49,172 bases of DNA from Candidatus Dormiibacterota bacterium (GTDB lineage: Bacteria > Chloroflexota > Dormibacteria > Aeolococcales > Aeolococcaceae), in the NCBI GenBank assembly GCA_036495095.1, contig DASXNK010000023.1:1-49172 (forward strand), written 5' to 3'. How positions within the stretch are numbered: position 1 is the first letter of the stretch; each line of letters opens with the position of its first letter. Under the pieces are notes generated by a model. That model was given only the letters and a program-made list of their open reading frames with translations, was not told the origin of the DNA and did no database searches. Below are positions 1 through 49,172 of the stretch, piece by piece. The translations under genes and the position numbers were made by a program.

Positions 1-39
1 CGCGGGGCAGGCCGCGCACGTCCTCCACCTGAGGAAGCG

Positions 40-43
<4 letters not shown>
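1..43 (+). CDS. glgE: C-terminal end of a probable GlgE-type maltosyltransferase (partial)
   Basis: Only the last 13 codons are present, read in the frame starting at base 2 and ending at TGA 41-43. The tail reads [13 protein letters not shown], which resembles the end of GlgE (alpha-1,4-glucan:maltose-1-phosphate maltosyltransferase), where a 'P-x-AHV-x-x-V/L-R' ending is common from memory. The stop overlaps the treS start as ATGA, the same junction style as the next two genes. Position directly before treS-mak-glgB, the other GlgE-pathway genes, supports the call. The fragment is too short to prove it; the two other forward frames are also possible. Confidence 0.45.
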
Positions 44-1694
<1,651 letters not shown>

Positions 1695-1698
<4 letters not shown>

Positions 1699-3203
1699 GC
1701 CGCGCCACCCTGCTGTCCCGCCACGACCTCGAGCAGGCGGCTCCGGCGCTGCTCGCCTACCTCCAGAGGCAGCGCTGGTTCGGCAGCCGCGGCCGGCGGG
1801 TGGCGGAGCTCGAGGTGGACGACGTGGCCACGCTGCGCGAGAGCGATCCCACGGTGCTGCTCGTGCTCGCCACCGTCGCCTTCGAGGACGGCGGCCGGGA
1901 GCGATACAGCCTGCCCCTTGGGGTCCGCCCCGGGCCGGCCTCGGAGTTCTTCGACCCCGAGAAGGTGGTCACCGAGACCGGCGGCGACGCCGGCCCCGCG
2001 GCGGTGGTCGACGCCCTCGGCGACCCCGAGTCGAGCGCGGTGCTCTGGGAGATGATCGCCACCGGCGCCAGCCTCCGCACCGAGGCCGGCGAGGTGAGCT
2101 GCCGCGGCGACGGCATCGCCCCGGACGTCGACCCGGCGTCGATCCGCCCGCTGGGCCGGGAGCAGAGCAACAGCTCGCTGGTGCGCGGGGACACCGAGCT
2201 GCTGAAGTGGTTCCGGAGGATCGAGGAGGTGCGCTCGCCGGAGCTGGAGATGACCGAGGCGCTGGCCGGCGCCGGCTTCACCGCCGTGCCCGCCCCGCTG
2301 GGGGTGGCCGAGTACCAGCGTCCCGGCGCCGAGGCGGTGCTGCTCGCCCTGGTCCAGCCCTACCTGCACAACGGCACCGAGGGCTGGGCGCTGGCGCTCA
2401 GCTCGCTCCGCGACCTCTACGCCGAGGCCGAGGAGCGGGGGGTGGGCGACGACCCGACCGCGCTGCGCCACGTCGAGGAGCAGGGGGCCACCTTCCTCCC
2501 CGAGTCGGCCCGGCTCGGCCGGGTGACCGCCGACATGCACCTCGCGCTGGCGTCGGATCAGATGCCCGAGTCGATGCGCGCCCGGCCGGTGACGGCGGCC
2601 ATGCTCGGCGCCTGGGCGGACACCATGACCCGGGAGCTCGACCAGCTGCTCGCCGGCACCGACCCGGCGCTGGAGCCGCTGCGCGAGCGCCGGGGCACGG
2701 TGGTGGAGGGCTTCGAGGCGCTCCGCGGGCTCGCGGACGGCGGCCTCGCCATCCGGGTCCACGGCGACTACCACCTCGGCCAGACGCTGCGCACCGACAC
2801 CGGGTGGACGGTGCTCGACTTCGAGGGCGAGCCCGCGCTCGGGGTCGCCGAGCGCCGCGCCCTCTCCTCACCGCTGCGCGACGTCGCCGGGATGCTGCGC
2901 TCGCTCGACTACGCCGCCGCGGCCGCCCTCGCCGAGCGCACCGAGCCCGACGCCGAGCTGGTCGAGGCGCTGCGGCGCCAGGGGGCAGCCTGGGCCGAGG
3001 CCAACCGCCGGCTCTTCTGGGGCGCCTACCTGGCCCGCGTCGGCGACCATCCGCTGCTCCCCCGCGGCGCCGAGGACACGCTCACCCTCCGGCGCGCCTG
3101 GGAGCTCCGCAAGGCGGTGTACGAGGTCGGCTACGAGCTCGGCCACCGTCCCGACTGGGTGAGCACCCCGCTCCGATTCCTGCTCGAGGGAGGCCGGCCA
3201 TGA
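1695..3203 (+). CDS. mak: maltokinase
   Basis: Phosphorylates maltose with ATP to maltose-1-phosphate, the donor used by GlgE. The N-terminus contains [13 protein letters not shown], characteristic of the maltokinase N-cap (RWF-x-x-K/R). The kinase core carries the phosphotransferase motif HGDYHLGQ (about residue 355) and the metal-binding DFEGEP (about 375). At 502 residues it is slightly longer than the roughly 450 usual for Mak. GTG 1695 overlaps the treS stop as GTGA, and the stop overlaps the glgB ATG as ATGA, so the three proteins are probably translationally coupled. It is related to aminoglycoside-type kinases, but the context makes maltokinase by far the best call. Confidence 0.9.
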
Positions 3204-5419
3204 GCCCTGCACGCCGTCCGACCGACCCCGGCACCACCACACCTCCGCTCCCCGAGCTCGGTGAGGACGCCGTCCGGCTGCTCAGCGGCGAGCAGCACGA
3301 GCCCCACCGCATCCTCGGCGCCCACCCCCTCGGCAACGAGACCGTGGTGCGCGCCCTCCATCCCTCGGCGGAGCGCTGCACGGTGATCTGGGAGGGCGGT
3401 GAGACCCCGCTGGAGCGCCTCGAGGGCGGCATCTTCCAGGGCCGGGTGCCGGTTGCCGAGCTTCCCGCCTACCGGCTGCGCTTCGACGAGGCGGAGCGCA
3501 GCTGGGTGATGGACGACCCCTACCGCTTCCTCCCCACCCTCGGCGACCTCGACCTCCACCTCATCGGCGAGGGCCAGCACCGCGAGCTCTGGCGCCGCCT
3601 CGGCGCCCGGGTGATCGAGCACCAGGGGGTGATCGGCACCGCCTTCGCGGTCTGGGCGCCCAACGCCCGCAGCGTCCGGCTGGTCAGCGACGCCGGCTAC
3701 TGGGACGACCGCCTCCACCCGATGCGATCGCTCGGCTCCTCCGGGGTCTGGGAGCTGTTCCTCCCCGGAGTGGGTGCCGGCTGCCACTACAAGTTCTCGA
3801 TCACCGGGGCCGACGGCCGCCGGGTGCTCAAGGCCGACCCCCTGGCCCGGGCCGCGGAGACCCCGCCCGCGACCGCGAGCGTGGTCGACGTCAGCCAGCA
3901 CCGCTGGGCCGACGACGAGTGGATCGCCGGCCGGGTGGCCGCCGACCCCGCGGTGCGGCCGATGTCCGCGTACGAGGTGCACCTGGGCTCCTGGCGGCGA
4001 CGCGGCGAGGCCGGCGAGCAGCTGCTGACCTACCGCGAGGCGGCGGCGGAGCTGGGCGACTACTGCCGCGCGATGGGGTTCACCCACGTCGAGTTCCTGC
4101 CCCTCGCCGAGCACCCCTTCGGCGGCTCCTGGGGCTACCAGGTGAGCGGCTACTACGCGCCCACCTCGCGCTTCGGCTCGCCCGACGACCTCCGGGCGAT
4201 GATCGACGAGCTCCACCAGCGCGGCATCGGCGTCATCCTCGACTGGGTGCCCGCCCACTTCCCGCGCGACGAGTGGGCGCTGGCGAGGTTCGACGGCACC
4301 GCCCTCTACGAGCACATCGACCCCCGCCGCGGCGAGCACCCCGACTGGGGCACCCTGGTCTTCAACTTCGGGCGCAACGAGGTGCGCAACTTCCTGGTCG
4401 CCAACGCCCGGTACTGGATCGAGGAGTTCCACATCGACGGCCTGCGCGTCGACGCCGTCGCCTCGATGCTCTACCTCGACTACTCGCGGCAGCCCGGCCA
4501 GTGGATCCCCAACCCGTACGGCGGCCGCGAGAACCTCGAGGCCATCGAGTTCCTCCGCGAGGTCAACTCGACGGTCCGCGAGCAGCACCCCGGCGTGATG
4601 ATGATCGCCGAGGAGTCGACCGCCTGGCCGGGGGTGAGCCGGCCCGCCGCCACCGGCGGCCTCGGCTTCTCCTTCAAGTGGAACATGGGCTGGATGCACG
4701 ACACCCTGTCGTACTTCTCGCTCGACTCCATCTTCCGCCGCTACCACCATCACCAGCTCACCTTCGGCCTCTGGTACGCGTTCAGCGAGCGCTTCGTGCT
4801 GCCCGTCAGCCACGACGAGGTGGTCCACGGCAAGGGCTCGCTGTTCGGCAAGATGCCCGGCGACCGCTGGCAGAAGTTCGCCAACCTGCGCTCCCTGCTC
4901 GCCTGGATGTGGGCCCACCCCGGCAAGCAGCTGCTGTTCATGGGCTCGGAGTTCGGCCAGGAGCGGGAGTGGCGGCACGACGATTCGCTCGACTGGCACC
5001 TGCTCGAGCAGCCCGACCACGCCGGGGTGCAGCACCTGGTCCGCGATCTCAACCTCGCCTACGCGGCGGAGCCGGCGCTGTGGCAGCGCGACGACACCCC
5101 GGAGGGCTTCCGCTGGATCGATGCGGGCAACTCCGACCAGAACGTGCTGTCCTTCATCCGGGTCGACGGCGGGGGCCGGCCCGGGCTGGTCTGCGTCGCC
5201 AACCTGTCCCCGGTGGTCCACGAGAACTTCCGGGTCGGCCTGCCTCGCCCGGGCCGCTGGCGCGAGGTGCTGAACACCGACGCCGGGACCTACGGCGGCA
5301 GCGGCGTCGGCAACCTCGGGAGCGTGCTCGCGGACGACACCGAGTGGAACGGCCAACCCCACTCGGCGGCGATGAGCCTGCCCCCGCTGGCGGTGCTCTG
5401 GCTGACCCCGGACGAGTGA
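3200..5419 (+). CDS. glgB: 1,4-alpha-glucan branching enzyme
   Basis: Introduces alpha-1,6 branches into the linear glucan made by GlgE or GlgA. The 739-residue protein has the full bacterial GlgB layout: an N1 domain (GAHP near residue 30), a CBM48 domain (GTAFAVWAPNARSVRLV), a GH13 barrel with AYEVHLGSWRR, nucleophile Asp in DGLRVDAVASMLYLDYSR (about 417), acid Glu in MIAEESTAWPGVSRP (about 471) and SHDEVVHGKGSL, and a C-terminal beta domain. The reading frame is open far upstream inside mak; ATG 3200 is chosen because it overlaps the mak stop as ATGA and gives the normal family length. It is the last gene of the GlgE-pathway operon; transcription may stop in the 57 nt before 5477. Confidence 0.95.
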   Translation: MSPARRPTDPGTTTPPLPELGEDAVRLLSGEQHEPHRILGAHPLGNETVVRALHPSAERCTVIWEGGETPLERLEGGIFQGRVPVAELPAYRLRFDEAERSWVMDDPYRFLPTLGDLDLHLIGEGQHRELWRRLGARVIEHQGVIGTAFAVWAPNARSVRLVSDAGYWDDRLHPMRSLGSSGVWELFLPGVGAGCHYKFSITGADGRRVLKADPLARAAETPPATASVVDVSQHRWADDEWIAGRVAADPAVRPMSAYEVHLGSWRRRGEAGEQLLTYREAAAELGDYCRAMGFTHVEFLPLAEHPFGGSWGYQVSGYYAPTSRFGSPDDLRAMIDELHQRGIGVILDWVPAHFPRDEWALARFDGTALYEHIDPRRGEHPDWGTLVFNFGRNEVRNFLVANARYWIEEFHIDGLRVDAVASMLYLDYSRQPGQWIPNPYGGRENLEAIEFLREVNSTVREQHPGVMMIAEESTAWPGVSRPAATGGLGFSFKWNMGWMHDTLSYFSLDSIFRRYHHHQLTFGLWYAFSERFVLPVSHDEVVHGKGSLFGKMPGDRWQKFANLRSLLAWMWAHPGKQLLFMGSEFGQEREWRHDDSLDWHLLEQPDHAGVQHLVRDLNLAYAAEPALWQRDDTPEGFRWIDAGNSDQNVLSFIRVDGGGRPGLVCVANLSPVVHENFRVGLPRPGRWREVLNTDAGTYGGSGVGNLGSVLADDTEWNGQPHSAAMSLPPLAVLWLTPDE

Positions 5420-5463
5420 GCCGGAGGCCCGGGCCACCGCCACGGAAGGTGTGCGCAACTGGG

Positions 5464-5469
5464 TAGGCT
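5464..5469 (+). promoter_or_regulatory. -10 box TAGGCT, leaderless promoter of the DksA-like gene
   Basis: TAGGCT lies 7 nt before the GTG at 5477, the distance expected if transcription starts at the start codon. There is no Shine-Dalgarno sequence and no clear -35 box. The same arrangement recurs at 7966, 21218, 23420, 37781 and 45310. Confidence 0.45.
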
Positions 5470-5476
5470 TGGGGCC

Positions 5477-5845
5477 GTGGACATGGAGCGGGCCCGTCAG
5501 CTCCTGCTCGCCGAACGTGAGCGGCTGCTGGCACTCAGAGAGGCAACGGCGCGGCTCGTCGGCGAGGACGTCGAGGCCACGGCCGCTGAGCTGAGCCATG
5601 CCGACCAGCACCCCGCCGACGAGGCCACCGAGCTGTTCGAGGAGGAGCGCGACCTCGGGGTCGAGCACGACGTCGACCACCTGATCGCCGAGGTCGACGC
5701 CGCCCTGCAGCGGGTCGACGAGGGCCGCTACGGGATCTGCGAGGCCTGCGGCAAGCCCATCCCCGACGAGCGGCTGGAGGCCGTGCCCGCCGCCCGTTAC
5801 TGTGTCGAGGACCAGGCCCGCCGGGAGAGGGGGCTGCTCGGGTGA
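5477..5845 (+). CDS. DksA/TraR family zinc-finger protein
   Basis: A 122-residue protein with an N-terminal helical hairpin rich in Glu and Arg, followed by the DksA/TraR C4-type finger YGICEACGKPIPDERL...RYCVEDQ. Cys88, Cys91 and Cys109 are present, but the fourth ligand position (112) is Asp. Relatives bind RNA polymerase through the secondary channel and modulate initiation; here the role is inferred. GTG 5477 is chosen because a -10-like TAGGCT sits 7 nt upstream; ATG 5483 is an alternative start. Its stop overlaps the next GTG as GTGA, so the small downstream protein is co-translated. Confidence 0.85.
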   Translation: MDMERARQLLLAERERLLALREATARLVGEDVEATAAELSHADQHPADEATELFEEERDLGVEHDVDHLIAEVDAALQRVDEGRYGICEACGKPIPDERLEAVPAARYCVEDQARRERGLLG

Positions 5846-6186
5846 CCGACGGAGAGCCTCCGCCGGGCGAGGTGGCGGCGCCGCCGGCGGTGGGCGACGA
5901 CCTCCGCTCCAGCCTCGACAGCCTGCGCGACCAGCTCCTCGACGGGCTCCCGGCCCGGGTGCAGGGGATGGCCGAGGAGCTGATCCTGGAGTGGTCGGCG
6001 GCGGTCGAGGCGGTCCCCGAGCTGGCCCGGGTGGCCACCGCCGAGGTGATCCGGCTGCTGCGCATGGCGCCCGCCGAGCGCGAGTGCACGCTGCGCCGCC
6101 GCTACGCCCGCCTCCACGGCGAGGAGCCCCCGGAGGTGGGGCTGATGGGCACCCACGTGCCCACCCCGAGGCAGGCGGCGGGCTGA
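5842..6186 (+). CDS. small hypothetical protein coupled to the DksA-like gene
   Basis: 114 residues with no family I recognise. It starts at a GTG that overlaps the upstream stop by 4 nt and has strong high-GC codon bias, which supports a real gene. The N-terminus is rich in Pro, Gly and Glu; residues about 25-75 look helical and amphipathic (SSLDSLRDQLLDGL, GMAEELILEW). No signal peptide, membrane segment or metal motif is visible. Pairing with a DksA/TraR-type protein may point to a transcription-related role, but that is a guess. Confidence 0.6.
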   Translation: MTDGEPPPGEVAAPPAVGDDLRSSLDSLRDQLLDGLPARVQGMAEELILEWSAAVEAVPELARVATAEVIRLLRMAPAERECTLRRRYARLHGEEPPEVGLMGTHVPTPRQAAG

Positions 6187-6206
6187 GCCGCCGGCCAGGG
6201 GAGCCC

Positions 6207-6233
6207 CCGGGCGCGCAAGATCGGGGCGCCCGG
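6207..6233 (+). terminator. 8-bp GC hairpin after the DksA-like operon
   Basis: CCGGGCGC at 6207-6214 pairs perfectly with GCGCCCGG at 6226-6233 around an 11-nt loop, 20 nt after the stop at 6186. There is no run of T after it, so it is at best a weak intrinsic or factor-assisted terminator. Confidence 0.35.
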
Positions 6234-6301
6234 CACCGTTGTGCTTCGAGGAGGATGGCCGCCGCATTTTTCCGCGACGGCGTTCAGGAAGGGACACATA
6301 C

Positions 6302-7939
6302 ATGAAGCTGCCGAGGCTGCGGACGGCGTTCGCCGTCATCGCCCTGATCGCCGGCTCGCTGAGCGCCGCCGTGCTCACCTCGTCCGCGAGGGCGGGTGCG
6401 GCCTCGGGCGGCGGAGCGACGATCTTCGTCCAGACCATGGACTCCTGCCACCAGATCCTGGGCAGCGCCGTGGTCTCGATCACCGGCGGCGCGTTCTCGG
6501 CGTCCGCCACCACACCCGCGGGCCACGGCACCGCGGGCGGCGCCGGCTGCCCGGTGCCGACCGGCAGCTGCTCGGCGGGGCCGTGCGCGAGCTTCACCGG
6601 GGTGCCCGACGGCGCCTACCGGATCATCACCACCAAGACTCCGCCCGCGAACGCATCGAACCCGGAGGGGTACGCGCCCTGTGAGGGCGGCAGCGCCTGC
6701 CGCTCGCAGTGGGCCGACGTCACCGTCTCGGGCGGCAGCGTCCACGCGACCGTGTCCAACATCTACCCGAACAACAAGACCACCACGTTCTCCTTCGCGG
6801 GGAGCAGCGGGGACCCGATCGTCTTCCACGACTTCGGCCTCGCCGCCCCGGGCAGCAACGGCAACGCCCAGTGCGACGGCGACTCCGACGCCGACGACCA
6901 CAGCACCGGATCGCCCAGCGGCAGCTGCGCCTTCCTGCCCGAGAGCGCCGAGTCGAGCGCCTGCCAGCCGTTCCCGTGGAGCTGCACCCTCGGCGGTGGG
7001 CCGCCCGTCGCCGCCCGCCACCTCGGCCTCACCTTCCCCGCCACGGTGCAGGCCTTCGCCACCGTGCCGGTCACGGTGACGGCGCTGAACGGCACCGCCA
7101 CCGACACCGCGTACAGGGGCACGGTGACGCTGAGCTCGAGCACCGACAAGCTGGCGACCATGCCCCCCGCCTACACGTTCACCGCCGCCGACGCGGGCGT
7201 GCACGTCTTCTCGCTGACCCTGCGCCACCCCGGCAGCCAGACCGTCTCGGCCTCGACCAAGGGCAAGGCCGGCGGCTCCGGCGGCATCGGCACGGTCACG
7301 GTGACCAACGACGACGCCAGCTTCGTCGAGGACCTCTACCACGACATCCTCGGCCGGGTCGGCGCCGACTCCGAGGTGGCCTACTGGGTGGGTCAGATGG
7401 GCGGCCGCGGCCGCGGGGGCGTCGCCGCCTTCTTCAGCACCTCGACCGAGGTGTACGGCCGCAGCGTCGACGCCGCCTACCAGCGGCTGACCGGCCACGC
7501 CGCCGACGCCGGCGGCCGCTCCTACTGGGTGTCGCAGCTCCAGGGCGGTGGCTACGACGAGAGCCTGCTGGCCGCGCTCGCCGCCAGCCCGACCTACTAC
7601 GCGGGCCACGGCAGGGGCACCGACCGGGGCTTCGTGACCGCCCTCTACCAGGACATCCTGGGGCGCACCCCGCAGACCGCCGAGGTCGACGGCTGGGTCG
7701 CCGGAGGCCCGGTCGACCGCGCCGGCGTCGCCCACAGCTTCGCCTTCTCCCACGAGCACCACCTCCAGGTGGTCGCGGACGCCACCGCCGGCTGGTACCA
7801 GCACTACCTCAACCGCCCCGCCGACTCCGGCGGCGCGGAGTGGTGGGCGACCCAGCTCGACCAGGGCACCCGCGACGAGGCCGGCGTCGCCAACTTCACC
7901 AGCGGCGACGAGTACTACGCCAAGCCTGTCACCTACTGA
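6302..7939 (+). CDS. secreted protein with Ig-like and DUF4214 domains
   Basis: A 545-residue exported protein. Residues 1-32 form a signal peptide (basic start, hydrophobic core, cleavage near SARA-G). Residues about 35-160 look like a beta-sandwich of the carboxypeptidase-regulatory/SpaA kind, residues about 237-338 an Ig-like domain, and residues about 340-540 carry DUF4214-type repeats (FVEDLYHDILGR, FVTALYQDILGRTP, YQHYLNRPADSGG). DUF4214 occurs in S-layer and surface proteins and is thought to mediate protein or matrix contacts. ATG 6302 is chosen over an upstream in-frame ATG because it begins the signal peptide and has AGGAAGGG 8-15 nt upstream. No anchor or membrane segment follows, so the protein is probably released or held non-covalently. 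Confidence 0.85.
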   Translation: MKLPRLRTAFAVIALIAGSLSAAVLTSSARAGAASGGGATIFVQTMDSCHQILGSAVVSITGGAFSASATTPAGHGTAGGAGCPVPTGSCSAGPCASFTGVPDGAYRIITTKTPPANASNPEGYAPCEGGSACRSQWADVTVSGGSVHATVSNIYPNNKTTTFSFAGSSGDPIVFHDFGLAAPGSNGNAQCDGDSDADDHSTGSPSGSCAFLPESAESSACQPFPWSCTLGGGPPVAARHLGLTFPATVQAFATVPVTVTALNGTATDTAYRGTVTLSSSTDKLATMPPAYTFTAADAGVHVFSLTLRHPGSQTVSASTKGKAGGSGGIGTVTVTNDDASFVEDLYHDILGRVGADSEVAYWVGQMGGRGRGGVAAFFSTSTEVYGRSVDAAYQRLTGHAADAGGRSYWVSQLQGGGYDESLLAALAASPTYYAGHGRGTDRGFVTALYQDILGRTPQTAEVDGWVAGGPVDRAGVAHSFAFSHEHHLQVVADATAGWYQHYLNRPADSGGAEWWATQLDQGTRDEAGVANFTSGDEYYAKPVTY

Positions 7940-7965
7940 CCGCGGGCCGGATCGCCGGCTCTGCC

Positions 7966-7971
7966 TACACT
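7966..7971 (+). promoter_or_regulatory. -10 box TACACT, leaderless promoter of the hydrolase gene
   Basis: TACACT is followed by 6 nt and then GTG 7978. No Shine-Dalgarno sequence is present and the 38-nt intergenic gap leaves room for nothing else. This fits leaderless transcription. Confidence 0.5.
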
Positions 7972-7977
7972 GAGCCG

Positions 7978-8847
7978 GTGAGCAGCCGGCCCGACACCGC
8001 GCCGTCGCCGCTCCCGGCGACCGCGGTGCGGCTCCTCGAGGGGCCGGCGGGCCGGCTGCGCCTCCACCTCACCGGCGACGGCGCCGCGCCGCCGGTGATC
8101 GCCGTCCACGGCGTGGGGGCGACCGGGCGGCAGTTCCGGCGCCTCGCCGAGGAACTCGCCGGCCGCGGGCTCCGGACCGTCGCGCTCGACCGGCCCGGAG
8201 CCGGCGGCAGCCCCGCCGGCGACCCCCGGCTGGCCGGCCAGGCGGCGGCCGCGCTCGCCGCGGCGGCGGCCGTCGCCCCCGGCCCGGCGACGTGGGTGGG
8301 GCACTCCTGGGGCGCCGCGGTGGCCCTGGAGGCAGCGCTCACCGTCCCGGACGCGGTCGGCGCGCTGGTGCTGGTGGCGCCGGCGCTGGTGCCCTTCGCG
8401 CTGCCGCTGCCCGTCCGGCTGGCGGTGTCGAGGCCGGGCAGCTGGACGGTGCGCAGCCTGCTGCGCCTCGCCGGCCGCCCGCTGATCCGCGGGGCGATGC
8501 GCCGCGTCTACGGCCCGCGCACCGCCCTGGTGGACGACGTCGCGGTCACCGAGGAGCTCGAGGGCTGGCGGGGCCAGGCGTTCACCGGCGTCGCCGCCAC
8601 GGTGCGGGTGATGGAGGCGGAGCTGCGCGACCTGGGCCGGCGGGCCGGCGGGCTCGACCCCCGGATCCCGGTCCACGTGCTCCTCGGCGAGGCCGACCCG
8701 CTCACCGCCGGCGGGCCGCCACGGGAGGCGCTCCTGGCCCTCCTGCCCCAGGCGACCGTCGAGGTGCTGCCCCGCTGTGGCCACGTCCTCCACGTCACCG
8801 AGGCCGGTGCGGTGGCGGGCCGGGTGGCCGCGGTCTCCCTCGCCTAG
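7978..8847 (+). CDS. alpha/beta hydrolase
   Basis: A 289-residue alpha/beta-hydrolase fold enzyme of unknown substrate. The oxyanion region HGVGATGRQF follows strand 3, the nucleophile is the Ser of GHSWGAAVA, the acid is probably the Asp of LGEADPLT, and the catalytic His is in CGHVLH. No signal peptide is evident. The frame is open well upstream through the secreted-protein gene, but GTG 7978 lies right after a TACACT box and gives a standard N-terminus. The last 4 nt overlap the end of the convergent gene on the other strand. Confidence 0.85.
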   Translation: MSSRPDTAPSPLPATAVRLLEGPAGRLRLHLTGDGAAPPVIAVHGVGATGRQFRRLAEELAGRGLRTVALDRPGAGGSPAGDPRLAGQAAAALAAAAAVAPGPATWVGHSWGAAVALEAALTVPDAVGALVLVAPALVPFALPLPVRLAVSRPGSWTVRSLLRLAGRPLIRGAMRRVYGPRTALVDDVAVTEELEGWRGQAFTGVAATVRVMEAELRDLGRRAGGLDPRIPVHVLLGEADPLTAGGPPREALLALLPQATVEVLPRCGHVLHVTEAGAVAGRVAAVSLA

Positions 8848-9668
8848 GCTGCGGCCGCGCGGCGCAGCCGCAGCGAGAGCCCCGCGCAGGCGCCGCCGGC
8901 GAGCAGCATCGCCAGGCCGCCGAGCAGCCGGGCACCGCCGCCGGTGGCGGGCACGCTGACCCGCGACGGAGCGGGCGCGGGCGCGCCGGTCGCCGGCGGC
9001 CGGGCGGCGGCGGCCGCCGCCACCGGTGCCGTGATCGGCGCCGGCGCGCTGGCCTGCGGCGGCGCGGCGAGGGCGAGGTGGAGGGTCGTCTCCGGGTCGG
9101 AGCTGCGCAGCTCGAGGGCGTAGACACCGTTCTCCGGGACGACGCCGTGGGCACGGGCGGCGGCGACGACGGCGGCGGGGTCGAGCACGGCGAGGGGCTG
9201 CCGCCCGTCCCCGGCGGTGACCTGCCAGGCGGACGCGAGCAGCGCGATGTCGTTGCCGTCCGCGACCTCGGCGAGCACGCGGTAGCTGCCCGAGGCCTCG
9301 TCGAGCCCGGCGCCCCAGAGCCCCAGCGGCGCGTACGGCAGCAGCACCGGCGCCTCGCCGGTCCGGTCGGGCGGGGCCGGGGTCTCGGCGGAGGCGCCGG
9401 CGGCGGCGGAGGTGATCCAGAGCCGCCCCTCCGGGGTCTCGGCGGCACCGGCCGCGTGCCCGATGCCGCCGATGCCGGCCACCGAGGCGAGCCCGAATCC
9501 GGCCACACCCAGGGCGGCGCCGAGCACGGCGGTCAGGCGCGAGAGCCGGGGCGCCCCGGCCGGCGGCCGGCGGCGGCGCTGGCCGCGGCTGTCGAGGGCG
9601 AGCACCAGGAGGCTGCCGGAAAAGGCGGGGATGACCACGACGATGACTGTCAGCCCCATCGCGCTCAT
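8844..9668 (-). CDS. membrane protein with LPxTG-like C-terminal anchor
   Basis: A 274-residue protein I cannot assign to a family. A hydrophobic segment sits at the very N-terminus (MGLTVIVVVIPAFSGSLLVL) and another near residues 45-75. The middle is a Gly/Ala/Pro-rich extracytoplasmic part. The C-terminus reads VPATGGG, then a hydrophobic stretch and a basic tail (RLRRAAAA), the layout of a cell-wall sorting signal with the motif altered from LPxTG. An ATG 14 codons further upstream exists, but GGAGG sits at the right distance before ATG 9668. A good promoter lies at 9732-9760. Confidence 0.65.
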   Translation of the reverse strand: MSAMGLTVIVVVIPAFSGSLLVLALDSRGQRRRRPPAGAPRLSRLTAVLGAALGVAGFGLASVAGIGGIGHAAGAAETPEGRLWITSAAAGASAETPAPPDRTGEAPVLLPYAPLGLWGAGLDEASGSYRVLAEVADGNDIALLASAWQVTAGDGRQPLAVLDPAAVVAAARAHGVVPENGVYALELRSSDPETTLHLALAAPPQASAPAPITAPVAAAAAARPPATGAPAPAPSRVSVPATGGGARLLGGLAMLLAGGACAGLSLRLRRAAAA

Positions 9669-9731
9669 CCCGCCTCCTCCCCGCGGAGCGGCTCCCTCGC
9701 GCCGCTCCACACCCTCTCAGCACTCCGGGCG

Positions 9732-9760
9732 AGGGTACGGCCTCCGCCACAAACTGTCAA
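9732..9760 (-). promoter_or_regulatory. sigma-70-type promoter TTGACA-17-TACCCT
   Basis: Reading the minus strand, a perfect TTGACA (9760-9755) is followed by a 17-nt spacer and TACCCT (9737-9732). This is one of only two clean -35/-10 pairs I found in the window. It would start transcription near 9725 and give a leader of about 55 nt before the gene starting at 9668. Confidence 0.7.
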
Positions 9761-9769
9761 TAAGTGCGG

Positions 9770-9785
9770 CTCCCCGTGCGGGGAG
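9770..9785 (-). terminator. hairpin after the acyl-CoA synthetase gene
   Basis: CTCCCC and GGGGAG pair around a 4-nt loop, 7 nt beyond the stop of the gene ending at 9792. On the minus strand it is followed by a mildly T-rich stretch (CTTATT) that runs into the next promoter. Weak candidate. Confidence 0.35.
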
Positions 9786-9791
9786 TTCCGG

Positions 9792-11333
9792 TCAGACCTG
9801 TCGCCCCGCCTCGGTCCAGTAGCGGTCGCGCAGCAGCCGCTTCAGCAGCTTGCCGGCGGCGTCACGCGGGAAGTCCTCGACGAAGTCGACGCTGCGGGGA
9901 CGCTTGTACGCGGCCAGCCGCTCGCCCACGTAGCCGATCAGCTCCTGCTCGCCGGCCTCGCCCCCCGGCCGCAGCTTCACCACCGCCTTCAGCGACTCGC
10001 CCCACTCGCTGTCGGGAACGCCGACCACCGCGCAGTCCTCGACCGCGGGATGGGAGTGGAGCACCGCCTCGATCTCCGCGGGATAGATGTTCACCCCGCC
10101 GCTGATCACCATGTCGACCTTGCGGTCGCAGATGTGGATGAAGCCCTCGTCGTCGCGCCAGGCGATGTCGCCGACGGTGAAGAAGCCGTCGCGCCGGTTG
10201 CGCGCGGTCGCCTCGGGCCGGTTGTGGTACTCGGAGAACACCCCCGGTGAGCGCGCCCAGAGCTCACCGGGCTGGCCCTCGGGGACCTCGTTGCCATCGT
10301 CGTCGAGGAGGCGCACCTCCACCGCGGGGAGCACGCGGCCGCACGAGTCGGGCTTGCGCAGCAGGTCGGCGGGGGTGATCAGCGTGACCAGCCCGGTCTC
10401 GGTGGCGCCGTAGAACTCGAAGACGTGGGGTCCGAAGAAGTCGACCGCCCGCCGCTTCAGGTCGGCGGGGAACGGGGCGGCGGCGACGATCAGGCACCGG
10501 ATGCTGGAGACGTCGTGGGCGCGGCGCACCGCCTCGGGGAGGTCGAGGATGCGCTTGACCAGGATCGGCGCCATGAACGTGGTGGTGACCCGGTGCTCGG
10601 CGATCAGCCGCAGCGCGGTCTCGGCCTCGAAGCGGCGCAGCACCACGGTGGTGGCGCCGAACATCTGCTGCAGCCCGGCGAAGAAGCCCGGGGCGCTGTG
10701 GTAGCTGGGCCCTGCGAGCAGGTGCACGTCCTCGGTCGAGAACTGGAAGGCCGCCACCCAGCTGGACGCCACGCTCACGTCCACGCCGCCGCCGCGGTAG
10801 GCACCCTTGGGGTGTCCGGTGGTGCCCGCGGTGTAGATCATCGTCGGCGCGCTGGTCGCGCCGCCCCCGGGAGGCTCGGCGTCGCCGGCGGCGGCGAGCA
10901 CGTCCTCGTAGGCCTGCCAGCCGGGGGGCGGGGCGCCGTCGCCGAGCATCAGCCAGCGGCGGCGGTCGGCGTCCTCGACCTGGGGCCGCGCCGCCTCGAC
11001 GGCGGCGGTGAACTCCGGTCCCGCCACCACCACCCGGGCGCCGCTGTCGTTGAGCAGGTAGGCGATCTCGGCATCCCGCAGCCGGGTGTTCACCGGCGTC
11101 GACACCGCGCCCAGCCGGCGCAGAGCGTGGCCGAGCTCGAAGCCCTCGATGCAGTTGTGGTGGAGGTGGGCGCAGCGCTCGCCGGCGGCGAGCCCGAGGC
11201 CGGAGAGCGCGGTGGCGGCGCGCCGGACCCGCGCGTTCAGCTCCGCGTAGCTCCGCCGCCGCCCGGCGTCGTCGATCAGCGCGCTCCGCTCCGGCGAGTG
11301 CGCCGCGTGCACCGCGAGGATGTCGAGGTTCAT
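9792..11333 (-). CDS. AMP-dependent acyl-CoA synthetase
   Basis: A 513-residue ANL-superfamily ligase that adenylates a carboxylic acid with ATP and transfers it to CoA. Visible motifs are the P-loop YTAGTTGHPKGA, the FYGATETG motif, the hinge region DGFFTVGDIAWRD, the CDRKVDMVISGGVNIYP motif and the C-terminal catalytic lysine in PRDAAGKLLKR. The substrate cannot be read from the sequence; medium- or long-chain fatty acids are likely. The ATG overlaps the stop of the penicillin-binding protein gene as ATGA, so it is translated from the same message even though the functions differ. Confidence 0.88.
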   Translation of the reverse strand: MNLDILAVHAAHSPERSALIDDAGRRRSYAELNARVRRAATALSGLGLAAGERCAHLHHNCIEGFELGHALRRLGAVSTPVNTRLRDAEIAYLLNDSGARVVVAGPEFTAAVEAARPQVEDADRRRWLMLGDGAPPPGWQAYEDVLAAAGDAEPPGGGATSAPTMIYTAGTTGHPKGAYRGGGVDVSVASSWVAAFQFSTEDVHLLAGPSYHSAPGFFAGLQQMFGATTVVLRRFEAETALRLIAEHRVTTTFMAPILVKRILDLPEAVRRAHDVSSIRCLIVAAAPFPADLKRRAVDFFGPHVFEFYGATETGLVTLITPADLLRKPDSCGRVLPAVEVRLLDDDGNEVPEGQPGELWARSPGVFSEYHNRPEATARNRRDGFFTVGDIAWRDDEGFIHICDRKVDMVISGGVNIYPAEIEAVLHSHPAVEDCAVVGVPDSEWGESLKAVVKLRPGGEAGEQELIGYVGERLAAYKRPRSVDFVEDFPRDAAGKLLKRLLRDRYWTEAGRQV

Positions 11334-13564
11334 CGCCCCAGTGTGAAGGAGACGGAGAACCCCGGGCCTCCCTCCTTTTGGGGGATCCCCGGCGATGGGG
11401 ACGGCGACCCGGGCGGGCCGGGGTCGCCGGCGAGGCCGGACCACCCCGGGGCGCACGACCAGAGCAGGCCGCCCTCGCGGGTCCACTGCCGGCAGTCCGC
11501 CAGCGGCGCCATCTCGCCGAGCGCGCCGGCCTCGGCGCCGGTCTCCGCGGAGGTGCCCTCGAGGACCCAGCCGCCGGCGACTCGCCGCACCCCGTGGGGG
11601 GGCCCCGGCCAGCCGTCGCCGCCACCGCCGAGCGCGTGGCTCATCACCGCGTTCCAGATCGGCGCGGCGCCGCTCAGCCCGGTGGTGTTGCGCATCGGCG
11701 AGTCGTCGGCGTTGCCGACCCAGGTCGCCAGCGCCAGCCGTGGCGTCCACCCCACGGTGAGGTTGTCGCGGAACTCGGTGGTGGTGCCGGTCTTGGCGGC
11801 GACCAGGTGGCCCGGGATGGTGAGCGCCGACCGGCTGCCGAAGGCGGGGGCGCGGTTGGCGTCGTCGGCGAGGATCGCGTTCATCACGAAGGCCACCGCC
11901 GGGTCGAGGGCGCGGTGCCCCGGCCCCCGCGCCAGCAGCTCGCCGCCGCGGCGGTCGCCGACCGAGAGCAGCACGTGCTCGGCCCGGTACCACCCCTCGG
12001 CGGCGAGCACGGTGGCCGCCTGGGCGAGCTCCTCCAGGGGCACCGGGTAGCCGCCAAGGGTGAGGCTGGCGCCGTAGGCGGAGGCGGGCCGGTCCAGGGT
12101 GGTGACCCCCATCGCACGGGCGACGCGCACCACCTCGGGGATGCCGGTGAGCATCTCCGCCTTCACCGCGGGCACGTTGAGCGAGCTCGCCAGCGCCTCC
12201 TTGACGGTGACCGTCCCCCGGTACCACGGCTCGTAGTCGTGCACCTGGTAGCGGGCGGTGCCGCCGGCGCCGCCACCCCGGGCAAGGCTGTAGGGGCGGT
12301 CGCGGATCGGGGTGACCATGCTCAGCCGCCGCGCCTGGAGGGCGGCCGAGTAGGTGAAGAGCTTGAAGATCGATCCCGGCGACCTCGGCTGCGCGGCCAT
12401 GTCGAGCTGCTCGGCGGGATGGCCGGGGCCGGCGCTGCCGACGTCGGCGAGCACCTCGCCGCTGCGCGGGTCGACCGCCACCAGGGCACCGTCGCCGGCG
12501 TGCTGCGCGGCCATCGAGTCGACCTGCCGGGTGACCGCCGACTGGGAGAACCGCTGCAGCTCGGAGTCGATGGTGGTGGTGATCCGCAGCCCGGCGGTCA
12601 CGGCGTCGAGGCCGAGCCGCTCGCGCACCTCGCCAACCACCCGCGCGGTGACCGTGGGGAAGAGGTCGACGTCGGCCATGGCGCCGGAGACCAGCGCCGG
12701 CATCTCCGCCTGCGCGGCCGCCGCGGCGGTGACGGCGCCGGTGTCGACCATCGCGGCCAGCACCGCACGCTGCCGGGCCCGGGCCGCGTCGGGATGGCGG
12801 AAGGGGTCGAGCAGCGCGGGGCTGTTGGGCAGCCCGGCGAGCAGCGCCGCCTGGGCGAGGTCGAGCCGGGCCGCGCCGATCCCGAAGTAGGTGCGCGCCG
12901 CCGCCTCGGCCCCGTAGGCGCCGTGCCCGTAGTTGATGTCGTTGAGGTACTCCTCGAGGACCTGCTCGCGGCTCAGGGTGCGGGCGAGGTGACGGGCGAT
13001 GAAGATCTCCCGCAGCTTGCGGTCGACGGTGCGCGGCGAGGTGCCCACGTAGAGGACCTTGGCGAGCTGCTCGGTGATCGTGCTGGCGCCCTGGACGGGG
13101 CCGCCGTTGACCAGGTCGGTCCAGGCCGCGGCCACCAGCCGGGAGCCGTCGACCGCCCCCTCGTGCCAGAAGTTGCGGTCCTCGACGGCCACGGTGGCGC
13201 GGCGGAGCTCTGGGGAGATCTGCGCGAGGGCCACCGGCACCCGCCGCTCGCCGGCGGCGTGGAGCACCGCGATGAGCTCGCCGTGGCGGTCGAGGACCAC
13301 CGAGTCGGCGGGCAGCGTTCGCGAGTCGGGAACGGCACCGAGGCGGTCGTCGAGCAGCGCGAGGGCCGCCTGCCCGCCCCCCCAGAGCAGCACGGTCGCG
13401 ATCGCGAGGGCGGCGGCGACCAGGGCGGCGAGGTGGATGCGGGAGCGCCGCCGGGCACCGCGGGCGAGGCGGCGGGTGAGCACCACCGGGTGCACCCCGG
13501 CGCCGACGCGGCGTCGCGGCGGCAGGGGGCCGGCGGGCGGGGGACGGCGGGTGGTGCCGGACAT
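11330..13564 (-). CDS. class A penicillin-binding protein (transglycosylase/transpeptidase)
   Basis: A bifunctional peptidoglycan synthase of about 744 residues. A cytoplasmic Arg/Pro-rich N-terminus precedes one membrane helix (HLAALVAAALAIATVLLW). The GT51 domain has EDRNFWHEG with its catalytic Glu and QGASTITEQLAK. The transpeptidase domain has SIFK (SxxK serine), SSLN (SxN) and KTGTT (KTG), so both activities look intact. The C-terminus is a Pro/Gly-rich tail. The frame is open to 13732; ATG 13564 is preferred because it gives the usual short cytoplasmic tail and avoids overlap with the zinc-ribbon gene. ATG 13636 is an alternative. No good Shine-Dalgarno is seen at either. Confidence 0.88.
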   Translation of the reverse strand: MSGTTRRPPPAGPLPPRRRVGAGVHPVVLTRRLARGARRRSRIHLAALVAAALAIATVLLWGGGQAALALLDDRLGAVPDSRTLPADSVVLDRHGELIAVLHAAGERRVPVALAQISPELRRATVAVEDRNFWHEGAVDGSRLVAAAWTDLVNGGPVQGASTITEQLAKVLYVGTSPRTVDRKLREIFIARHLARTLSREQVLEEYLNDINYGHGAYGAEAAARTYFGIGAARLDLAQAALLAGLPNSPALLDPFRHPDAARARQRAVLAAMVDTGAVTAAAAAQAEMPALVSGAMADVDLFPTVTARVVGEVRERLGLDAVTAGLRITTTIDSELQRFSQSAVTRQVDSMAAQHAGDGALVAVDPRSGEVLADVGSAGPGHPAEQLDMAAQPRSPGSIFKLFTYSAALQARRLSMVTPIRDRPYSLARGGGAGGTARYQVHDYEPWYRGTVTVKEALASSLNVPAVKAEMLTGIPEVVRVARAMGVTTLDRPASAYGASLTLGGYPVPLEELAQAATVLAAEGWYRAEHVLLSVGDRRGGELLARGPGHRALDPAVAFVMNAILADDANRAPAFGSRSALTIPGHLVAAKTGTTTEFRDNLTVGWTPRLALATWVGNADDSPMRNTTGLSGAAPIWNAVMSHALGGGGDGWPGPPHGVRRVAGGWVLEGTSAETGAEAGALGEMAPLADCRQWTREGGLLWSCAPGWSGLAGDPGPPGSPSPSPGIPQKEGGPGFSVSFTLGR

Positions 13565-13652
13565 GAGGTGTGGTGGGGGTCGTGAGAAGGGCGGTGGCGT
13601 GAGCCCGGGCCCGACAGCATCCCACGAACCCACCATCGAGGGCGACCCCCGG

Positions 13653-13862
13653 TCAGGAGAGCCGCCGCGCCGCCTCGACCGGGGACCCCGGAAGCTGGTG
13701 CAGCTGCCACCAGTGGCCGCGGCAGTCGTCACATCGGTGCCGGTCCGCGGAGATGCTGTTGTCGTCGGCGAGCGGCAGCTCGAGGTGGGTGTGCTGCGAG
13801 CCGCAGTGGGGACAGGGGGAGATCACCCCCACCAGCCGCCGCTGTCCCCTCGCCGCCCGCAT
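13653..13862 (-). CDS. small zinc-ribbon protein
   Basis: A 69-residue protein with two Cys pairs, CPHC and CDDC, about 25 residues apart, separated by His-containing sequence (SQHTHLEL), consistent with one zinc ribbon. It ends before the likely start of the penicillin-binding protein. The start is uncertain: ATG 13862 or a GTG about 10-12 codons in, which has GGTGGGG before it. Function unknown. Confidence 0.55.
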   Translation of the reverse strand: MRAARGQRRLVGVISPCPHCGSQHTHLELPLADDNSISADRHRCDDCRGHWWQLHQLPGSPVEAARRLS

Positions 13863-13908
13863 GGAGGGAGTCTGCCACGTCGAACAGGGGTTCGTGAAGC
13901 CCGGGCGC

Positions 13909-14637
13909 TCAGCTCCGGGGGACGGTCCCCACGTGCGCGTGCTCGGTCCCGCCCCAGCCGAGCGGGGGCGCGTATCCGGAGCCGGGCTCGTACGACGGCG
14001 CGACGAAGCGCTCGACGATGCCCGCCTTCTCCTTCGACCCCGACATCGCGGTGATCAGGGCGAGGCTGAAGCTGTCGGCGTCGGCGATGTGCTTCATGAT
14101 CTCCTCCCCCTTGCCCGCGGAGCGGATGACGATGTCGCCGTAGCCGAAGAACCGGGCGGTGACCCCCCGGCTCAGGGTGGTGTGCTGGACCTTCTCGATC
14201 CCCAGCGACTCCGAGACCCGGTTGAGCACCCCGTAGCTGGTGATCACCCGCTGGTTGGTCAGGGTGTAGGTGTTGCAGTGCCACTCCAGCAGCCGGAAGG
14301 CGAGCAGCACCGCGACCACCAGGCCCATCACCAGCCAGGCGGGGAAGCGGAAGACGTGGAGGAGGCCGTAGCCGGCTCCGAACACCAGCACCCAGAAGCC
14401 CACGTGGCGGCCGAAGTGGTGCCACGGCTCCTCGGGATCGTTCTGGTAGCGGGTCCAGTGGAGCACCAGCCGGATCAGCACCCCGAGGGCGAGGAGCAGG
14501 GTCGCGTCGAGGATCTGGAGCACCCCGAGGCCGACCGCGAGGGCGGCGACGCACACCAGCGCGTAGGGGATGAAGATGGCAATGTGCTGGCGGGCGACGC
14601 AGATCGGCCGCTCGCCGTCGACGTAGGGTTCGGGCAT
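13909..14637 (-). CDS. PH domain-containing membrane protein
   Basis: A 242-residue protein with four hydrophobic segments (IAIFIPYALVCVAALAVGLG, ATLLLALGVLIRLVLHW, FGRHVGFWVLVFGAGYGLL, WLVMGLVVAVLLAFRLLEW), followed by a bacterial PH-like domain: TYTLTNQRVITSYGVLNRVSESLGIEKVQ, GYGDIVIRSAG. This is the YdbS/YdbT-type layout (bPH2). Members are envelope proteins of unclear role. The C-terminal 40 residues are Gly/Pro-rich. ATG 14637 begins just before the first polar segment; a TATTCT box lies 34 nt upstream. Confidence 0.78.
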   Translation of the reverse strand: MPEPYVDGERPICVARQHIAIFIPYALVCVAALAVGLGVLQILDATLLLALGVLIRLVLHWTRYQNDPEEPWHHFGRHVGFWVLVFGAGYGLLHVFRFPAWLVMGLVVAVLLAFRLLEWHCNTYTLTNQRVITSYGVLNRVSESLGIEKVQHTTLSRGVTARFFGYGDIVIRSAGKGEEIMKHIADADSFSLALITAMSGSKEKAGIVERFVAPSYEPGSGYAPPLGWGGTEHAHVGTVPRS

Positions 14638-14670
14638 GCCGTCTCGTGATCGAGGCTTTCGAGCGTCTCC

Positions 14671-14676
14671 AGAATA
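14671..14676 (-). promoter_or_regulatory. -10 box TATTCT before the PH-domain gene
   Basis: TATTCT on the minus strand lies 33 nt before ATG 14637 and stands out in GC-rich surroundings. No convincing -35 is present at 16-18 nt. Confidence 0.3.
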
Positions 14677-14815
14677 CTCCAGGCGCCTGCCCTCGGCGAG
14701 TGTCCGGCCGAGCGATACACCGGGCCTCCACGGCTTGTCTCTTCTGTCAGGGACGCCCTCGCGTCCTCCTTCCGCGACCTGACTTATCGGACCCATCTGA
14801 GGGTAGGGGTACAAA

Positions 14816-16009
14816 ATGCTCAGTACATATCTCAAGGGCGTTGCGGCAATCTCGACCGCGGGACTCCTGCTCTTCGGCGCCGGCTCGGCGGCGCGTGCCG
14901 ACCTGGGCGCCCCCGGCGCACCGGGCGTCGACAGCAGCCAGCCCCAGCAGCCGGCTCCCGATCCGGGAGCGTACGCGCCGGTTCCGTCCTCGGTGCAGAA
15001 CGCACCCGGCACCGACGCGCGCGACAGCGGCACCGGGCCCTCCACGCCCCCGAGGCATGACAGCACCCCGCACTCCCGCACCAGCGACGAGACGGTGGTC
15101 ACCCCGGCGCCGCCCAGCAGCGCCACCGCCAACGTGATCAACGCGAACATCCTCGACACCTGCGTCAGCTGCACCAGCGCCAGCGCCGGGTCGGGCACCG
15201 CGAGCTCGCACGCGACCGCGATCCGCCTGCTCGGGACCGACGTCGCCGCCGGCAAGCTGATCACGGGCGGCGGCAGCAGCACCGACAACGGAGCGCTCAT
15301 CGCCCTCCCGCTGACCCCGCTGCTGTCCCTCGCCGTCGCCGACTGGGAGGAGCACACCACCGCCGGCGCCACCTCGACCTCCCACTCCCGCGCGGCGCTG
15401 ATCGACCTGGCCCTGCTCCCGACCGAGAAGACCACCGGCGGCGCCATCACCGTGGCGGTCCTCGAGGCCACCAGTGACGCCAGCTACCAGGGCCTCTCCT
15501 CGCAGGGCGCCGGCAGCAACAACGGCGTCGACATCAACGTCGGCCAGGGCGCCCTGGTGATCATCCTCCTGCACTCCGACGCCTCCAGCTCGAACAAGGG
15601 CTCGGCGTACGTGCTGGGAATCAACGGCAACCAGATCCTCAGCTCCGACCAGACCGGCGCGGGTGGCATCCCGATCAGCGTGCCCGGCGTCATCGGCCTC
15701 ATCCTCCTTCAGGTGGGCGCGACCGGCGGCAACGGTAGCTCCGGCGCCGCCGTCGGCACCGTCTCGGACCTGCTCGGCCAGAGCGGTCAGCAGGCGGGCG
15801 TGCTGACCGCCTCCGCGGTCGGCCTCACCGGCCTCCAGGCCACCCCGAACGCGGGCACTCCCCCGGCCACCGGCTCCACCGCGGCAGCCTCCGGCGCGGG
15901 CGGCCTCTCGGCCCCGAACACCGGCACGGCGATCGGCCTCGGCGGCCTGCTGCTCCTCCTGAGCGGTGCTGGCCTCGCGGGCGCCAGCCTGCGCCGGCGG
16001 AACAGCTGA
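14816..16009 (+). CDS. secreted surface protein with LPxTG-like anchor
   Basis: A 397-residue exported protein. A signal peptide (about residues 1-28, ending SAARA) is followed by a Pro/Ser/Thr-rich stretch, then a long Gly/Ala/Ser-rich beta domain with one CVSC motif. The C-terminus has APNTGTA, a hydrophobic helix and a final RRRNS, which matches a sortase signal with NTG in place of PxTG. No sortase lies in the window. A purine-rich GAGGGTAGGGG precedes the ATG. Transcription ends at the strong hairpin 18 nt downstream. A loosely similar Cys-pair and Ala/Thr-rich composition occurs in the secreted protein at 23799-25364. Confidence 0.8.
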   Translation: MLSTYLKGVAAISTAGLLLFGAGSAARADLGAPGAPGVDSSQPQQPAPDPGAYAPVPSSVQNAPGTDARDSGTGPSTPPRHDSTPHSRTSDETVVTPAPPSSATANVINANILDTCVSCTSASAGSGTASSHATAIRLLGTDVAAGKLITGGGSSTDNGALIALPLTPLLSLAVADWEEHTTAGATSTSHSRAALIDLALLPTEKTTGGAITVAVLEATSDASYQGLSSQGAGSNNGVDINVGQGALVIILLHSDASSSNKGSAYVLGINGNQILSSDQTGAGGIPISVPGVIGLILLQVGATGGNGSSGAAVGTVSDLLGQSGQQAGVLTASAVGLTGLQATPNAGTPPATGSTAAASGAGGLSAPNTGTAIGLGGLLLLLSGAGLAGASLRRRNS

Positions 16010-16027
16010 CCCAACCCCGACCTACAG

Positions 16028-16062
16028 GCGGGCCGCCGGGAAACCGGCGGTCCGCTCTTTTT
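16028..16062 (+). terminator. strong intrinsic terminator
   Basis: A 12-bp stem (16028-16039 with 16044-16055, one G-T pair), a GAAA tetraloop and then TCTTTTT. It is the clearest rho-independent terminator in the window. It ends the surface-protein transcript and its T run overlaps the stop codon of the convergent purH. Confidence 0.9.
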
Positions 16063-17587
16063 AATGCCGGAAGTGCCGCTCGCCGGTCAGCACCATGGCC
16101 ATCCCCAGCGCATCGGCGGCGGCGACGACCTCGGGATCGTTCCTGCTGCCGCCGGGCTGGATGACCGCGGTGGCGCCGGCGCGGCCGACCACCTCGAGGC
16201 CGTCGGCGAAGGGGAAGAAGGCGTCCGAGGCGGCCACCGAGCCGGCCCCGGCCTCGCCGGCCCGGGCCACCGCCAGCTCGGCGGCCTCGACCCGCGACAT
16301 CTGTCCCGCGCCCACCCCCACCGCTCTGCCGTCGCGGACCAGCACGATCGCGTTCGACTTGACGTGCCGGCAGACCCGGGCGGCGACGAGCAGGTCGGCC
16401 CACTCCGCCTCGGTGGGCTCGCGGCGGGTCGCCACCCGCATCGACGAGCGATCGGTGGCGACGGCGTCGGGGGTCTGGACCAGCAGGCCGCCGTCGATGC
16501 TGCGGACGTCGAGCTGGACCGCGGAGGGTGGCCCCTCGACGCTGAGCACGCGCATCCGCTGCCGCCCGGCGAGCAGCTCGGTGACGGCGGGGTCGACCCC
16601 GGCGGCGACCACCACCTCGAGGAAGGTCGAGACCAGCTCCCTGGCGACCTCGGGATCGATGGCCCGGTTGAGGGCGACCACACCGCCGAAGGCGCTGCGC
16701 GGATCGCAGGCGAGGGCGCGCCGGTAGGCCTCGGTGATGTCGGGGCCGACCGCGAAGCCGCATGGGTTGGTGTGCTTGATGATCGCCGCAGCGGGCTCTG
16801 CGAAGTCGGCGACGAGGCGGCGGGCGGCGTCGGCGTCGAGCCAGTTGGTGAACGAGAGGGCGGCGCCCTGGAGGTGGCGGGCCGCGGCGAGCCCGCCGCC
16901 GCCCCCGGCGACGGCGTACAGCGCGCCGCGCTGGTGCGGGTTCTCGCCGTAGCGCAGCTCGGCGAGCCGCGGACCGCCGACGCTGAGGTCGGCGGGCATC
17001 GCCTCGCCGGCGTCCCCGGCCAGGTACGCGGCCACCGCGGTGTCGTAGGCGGCGACGTGGGCGAAGGCCTGAGCGGCGAGCCGGCGGCGGGTGGCGTCGC
17101 CGACGGCGCCGTGGACGCGCAGCTCGTCGAGCACCTCGGGGTAGCGATCGGGCGAGACCACGACCGCCACCGCGGCGGCGTTCTTGGCGGCGCCCCGGAT
17201 CAGGGTGGGGCCGCCGATGTCGATGTTCTCGATCACCTCGGCGCGCGGCGCCCCCCGCGCCACGGTCTCGCGGAACGGATAGAGCGAGACCGCCACGATG
17301 TCGATGGGGCGGAAGCCGTGCGCGGCGAGCTGCTCGGCGTGGCTCTCGAGGTCGCGCCGGGCGAGGATGCCGGCGTGGACGGCGGGATGGAGGGTCTTCA
17401 CCCGGCCGTCGAGCATCTCGGGCAGGCCGGTGATCTCGCTCACCGCGGTCGCCTCGATGCCGGCGGCGGCAAGGGCGCGGCGGGTTCCGTCGGTGGCGAT
17501 CAGCTCCACCCCGCACTCGCGCAGGCCGCGGGCAAACTCGACCAGCCCGGTCTTGTCGTGGGGCCCGAGCAGGGCGCGCAGCGTCAC
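16061..17587 (-). CDS. purH: bifunctional AICAR transformylase / IMP cyclohydrolase
   Basis: Catalyses the last two steps of IMP synthesis. The 508-residue protein has the N-terminal MGS-like cyclohydrolase domain (residues about 1-190) with GRVKTLHP, SLYPF and NIDIGGPTLIR, and a C-terminal transformylase domain with RYGENPHQ, KHTNPCG, SDAFFPF and IQPGGSRND. The cyclohydrolase phosphate pocket departs from the usual sequence: GPHDKTG for SVSDKTG, ATDGT for STGGT, SLYPF for NLYPF; the catalytic Lys, Tyr and Asp remain. GTG 17587 overlaps the purN stop as GTGA. The stop codon sits inside the T run of the opposing terminator. Confidence 0.93.
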   Translation of the reverse strand: MTLRALLGPHDKTGLVEFARGLRECGVELIATDGTRRALAAAGIEATAVSEITGLPEMLDGRVKTLHPAVHAGILARRDLESHAEQLAAHGFRPIDIVAVSLYPFRETVARGAPRAEVIENIDIGGPTLIRGAAKNAAAVAVVVSPDRYPEVLDELRVHGAVGDATRRRLAAQAFAHVAAYDTAVAAYLAGDAGEAMPADLSVGGPRLAELRYGENPHQRGALYAVAGGGGGLAAARHLQGAALSFTNWLDADAARRLVADFAEPAAAIIKHTNPCGFAVGPDITEAYRRALACDPRSAFGGVVALNRAIDPEVARELVSTFLEVVVAAGVDPAVTELLAGRQRMRVLSVEGPPSAVQLDVRSIDGGLLVQTPDAVATDRSSMRVATRREPTEAEWADLLVAARVCRHVKSNAIVLVRDGRAVGVGAGQMSRVEAAELAVARAGEAGAGSVAASDAFFPFADGLEVVGRAGATAVIQPGGSRNDPEVVAAADALGMAMVLTGERHFRH

Positions 17588-18219
17588 CGGCCCATCTGCC
17601 CCACCGGGGCGGGCAGGATGCGCACCCGCCGGCCCTCCCGCCGCACCCGTCCCTCGGCCCAGAGCGCCACCGCCTCGGGCAGCAGCCGCCACTCCTGCTC
17701 GTGGATGCGGGCCCTGAGGGTCTCGGCATCGTCGTCCCCGAGCACCGGCACCGCCGCCTGGAGGACGATCGGGCCCCCGTCCGGGGAGCCGGGGGCGAGC
17801 AGGTGGACGGTGCACCCGCTCACCCTCACCCCCGCGTCGAGCGCGTCCTCGACGGCGTGCATCCCGCCGCCGAAGGCGGGGAGCAGCGAGGGGTGGAGGT
17901 TGAGGATGGCGTCCGGGAACGCCTCGAGCAGGCTGCGGTCGAGCACCCGGTCGTAGCCGGCGCAGACCACCAGCCGGACCCCGCGGTGGAGCAGGAGGTC
18001 GCGCATCGCCAGGTCGCGGGCGGCGGCGTCGCCGCCGAAGCCCGAGACCGGCATCGCCACCGCCGCGACGCCGTGCTCGCGGGCGATCGCGAGCGCGCCG
18101 GCGCTGGGCCGGTTGCAGACCACCAGCTCGATCCGCGCCGGGTACCCGGGACGTTCGGCGGCGGCGAGGAGGGCGCGGAGGTTGGTGCCCGCGCCCGACA
18201 CCAGCACCGCCGTGGGCAC
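17584..18219 (-). CDS. purN: phosphoribosylglycinamide formyltransferase
   Basis: Transfers the formyl group of 10-formyl-THF to GAR. The 211-residue protein (E. coli PurN is 212) shows SGAGTNLRALL at the start, the catalytic Asn and His in NLHPSLLPAF and the Asp in SPDGGPIVLQ. GTG 18219 gives the normal N-terminus. Another possibility is CTG 18243, which overlaps the purM stop as CTGA and would match the NTGA junctions used elsewhere. Lies between purM and purH in one operon. Confidence 0.9.
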   Translation of the reverse strand: MPTAVLVSGAGTNLRALLAAAERPGYPARIELVVCNRPSAGALAIAREHGVAAVAMPVSGFGGDAAARDLAMRDLLLHRGVRLVVCAGYDRVLDRSLLEAFPDAILNLHPSLLPAFGGGMHAVEDALDAGVRVSGCTVHLLAPGSPDGGPIVLQAAVPVLGDDDAETLRARIHEQEWRLLPEAVALWAEGRVRREGRRVRILPAPVGQMGR

Positions 18220-18239
18220 GCGGGGGTCGGCGGCGGCGC

Positions 18240-19280
<1,041 letters not shown>

Positions 19281-19293
19281 GGGAAACGGACGG

Positions 19294-19335
19294 GTGCCGG
19301 GCACCCGGCGGCTCGGCCCACCGGCTGCCCGGCAC
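19294..19335 (-). repeat. inverted repeat in the purM leader, possible operator
   Basis: GTGCCGGGCA (19294-19303) and TGCCCGGCAC (19326-19335) are perfect 10-bp inverted arms separated by 22 nt. One arm starts 2 nt downstream of the -10 box, the other 14 nt before the purM GTG. It could be a repressor site or a leader RNA stem. Confidence 0.4.
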
Positions 19336-19337
19336 AG

Positions 19338-19343
19338 AGTGTA
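19338..19343 (-). promoter_or_regulatory. -10 box TACACT of the purMNH operon
   Basis: TACACT on the minus strand, about 57 nt before GTG 19280, with the 10-bp inverted repeat directly downstream. No TTGACA-like -35. Confidence 0.4.
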
Positions 19344-19366
19344 GCGACCCGGCCGGTCCGAACCGT

Positions 19367-19981
19367 TCAGCCGCTCAGGACGCGCTCCATGGGAACCGCC
19401 TTGGGGGCTTCCCCGGGCAGCCTGCCGGCCTTGCGCAGCGGCGGCTGGGCCGGGCTGGAGAGCGCCCGCCGCACCAGCAGGGTCGCCCCGGTGGTGGCCG
19501 CCGCGGTGCCGGCGTCGCGAACGATCCGCTTCCATAGCGGGCTGTGCTTCTCCTGCTGGGCGGCGAGCTCCCGGGCGATCTCCCGGGCCATCGCCTGGGT
19601 CGCCCGCTGGCGCTTCTCACCCAGCTCCTGGGTGGTCTGGGCGAGCAGCCGGTCGGCCCGGACCGCCACCGGCAGGACCACCTGCTGGGCGGGCTTGGGC
19701 AGCCTCCTCGCCGGCAGGGCGAGACGCTCGGGCGGCCGTCCGGAGCGGGACCTCAGGACCACCACCGCCGCCACCGCCCCGCCGGTGACGGCCACCGCGC
19801 CGGCGGCGTAGGGCACCAGGCGCCGCCAGCCGCCGGTGGTCACCCGCTCGCGGACCGCGGCGACCTTCGCCCGGGCCTGGGCCTTGACGTCGACCTTCTG
19901 GCCGAGGGCGACCACGGTCTCGTCCATGCGGCGTCGGGTCTCCTCGATCGCCTCCCTCAGCTCGTCCGGGTCTTCACCCAT
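19367..19981 (-). CDS. DUF3618 domain-containing membrane protein
   Basis: 204 residues. The N-terminus has the DUF3618 pattern ELREAIEETRRRMDETVVAL, seen in small actinobacterial envelope proteins of unknown function. A hydrophobic segment follows at about residues 54-76 (VPYAAGAVAVTGGAVAAVVV), then a charged helix-rich part (TTQELGEKRQRATQAMAREI). ATG 19981 is chosen because GGAGG lies 7 nt upstream. AT-rich boxes (GATAAT, TATAGT) at 20049-20065 are the probable promoter region. Confidence 0.7.
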   Translation of the reverse strand: MGEDPDELREAIEETRRRMDETVVALGQKVDVKAQARAKVAAVRERVTTGGWRRLVPYAAGAVAVTGGAVAAVVVLRSRSGRPPERLALPARRLPKPAQQVVLPVAVRADRLLAQTTQELGEKRQRATQAMAREIARELAAQQEKHSPLWKRIVRDAGTAAATTGATLLVRRALSSPAQPPLRKAGRLPGEAPKAVPMERVLSG

Positions 19982-20048
19982 TCCATGTCCTCCGTGACGC
20001 GGGGAGCCCGGTGCGCGCACGCGCAGGCCGTCCCCACCTGCACAGAGG

Positions 20049-20065
20049 ACTATAACATTATCTTG
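20049..20065 (-). promoter_or_regulatory. AT-rich promoter region of the DUF3618 gene
   Basis: The minus strand contains overlapping GATAAT and TATAGT in an unusually AT-rich patch for this genome, about 70-85 nt before ATG 19981. Which hexamer is used cannot be decided; no clear -35. Confidence 0.35.
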
Positions 20066-20084
20066 TAGCTGAACGGAGGGTCCC

Positions 20085-21209
20085 CTAGTAGGGGGTGCCC
20101 ACCAGCTCGGCCAGCCGGCGCAGATCACGGGCGGCCTGGTGGCGGGGGTCGAGCAGGATCACCGGGCGCCCGGTGGTGGTGGCGCGGTGGAAGAGCTCGA
20201 TGTCGTGGGTGATCTCGAGGGGGATGCGCTGCCCGAGGAAGCCCTCGACCCGCTCCCGGGAGAGCTGGTGGGAGGCCACCGTCTGGTTGTAGACGAGGAG
20301 GAGCCGCTCCTCGGTGACGTCGAGGGAGCGGAGGATCTCGAGCAGTGAGAGGGTGCGACGGAGCGCGGTGACCTCGGGGACCACCACCACCACCACCCGC
20401 TGGGCCGAGGTCAGGGTGGTGAGCGCGGGGTCGCCGAAGCCCCGGGGCACGTCGACGACGACGTGGTCGTGGAGCGCCCGCAGCCGGGCGAGGAGGTGGT
20501 TGACCCCGCTCTCGTCGATCTGGAGCGCGTCCACCGGGCTGCGCGGCGCGCCGAGGATGCGGAGGCCGGTGGCCTCATGGCGGGCGAAGAAGTCCTCGGG
20601 GGCGCAGCTGTCGCCGTCGACCACCAGCGAGCGGATCAGCTGGTCGGTGCCACCCTTGGGAGGGACGTCGAGGAGCATCGGGAGGTCGCCGTACTCGAGG
20701 TCGAGGTCGACCGCGACCACCGACTTCTCGGCGTCGGCGGTCAGCGCCAGGGCGAGGTTGGCGGCGATCGTGCTCACCCCGCTGCCCCCCTTGGCGCTGG
20801 TCACCGCGGTCACCTGGCCCTGCATCTGGGGAACCTGCTCGCGGCCGTCGGCGATGCGCTTGAGCATCGAGACCAGTCGCACCTCGAGGATGTCGAGGTC
20901 GAACGGCTTGGGCAGGATGTCATCGGCGAAGTCGCGGCCCCGGGTGAGCGAGCCGTCGGCCTCGGCGCCGAACAGCACCACCGGGACGTGCTCGGTGGCG
21001 GGGTTGCGGCGCACCGTCCGGGCCAGCTCGTGCCCGGTCATGTGGGGCATCATCACGTCGCAGAGGACGACGTCGGGCTCGTGGCGGCGGAGCTGGTGCC
21101 AGGCCTCGACGCCGTCACGGGCGGTCTCGACCTGGTGCCCACGGGTCTCGAAATAGCGCTTGAGCTGCTTCCGGAGCGAGGCGTTGTCGTCGGCGATGAG
21201 CAGGCGCAT
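20085..21209 (-). CDS. response regulator receiver fused to CpaE/MinD-like ATPase
   Basis: 374 residues. Residues 1-120 are a receiver domain with acidic pocket Asp7/Asp8, phospho-acceptor Asp51 (CDVMMP) and Lys101 (PKPF); the usual Thr/Ser is Gly81. Residues about 135-374 form a SIMIBI ATPase with deviant Walker A SAKGGSGVSTIAANLA, DLDLEYGD and VVVDVPRG. This matches CpaE (TadZ) proteins that localise type IVb/Tad pili, but no tad genes are nearby. ATG 21209 follows a TACCGT box by 8 nt and lacks a Shine-Dalgarno. Confidence 0.85.
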   Translation of the reverse strand: MRLLIADDNASLRKQLKRYFETRGHQVETARDGVEAWHQLRRHEPDVVLCDVMMPHMTGHELARTVRRNPATEHVPVVLFGAEADGSLTRGRDFADDILPKPFDLDILEVRLVSMLKRIADGREQVPQMQGQVTAVTSAKGGSGVSTIAANLALALTADAEKSVVAVDLDLEYGDLPMLLDVPPKGGTDQLIRSLVVDGDSCAPEDFFARHEATGLRILGAPRSPVDALQIDESGVNHLLARLRALHDHVVVDVPRGFGDPALTTLTSAQRVVVVVVPEVTALRRTLSLLEILRSLDVTEERLLLVYNQTVASHQLSRERVEGFLGQRIPLEITHDIELFHRATTTGRPVILLDPRHQAARDLRRLAELVGTPY

Positions 21210-21217
21210 GTGCGCCG

Positions 21218-21223
21218 ACGGTA
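21218..21223 (-). promoter_or_regulatory. -10 box TACCGT, probable leaderless promoter
   Basis: TACCGT on the minus strand, 8 nt before ATG 21209. Same spacing class as the other leaderless candidates. Confidence 0.4.
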
Positions 21224-21462
21224 GCACCGGTCAGAGGCCGCCTCACGGCGGGGCAACGGACCGTGAAGGCCCCGTGACCGGCCGGTTTCGCGGCCCTGCC
21301 GGCAGCCCGAGCTCCGGGCGTGACCGGACCGGCCCGCGCCCCCACAATGTGCACGACACCCCCGCTCGCACAAGATTCCTCCGCTGATCCGCGTTCTCAC
21401 TGAGGACCAGGGCTGAGGGATGGGGAGGCGCTCCACTCAAACTGCCCCGAGAGGATGGATGG

Positions 21463-22752
21463 ATGTCTGGACAGGCTTGGCGGGTTGCCGTCATCGCAGG
21501 CAAGGGCGGCGTCGGGAAGACCACCACGGTGATCAACCTCGGCGCCGGGCTCGCCGCCCTCGGGCGGCGCGTCCTGCTGGTCGACTGCGACCCGCAGGGC
21601 AACCTCACCTCGGGGCTGGGGCTCGACCCCTACGCCCGCCGCCGCACCGTCGCCGACGTGATCATCGGCCGGTCGACGGCCGTTGACGCGATCCTCGAGA
21701 CCGAGACGCCCCACCTCCACCTCATCCCGGCGCACCCGGACCTGAGCGCGGTCGAGGCCGACCTGCCCGCCCGGGTGAACGCCGAGCTGCGGCTGCGCAA
21801 CGCGATGCGCGAGGGGATCGACGCCGCCTACGACGTGGTCCTCTTCGACACCCCGCCGAACTTCGGGTTCCACACCATCTCGGCGCTGGGTGCAGCCCGG
21901 TCGGCGCTGGTGCCGCTGCAGATGTCCGCCTTCGCCCTGCGCGGGCTGAAGGAGGTCATCCGGGTCATCGCCGCGGCCCGCCGCCACCTCAACCCCGAGC
22001 TCGAGCTGCTCGGCGTGGTGCCGACCTTCGTCAACAACACCCGCTTCAGCCGAGACATGCTCGAGGCGCTGAGCGACGTCTCCCAGGTGCGGGTCTTCCG
22101 CTCCGAGATCTCGCTCACCGTGAAGCTCCAGGAGAGCGCGCTCCAGGGCGTGCCCGTGATGGTCTCGGCACCGTCCTCGAACGCCGCCCGCGCCTACGCC
22201 GCCCTCGCCGAGGAGCTCGTCGAGGTGGGTGCCCACCGGCTCGCACCGGTGCCCCGCGGTGCGGTGCGCCCGGTCGAGGTGGCTCCGCCGGCCGAGCCGG
22301 AGGCCCAGGCCCCGATCGAGGAGGAGGAGGCCGTCGAGGCCATGGTCGCGGCCGGGCCGGTCGTGGAGATGGCGGCCCCCGAGGTGGTGGAGCACGTCGT
22401 CGAGCACGATGAGGACGGCGAGCTGGACGACGGCTTCGCCGTGACCCTGGCCGCCGAGGCGTCCCACGGCGCGGTGGCGCTGGCCACCGCCGATTCGGCG
22501 GTGCGCCATCTCGAGGGCCACGCCGTGCGCGGCGGGGTGATGCTCGAGCTCGAGCTCGGCCACGGCGCCGTCGCCTACGCCCAGATGCCCCCGGTGGGGC
22601 TGCATGCCGTCGACGAGCACGAGCAGGACGAGGACTCGGACCGCGCCGAGGCCGACGCCGAGGACGGCGACGACGCCGGGGCCAGCGCGCTCGAGAGCGC
22701 GACCGAGCAGCGCCGGCGCTTCCGCCTCTTCCGCCGGGCCCGGGCGAGCTGA
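21463..22752 (+). CDS. ParA-like ATPase with acidic C-terminal tail
   Basis: 429 residues. Residues 1-270 are a ParA/Soj ATPase: IAGKGGVGKTTTVINLGAGL (deviant Walker A), LVDCDPQGNLTSGLG and VVLFDTPPNFG. Residues about 275-415 are a low-complexity acidic region (EEEEAVEAM, EHDEDGELDDG), and the protein ends in a basic, aromatic tail (RRRFRLFRRARAS) that could touch membrane or DNA. No ParB or parS-like site is visible, so this is probably a positioning ATPase rather than a plasmid partition protein. The adjacent divergent CpaE-like ATPase suggests shared spatial regulation. The upstream 253 nt hold both promoters but no clear box for this gene. Confidence 0.82.
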   Translation: MSGQAWRVAVIAGKGGVGKTTTVINLGAGLAALGRRVLLVDCDPQGNLTSGLGLDPYARRRTVADVIIGRSTAVDAILETETPHLHLIPAHPDLSAVEADLPARVNAELRLRNAMREGIDAAYDVVLFDTPPNFGFHTISALGAARSALVPLQMSAFALRGLKEVIRVIAAARRHLNPELELLGVVPTFVNNTRFSRDMLEALSDVSQVRVFRSEISLTVKLQESALQGVPVMVSAPSSNAARAYAALAEELVEVGAHRLAPVPRGAVRPVEVAPPAEPEAQAPIEEEEAVEAMVAAGPVVEMAAPEVVEHVVEHDEDGELDDGFAVTLAAEASHGAVALATADSAVRHLEGHAVRGGVMLELELGHGAVAYAQMPPVGLHAVDEHEQDEDSDRAEADAEDGDDAGASALESATEQRRRFRLFRRARAS

Positions 22753-22765
22753 GAGCTCCCCACCC

Positions 22766-23413
22766 CTACCTCCCGGCGCGCGGACCCAGGAGCAGCGCCT
22801 CACAGGTGCGTGCGTAGGCCTCGGCGTCGTGGCGCCCGGGCTCGTACCACTTGTAGATCCAGCTCATCATGCCGAGCAGCGCGAGCGCGGTGAGGTAGGG
22901 GTCGGTGGGGGGGAGCAGGCCGGCACTGACCGCCGCCTCGACGGTGCCGACGAGGTGGCGGAGGTAGCGCCGCTCGAAGTCGCGGGCCCGCTCCTGGTCG
23001 GCGAGCGAGCCGCGCTCGTCGAAGAACACCGTGAACAGCCCCTGCTCGCGGGCCACCATGCCGGTGTGGAGGCGAAGCATCGCCGCCAGCCGCTCGGCCG
23101 GGTCGTCGACGCGCTCGATGTCCTCGGCGATCCGCAGGATCATGCCCATGGTGCGCTCGCAGAGCGCCGACAGCAGCTGCGCCTTGGAGCCGAAGTAGTA
23201 GTAGAGGCTGGCGCGGCGCAGGTCGAGGCTGGTGGCGACGTCCTCGAGGGTTCCCGCCTCGTAGCCCTTGGCGCGGAACACCTCGGCGGCGGCAACCATG
23301 ATCTCCTCACGGCGCTGCAGGTACTCCGGCGACGGCCCCTCGAGGCGGGGGCGTCCCGGGCGCCGCCTGGGGGTGACCTCCGAGGACACGGTCACTCGGG
23401 CGAGGGGGTCCAT
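22766..23413 (-). CDS. TetR family transcriptional regulator
   Basis: 215 residues. A basic N-terminal arm ([11 protein letters not shown]) leads into a TetR helix-turn-helix: MVAAAEVFRAKGYEAGTLEDV...SLYYYFGSKAQLLSAL (about 38-85), followed by a TetR_C-type ligand domain. Ligand and targets are unknown; the acyl-CoA or fatty-acid regulators of this type share the 'YYYFGSKAQLL' pattern. ATG 23413 follows a TACCAT box by 6 nt. It converges on the ParA-like gene with a 13-nt gap. Confidence 0.88.
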   Translation of the reverse strand: MDPLARVTVSSEVTPRRRPGRPRLEGPSPEYLQRREEIMVAAAEVFRAKGYEAGTLEDVATSLDLRRASLYYYFGSKAQLLSALCERTMGMILRIAEDIERVDDPAERLAAMLRLHTGMVAREQGLFTVFFDERGSLADQERARDFERRYLRHLVGTVEAAVSAGLLPPTDPYLTALALLGMMSWIYKWYEPGRHDAEAYARTCEALLLGPRAGR

Positions 23414-23419
23414 CGCTCG

Positions 23420-23425
23420 ATGGTA
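23420..23425 (-). promoter_or_regulatory. -10 box TACCAT, leaderless promoter of the TetR gene
   Basis: TACCAT on the minus strand is followed by 6 nt and ATG 23413; no Shine-Dalgarno sequence. Confidence 0.5.
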
Positions 23426-23464
23426 CCCGCCGCCACCGGCCCGGCGCCATATTTTGTCCGACGT

Positions 23465-23482
23465 GCGAGTAGAAAGACTCGC
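23465..23482. repeat. inverted repeat GCGAGT-6-ACTCGC
   Basis: A perfect 6-bp inverted repeat between the TetR promoter and the end of the upstream gene (stop at 23494). It could be a TetR operator or a weak terminator for the operon above; there is no T run. Confidence 0.35.
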
Positions 23483-23493
23483 GGTGGCCTGCC

Positions 23494-23796
23494 TCAGCCG
23501 TAGAGGGCGTGCACCAGGAGCAGGAACACGATCACGCCCACCAGCCAGACCAGCCCCAGGCCGGCGAGGTCGCGGCGGCGCGAGCGCCGCACCGGCGGGG
23601 CGGCCTCGCCCGAGGGGGTGCCGCAGATCGGGCAGCGCCCGTCGGTGAGGTCGGGGACGTAGTCGACCTGGCAGTCGTGGCACACCCGCGCCGCCGCCGG
23701 GCGGAGGTACAGCAGGTTCATCAGCGCCGCGTACAGGCGGACCCAGGGAGGCTCACCGCCGCGACGGGCGGGGCGGCGGCCGCCGAGCACACCCAT
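23494..23796 (-). CDS. small zinc-ribbon membrane protein
   Basis: 100 residues. A short N-terminal part with an amphipathic or re-entrant stretch (LYAALMNLLYLRPAA) is followed by a zinc ribbon, CHDC...CPIC, and one C-terminal membrane helix (LAGLGLVWLVGVIVFLLLV). GGAGG lies 8 nt before ATG 23796, which is only 2 nt after the preceding stop, so it is the last gene of the ABC-transporter operon. Function unknown. Confidence 0.7.
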   Translation of the reverse strand: MGVLGGRRPARRGGEPPWVRLYAALMNLLYLRPAAARVCHDCQVDYVPDLTDGRCPICGTPSGEAAPPVRRSRRRDLAGLGLVWLVGVIVFLLLVHALYG

Positions 23797-23798
23797 GG

Positions 23799-25364
23799 TC
23801 AGGGCCTCCGTGAGAGCGCCATGGCGGTGAGGTTGCAGAGCAGGATCACCTCGAGCAGCCCGAAGACGCTGAGCAGCAGCGGCCGCCGGTCCTTGACGCC
23901 GTCGAGGCTGGCGCCGACCTCGGCGGTGCCCGGCGGCCGCAGCTGGCGGCCGCCGCCGGTGCCGGGGCTCGACGAGCCGCCGAAGCCGGTCAGCCCGCCG
24001 CCGCCCGGGACCGAGCCGCCGCCGCCCGCCGGGGCGGTGACGCCGACGCCGGTCACCGGCGACTGCGCCCCGGTGAAGCCGCCGCCGACGGCGGGGAAGC
24101 TGTTCGAGAACAGCTGGGCCTCGGAGCGCCCCAGCTTCACGTACAGGGAGGTCCCGGTGAACCCGGCATGGGGGTTGGAGAGCCCGGGCTCGCAGGCGCT
24201 GTCGCCGAACGACCTGTAGTAGTCGGGGTCGGGCACGTTCTTCCCGTCCCTGGTGGTGAGCACGTGCCACTCGACGAGGATCCCCTGGGCGTCGCCGACC
24301 ACCCGGGTTCCCGCCCGCGCCGTCGAGGCGCTGAGCCGGCAGACGTTGAAGCCCTGGGAGCGGAGCGCCTGGTTGAGCGGGTCGTTGGCGCAGACGCTGG
24401 CGCCGGCCTTGCAGATCCCGCTGGCGGTGATCGAGTACTGGCAGTCGCCGTTCACGCACACCCCCTGGATGTTGTTGGTGGCGTCCACCTTCGTCCCCGC
24501 CGGGGTGCCGTCGCCGCTCGCCCTCACCTGGGTGCCGATCGTGGCGACGGAGATGAGGCCGTTGAGCAGCCGGGTGGCGGTGAGGTTGGAGAGGGTGTCG
24601 ACCACGGTGCCGCCGTCGTCGGTGAGCACCGAGCTGTGCGACGACGAGCCGCCGGTCTCGGCGACCAGCGAGATCGGGGGCGGCGCCGCCGGGCAGACCT
24701 GCCTGTCGGGGCTCAGCACCGACTGCGGCGCCCTCTGGCAGGCGGGCGGCGAGCTCAGCGGCGCCGGGGGCGGGGTCTGGCCCGGCTTGTTGATGACGTC
24801 GGAGTAGAGGGCGGTGATCGCCCCGCTGTAGAGGCCGGCGAGCTGGTCGAGCGCGCCCACCGTCTGCACCCCGTTGCTGGCGTCGCCGGTGGCCCCGAGC
24901 TTGCTCGCGGTGGCGTGGGCGTGGCCGGCGCCGAGGGTGATGCGGGCGCCGTTGATGTGCTGGTCGAGGTTGCCGTCGGCGCTCTGGGTCACCGCGCTGC
25001 TGCAGTTCGCGCACAGCGCCTCGGCCTGGGTGGGATAGGGGATCTGGACGTGGTTGAGGTTCGCCCCCGCCTGCAGCGACGCCGGCGGCTCGAGGAAGGC
25101 GGCGTGCGCCTCCGCCTGGGGCTGGTTGTCGGCGGTGACGCTGGTGAGCGGGAAGGCGGTGTTGCCGAGCGGCGAGGGGTCGACCGGTGAACCGGTCTGG
25201 AAGAGGTCGGTGTCGACCACCGACGAGCCGGCGACGACCTGGTACACATCCGGCGCCGCGGCGCTGGCGCGGCCGCCGCCGTGGCCGCCGAAGGGGAGGG
25301 CGAGGACCACGACCATCACCGCCACCACCGCCGTGATCAGCGCCCATCGCGCACCGCGACGCAT
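23799..25364 (-). CDS. large secreted protein with C-terminal membrane helix
   Basis: 521 residues, family not recognised. Signal peptide or anchor at the N-terminus (ALITAVVAVMVVVLALPFGG), then a long exported part with CANC and further Cys residues (NGDCQYS, SVCAND) that may form disulfides, a Gly-rich linker and a single C-terminal helix (LSVFGLLEVILLCNLTAMAL). ATG 25364 is chosen because AGGAGGG lies 8 nt upstream; two GTGs precede it. The start shares a base with the livF stop (TGATG), so it is translationally coupled to the transporter ATPase, suggesting an envelope role linked to that transporter. Confidence 0.72.
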   Translation of the reverse strand: MRRGARWALITAVVAVMVVVLALPFGGHGGGRASAAAPDVYQVVAGSSVVDTDLFQTGSPVDPSPLGNTAFPLTSVTADNQPQAEAHAAFLEPPASLQAGANLNHVQIPYPTQAEALCANCSSAVTQSADGNLDQHINGARITLGAGHAHATASKLGATGDASNGVQTVGALDQLAGLYSGAITALYSDVINKPGQTPPPAPLSSPPACQRAPQSVLSPDRQVCPAAPPPISLVAETGGSSSHSSVLTDDGGTVVDTLSNLTATRLLNGLISVATIGTQVRASGDGTPAGTKVDATNNIQGVCVNGDCQYSITASGICKAGASVCANDPLNQALRSQGFNVCRLSASTARAGTRVVGDAQGILVEWHVLTTRDGKNVPDPDYYRSFGDSACEPGLSNPHAGFTGTSLYVKLGRSEAQLFSNSFPAVGGGFTGAQSPVTGVGVTAPAGGGGSVPGGGGLTGFGGSSSPGTGGGRQLRPPGTAEVGASLDGVKDRRPLLLSVFGLLEVILLCNLTAMALSRRP

Positions 25365-26437
25365 CACCACATCCCTCCTGAGCGCTCAGACGCGCTCATT
25401 CCCGGGGGGCCTCCCCCCTGCGCCCCCCTGCCTGAGCGCTCAGACGCGCCTGAGCGCTCAGACGCGCTCATGTGCGGGGGGCCTCCCCCCTGCGCCCCCC
25501 TGCCTCCCGCCATGGTGAGCATCCGCTCGATCGCCTCCTGCCCGATCTGCTCCGCGGTCATGCCCCGGTGGGCGGCGAGCTCGCCGAGGCGGCGGAGCTG
25601 CTCTGGGCTGAGCTCGACGCCGAGCGGCTCGCGGAACGCCGAGCCGATCAGCGCCGGCTTCTCGGCGCCCGCCCCGGCGGCGCCCAGGTAGCTGGCCTGG
25701 ACCACGGTGACGTCCTGGGCGAGCTGCCGAGCCGGCCCGCTCACCCGCACCTGGCCCTTCTCCATCACGATCGCGTTGTCGGCCGCGGCCAGCGCCGGGC
25801 CCACGTACTGCTCGACGAGCAGCACGGCGACCCCGCCGGCGTGGATCCGGGCGAGGATCTCGAAGAGCTGCTCGACGATGGTGGGCGCGAGCCCCAGCGA
25901 CATCTCGTCGAGGAGCAGGAGCTGGGGCTCGACCATCAGCGCGCGGCCGATGGCGAGCTGCTGCTGCTCGCCGCCGCTGAGCGTGCCGGCGAGCTGCGAG
26001 GCCCGCTCGGCGAGGCGCGGGAAGTAGCCGTGGACCCGCTCCAGCGCGGTCTCGAAGGCCGCGCGGGACAGCCCCCGGGTGGGCATCCGCAGGTTCTCGC
26101 GGACGGTGAGGTCGGGGAACATGCCGCGCCCCTCGGGCACGTGGGTCATCCCCAGCCGCGCGATCGCCTCCGGCGGCAGGCGGTCGATGCGCCGGCCGCG
26201 CAGCCGGACGGTGCCGGCGGCGGGGTGGAGGAGGCCGCTCAGCGCCCGCAGCGTCGACGACTTGCCGGCGCCGTTGGGCCCGAGCAGGGCGAGCACCTCG
26301 CCCTCGTGCAGGGTGAGGGAGAGGTCGCGGACGGCCACGATCTCGCCGTACCGGACGGAGAGGTTCTCGACCTCCAGCAGCGGCGCCCCGGGGACCGGCG
26401 GCGGGTGATGGAAGCGCTCAGCCAGTCGCGGCCGCAC
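25364..26437 (-). CDS. livF: branched-chain-type ABC transporter ATPase with C-terminal RHH-like extension
   Basis: 357 residues, about 120 longer than ordinary LivF. Residues 18-250 are the ABC ATPase: Walker A GPNGAGKSS (53-61), signature LSGGE (153-157), Walker B LLLLDE (173-178). Residues about 271-308 (EPLGVELSPEQLRRLGELAA and the following helix with GMTAEQIGQEAIERML) look like a ribbon-helix-helix unit. Residues 311-357 are a low-complexity tail written by a 54-bp tandem repeat. GTG 26437 overlaps livG by 20 nt and has GGGGGAG upstream. Pairs with LivG under the LivHM permease. Confidence 0.85.
   Translation of the reverse strand: MRPRLAERFHHPPPVPGAPLLEVENLSVRYGEIVAVRDLSLTLHEGEVLALLGPNGAGKSSTLRALSGLLHPAAGTVRLRGRRIDRLPPEAIARLGMTHVPEGRGMFPDLTVRENLRMPTRGLSRAAFETALERVHGYFPRLAERASQLAGTLSGGEQQQLAIGRALMVEPQLLLLDEMSLGLAPTIVEQLFEILARIHAGGVAVLLVEQYVGPALAAADNAIVMEKGQVRVSGPARQLAQDVTVVQASYLGAAGAGAEKPALIGSAFREPLGVELSPEQLRRLGELAAHRGMTAEQIGQEAIERMLTMAGGRGAQGGGPPHMSASERSGASERSGRGAQGGGPPGMSASERSGGMW
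25377..25502 (-). repeat. 54-bp direct repeat with 18-bp partial copy in livF
   Basis: Copies at 25377-25430 and 25449-25502 match at 51 of 54 positions; an 18-bp partial copy (25431-25448) lies between them. Each begins with the palindrome TGAGCGCTCA and contains a G-run/C-run palindrome. Unit lengths are multiples of 3, so the livF frame stays open. A related G-run/C-run element lies at 35205-35234. Confidence 0.8.
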
Positions 26438-27194
26438 CGGTGCTCTCCCCCAGGTAGGCGGCGATCACCGCCGGGTTGCTGCGCACGTCCTCGGGCTTCC
26501 CCTCGGCGATGAGCCGGCCGAAGTCGAGGACGTAGATGTAGTCGCTCACCGCCATCACCAGCCGCATGTCGTGCTCCACGTAGAGCATCGAGAGCCGGAA
26601 GCTCTTCCGGATGCGCAGCAGCAGGCGGGCGAACTCGTCGGTCTCGGCGGCGTCCATGCCCGAGGCGGGCTCGTCGAGGAGCAGCAGCTGGGGCTCGAGG
26701 CAGAGCGCCCGGGCGAGCTCGCAGAGCCGCTGCTGGCGCAGCGGCAGCACCCTCGCCGGCCGCTCGAGGACGTCGCCGATGCCGACGAACTGGGCGATCA
26801 CCCGGGCGCGCTCGCGGAACCGGCGGGTCTCCACCCGCCCGAGGCCGAGCATGTGCCCGAGCATCCCCACCGAGCCGCGCGACTGCGCCGCCACGGTGAG
26901 GTTCTCCCAGACGGTGAGGTCGCCGAAGAGCTGCACCGTCTGGAAGGTGCGCCCCAGCCCGGCGAGGGCCCGCTGGTGGGGGGCGAGGGCGAGCAGGTCC
27001 TGGCCGTCGTAGCTCACCCGCCCGGCGTCGGGCTGGATCAGCCCGCTGAGGCAGTTGAAGCTGGTGCTCTTGCCGGCGCCGTTGGGGCCGATCAGCGAGA
27101 CCATCTCGCCACGGTGCACGCGCAGGTCGAGGCCGTCGACCGCGGTCACCCCGCGGAAGCGCTTGGTGATGCCCTCGAGCTCGAGCAGTGGCAT
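26418..27194 (-). CDS. livG: branched-chain-type ABC transporter ATPase
   Basis: 258 residues. Walker A GPNGAGKSTS (37-46), Walker B LLLLDEPASGM (170-180) and switch His in VEHDM are present. The signature, normally LPYGQ in LivG, reads LPLRQ (150-154), replacing the key glycine with Arg153. The C-terminal LivG segment (EGKPEDVRSNPAVIAAYLGE) is intact. ATG 27194 overlaps the permease stop as ATGA. Confidence 0.9.
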   Translation of the reverse strand: MPLLELEGITKRFRGVTAVDGLDLRVHRGEMVSLIGPNGAGKSTSFNCLSGLIQPDAGRVSYDGQDLLALAPHQRALAGLGRTFQTVQLFGDLTVWENLTVAAQSRGSVGMLGHMLGLGRVETRRFRERARVIAQFVGIGDVLERPARVLPLRQQRLCELARALCLEPQLLLLDEPASGMDAAETDEFARLLLRIRKSFRLSMLYVEHDMRLVMAVSDYIYVLDFGRLIAEGKPEDVRSNPAVIAAYLGESTGAAATG

Positions 27195-29164
27195 CAGGCC
27201 ACCCCCGTGCCCGGCGCGGTCGCGGCCCGGTGGCCGCCGAGCCGGCGGGCCAGGTGGCTGCCGACCAGCGGCAGCTCGGCGAGGCTGCCGACGATGCCGG
27301 TGGGATTCATGATCACGGTGAGGATGAGCAGCAGCCCGCTGAGCAGCTGCTGGTAGTTGAAGGCCTGCGCCGGGTCGGCGCCGAGGTGGCCGAGGATCGA
27401 CTTGATCACCACCGGCCCCCAGATGTAGAAGGTCGCCGCCACCAGCGCCCCCCAGACCGAGCGGATGCCGGCCAGGATGATCAGCGCCAGGAAGGTGATC
27501 GACAGGCCGGGGTTGAAATCGGGGCTGCTCACCGAGGGCAGGGTGAGCGCGAAGAGGCCGCCGCCGAGCCCGGCGATGCCCGCGGCCAGCGAGAAGGCGG
27601 CGAGCTTCATCCGGGTCAGCGAGATGCCCATCGCGGTGGCCGCGTTCTCGGAGTCGCGCACCGCGAAGAAGGCGCGCCCGCTGGGGCTGCGCTGCAGCGC
27701 CGCCACCGCCAGAGCGACGACGACGAACCCGATCAGCAGCGTCCAGAAGAGCGAGTGGGCGGTGGGGTCGCTCAGGTCGATGGGGCCGGCGACCGGGTTG
27801 ACCGGCTGTCCCGGGGCGCCGCCGCTGAGCGGGAACGACTGCGCGAAGAAGAGCTGGTCGCCGACCAGGGTGAAGGCCAGCGTCACCGCCGCCAGCTGGA
27901 GGCCGCGGACCCGCAGCGCGGGGATGCCGATGATCATCCCGATCGGGGCGGTGCAGAGCGCCGCCAGGGGCACCGCGAGGAAGAAGGGCAGGCCCCACCT
28001 CGCGGTGAAGATGGCGGTGAAGAAGGCCCCGAACCCGGCGAAGGTGAACTGGCAGAGCGAGATCTGCCCGACGAAGCCGGTGAGCACCACCAGCGACAGG
28101 AAGATGCACGCGTCGCCGAAGACCTGCGCCCAGTAGAAGCGGTTGACGTCGCCGAACCAGCCGCCGGTGCCGCCGATGCCGACCAGGAAGAAGAAGAGCG
28201 CCACCGCGGCGATGGTGGACCACCGCACGTAGGTCCACCAGCGCGCCCGGAAGGGCTCGACCACCTTCTCGGTGACCACCTGCGCCGACGTCCTGGCCAG
28301 GTCGGGGTTGACGATCAGCGCGGCGAGGATGACCACGAAGGCGACGCTGAACTTGAGCCCGGGGAGGCCGCGGAGGCCGGGGATGATGGCGATGAGCTCC
28401 TGGCTCATCCCCAGCACCAGCGCGCCGATCGCGGTGCGGGGCAGGCTGCGCAGGCCGCCGAGCAGGGCCGCGGCGAGCGACTCGATCAGGTAGATGGTGA
28501 GGGTGCCGCTGTCGAGCGCCCCCAGCCGCGGGGTGATCAGGATGCCCCCGATGGTGGCCATCGCCCCGCCGATCGCCCAGGCGAGCGCGCTCACGTTGTT
28601 GACACTCACCCCCATCAGCCGGGTGGCATCGACGTTCTGGGACGCGGCCCGCATCGCCACCCCGAGATAGGTGCGCTTGAAGAACACCGCCAGCCCCACC
28701 CCGATCGCCGCCGTGACCAGCACCGTGATCAGGTCCTGGGCGTTGACGCCGAGGCCCCCGACCGAGAACAGCCGCTCGCTGCAGCGCCCGCAGATGTGGC
28801 TGATGTTGGTGGAGACGCCGGCGTTGAAGAGGAGCACCGCCGCGTACTGCAGGGTGATCAGCCAGCCGATGGTGATGATCGACTTGTTGAGCGCCGACGC
28901 CTGCCGCACCGGCGCCAGGGTGAGCCGGTCGATGGCCACGCCGATCAGCGCCCCCGCCGCCACCGCCACCAGCGCCGCCAGCAGGAAGGGCGAGCCGTGG
29001 TCGGTCAGCGTCTTGAGGATGAACACCGCGAAGATCGCGAGCGCGCCCTGCGCGAAGTTGATCACCCCCGAGGTGTTGTAGATGATCACCACGCCGGAGG
29101 CGAGCAGCGCGTAGAGGCTGCTGATGATGAGGCCGTCGACGAGCGCGGGGCCGATCAGCGACAT
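27194..29164 (-). CDS. fused LivH-LivM permease
   Basis: 656 residues with about 17-20 membrane helices. Residues about 1-290 are LivH-like (GLIISSLYALLASGVVIIYN, FAQGALAIF, SIITIGWLI), with the loop Q-N-V-D-A-T-R-L-M-G typical of the permease EAA-like region. Residues about 310-640 are LivM-like (VVLTGFVGQISLCQFTFAGFG, VRGLQLAAVTLAF, DSENAATAMGISLTRMKL). Both permease halves of the HAAT family are thus in one polypeptide. Substrate may be branched-chain amino acids, other amino acids, urea or amides; the sequence does not decide. It starts 18 nt after the binding-protein stop. Confidence 0.9.
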   Translation of the reverse strand: MSLIGPALVDGLIISSLYALLASGVVIIYNTSGVINFAQGALAIFAVFILKTLTDHGSPFLLAALVAVAAGALIGVAIDRLTLAPVRQASALNKSIITIGWLITLQYAAVLLFNAGVSTNISHICGRCSERLFSVGGLGVNAQDLITVLVTAAIGVGLAVFFKRTYLGVAMRAASQNVDATRLMGVSVNNVSALAWAIGGAMATIGGILITPRLGALDSGTLTIYLIESLAAALLGGLRSLPRTAIGALVLGMSQELIAIIPGLRGLPGLKFSVAFVVILAALIVNPDLARTSAQVVTEKVVEPFRARWWTYVRWSTIAAVALFFFLVGIGGTGGWFGDVNRFYWAQVFGDACIFLSLVVLTGFVGQISLCQFTFAGFGAFFTAIFTARWGLPFFLAVPLAALCTAPIGMIIGIPALRVRGLQLAAVTLAFTLVGDQLFFAQSFPLSGGAPGQPVNPVAGPIDLSDPTAHSLFWTLLIGFVVVALAVAALQRSPSGRAFFAVRDSENAATAMGISLTRMKLAAFSLAAGIAGLGGGLFALTLPSVSSPDFNPGLSITFLALIILAGIRSVWGALVAATFYIWGPVVIKSILGHLGADPAQAFNYQQLLSGLLLILTVIMNPTGIVGSLAELPLVGSHLARRLGGHRAATAPGTGVA

Positions 29165-29182
29165 GGCGGCGTCAGCCCCGCC

Positions 29183-30664
29183 TCACCAGGGTCCGAAGGG
29201 CGTGACCTGGGCGAACTGCGTCCCGTCCCACCTCATCCAGAGGATCTGCTTGTTCGGGCCGTGGTCCGGGGTCATCGTGATGTCCGGGGTGAAGCCGGTG
29301 TGGTAGCTGCGCAGGCCGTTGAGCGCGGCGATCAGGCTGGCCCGGGTGAGCCCCGCGCCGAGCTTGCGCGCCTGCTCGGTGAAGATCTTCGCCGCCATCC
29401 ACGCCCCCTCCGCGTAGGAGTTGGGGTCGAAGCCGGGGAAGTACTGCCCCTCGGTCTGCAGCCAGTCGTTGACCTCGGGGGTGTTGGCATTGGCGGGGAG
29501 GTAGTTGCGGGCAACGTAGACGCTGTGGCCGGGATGGCTGAACCACCCCGCACCCTGCTGGATCACCACCGGGTCGGAGCTCGAGGTGGTGGCCACCATG
29601 TTGGGGTACCACCCGTTGCTGTTCATCGCGTTGACCTCGCGCACCGCGCTGTTGGCGTCCAGGATGTTCACGACCGCGTCCGGGGCGGCGTTCTTGGCGG
29701 CGACCACGTCGGTGCCGTAGGTGGCCGACGAGATGTTCTCGGCGTTGGAGTAGACGATGGTCTGGCCGTTCCTGGCGGCCTGCTCCTTCATCGCCGCGAA
29801 GGAGACCTGGGTGAAGTCGAAGTCGACGTAGAAGACCGCGAGCCGCTTGTAGCCGAGCCGGTTGGCCTCGTTCACCGTGGAGATGCCGAAGCCCGCGGGC
29901 GAGCACGCGAACGAGTACTCGACCGGGTTGTTGTACTGCTGGAGGGAGATGCCCTCGGCGCCGACCACGGGCACGCCCTGCTTCGCGAAGTAGGGGGCGG
30001 TGGTGGCCGAGGTGATCGGGCTGAAGCCGCCGACGACGGCGAAGACGTTGTCCTGCTGGACCAGCTCGCGGGCGTCGGCGGCGGCCTTCTGCTGGTCGAG
30101 GCCGGCGTCGTCGAGGTAGGTGAAGTCGACCTGGCAGCCGTTGATGCCACCGGTCGCGTTCACCTTCTTGAAGTAGGCGGCGGTCGCGTTGGCGACGGTC
30201 TGCTCGGTGAGCGGCCCGGTGATGGCGACGATCTGGCCGATCGCGATGTGGCCGTTGACGCAGGCGGGCGAGGTGCCCCCGGGCCCGACCGGGGCCGCCG
30301 CCGCGGGCGCGCCGGCGCCGGAGGCTCCGGCCGACCCGGCCGCCGCCGCCGCCCTGCCACCGCCGGTGGATCCCGCCGCCGACGAGCCCGCGGCGGTGCC
30401 CGCCGTGCCCGCCGACCCCGCCGCCGCGCCCGAGGCGGCGGCGCCGCCGGTCGAGCCCTGGGCGGCGGCTGCGCCGGTGTCACCGCTGGCCGGGAGGGAG
30501 GCGTCGCCGCCCCCGGTGGTGCCGCCGATGCGGGCGACGTTGACCCTCTGGCTGCCCTGGTCCTGGTAGTCACGGATGATGAAGACGCCGAAGGCGCAGA
30601 TCGCGACCAGGGTCAGGACCAGGGTGAGCACGTACATCCGGTCCCGACCGGCGGCTGCTTGCAT
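29183..30664 (-). CDS. ABC transporter substrate-binding protein (branched-chain type)
   Basis: 493 residues. One N-terminal membrane helix (YVLTLVLTLVAICAFGVFII) with no lipobox anchors it; residues about 50-130 are a Gly/Ala/Ser/Thr linker; residues about 135-490 are a periplasmic-binding fold of the Leu/Ile/Val-BP type (GQIVAITGPLTEQ, DDAGLDQQKAAADARELVQQ, VVGGFSPITSA). A tethered, linker-borne receptor suits a monoderm or thick-walled cell. GAGGAGG precedes ATG 30664. First gene of the transporter operon, separated by 150 nt from purF. Confidence 0.87.
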   Translation of the reverse strand: MQAAAGRDRMYVLTLVLTLVAICAFGVFIIRDYQDQGSQRVNVARIGGTTGGGDASLPASGDTGAAAAQGSTGGAAASGAAAGSAGTAGTAAGSSAAGSTGGGRAAAAAGSAGASGAGAPAAAAPVGPGGTSPACVNGHIAIGQIVAITGPLTEQTVANATAAYFKKVNATGGINGCQVDFTYLDDAGLDQQKAAADARELVQQDNVFAVVGGFSPITSATTAPYFAKQGVPVVGAEGISLQQYNNPVEYSFACSPAGFGISTVNEANRLGYKRLAVFYVDFDFTQVSFAAMKEQAARNGQTIVYSNAENISSATYGTDVVAAKNAAPDAVVNILDANSAVREVNAMNSNGWYPNMVATTSSSDPVVIQQGAGWFSHPGHSVYVARNYLPANANTPEVNDWLQTEGQYFPGFDPNSYAEGAWMAAKIFTEQARKLGAGLTRASLIAALNGLRSYHTGFTPDITMTPDHGPNKQILWMRWDGTQFAQVTPFGPW

Positions 30665-30814
30665 CGCTGCCCGACCTCCTCACCCGTCCGGCGTCAGCCC
30701 ATGCGGGAACGCCGGTTGTGCCCCATTCAAGCGAAGCCAGGGTGACCCTCGCTACCGACGTTGTGCGGTAGGCGCCTCCCCCGTTCGGGTGAGGCGGGTC
30801 CGCACATGCCGAGG
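30665..30814 (-). other. gap between purF and the transporter operon
   Basis: 150 nt with no gene. On the minus strand it holds a CGCCTC/GAGGCG hairpin soon after the purF stop, without a T run, and an 11-nt palindrome AGGGTGACCCT at 30739-30749 that could be a regulator site. No convincing promoter was found, so read-through from the pur operon is possible. Confidence 0.3.
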
Positions 30815-32266
30815 TCAGCTCTCCAGCGCGAGCTTGTCCATCACCAGCTGCTGGGGCACCTGGAGGGGATACGCGCCGTCGAAGCAGGCGAAGCAGAAGC
30901 CCTTTCCGGACTGCTCCCCGACCGCCCGCTTGAGCCCGGCGATGCTGAGGTAGCGCAGGGTGTCGGCGCCGATCACCTCGCAGACCTCGTTCTCGTCCCG
31001 GTGGGCGGCGATCAGCTCGCCGCGCGAGGCGATGTCGATGCCCATGAAGCACGGCCACACGATCGGCGGGGAGGCCACCCGCATGTGCACCTCGAGGGCA
31101 CCGGCGCGGCGCAGCTCCTCGACGATCCGCCGCGAGGTGGTGCCGCGGACGATGGAGTCGTCGACCAGCACCACCCGCTTGCCCTCGAGGACGTGCCGCA
31201 TCGGGTTGAACTTGAGCCGGATGCCGGCCTCGCGCAGCCGCTGGTTGGGCTGGATGAAGGTGCGGGTGATGTACCGCGACTTGATCACGCCCTCGACGAA
31301 GGGGATCTGCGACGCCTCGGCGAAGCCGACCGCGTGGGGGGTGCCGGAGTCGGGCAGGGCCATCACGATGTCGGCCTCGACCGGCGCCTCGCGGGCCAGC
31401 TCGCGGCCCATGTTGACCCGGGCCTCGTAGAGCGACCGGCCCTGCATGACGCTGTCGGGGCGGGCGAAGTAGATGAACTCGAACGAGCACATCGCCGGCC
31501 CGCGCACCGACTTGGGGATGCGGGCGCTGCGCATCCCGTCGCCGTCGATGGTGAGGATCTCGCCGGGCTCGATCTCGCGGATGAACTCGGCGCCGACGAC
31601 GTCGAGGGCGCAGGTCTCGCTGGCGACCACGTGGCCCGCGGTGCTCTCGCCATCGGCGCCGGGGAGGCGGCCGAGGCAGAGCGGGCGGATGCCCAGCGGG
31701 TCGCGGGCGGCGACCAGGCTGTCGCGGGTGATGAAGAGGAGCGAGTAGGCCCCCTCGAGGCGCGAGAGCGAGCGCCGCAGCACCACCTCGAGGCTGTCGC
31801 CGGGGGTGCGGCTGAGCAGCGCCCCGATCACCTCGCTGTCGCTGGTGGTCTGGAAGGCCGCGCCCTGCTCGACGAGGTCGTTGCGCAGCTCCGCGGTGTT
31901 GACCAGGTTGCCGTTGTGGCCGAAGGCGATGGGCCCCAGCTGGCCGTGGTCGAAGCGCATCGGCTGGGCGTTGGGCAGCCGGGTGCTGCCGGTGGTGCTG
32001 TAGCGGGTGTGCCCCAGGGAGACGTAGCCGGAGAGGTCGAGCAGGTTCTCCTGGTCGAAGACCTGTGCGACCAGACCCATCTCCTTGTGGATGCGGATGC
32101 GTTCGCCGTCGGAGACGGCGATGCCCGCGGACTCCTGGCCCCGGTGCTGGAGCGCGTACAGCCCGAAGTAGGTGAGGTTGGCGACATCCTCCCCGGGGCC
32201 GTAGACCCCGAAGACGCCGCACTCCTCGTGGAGGCGGTCGAGGGGCTCGTCACCGAGGTCGATCAC
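30815..32266 (-). CDS. purF: amidophosphoribosyltransferase
   Basis: Makes phosphoribosylamine from PRPP and glutamine, the first step of purine synthesis. The 483-residue protein is the Bacillus type: a 15-residue propeptide precedes the nucleophile Cys16 (HEECGVFG), and candidate [4Fe-4S] ligands are visible in [16 protein letters not shown] and FCFAC. The PRPP-binding motif is [14 protein letters not shown]. It needs proteolytic maturation. GTG 32266 overlaps the purL stop as GTGA. It is the last gene of the purBCSQLF operon. Confidence 0.95.
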
Positions 32267-34482
32267 AGCAGCGCCTCCTCGTGGGCGGCGCCCGCCTCGC
32301 CGAGGGGCACGTCGAGAACCGGTTCGATGCGGATCCGGCCCCCTCCGACCTCCCCCAGCCGCCGCAGCGGGACCCGATGTCGATCCATGAGTGCGCGGAC
32401 TTGCACCGCGACCTCCGTGGAGTGACTGACGAGGAACCGCGACTGGCCCTCGCCGAAGAGTATAGCCGCGCCTCCGGAGCCCAAACCCGCGCCGCCGGCG
32501 GCCTCCTCGAGGGTGCATCGGGCCCCCAGACCTCCGGCCAGGCAGCACTCCGCGAGGGCGATGGCGAGGCCGCCGTCGCCGCAGTCGTGGGCGGAGGCGA
32601 GCAGTCCCGCGGCGGCGGCCTCGAGGACGGCTGCCTGCACCCGGCGCTCGAGGTCGAGGTCGAGCTCGGGAGGAGGCCCGGCCAGCTCGCCGGTGGCCAG
32701 CCGCTGGTACTCGCTGCCGCCCAGGGTCGCGGCCAGCGGCCCGACCAGGCTGATCTCGTCGCCCTCGGCGGCGAACCCCGGGGTGAGGCGCCCGGTGACG
32801 TCGGCGAGGCGGCCGATCATCCCGATCACCGGAGTGGGGTCGATCGACACCCCGCTGGTGTCGTTGTAGAGGGAGACGTTGCCGCTGACCACCGGCACCC
32901 CGAGTGCCTCGCAGGCCTCGGCGATGCCCTGGACGGCCTCGGCAAGCTGCCAGAAGATCTCCGGCTTCTCGGGGTTGCCGAAGTTCAGGCAGTTGGTCAC
33001 CGCCAGCGGCTCGGCGCCGGTGGCCACCAGGTTGCGCGCCGCCTCGCACACCGCGATGGCGGCGCCGCGACGGGGGTCGAGGACGCCGTGGCGGGCGTTG
33101 CCGTCGGTGGTCAGGGCCAGGCCCAGGGAGGTGCCCCGGATCCGCAGCACCGCCGCGTCGCCCCCCGGCGCCACCACGGTGTCGTCGCCGACCTGGTGGT
33201 CGTAGCGGCGGAAGATCGGCCGCCGGCTGCCCAGGTTGGGGCTGCCGAGCAGCCGCAGCAGCGCCTCGCCGTGGGACCAGGGCGGCCCCCCGGGGAGGGG
33301 GTCGCGGGCGATCAGGGCGTCGACGCCGGCGGGGCGGCGGGCCTCCGGGTGCCGCAGCGGCACCTCGTCGACGATCATCCGCAGGGGCAGGTCGGCGACG
33401 GTCTCGCCGCCGTCCCGGATCCGCATCCGGCCGTCGTCGGTGATCGTCCCGATGACGTCGCTGCGCAGCTCCCAGCGGGCGAAGGCGGCGCGCACCGCCT
33501 CCTCCTCACCGCGGTGGACGACGATGAGCATCCGCTCCTGGGACTCGCTGAGCATCACCTCGTAGGCGGTCATCCCCCGCTCGCGCCGGGCCACCCGGGC
33601 GACGTCGAGGTCGATGCCGCAGCCGCCCCTCCAGGCGAGCTCGGCGGCGCTGCTGGTGAGGCCGGCGGCGCCGAGGTCCTGCACCGCCACCACCCGGGGG
33701 TCGCCGACCAGCTCGAGGCAGGCCTCCATCAGGCACTTCTCGAGGAACGGGTTGCCCACCTGGACCGCGGGGCGGCGCTGCTCGCTGCTCTCGTCGAGCT
33801 GGACGGAGGCGAAGGTGGCGCCATGGATGCCGTCGCGGTCGGTGTCGGCGCCGACCAGCAGCACCGGGTTGCCCGGCCCGGCGGCGGCGGCGCGCACCAG
33901 CCGGTCGTGCTCGACGACGCCGACGCACATCGCATTGACCAGGCAGTTGTGCCGGTAGGACTCGTCGAAGTACACCTCGCCGCCCACCGTGGGCACGCCC
34001 ATGCAGTTGCCGTATCCGCCGATCCCCGCCACAACCCCCTCGAGGAGGTGGCGCTGGTGGGGCTCGTCGAGGGGGCCGAAGCGCAGCGAGTCGAGCAGCG
34101 CCACCGGCCGCGCGCCCATGGTGAAGATGTCCCGGAGGATGCCGCCGACCCCGGTGGCCGCGCCCTGGTAGGGCTCGATCGCGCTGGGGTGGTTGTGGGA
34201 CTCGATCTTGAAGACGATGGCGAGCCCCTCGCCGATGTCGACGGCGCCGGCGTTCTCGCCGGGCCCCTGGAGCACGTTGGGACCGGTGGTCGGCAGCCGG
34301 GAGAGCAGCGGGCGGCTGGTCTTGTAGCCGCAGTGCTCGCTCCAGAGGGCGCCGATGATGCCGAGCTCGAGCGGGTTGGGGACGCGGCCGAGGGCGGTGA
34401 CCGCGAGCCGGTACTCCGCCTCGGTGAGCGCCACCTCGGCGAGCAGCGCGGCGGGCGGGACCTCCACGCCGGTGCCGGTCAC
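32263..34482 (-). CDS. purL: phosphoribosylformylglycinamidine synthase subunit PurL
   Basis: The ATP-dependent FGAM synthase subunit, 739 residues, the small type that works with PurS and PurQ. Motifs include [59 protein letters not shown] and the C-terminal [17 protein letters not shown] 34482 overlaps the purQ stop as GTGA; the open frame continues upstream but only in the shadow of purQ. Confidence 0.95.
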
Positions 34483-35186
34483 CCCGCGAACGCCCCCTCG
34501 CGGGCCAGCGAGGCGGCCACCGAGCGGATCAGCGCCATCCCGTCGGCGCCGCCGATCAGCTCCTCGCAGGCGCGCTCGGGATGGGGCATCATCCCGAGCA
34601 CGTTGCGCCCGGGATTGAGGATGCCGGCGATGTCGCGCATCGAGCCGTTGGGCGACGCCTCGCCCACCGGGCCGCCGTCGCGGCGCACGTAGCGGAGCGC
34701 GACCCGGTCGTCCTCCTCGAGGCGGATCAGGGTCTCGGGGTCGGCGACGTAGCGGCCCTCGCCGTGGGAGACGGGGATCCGGAGGACGTCGCCGCGGCGG
34801 CAGCCGGCGGTGAAGGGCGACGCCTCGGTCTCGACCCGCAGCCAGGAGGGCTCGCAGCGGAACTCGAGCGAGGCGTTGCGCAGCAGGGCGCCGGGGAGCA
34901 GGTGGGCCTCGCAGAGGATCTGGAAGCCGTTGCAGATCCCCCACACCAGCCCGCCGCCGGCGGCGAGGTCGGCGACCGCGTCCATCAGCGGCGAGAACCG
35001 GGCGATGGCGCCGCAGCGCAGGTGGTCGCCGTAGGAGAAGCCGCCGGGGAGGATGACGCAGTCGGCGCCGCGGAGATCGGCCTCCTGATGCCAGAGCATC
35101 ACCGCCTCGTGGCCGTCGAGGGAGACCGCGTGGGCGCAGTCGCGCTCCGACCAGGTCCCCGGGAAGACGGCGATGCCGAAGCGCAT
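34479..35186 (-). CDS. purQ: phosphoribosylformylglycinamidine synthase subunit PurQ
   Basis: Glutamine amidotransferase subunit, 235 residues. [13 protein letters not shown] at the start, [11 protein letters not shown], nucleophile Cys in WGICNGFQ, and the His-Glu pair in MMPHPERA. Delivers ammonia to PurL through the PurS-bridged complex. ATG 35186 is 2 nt after the purS stop. Confidence 0.95.
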
Positions 35187-35188
35187 GC

Positions 35189-35512
35189 TCAGGGCGCGGT
35201 CTCCAGGGGGGCGGCGGGGGGGAGGCCCCCCGCAGGTGGGCGCGGCAGCGCCCGGTCGAGCGCGCCCAGCGACTCGATCCGCCAGTCCTCGATCACCATG
35301 TTGCAGAGCAGCCGCTCCGACATCCCGGAGACGGCGGCGCGCGCAGCCTCCTCGTCGTCGGCCTCGACCAGCAGCTCGATGAACTTGCCCACCCGCGCCG
35401 AGACGACGCCGTCGAAGCCGAGCCGGCGCAGCCCGGCGCGCACGCTCAGCCCCTGGGGGTCGTTGATCACCGGACGGAGGGTGACCACCACCTCGGCCGC
35501 GAAGGTGCTCAC
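35189..35512 (-). CDS. purS: phosphoribosylformylglycinamidine synthase subunit PurS, extended C-terminus
   Basis: Small structural subunit that joins PurL and PurQ. Residues 1-83 match PurS ([39 protein letters not shown]). PurS is normally about 80 residues; this protein has 107 because a Pro/Ala-rich tail ([20 protein letters not shown]) follows, encoded by a G-run/C-run repeat also found in livF. GTG 35512 overlaps the purC stop as GTGA. Confidence 0.9.
35205..35234. repeat. G-run/C-run palindromic element in the purS tail
   Basis: The plus strand carries two G-runs followed by GGAGGCCCCCCGCA. It differs by only a few bases from the complement of the repeat in livF (25473-25502). It encodes the extra C-terminal residues of PurS. 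Confidence 0.6.
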
Positions 35513-36399
35513 AGCTCCAGCCCGCAGATCCGCCGCGCCGCCTCGAGGTACTTCTCGCGGGTGACCCGCACCACCTCGGCGGGCAGCCCCGGGCCGGGGG
35601 GGCGCTTGTCCCAGTCCAGGGTCTCGAGGTGGTCGCGCACGAACTGCTTGTCGAAGGCGGGCTGGGGCTCGCCCTCGCGCCAGGTCGCGGCCTCCCAGAA
35701 GCGCGAGGAGTCCGGGGTGAAGAGCTCATCGATGAGGGTCAGCTCGCCGTCGACGAAGCCGAACTCGAACTTGGTGTCGGCGAGCAGCATCCCCGCCCGC
35801 GCGCACACCTCCGTGGCCCGGTCGAAGAGCGCAAGCGAGACCCGCTCCAGCCGCTCCGCCAGCTCGGGGCCGACGGCCTCGGCGAGCTGGGCCCGGGAGA
35901 TGTTCTCGTCGTGCCCCTCGTCGTTCTTCGCCGCGGGGGTGAAGCGGGGCCGGGGCAGCCGCGCCGACTCGCCGAGCCCGGGCGGGAGCGGCTCGCCGGC
36001 GAGGGTGCCCTCGGTGCGGTACTCCTTCCATCCGGAGCCGGCGAGGTAGCCGCGCACCACGCACTCGATGTCGATGCGCTCGGCCCGGACGGTGCGCATC
36101 GAGCGCTCCCGCCAGCTGTCCCAGGGAACCTCGGCGGGCAGCGACGCGGGATCGTCGTCGCGGAGGTGGTTGGGGACGATGTCGCCGGTCTGCGCGAACC
36201 ACCAGCGCGACATCTGGGTGAGCACCCGTCCCTTGTCGGGGATGGCGGTGGGCAGCACCACGTCGAAGGCGCTGAGCCGGTCGGTGGCGACCATCAGCAG
36301 GGTGCCGTCGCCGAGGTCGAAGGTGTCGCGCACCTTGCCCCGGCGGAAGACGGCGAGCCCCTCGCCGGTCGCGGTGGAGAGCACGTCGCCACGGGTCAC
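35509..36399 (-). CDS. purC: phosphoribosylaminoimidazole-succinocarboxamide synthase
   Basis: SAICAR synthetase, 296 residues. [60 protein letters not shown] and DTKFEFGF are the family signatures. The length fits the longer PurC class (about 290-300 residues). GTG 36399 overlaps the purB stop as GTGA. Confidence 0.95.
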
Positions 36400-37772
36400 A
36401 GCCTTCCCCCCCCAATGCCCGCCTCGACCGCCAGCTCCGGCCGGGTGGCCGCGGTGGTGTCGCCGGGTGCCTCGACCGGCAGCCCGAGCCGCCGGTAGGT
36501 GTCGTCGATGTACCGCGTGTACGCGGCGGAGTCGAACACGTCGTCGAGCCGCGCGTCGTCGAGCACGGCACCCACCTCCTCGGATCCGCGCACCAGGTCG
36601 CGGAAGGGCGCCTCGCCCTCGCGGGCGCGCAGCGCCAGCGCCTGGACGGCGCGGTAGGCGCGCTCCCGGGGCCAGCCGGCGCCGTCGATCAGCGCGGTCA
36701 TCAGCCGCTGGGTGAAGACCAGCCCGCCGCCCCAGTCCATGTTCTCGGCCATCCGCCGGGCGTCGACCCGCAGGCCGGCGACCACCCGGGTGGCGAGCTG
36801 GAGCATGTAGTCCAGCACCGCGAAGGCGTCGGGGAGCACCACCCGCTCGGCGGCCGAGTGGGAGATGTCGCGCTCGTGCCAGAGGGCCACGTCCTCGAGG
36901 GCGACGAGGGCGTGGCCGCGGAGCAGCCGGGCCATCCCGCAGAGGCGTTCGCTGAGCACCGGGTTGCGCTTGTGGGGCATCGCCGACGAGCCCTTCTGAC
37001 GCTGGGCGAACGGCTCCTCGGCCTCGCCGACCTCGGTCTGCTGGAGCAGCCGGACGGCGGTGGCGAGTCGCTCGATCACCGCTCCGAGGATGGCCATCGC
37101 CGACACCAGGGCGGCATGGCGGTCGCGGGCCACCACCTGGGTGCAGGCGGCGGCGACGCCGAGGCCGAGGCGGCGGCAGACGTGCTCCTCGACCTCCGGG
37201 GTGACCGAGTTGTGGGTGCCCACCGCGCCGCTGATGTTCCCCACCGCCACCTCCGCGGCGGCGGCCTGGAGGCGGAGGCGGCCGCGGCGCACCTCGTCCC
37301 AGTGGTTGGCGAGCTTGACCCCGAGGCTCAGCGGCTCGGCGTGGACGCCGTGGGTGCGCCCCGGCATCAGGGTGAGACGGTGGGCGACGGCGAGGGCGGC
37401 GAGCGCCTCCTCGAGCCTGGCGGCGTCCTCGTCGACCACCGCGGCGGCGTCGCGGAGCTGGGTGGCCAGGGCGGTGTCGACCACGTCCGAGCTGGTCAGC
37501 CCGAGGTGGAGGAAGCGGCCGGCGTCGCCGGTGGTCTCCTGCACGGCGCTGACGAAGGCGGCGAGGTCGTGGCCCTGCTCGGCCTCGAGCTCGGCGACCC
37601 GGGCGAGGTCGACGCGGGCGGTGGCCCGGAGCGCGCCGGCGGTGCCGGCCGGGATCCGCCCCGCCTGCTCCCACCCCTCGGCGGCGAGCAGCTCCACCTC
37701 CAGCCACCGCCGCAGCCGGGACTCCTCGCCGAAGATCTCGGCGATACGTGGCGGGGTGTAGCGGGGGATCAC
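36396..37772 (-). CDS. purB: adenylosuccinate lyase
   Basis: Cleaves SAICAR and adenylosuccinate. The 458-residue protein has [13 protein letters not shown], the general-acid His in [10 protein letters not shown], and the signature loop [11 protein letters not shown] with the catalytic Ser. GTG 37772 begins at the usual family start (MIPRYT...). A TACAAT box lies 8 nt upstream, so this first gene of the pur operon is probably read from a leaderless mRNA. Confidence 0.95.
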
Positions 37773-37780
37773 GTGACCCG

Positions 37781-37786
37781 ATTGTA
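37781..37786 (-). promoter_or_regulatory. -10 box TACAAT of the purBCSQLF operon
   Basis: TACAAT on the minus strand, 8 nt before GTG 37772. No Shine-Dalgarno sequence. The 5-of-6 match to TATAAT makes this the strongest leaderless candidate. No PurR-like site was recognised. Confidence 0.6.
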
Positions 37787-37884
37787 CCGGGGGGCGCCCC
37801 GAGGCCCGGGCGGGGTCGGGGCCGGGGCTCGACCGCCGGCTCCGTCCGACCGGTCAGGTGGGGGTGGCGGCGGCGCGCGGCCCA

Positions 37885-37890
37885 TATACT
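37885..37890 (+). promoter_or_regulatory. -10 box TATACT upstream of the sigma factor gene
   Basis: TATACT on the plus strand, 130 nt before ATG 38021, within CATATACT. No good -35 at 17 nt. The leader between the box and the gene holds no other feature I can support. Confidence 0.4.
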
Positions 37891-38020
37891 GTCGGCGGTC
37901 CTTCTCAGCCCCGGCGGACCCCCGCCGGAGGCGCCGTCCCGCCCACCGAGATGACGTGCTCGCCGTAACCCCGGAGCCACGCCTCCCGTTGTTCATGTAC
38001 GTACGCACGGCCGCAGTCCG

Positions 38021-38580
38021 ATGACACTGCCGAGAGCGTATGAGGACGGTCTCGTCGAGCGCGCCAAGGAGGACCCGGCGGCCTTCGGTGAGCTGTACGA
38101 CCACTATTTCGGGCAGATATACCGCTTTGTCTACAGCCGAATCCGCAACCAGGAGGCCGCCGAGGACATCACCGCCGAGGTGTTCTTCAAGGCCCTCCGC
38201 GCCATCGGCCGGTACAAGCCCAGCGGCCACCCCTTCAGCGCCTGGCTCTACCAGATCTCAGTGAACGCAATCGCAGACCACTACCGCGCCAAGCGACCCG
38301 AGTCCGACCTGGACTCGGTGATCGGTGTCGCCTCCACCGAGCGATCGGTCGAGGAGGCGATCTCCGAGCGGGACGAGGCCGCCCGGGTGTGGGCCGCGAT
38401 CGACTCGCTGCCCACCCACCAGCGCACCGCGCTCACCCTCAAGCTCGGTGAGGACCTCAAGCTCGCCCAGATCGGCGACATCATGGGCAAGAGCGAGGGT
38501 GCGGTGAAGCTGCTCATCCACCGGGGCATGATCGGGGTGCGCCACCGCCTCGGCGTCGTCCCTCAGGCGGAGCGGGTCTG

Positions 38581-38581
<1 letters not shown>
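38021..38581 (+). CDS. sigma-70 family (ECF-like) RNA polymerase sigma factor
   Basis: 186 residues. Region 2 spans about 25-90 (YDHYFGQIYRFVYSRI, AEDITAEVFFKALRAI, FSAWLYQISVNAIADHYR) and region 4 about 125-180 (AIDSLPTHQRTALTLKL, AQIGDIMGKSEGAVKLLIHR). Region 3 is absent, as in ECF sigmas. The stop shares a base with the next ATG (TGATG), so it is produced together with the membrane protein that follows, the usual layout of an ECF sigma and its anti-sigma. Confidence 0.9.
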
Positions 38582-41001
<2,420 letters not shown>

Positions 41002-41014
41002 GGGCAGGCAGGGA

Positions 41015-41032
41015 GGGTCGCTCGCACGACCC
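41015..41032. terminator. hairpin between convergent genes
   Basis: GGGTCG and CGACCC pair around a 6-nt loop between the stops at 41001 (+) and 41051 (-). A C run follows instead of a T run, so termination would need a factor. Confidence 0.35.
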
Positions 41033-41050
41033 CCCCGCGAGCCCGGGCTC

Positions 41051-41272
41051 TCAGCCCTCGTCGATGGTGGTGGTGCGCCGCCGGCCGCTGACGCCCGAGC
41101 CGCCCCACGACGACCAGAACACCATCGAGAGCACGACGGCGATCACGCCGACGATGAGCAGGATGTACCCCACGGAGTGGAGGTCGACCGTCCCCGCCGT
41201 GTTCACGTTGCCGACTGCGAAGGCCAGGATCGCCCCGATGGCGACCAGAACGATGCCGACTCCGAGACCCAT
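41051..41272 (-). CDS. DUF6458-like small membrane protein
   Basis: 73 residues with two membrane helices (MGLGVGIVLVAIGAILAFAV and VGYILLIVGVIAVVLSMVFW) and a basic tail (SGRRRTTTIDEG). The pattern, including 'AVGNVNTAGTVDLHSVGYIL', matches the DUF6458 family of actinobacteria-like genomes; function unknown. GGAGG lies 8 nt before the ATG. It has its own promoter at 41364-41392. Confidence 0.8.
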   Translation of the reverse strand: MGLGVGIVLVAIGAILAFAVGNVNTAGTVDLHSVGYILLIVGVIAVVLSMVFWSSWGGSGVSGRRRTTTIDEG

Positions 41273-41340
41273 GAACGTACCTCCAGGTGTGAATCAGGAT
41301 TCGAGATCTGCGGGCCGCCGACGGCCCCGTCCCCCTCACC

Positions 41341-41360
41341 GATGCCCTTTCTCGGGCATC
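41341..41360. repeat. GATGCCC/GGGCATC inverted repeat at the DUF6458 promoter
   Basis: Perfect 7-bp arms around a 6-nt loop, lying where transcription from the 41364-41392 promoter would begin. Possible operator or 5' mRNA hairpin; it could also help end the transcript of the gene finishing at 41389. Confidence 0.45.
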
Positions 41361-41363
41361 GGT

Positions 41364-41392
41364 ATCTTATAAGGGTATACACATACTGTCAA
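41364..41392 (-). promoter_or_regulatory. sigma-70-type promoter TTGACA-17-TAAGAT
   Basis: On the minus strand TTGACA (41392-41387) is followed by a 17-nt AT-rich spacer and TAAGAT (41369-41364). It overlaps the last codons of the upstream gene and would give a leader of about 85 nt for the DUF6458 gene. Confidence 0.65.
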
Positions 41393-42039
41393 GTAAGGTG
41401 GTATTCCGTTACGAGGCACGCCGCCTCGACGGCGATCCGCAGGGTGCCGTCGGCCGCGGTCCAGCGGGCCAGCGCGGCCTCGAGGACGCTGCGGCGGGAC
41501 GGGTCCAGCCGGGCATGGCTGCCACGCTCGGTCACCAGGGCGGTCCAGAGCTGGTCGACTCCGTCGAAGCGCACCACGTCGCGGAGCCGCTCGGCGCGGA
41601 GGGGGCCGGCCCGGGCCAGGGCGTCGACCTCGGCCGCCGTGAGCGTCCCCGCCGGTGCCGCGCCGCCCAGCACCTCGACGACGGCGGTCTCGTGGGGTGA
41701 TCCCTCGGCGACCTGGACCAGCACCACCACCCGTCCGCGGCGCGGCTCGACGGCCTCGACCAGCTCGGCGAGACGCCCGGCCGGATCGACGCAGAGCTGG
41801 AGGCTGAGCAGCGATGCCGCGGCGTCGGCGGAGGGGCCGGGGACGAGCCGGCGACTCGTCTCCGGATGTGGGATGACCGTCCCGCCGGGGTCCACCGCTC
41901 GGGCCAGGCGCCGGCGGAGCAGCCCCCCGTCGGCGGAGGCGTCGACGATGCACTCGCCCGGCCGCGGTCGCAGCACCTCGACGAGCCGCTCCGCCCAGGG
42001 ACGGAGCACGGTGACCGCGCCGACCGGGCCCCAGCCCAC
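41389..42039 (-). CDS. class I methyltransferase-like protein with altered SAM motif
   Basis: 216 residues. The start resembles SAM methyltransferases (RPWAERLVEVLRPRPGECIV), but the glycine-rich SAM loop, usually 'DxGCGTG', reads DASADGG, and the expected acidic residue after strand 2 (GTVIPHPETSRRL) is not in place. SAM binding is therefore doubtful. The GTG at 42039 is 3 nt after the biotin carboxylase stop, so it belongs to the biotin operon. Confidence 0.6.
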   Translation of the reverse strand: MGWGPVGAVTVLRPWAERLVEVLRPRPGECIVDASADGGLLRRRLARAVDPGGTVIPHPETSRRLVPGPSADAAASLLSLQLCVDPAGRLAELVEAVEPRRGRVVVLVQVAEGSPHETAVVEVLGGAAPAGTLTAAEVDALARAGPLRAERLRDVVRFDGVDQLWTALVTERGSHARLDPSRRSVLEAALARWTAADGTLRIAVEAACLVTEYHLT

Positions 42040-42042
42040 CGG

Positions 42043-43485
42043 CTACATGGTGACCGCGATCGCCGCGCCGATGGCCGCGATCCGGGCCCCATCGCGGAGC
42101 GCGGCGTCGAGGGTGCGCTTGCGCTCCACCCACTCGGCGGTGCGGTCGAGGAGGTGGGGGTGCTCGGGGATGAAGTGGGTGGAGAGCCTGCCGGCGACGA
42201 AGTCGGGCTCGTCGAGGAGGGCGAGGTGGAAGGGGATGTTGGTGGTGATGCCCCCGATCACGTACTCGCGCAGCGCCCGGCGCATCCGGGCGACCGCCGC
42301 GCCGCGGGTCGGCCCCCAGACGATCAGCTTGGCGATCATCGGGTCGTAGTGGGGGGAGACGGTGGAGGCGACCACCAGGGAGCTGTCCACCCGCACCCCG
42401 GGGCCGCTGGGTTCGCGGTAGACGGTGACCCGGCCGGGGGTGGGCATGAAGTCCCGGAGCGGATCCTCCGCGTTCACCCGGCACTCGATCGACCAGCCCC
42501 GGGGCGCCACGTCCTCCTGGCGGAGCTCCAGCCGCTCGCCGGCGGCGATGCGCAGCTGCTCGACCACCAGGTCGACACCCTGGACCTCCTCGGTCACCGG
42601 GTGCTCGACCTGCAGGCGGGTGTTCATCTCGAGGAAGAAGAACTCGCCCCGGCTGTAGATGAACTCCACGGTGCCGGCGTTCACGTAGCCGACGGCGCGG
42701 GCGGCGGTGACCGCGGCCTCGCCCATCCGGGCGCGCTGCTCGGGGTCGATGACCGGCGAGGGCGACTCCTCGAGCACCTTCTGGTGGCGGCGCTGGATGC
42801 TGCACTCCCGCTCGCCGAGGTGGACGGTGTTCCCGTGGGCGTCGGCGAGGACCTGGATCTCGATGTGACGCGGCTCCTCGACGTAGCGCTCGAGGAAGAC
42901 GGTGGCGTCGCCGAAGGCGCGCTCGGCGGTGCTCCTCGCCGCCTCCAGCCCGGCGCGCAGCTCGGGCTCGTCACGGGCCACGCGCATGCCGATGCCACCG
43001 CCGCCGGCGCTCGCCTTGATCAGCACCGGGTAGCCGACCCGGCCGGCCGCCGCGAGCGCCTCCTCGACGTCCCCCAGCGCCCCCGAGCCGGGCACCACCG
43101 GCACCCCGGCGGCCTCCATGCGCTCGCGGGCGGGCACCTTCTCGCCCATCGCCGCCATCGCCTCGGGCGGCGGCCCCACGAAGGCGATGCCGGCCGCGGC
43201 GCAGGCCCGCGCGAAGGCCTGGTTCTCGCTGAGGAAGCCGTAGCCGGGGTGGATCGCCTGGGCGCCGGTGCGCTGCGCCGCCTCGATGATCCGGTCGATG
43301 CGCAGGTACGACTGCGACGGCGCGGCCGGGCCGATCTCGACCGCCTCGTCGGCGAGCCGCGCGAACGCGGCGCCGGCGTCGGCCTCGCTGTGCACCGCGA
43401 CGCTGCGCACCCCGAGGTCGCGGCAGGCGCGGATCACCCGCAGCGCGATCTCGCCGCGGTTGGCGACGAGGACGGTGTCGAACAT
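42043..43485 (-). CDS. accC: biotin carboxylase
   Basis: Carboxylates biotin on a carrier protein with ATP and bicarbonate. The 480-residue ATP-grasp enzyme has VLVANRGEIALRVIRAC, HPGYGFLSEN, the Gly loop KASAGGGGIGMRV, RRHQKVLEE, the catalytic EMNTRLQVEHPVTE, the Arg of GPGVRVDS and HYDPMIAKLIVWG, so it looks active. No carrier domain is fused. ATG 43485 gives the family N-terminus (MFDTVLVANRGE); GTG 43488 is possible. Both overlap the stop of the carboxyltransferase-like gene. Confidence 0.92.
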   Translation of the reverse strand: MFDTVLVANRGEIALRVIRACRDLGVRSVAVHSEADAGAAFARLADEAVEIGPAAPSQSYLRIDRIIEAAQRTGAQAIHPGYGFLSENQAFARACAAAGIAFVGPPPEAMAAMGEKVPARERMEAAGVPVVPGSGALGDVEEALAAAGRVGYPVLIKASAGGGGIGMRVARDEPELRAGLEAARSTAERAFGDATVFLERYVEEPRHIEIQVLADAHGNTVHLGERECSIQRRHQKVLEESPSPVIDPEQRARMGEAAVTAARAVGYVNAGTVEFIYSRGEFFFLEMNTRLQVEHPVTEEVQGVDLVVEQLRIAAGERLELRQEDVAPRGWSIECRVNAEDPLRDFMPTPGRVTVYREPSGPGVRVDSSLVVASTVSPHYDPMIAKLIVWGPTRGAAVARMRRALREYVIGGITTNIPFHLALLDEPDFVAGRLSTHFIPEHPHLLDRTAEWVERKRTLDAALRDGARIAAIGAAIAVTM

Positions 43486-45299
43486 CACTCGACGTGGACG
43501 ATGGGATCCTGGGGCGAGACCACCGTGCCCTCGGTGACGTAGACCTCGCGGACCACGCCGGCACGGGTGGCGGTGACGTCGTTCTGCATCTTCATCGCCT
43601 CGAGCACGGCGACCACGTCACCGAGGGCCACGGTGTCGCCGACGGCGACGGGGACGCGCAGGATCAGGCCCTGCATCGGCGCCAGCACCGTCCCCTCACG
43701 GATCACGGGGCGGCCGGCGCCCGCGGCGACGCCGTCGACGGCCGCGCCCCCGCCGCCGCCGCCGAAGGTGCCCGCCGGGGCGGTGACCCTCACCGTGTAC
43801 TGCTCGCCGTCGACCTCGACGGTGAGCTGCCGGACCTCGTCGGGCGGCGCCGGCGGGGGCGCGGGCGCGGCCACCGACGAGGCCTCCTCGGCGGGGTTCG
43901 CCGCGCCCGGACCGGCGTTCTCGGGCTCGGGCTCGGGCTCGTCGCCGAGCAGCTCGGCCACCGCCTCGCCGCGGAGCAGCGCCGCGGTCTCCGCGGGGAA
44001 GAGGGCGTAGGCGACCAGGTCGCCGTCGTCGCGGATGGGGATCCCGTCGCGCTCGGTCTCGTGGCGCAGCAGCGGCAGCTGGGGCTCGAGCAGGTCGGCC
44101 GGCCGGCAGGTGATCGGCTCCTCGCGGCCGTTCACCACCCGCCGCACCCCGGGATCGACCGGGCCCGGAGGCTCGCCGTAGAGGCCGAGGCAGTAGTCCT
44201 TGACCTCCTGGCTGATGGTGGCGTAGCGCTCGCCGTCGCAGACGTTGTAGACCGCCTGGGTGGCGACGATCTGGGCGATCGGGGTGATCAGCGGTGGGTG
44301 ACCGAGCTCGGCGCGCACCCGGGGGATCTCCAGCTGCACCTCGGCGAGCCGCCCCATCGCGTCGCGGTCGCGCAGCTCGGCATGGAGGTGGTCGACCGCC
44401 GCCGGGGGCAGCTGGGTGCGCAGCACCGAGGTGTCCAGCCGCCACGCGGCGGGGTCGGCGAGGGCCCGGTAGAGGCCCATCGACTCCTCGAGCATCCCGG
44501 TGGCGGCGGCGACGGTGTCGAGGTCGCAGGCGGTCTCCTGGGCGGTGCCGACGAGCGCGTGGATCACTCCCTCGGTGGCCGGCAGCGAGGAACCGTCGGC
44601 GAGCGGCGAGAGGGCGACATCGAGCGAGGAGGCCCCCGCCTCGGCGGCGGCGAGGTAGGTGAGCCCCGCCTGGCCGGTGAGCGCCGCGGAGTGCACGTTG
44701 ACGGGGAGGCCGGTCTCCGCGATCAGCCCCCGCACCAATGCGGTCGCGGTGCCCGCGCCGAGCAGGCCGGCGGGATCGTAGATGCAGAGGGCGTCGTAGC
44801 CGAGGTCGCGGAGCCGCGCCCCCAGGGCGATGAAGCGGTCGACGTCGTGGACCGGCGACTCGGTGTACACGAGCGCCCCCTCGGCATGCCTGCGGGCGGC
44901 GTGCACCGCGGTGACGATGCGCTCGAGGTTGCGGACGTCGTTGAGCGAGTCGTAGCAGCGGAAGATGTCGATGCCGGCCTCGGCGCTCACCCGGACGAAG
45001 GCGTCGACGACGTCGTCGGCCATCTGGCGATGGCCCACCAGCGCCTGGCCGCGCACCAGCGCGAGCAGCGGCGTCGACGGGGCGGCCTCCTTCAGGGCGC
45101 GCAGACGCTCGAACGGGTCCTCGCCCAGGAAGCGGATGCAGGCCTCGAACGTGGCGCCGCCGAAGACGTCCAGGCTGGCGAAGCCGCACCGATCGAGGAG
45201 CGCGGCAACAGGGATGATGTGACGCAGGCGAAGACGGCTGAGCAGAAGGCTCTGCTGACCATGACGGAGCGCCGTCTCCACCAGTTCGAGACTGGCCAT
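43485..45299 (-). CDS. OadA/PycB-type carboxyltransferase-BCCP protein with degenerate metal site
   Basis: 604 residues. Residues 1-440 align along their length with the carboxyltransferase of oxaloacetate decarboxylase alpha/pyruvate carboxylase B (DVFGGATFEACIRFLGEDPF, GIDIFRCYDSLNDVRNLE, LEEIPRVRAELGHPPL-type text, ITPIAQIVATQAV). After a Pro/Ala linker, a biotinyl domain ends the protein with EAMKM (Lys570). Metal-site positions differ: RDAHQS is RHGQQS (His13), CIKDMAG is CIYDPAG (Tyr174 for the carbamylated Lys), and HTHD/C is HSAA (His203 kept, Ala205). ATG 45299 is chosen; the upstream ATG 45311 overlaps the -10 box. Confidence 0.85.
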   Translation of the reverse strand: MASLELVETALRHGQQSLLLSRLRLRHIIPVAALLDRCGFASLDVFGGATFEACIRFLGEDPFERLRALKEAAPSTPLLALVRGQALVGHRQMADDVVDAFVRVSAEAGIDIFRCYDSLNDVRNLERIVTAVHAARRHAEGALVYTESPVHDVDRFIALGARLRDLGYDALCIYDPAGLLGAGTATALVRGLIAETGLPVNVHSAALTGQAGLTYLAAAEAGASSLDVALSPLADGSSLPATEGVIHALVGTAQETACDLDTVAAATGMLEESMGLYRALADPAAWRLDTSVLRTQLPPAAVDHLHAELRDRDAMGRLAEVQLEIPRVRAELGHPPLITPIAQIVATQAVYNVCDGERYATISQEVKDYCLGLYGEPPGPVDPGVRRVVNGREEPITCRPADLLEPQLPLLRHETERDGIPIRDDGDLVAYALFPAETAALLRGEAVAELLGDEPEPEPENAGPGAANPAEEASSVAAPAPPPAPPDEVRQLTVEVDGEQYTVRVTAPAGTFGGGGGGAAVDGVAAGAGRPVIREGTVLAPMQGLILRVPVAVGDTVALGDVVAVLEAMKMQNDVTATRAGVVREVYVTEGTVVSPQDPIVHVE

Positions 45300-45309
45300 G
45301 AGCGGCGTC

Positions 45310-45315
45310 ATTGTA
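45310..45315 (-). promoter_or_regulatory. -10 box TACAAT of the biotin operon
   Basis: TACAAT on the minus strand, 10 nt before ATG 45299. It includes two bases of the in-frame ATG at 45311, which therefore cannot be the start if this box is used. Confidence 0.5.
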
Positions 45316-45424
45316 GAGAGGCGGCCGGTGCAGACGCCCTGAGCCGCCTCCCCCGAATCGTCAGCCTCCTGAAAGGTTCGAGCGATACGGTGCGAAGCGG
45401 CGGATCACCCCAGGAGACCCCCCT

Positions 45425-46810
45425 CTGAGCACTCTCGACCTCCCCACCACGCCCCCGGGCTCGCGGCTGCGCCCAGCGCGCGAGTGGCGCACCCACCGGC
45501 GCGAGGTGCTCGCGCTGCTCGGCGTCAACGCGGTGCTGATCGTGGGCATGTGGATCCGGCACGGCGGCCTGAGCACGCTGACCAGCGCCTCGGCGGATCT
45601 CACCGCGGCGGGGGAGCTCACCGCGCTGCTGGGCACCTACGCCGCGCTCGTCCAGCTCCTGCTGATGTCGCGCAGCCCGGTGGTCGAGCAGCTGGCGGGC
45701 CCTGACCGGGTCGCCCACTGGCACCGGTGGCTGGGCTTCTCCTGCACCCTGCTGATCTGCGGCCACGTGGTGCTGACCACGGTCGGCTACGCCCTCGGCG
45801 ACGGCAGCAGCGTCGCCGCCGAGGCCTGGACCCTGCTCACCACCTACCCCTGGATGCTGATGGCGGCGGCCGGGACCGTCTGCCTGCTCATGGTCGCGGT
45901 CACCTCGGTCCGGATCGCCCGCCGGCGGCTGCGCTACGAGACCTGGCACTTCGTCCATCTCTACGCCTACCTCGCCATCGCCCTCAGCCTCGGCCACGAG
46001 CTGGCGGTGGGAAACGACCTCTCCACCGACCCGGTGGCCCGCGTCTACTGGATCGGGCTGTACCTCGTGGTGGCCGGCTGCGTGCTCGCCTTCCGGGTCG
46101 GCCGCCCGCTCCGCCACGCCCTGCGCCACCGGCTGCGGATCGCCCGGGTGGTGCCGGAGGCCAGCGGCGTGGTGTCGATCTACGTCACCGGGCGCGACCT
46201 CGACCAGCTGCGGGCCCGCGCCGGCCAGTTCTTCCGCTGGCGCTTCCTCGCCGGGGACGGCTGGTGGAAGGCGCACCCCTTCTCGCTCTCGGCGGCGCCG
46301 AACGCACGCTTCCTGCGGCTCACCGTCAAGGCGGTGGGCGACGGAAGCGCCGAGGTCCAGCGCCTGGCGCCGGGCACGCGGGTGATGGCCGAGGGACCCT
46401 ACGGCATCCTCACGGCGCACCGGCGGCGGCGCCCGGGGGTGCTGCTGATCGCCGGCGGCGTCGGCATCACCCCGCTGCGCGCCCTCCTCGAGGAGCTCGG
46501 CGGCCGGGGCGCGGTCACCCTGCTCTATCGCGCCAGCAGCTGGGAGGACGTCCTCTTCCGCGCCGAGATCGACGACCTGATGCGGGCCCGCCGCGGCACC
46601 GTCCACTACCTCGTGGGCCGCCGGGGCACCCCCGAGCTCGGCGACGACCCGCTCGGCGTCGGCGCGCTGCGCCGGCTGGTCCCCGACCTGCGCGAGCGCG
46701 ACGTCTTCCTCTGCGGGCCCGCCGGGATGATCCGCGGGGTCCGCGAGGCCCTGGGCCAGCTCGGCGTCTCCGACGAGCAGATCCACGACGAGCGCTTCGC
46801 GCTGCTCTGA
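45425..46810 (+). CDS. ferric-reductase-like transmembrane flavohaem protein
   Basis: 461 residues if started at CTG 45425. Residues about 28-225 hold some six helices with haem-ligand candidates (HWHRWLGF, LICGHVVL, WHFVHLYAYLA, LGHELAV). Residues about 235-335 form an FAD domain (HPFSLSAAP) and about 340-455 an NAD(P) domain (IAGGVGITPLRALLEE, FLCGPAGM). It would move electrons from NAD(P)H across the membrane. Start: AGGAG lies 8 nt before CTG 45425 and the frame is open from there; GTG 45506 is the only conventional alternative and lacks that site. First gene of the flavin locus. Confidence 0.85.
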   Translation: MSTLDLPTTPPGSRLRPAREWRTHRREVLALLGVNAVLIVGMWIRHGGLSTLTSASADLTAAGELTALLGTYAALVQLLLMSRSPVVEQLAGPDRVAHWHRWLGFSCTLLICGHVVLTTVGYALGDGSSVAAEAWTLLTTYPWMLMAAAGTVCLLMVAVTSVRIARRRLRYETWHFVHLYAYLAIALSLGHELAVGNDLSTDPVARVYWIGLYLVVAGCVLAFRVGRPLRHALRHRLRIARVVPEASGVVSIYVTGRDLDQLRARAGQFFRWRFLAGDGWWKAHPFSLSAAPNARFLRLTVKAVGDGSAEVQRLAPGTRVMAEGPYGILTAHRRRRPGVLLIAGGVGITPLRALLEELGGRGAVTLLYRASSWEDVLFRAEIDDLMRARRGTVHYLVGRRGTPELGDDPLGVGALRRLVPDLRERDVFLCGPAGMIRGVREALGQLGVSDEQIHDERFALL

Positions 46811-46821
46811 GCGAGCTGTCG

Positions 46822-47499
46822 ATGATCATCCCCAGGCGCGCCCTCTCCGCCCTCGTGGCCACCGCCGCCGCGGTGGCGCTGCTGGCGAGCTTCCGGACGC
46901 CCGACCAGGCCACGCCGCGGACGGCGGGTGTGGCCCGGAGCACGCTGAGCGCGCCGGCCTCCACCGCCCCGCCGGCGGCGCAGGGGAGCACGCCGCCGCC
47001 GCCACCGCCGTCGGTCGCGGTCCCCACCGCGACCGCAACCCCCACCGTCGCGCCCCCGGCGAGCGCGCCGCCTCCCACCGCCTCCGCGCCCGCCGCCGCG
47101 GCCACTCCGCGCATCCCCACCCCGGCTCCGCCCCCGACCCCCCGGCCAGCGCCGCCGCCGACGCCGCGACCGCAGCCCACCGCGACCCCGGTCGCCGCCT
47201 CCGGGTTGCACGACGGCACCTGGACGGGCAGCGACGTGGTCGCCGGCGACGCCTTCCGCAGCTTCGGCGACGTCCAGGTGCAGCTGGTGATCAGCGGCGG
47301 CCGGATCACCGACGTGCGGGCGGTGCAGATGCCCACCCACGCCCGATCCGGGCAGATCAGCAGCTCTGCCGGGCCCCAGCTGCGCAGCGAGGTGCTCCAG
47401 GCGCAGAGCGCGCGGATCGACACGGTCTCGGGCGCGACCTACACCAGCCAGGCCTACGCGCAGTCGGCGCAGGCCGCACTCGACCAGGCCCGGGCCTGA
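46822..47499 (+). CDS. FMN-binding domain protein, long linker
   Basis: 225 residues. An N-terminal hydrophobic signal/anchor (ALSALVATAAAVALLASF) is followed by about 95 residues of Pro/Ala/Thr linker (PPPTPRPAPPPTPRPQP) and a C-terminal FMN_bind domain: GLHDGTWTGSDV, GDVQVQLVISGGRITDVRAV, and DTVSGATYTS with Thr206 as the expected covalent FMN site. It starts 11 nt after the reductase stop. Probably an exported electron carrier flavinylated by the ApbE encoded downstream. Confidence 0.88.
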   Translation: MIIPRRALSALVATAAAVALLASFRTPDQATPRTAGVARSTLSAPASTAPPAAQGSTPPPPPPSVAVPTATATPTVAPPASAPPPTASAPAAAATPRIPTPAPPPTPRPAPPPTPRPQPTATPVAASGLHDGTWTGSDVVAGDAFRSFGDVQVQLVISGGRITDVRAVQMPTHARSGQISSSAGPQLRSEVLQAQSARIDTVSGATYTSQAYAQSAQAALDQARA

Positions 47500-47512
47500 A
47501 CCGGAGCTCGTC

Positions 47513-48037
47513 ATGATCGTCCCCGCACGCGCCGCCACCGCCGTCCTCGGCACCATCGCCGCGGTCGCTCTTCTCGCCAGCTTCCGGACGCCGGACACGA
47601 CCGCGACCCGCGTCGCCGGCCTCCCCGCCGCACCCTCCGGTGACCCGACCCCGGCGGCGCAGCCGGCCGCCGCCGGAGCGGGCACCGCCACCGACCAGGC
47701 CGGGCCGGCGGCCTCCACCGCCACGCCGGCGCCGTCGCCCGCCGGCGGCAGCCACCTCAGGGACGGGCGCTACTCCGGCGAGGACGTGAGCATGCGATAC
47801 GGCGACGTCCAGGTGCGGGTGGTCGTCTCCGGGGGCCGCATCACCGACGTCCAGGCGGTGCAGCTGCCCAGTGATCGCTCCCGCTCCGCGTACATCAGCC
47901 AGGTCGCCGGGCCGATGCTCCACGACGAGGTGCTGACGGCGCAGAGCGCCCAGATCGACACCATCTCCGGGGCGACCTACACCAGCGACGCCTACGCCCA
48001 GTCGGTCCAGGCGGCGCTCGACCAGGCCCATGCCTGA
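47513..48037 (+). CDS. FMN-binding domain protein, short linker
   Basis: 174 residues, a paralogue of the preceding gene product: same anchor (AAVALLASFRTPD), shorter Ala/Pro/Gly linker, and the same FMN_bind core (LRDGRYSGEDV, GDVQVRVVVSGGRITDVQAV, DTISGATYTS with Thr155 as flavin site). GGAG lies just upstream of ATG 47513. Tandem duplication with divergence of the linker is the simplest origin. Confidence 0.88.
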   Translation: MIVPARAATAVLGTIAAVALLASFRTPDTTATRVAGLPAAPSGDPTPAAQPAAAGAGTATDQAGPAASTATPAPSPAGGSHLRDGRYSGEDVSMRYGDVQVRVVVSGGRITDVQAVQLPSDRSRSAYISQVAGPMLHDEVLTAQSAQIDTISGATYTSDAYAQSVQAALDQAHA

Positions 48038-48812
48038 GCCGCCCACCACGGCGCGCCGGGTCCGCGTCGAGCAGGTGATGGGCACCGCCGTCGGGGTCGA
48101 CCTCCGCGACCCGGGAGTGCCGGAGCCCGCCCTCGACGGGTTCTTCGGCTGGCTCCGCCAGGTCGACGCCCGCTTCAGCACCTACCGGGCCGGCAGCGAG
48201 ATCAGCCGCATCGGCCGCGGCGAGCTCGCACCCGGGAGCGCCCACCCCGACGTCCGCGAGGTGCTCGAGATCTGCGAGGAGGTCCGCCGGTGCAGCGGCG
48301 GCCTCTTCGCGGCGTGGCGTCCCGACGGCGGGCTCGATCCCTCGGCGGTGGTGAAGGGCTGGTCGGTGGAGCGCGGCGCCCGCCTGCTCGAGGACGCCGG
48401 TGCGCGCAACTTCTGCATCAACGCGGGCGGCGACGTGCTGGCGCGCGGCGAGCCCGAGCCGGGACGTCGGTGGCGGGTCGGCATCCGCCACCCGGAGATC
48501 GCCGACCGGGTCGCCGCCGTCCTCGGGGTGCGCGACCTCGCCGTCGCCACCAGCGGCACCTACGAGCGCGGCGCCCACATCCTCGACCCCCGCAGCGGCC
48601 TGCCGGCGTGCGGGCTGCTGAGCCTGACCGTGGTCGGGCCCAGCCTCACCCTCGCCGACGCCTACTCGACCGCCGCCTTCGTCATGGGCCGCGACGGGGC
48701 CTCCTGGATCGCCGGGATCCCGGGCTACGAGGCGTTCGCGGTGACCGCCGAGCACCGCGCCGTGTGGACCGAGGGCTGCCGCAGCCTGCGGGTGCAAGAC
48801 ATGGGCACCTGA
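48030..48812 (+). CDS. apbE: FAD:protein FMN transferase
   Basis: Attaches FMN from FAD to Thr of the D-x-(V/I)-S-G-A-T motif. The 260-residue protein has VMGTAVGVDL, FSTYRAGSEISRI, DPSAVVKGWSVE, NAGGDVLARG, TSGTYERGAHILDPRSG and ADAYSTAAFVMG, covering the ApbE signature. No clear signal peptide or lipobox, so it may act in the cytoplasm before or during export. It overlaps the second FMN-protein gene by 8 nt and closes the locus. Confidence 0.92.
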   Translation: MPEPPTTARRVRVEQVMGTAVGVDLRDPGVPEPALDGFFGWLRQVDARFSTYRAGSEISRIGRGELAPGSAHPDVREVLEICEEVRRCSGGLFAAWRPDGGLDPSAVVKGWSVERGARLLEDAGARNFCINAGGDVLARGEPEPGRRWRVGIRHPEIADRVAAVLGVRDLAVATSGTYERGAHILDPRSGLPACGLLSLTVVGPSLTLADAYSTAAFVMGRDGASWIAGIPGYEAFAVTAEHRAVWTEGCRSLRVQDMGT

Positions 48813-48907
48813 CCGCGTTTCTTCTTCGACTCTTACGTGGGTGTGGCGGCGCGGGATGCCATACTCGGGATGGACGGTGTCGCGGCGTGACCGCAAGGAA
48901 GGAAGGG
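48813..48907 (+). other. gap before the glycosyltransferase gene
   Basis: 95 nt with a possible -10 (CATACT, 48860-48865) about 43 nt before ATG 48908 and a purine-rich ribosome site (AAGGAAGG). No hairpin with T run after apbE was found. Confidence 0.3.
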
Positions 48908-49172
48908 ATGGATTTCTCCGCCAGCCGCGCCTGGGACGAGACCCCGGAGCACGGCTCTGCACCGATCGCGCTGCACAGCGTCGACCTCAGCGTGGTCGTC
49001 CCCCTCTACAAGGAGGAGGAGAACGTCGATTACGCCGTCGCCGAGCTCCTCGGGGTGCTCGACACCATGCCCCAGTCGGCCGAGGTCATCCTCGTCGACG
49101 ACGGCAGCCCCGACGCCACCGGCGCGATGGCGATGGCCTGGCACGACCGCGACCCCCGGGTCCGGGTCATCC
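48908..49172 (+). CDS. glycosyltransferase family 2 protein (partial)
   Basis: The first 88 codons are present; the gene runs off the window. After a polar 27-residue leader comes the GT2 nucleotide-binding strand LSVVVPLYKEEENVDYAV and the first Asp-rich motif VILVDDGSPDATG, most like dolichol-phosphate-mannose synthase/GtrB-type enzymes. Substrate cannot be inferred. AAGGAAGG precedes the ATG. Confidence 0.85.
   Translation, partial: MDFSASRAWDETPEHGSAPIALHSVDLSVVVPLYKEEENVDYAVAELLGVLDTMPQSAEVILVDDGSPDATGAMAMAWHDRDPRVRVI

Follow-up and report, generated by a model that had tools for sequence, protein, structure and literature searches.

A candidate MsrQ-like operon for extracytosolic flavin electron transfer, with two anchored FMN_bind carriers and a short leaderless ApbE, in the Dormibacterota

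Described flavinylation systems and the Dormibacterota operon

Among the flavinylation gene clusters described by Meheust et al. 2021 (PMC8238504), multi-flavinylated ones included, the authors distinguish an MsrQ-like class of 1797 clusters in which a PF01794 protein, often with PF00175, occurs together with apbE and a gene for an FMN-binding protein, mainly in Actinobacteria. A carrier of known structure is SaFMN3 of Streptomyces azureus; in the crystal of SaFMN3-D2, FMN is covalently attached to Thr72, and the protein is predicted to be anchored outside, an arrangement called consistent with extracellular transferases (PMC10339131). ApbE enzymes that serve extracytosolic carriers have been placed outside, with a need for exported FAD deduced from this position, and the EetB homologue PF07456 serves as a marker of FAD export (PMC9973259); a cytosolic ApbE is also known, in connection with the soluble fumarate reductase of Klebsiella (PMC12052999).

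The operon considered here lies in a window of 49,172 nucleotides, the whole stretch of DNA analysed, and consists of four genes:

45425..46810, plus strand: membrane flavohaem NAD(P)H reductase (FRE); Pfam Ferric_reduct/FAD_binding_8/NAD_binding_1, haem histidines, SpNOX-like fold
46822..47499, plus strand: FMN_bind carrier A, 225 aa; Pfam FMN_bind 37.1 bits, PDB 8p2a match 1.1e-17
47513..48037, plus strand: FMN_bind carrier B, 174 aa; Pfam FMN_bind 40.6 bits, PDB 8p2a match 3.2e-17
48030..48812, plus strand: ApbE (FAD:protein FMN transferase), short form, 260 aa; Pfam ApbE 157.9 bits, in two stretches

The genes are separated by 11 nt (FRE to A) and 13 nt (A to B), and B and ApbE overlap by 8 nt; together with the Pfam matches, this confirms the single tight operon that the initial annotation had proposed. 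All Pfam scores lie above their curated cut-offs (64 bits for Ferric_reduct, where the cut-off is 28; 35.3 bits for NAD_binding_1; 23.2 bits for FAD_binding_8), which rules out that the four reading frames are products of chance or mis-framing. Upstream, a pyruvate-carboxylase-like gene (43485-45311) runs in the opposite orientation, so that the operon stands alone; scans for promoters and terminators found none. In the sister species L031, genes of 480 and 607 aa lie upstream of the corresponding locus in matching position and orientation. The FRE reading frame starts with CTG at 45425, preceded at a distance of 8 nt by AGGAG (45412-45416); this AGGAG-CTG start is conserved in L031, and in several other relatives an ATG lies only a few codons from the CTG position. 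The earliest ATG, GTG or TTG codon of FRE in the window is the GTG at 45506.

The operon is a new member of the catalogued MsrQ-like class, and the system itself is not new. The class definition asks for a PF01794 protein no more than five genes away from apbE or FMN_bind, and here the Ferric_reduct protein (64 bits) is directly adjacent; the required FMN_bind and apbE genes are present in two copies and one copy, respectively. For the signal peptide or lipidation site that the class definition seeks, by SignalP 5, on at least one target gene, the hydrophobic N-terminal anchors of both carriers, as judged by hydropathy, are candidates; ApbE has none. The earlier remark that ApbE/FMN_bind clusters are known in general is true and yet understated, since this exact arrangement is the catalogued class. 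FRE is not MsrQ in the strict sense (NF003831 gives 23.7 bits where the cut-off is 130, and the operon has no MsrP). Questions at the level of the genome (4.38 Mb, 216 contigs) were answered by family searches, which found five ApbE genes and five Ferric_reduct proteins; carriers A and B hold its sole FMN_bind domains.

The electron path and its candidate acceptors

FRE consists of about six transmembrane helices, followed by FAD and NAD domains at the C-terminus. Four histidines (H100, H114, H178 and H191) are invariant across 20 homologues, and their spacing of 14 and 13 residues is what the sequence of a protein with a stacked pair of b haems would be expected to show; conserved in the same set are HPFSLSA, the motif for flavin, and GGVGITP (GGxGxTP) and CGP, the motifs for NAD. 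In the structure model (pLDDT 77.6), the helix pattern and the four invariant histidines agree with a six-helix, two-haem membrane core, and haem is predicted. The closest solved fold to this predicted model is SpNOX (E 1.4e-17, TM 0.67/0.76); the closest relative of the protein is found in the Chloroflexi MAG RYN_343 (L031; 85-86%), followed by Candidatus Changshengia (Dormibacterota).

The operon probably encodes an MsrQ-like extracytosolic system in which electrons pass from NAD(P)H via haem to anchored FMN; flavin attachment would perhaps more likely take place in the cell. As its motifs suggest, FRE would oxidize cytosolic NAD(P)H via its FAD, and single electrons would cross the membrane via the two b haems predicted from the four invariant histidines; by analogy, their direction would be from the cytosol to the outside. 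There the haem electrons would pass to covalent FMN on the threonines of the anchored carriers A and B, onto which the ApbE of the operon, judging by its family and the carrier motif, would have transferred FMN from FAD. The long, flexible linkers may bring the FMN domains within reach of the membrane haem, and may also extend them through the cell wall to a small or surface-bound acceptor, most plausibly ferric iron, quinone or O2. This NAD(P)H-FAD-haem-haem-FMN path, as drawn in the initial annotation, is the best-supported reading, since the published class model agrees with it and conservation extends to the four haem histidines, to the motifs for FAD and NAD and to the motif for FMN attachment. 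FMN attachment outside by an ApbE whose lack of a leader the initial annotation had not noted is not straightforward, and the earlier interpretation as a whole is partly supported. Several points speak against the main explanation: flavinylation outside is hard to reconcile with a leaderless ApbE, the FRE fold is shared with O2-reducing NADPH oxidases, the anchor charges of the Dormibacterota carriers are nearly symmetric, and the genes around the locus include no constant candidate for the acceptor.

This fold, with SpNOX as its closest solved representative, would suit an NADPH oxidase-like FRE that produces superoxide or peroxide from O2, either on its own or via the carriers, and functions in signalling, defence or oxygen scavenging; the reoxidation of reduced SaFMN3 by O2, at 1.2 per second (PMC10339131), points in the same direction. 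This rate is slow for an oxidase, however, and flavoproteins are commonly O2-reactive; the near-universal pairing with covalent-FMN carriers points instead to a directed acceptor, and the oxidase reading appears unlikely.

The extent of this pairing was examined in 50 related loci of Dormibacterota and Actinomycetota. They were assembled in two independent recruitments, from 31 loci recruited by FRE in a genome collection and from an FMN_bind search of the genomes of 61 relatives, of which 19 were positive with 21 contig stretches; two loci were common to both sets. The order FRE-FMN_bind-ApbE occurs in 41 of the 50 loci, far beyond chance expectation, and FRE adjoins FMN_bind in 49; gene-order conservation in relatives, proposed at the outset as a check on the electron-path reading, thus brought no refutation of it. 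FRE was not found at locus L070, and at L065 the ApbE is divergent and lies behind a response regulator and a histidine kinase. Neighbouring genes vary from locus to locus, with two-component regulators in several Actinomycetota and at L065 and L077, and unrelated dehydrogenases elsewhere; among the neighbours examined, none is an acceptor gene that accompanies the locus.

An assimilatory ferric reductase that feeds Fe(II) to a transporter would be the main explanation in a narrower form, with the acceptor named. The class description reports VIT1 in 153 MsrQ-like clusters (PMC8238504), and a gene of the ferrous permease family (OFeT_1) lies downstream at L069, the one locus where it was seen; on the other hand, neither the window nor most of the relatives examined have an iron transporter beside the locus, and this assignment is rather doubtful.

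Carrier topology and the flavinylation compartment

Both carriers begin with an N-terminal hydrophobic anchor (15-residue hydropathy 2.28 and 2.31), followed by linkers of about 104 residues in A and about 52 residues in B that consist to 83% of P/A/S/T/G; the anchors and the long, unequal linkers noted earlier are therefore borne out. Each chain carries a single FMN_bind domain, which sets A and B apart from multi-flavinylated proteins. The flavinylation motif reads DTVSGAT at residue 200 of A and DTISGAT at residue 149 of B, and across 20 homologues no variation occurs at G204, A205, T206 and S209 (numbered as in carrier A). Aligned with SaFMN3-D2 (8p2a; 66-67 bits), both carriers keep the attachment threonine (Thr72) as well as Ser42 and Ile45; the flavin-stacking Tyr14 of SaFMN3 corresponds to Tyr in B and to Phe in A. 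From these residues, we infer covalent FMN on the threonine of both A and B.

The anchor flanks bear on the orientation of the carriers. In Actinomycetota, a charge of about +2 on the N-terminal flank and about 0 on the C-terminal flank predicts an N-in/C-out topology; in Dormibacterota the flanks are nearly symmetric (+1/+1 for B in the window), and the sequence favours neither orientation. Across loci, the carrier linkers consist mostly to 60-90% of P/A/S/T/G with few charges, and resemble cell-wall linkers. A twin-arginine pair precedes the anchor in A but not in B, and in only 5 of 51 anchored carriers, which makes Tat improbable as their general export route.

The ApbE model (pLDDT 92.9) superimposes on FmnB (TM 0.86) and on Treponema pallidum Ftp (TM 0.85-0.86), and G133, G134, D135, H183, D210 and T214 are invariant; with the fold and conserved residues of a flavin transferase in place, transferase activity is predicted. 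The enzyme lacks a block of about 55 residues, visible as an interruption of the Pfam match from about position 75 to about position 125 of the profile, and the identical gap occurs in the FRE/FMN_bind-linked ApbE of both Dormibacterota and Actinomycetota. In the ApbE tree, 21 short forms make up one clade (97/92 support), set apart from the full-length forms that the same genomes encode; L081_28, excepted from it, is a full-length form cut short by the end of its contig.

The N-terminal export or lipoprotein signal that marks extracytosolic ApbE such as E. coli Ftp and Listeria FmnB is absent here. Leaders were assessed by 15-residue hydropathy with a threshold of 1.8, in reference to the E. 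coli leader (1.99) and to the carrier anchors (nearly all 2.0-3.0); the ApbE of the window reaches 0.80, and among 53 distinct sequences (52 short ApbE and the fragment L081_28) none shows an export signal by this measure (maximum 0.91). Nor is a leader concealed upstream of the annotated starts, since none emerged even when the in-frame start was chosen as generously as possible within 60 codons. Almost all full-length forms in the examined genomes are leaderless as well, and none of the remaining ApbE genes of the window genome showed a leader. A family search for the EetB-type FAD exporter (PF07456) found none in this genome.

Anchored carriers, those of SaFMN3-like Streptomyces loci included, are thus paired with leaderless ApbE, a compartment puzzle for which the usual picture gives no explanation; in the passages of PMC8238504 that were searched, we found no discussion of ApbE localization in the MsrQ-like class. 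Since ApbE lacks an export signal, attachment of the flavin in the cytosol, ahead of carrier insertion into the membrane or in the course of it, would be more likely than attachment outside, although this is uncertain. For the MsrQ-like branch in Dormibacterota and Actinomycetota we tentatively propose, with doubt slightly outweighing confidence, that the short leaderless ApbE flavinylates the carriers inside, followed by Tat-free delivery and without FAD export. The positive-inside rule in Actinomycetota and the wall-like linkers favour this inside-first flavinylation. A main rival has the FMN domains face the cytosol (anchor N-out/C-in), where ApbE would meet them directly and the carriers would shuttle between the flavin domain of FRE and a cytosolic partner. 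The uniform lack of export signals among short ApbE and the almost equal flank charges in Dormibacterota speak for such carriers, but the Actinomycetota flanks predict the opposite topology, the linkers are of the cell-wall type, SaFMN3 is predicted to be anchored outside, and FRE, with a FAD/NAD domain of its own, has no need for a cytosolic FMN carrier; a cytosolic orientation is accordingly improbable.

Export of ApbE by a leaderless route, or as cargo of a partner protein, would let it work outside as it does elsewhere, in keeping with the characterized ApbE enzymes that act there on extracytosolic substrates. The enzyme has neither a signal nor a hydrophobic segment, however; at four loci a stop codon precedes the conserved core by no more than 12 codons, and the genome lacks an EetB-type FAD exporter, so that ApbE export is very doubtful. 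If correct, inside-first flavinylation would break the rule of flavinylation outside with secreted FAD. The question is directly testable in culturable relatives of the genera Saccharothrix, Umezawaea and Amycolatopsis, where the short ApbE is seemingly the sole ApbE. After joining of split Pfam matches, genomes G063, G072, G073 and G074 appear to carry this ApbE alone.

Two carriers and comparison with known systems

Carrier B and the one carrier that L031 possesses share 87% identity, and carrier A is 66% identical to both; by these identities, B is the ortholog of the L031 carrier and the ancestral form, and A a diverged paralog, presumably the later copy with the longer reach. Carrier A either pre-dates the species split and was lost in L031, or evolves fast. 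A recent duplication after the split from L031 is not supported, with A placed outside the B/L031 pair in a weakly resolved tree of 101 columns. Among the related loci, only the window and L065 have a single FRE followed by two separate carrier genes, and the system as such does not entail two carriers; the pair with unequal linkers in the initial annotation is real, but represents a duplication at the level of the lineage. Other multi-carrier forms exist: L043 and L048 have two FMN_bind domains in one chain, and the Streptomyces loci L151/L152 have the order FRE, single FMN_bind, FRE, triple FMN_bind, ApbE. FMN_bind occurs in 49 of 101 Streptomyces genomes, often in several copies.

Compared to individual described proteins, the carriers share with SaFMN3 (PMC10339131, PDB 8p2a) the FMN_bind domain, the DxxSGAT threonine site and the N-terminal anchor; SaFMN3 combines three domains in one chain, in contrast to the two single-domain chains with longer Pro-rich linkers found here. 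FRE resembles SpNOX of Streptococcus pneumoniae (PDB 8qt6, 8qq7) over the whole chain, with a two-haem transmembrane core and a FAD/NAD dehydrogenase domain, yet the identity is only about 18% and FRE is tied to FMN_bind carriers and ApbE. With MsrPQ, the periplasmic methionine sulfoxide reductase system, it shares distant homology of the haem domain. The Listeria EET system (FmnB, PplA, EetB/FmnA; PMC9973259) has in common the covalent-FMN carrier outside the membrane and the ApbE fold; in contrast to FmnB, which is extracytosolic and needs exported FAD, the ApbE here is leaderless in a genome without an EetB homolog, and unlike in Listeria the electron source is a flavohaem reductase. The closest likeness is to the MsrQ-like systems as outlined in PMC8238504, with a PF01794 membrane protein carrying a C-terminal PF00175 domain, an FMN_bind gene and apbE in one cluster; the present operon differs by its two single-domain carriers, its short leaderless ApbE and its occurrence in Dormibacterota. 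It adds these rarely cultured soil bacteria to a known class of trans-membrane electron export, and contributes a clade of leaderless short ApbE and the paralogy of two carriers.

Start codon of the flavohaem reductase

The membrane flavohaem reductase (FRE) of the window probably starts at a CTG codon with AGGAG ahead of it; both elements are kept in the sister species (window 45412-45427 vs. 3508-3523 of its locus L031). Gene callers restricted to ATG, GTG and TTG would place the FRE start at GTG 45506, 27 codons downstream of the CTG.

Related genes elsewhere in the same genome

The genome carries a second flavinylation-like locus (L084, 4589-13458; contig stretch C178:1000-18240), with the following genes:

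KatG-like
ApbE, full-length, leaderless
Ferric_reduct
NuoF-like protein (domains Complex1_51K and NADH_4Fe-4S)
ferredoxin
two small anchored Pro-rich proteins, both with a Cys near the C-terminus
second ApbE
second Ferric_reduct protein

Neither FMN_bind nor the flavinylation motif DxxSGAT was found among the called genes of this locus; PMC8238504 records 31 NuoF-like MsrQ-type clusters. On contig C69, a short Ferric_reduct-like membrane protein is encoded with an ApbE directly 5' of it (L085, about 6250-7649), and no FMN_bind was found near this pair.

Gene neighborhoods and carriers in other genomes

About 640 bp 3' of the operon, one of the Dormibacterota genomes has an OFeT_1 gene (L069:8399-9124) of the ferrous iron permease family, a hint that points to iron. 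In genome G007, a cytochrome b561/DUF4405-like gene (L062:8590-9336; match just under the cut-offs) adjoins the locus; DUF4405 cytochromes have been associated with flavinylation (PMC11334425). In genome G057 (L065:5659-11484), the genes for a response regulator and a histidine kinase run with the divergent ApbE; of the carrier pair there, one begins in a lipobox-like manner (SSMLLVGCGG) in place of the usual anchor.

Two Streptomyces loci (L151 and L152, genomes G067 and G070) combine, in this order, an FRE, a single FMN_bind protein, a second FRE, a triple FMN_bind protein and a short leaderless ApbE; this layout is possibly a relay of several carriers, and its triple FMN_bind protein resembles SaFMN3, the three-domain FMN_bind protein of Streptomyces azureus.
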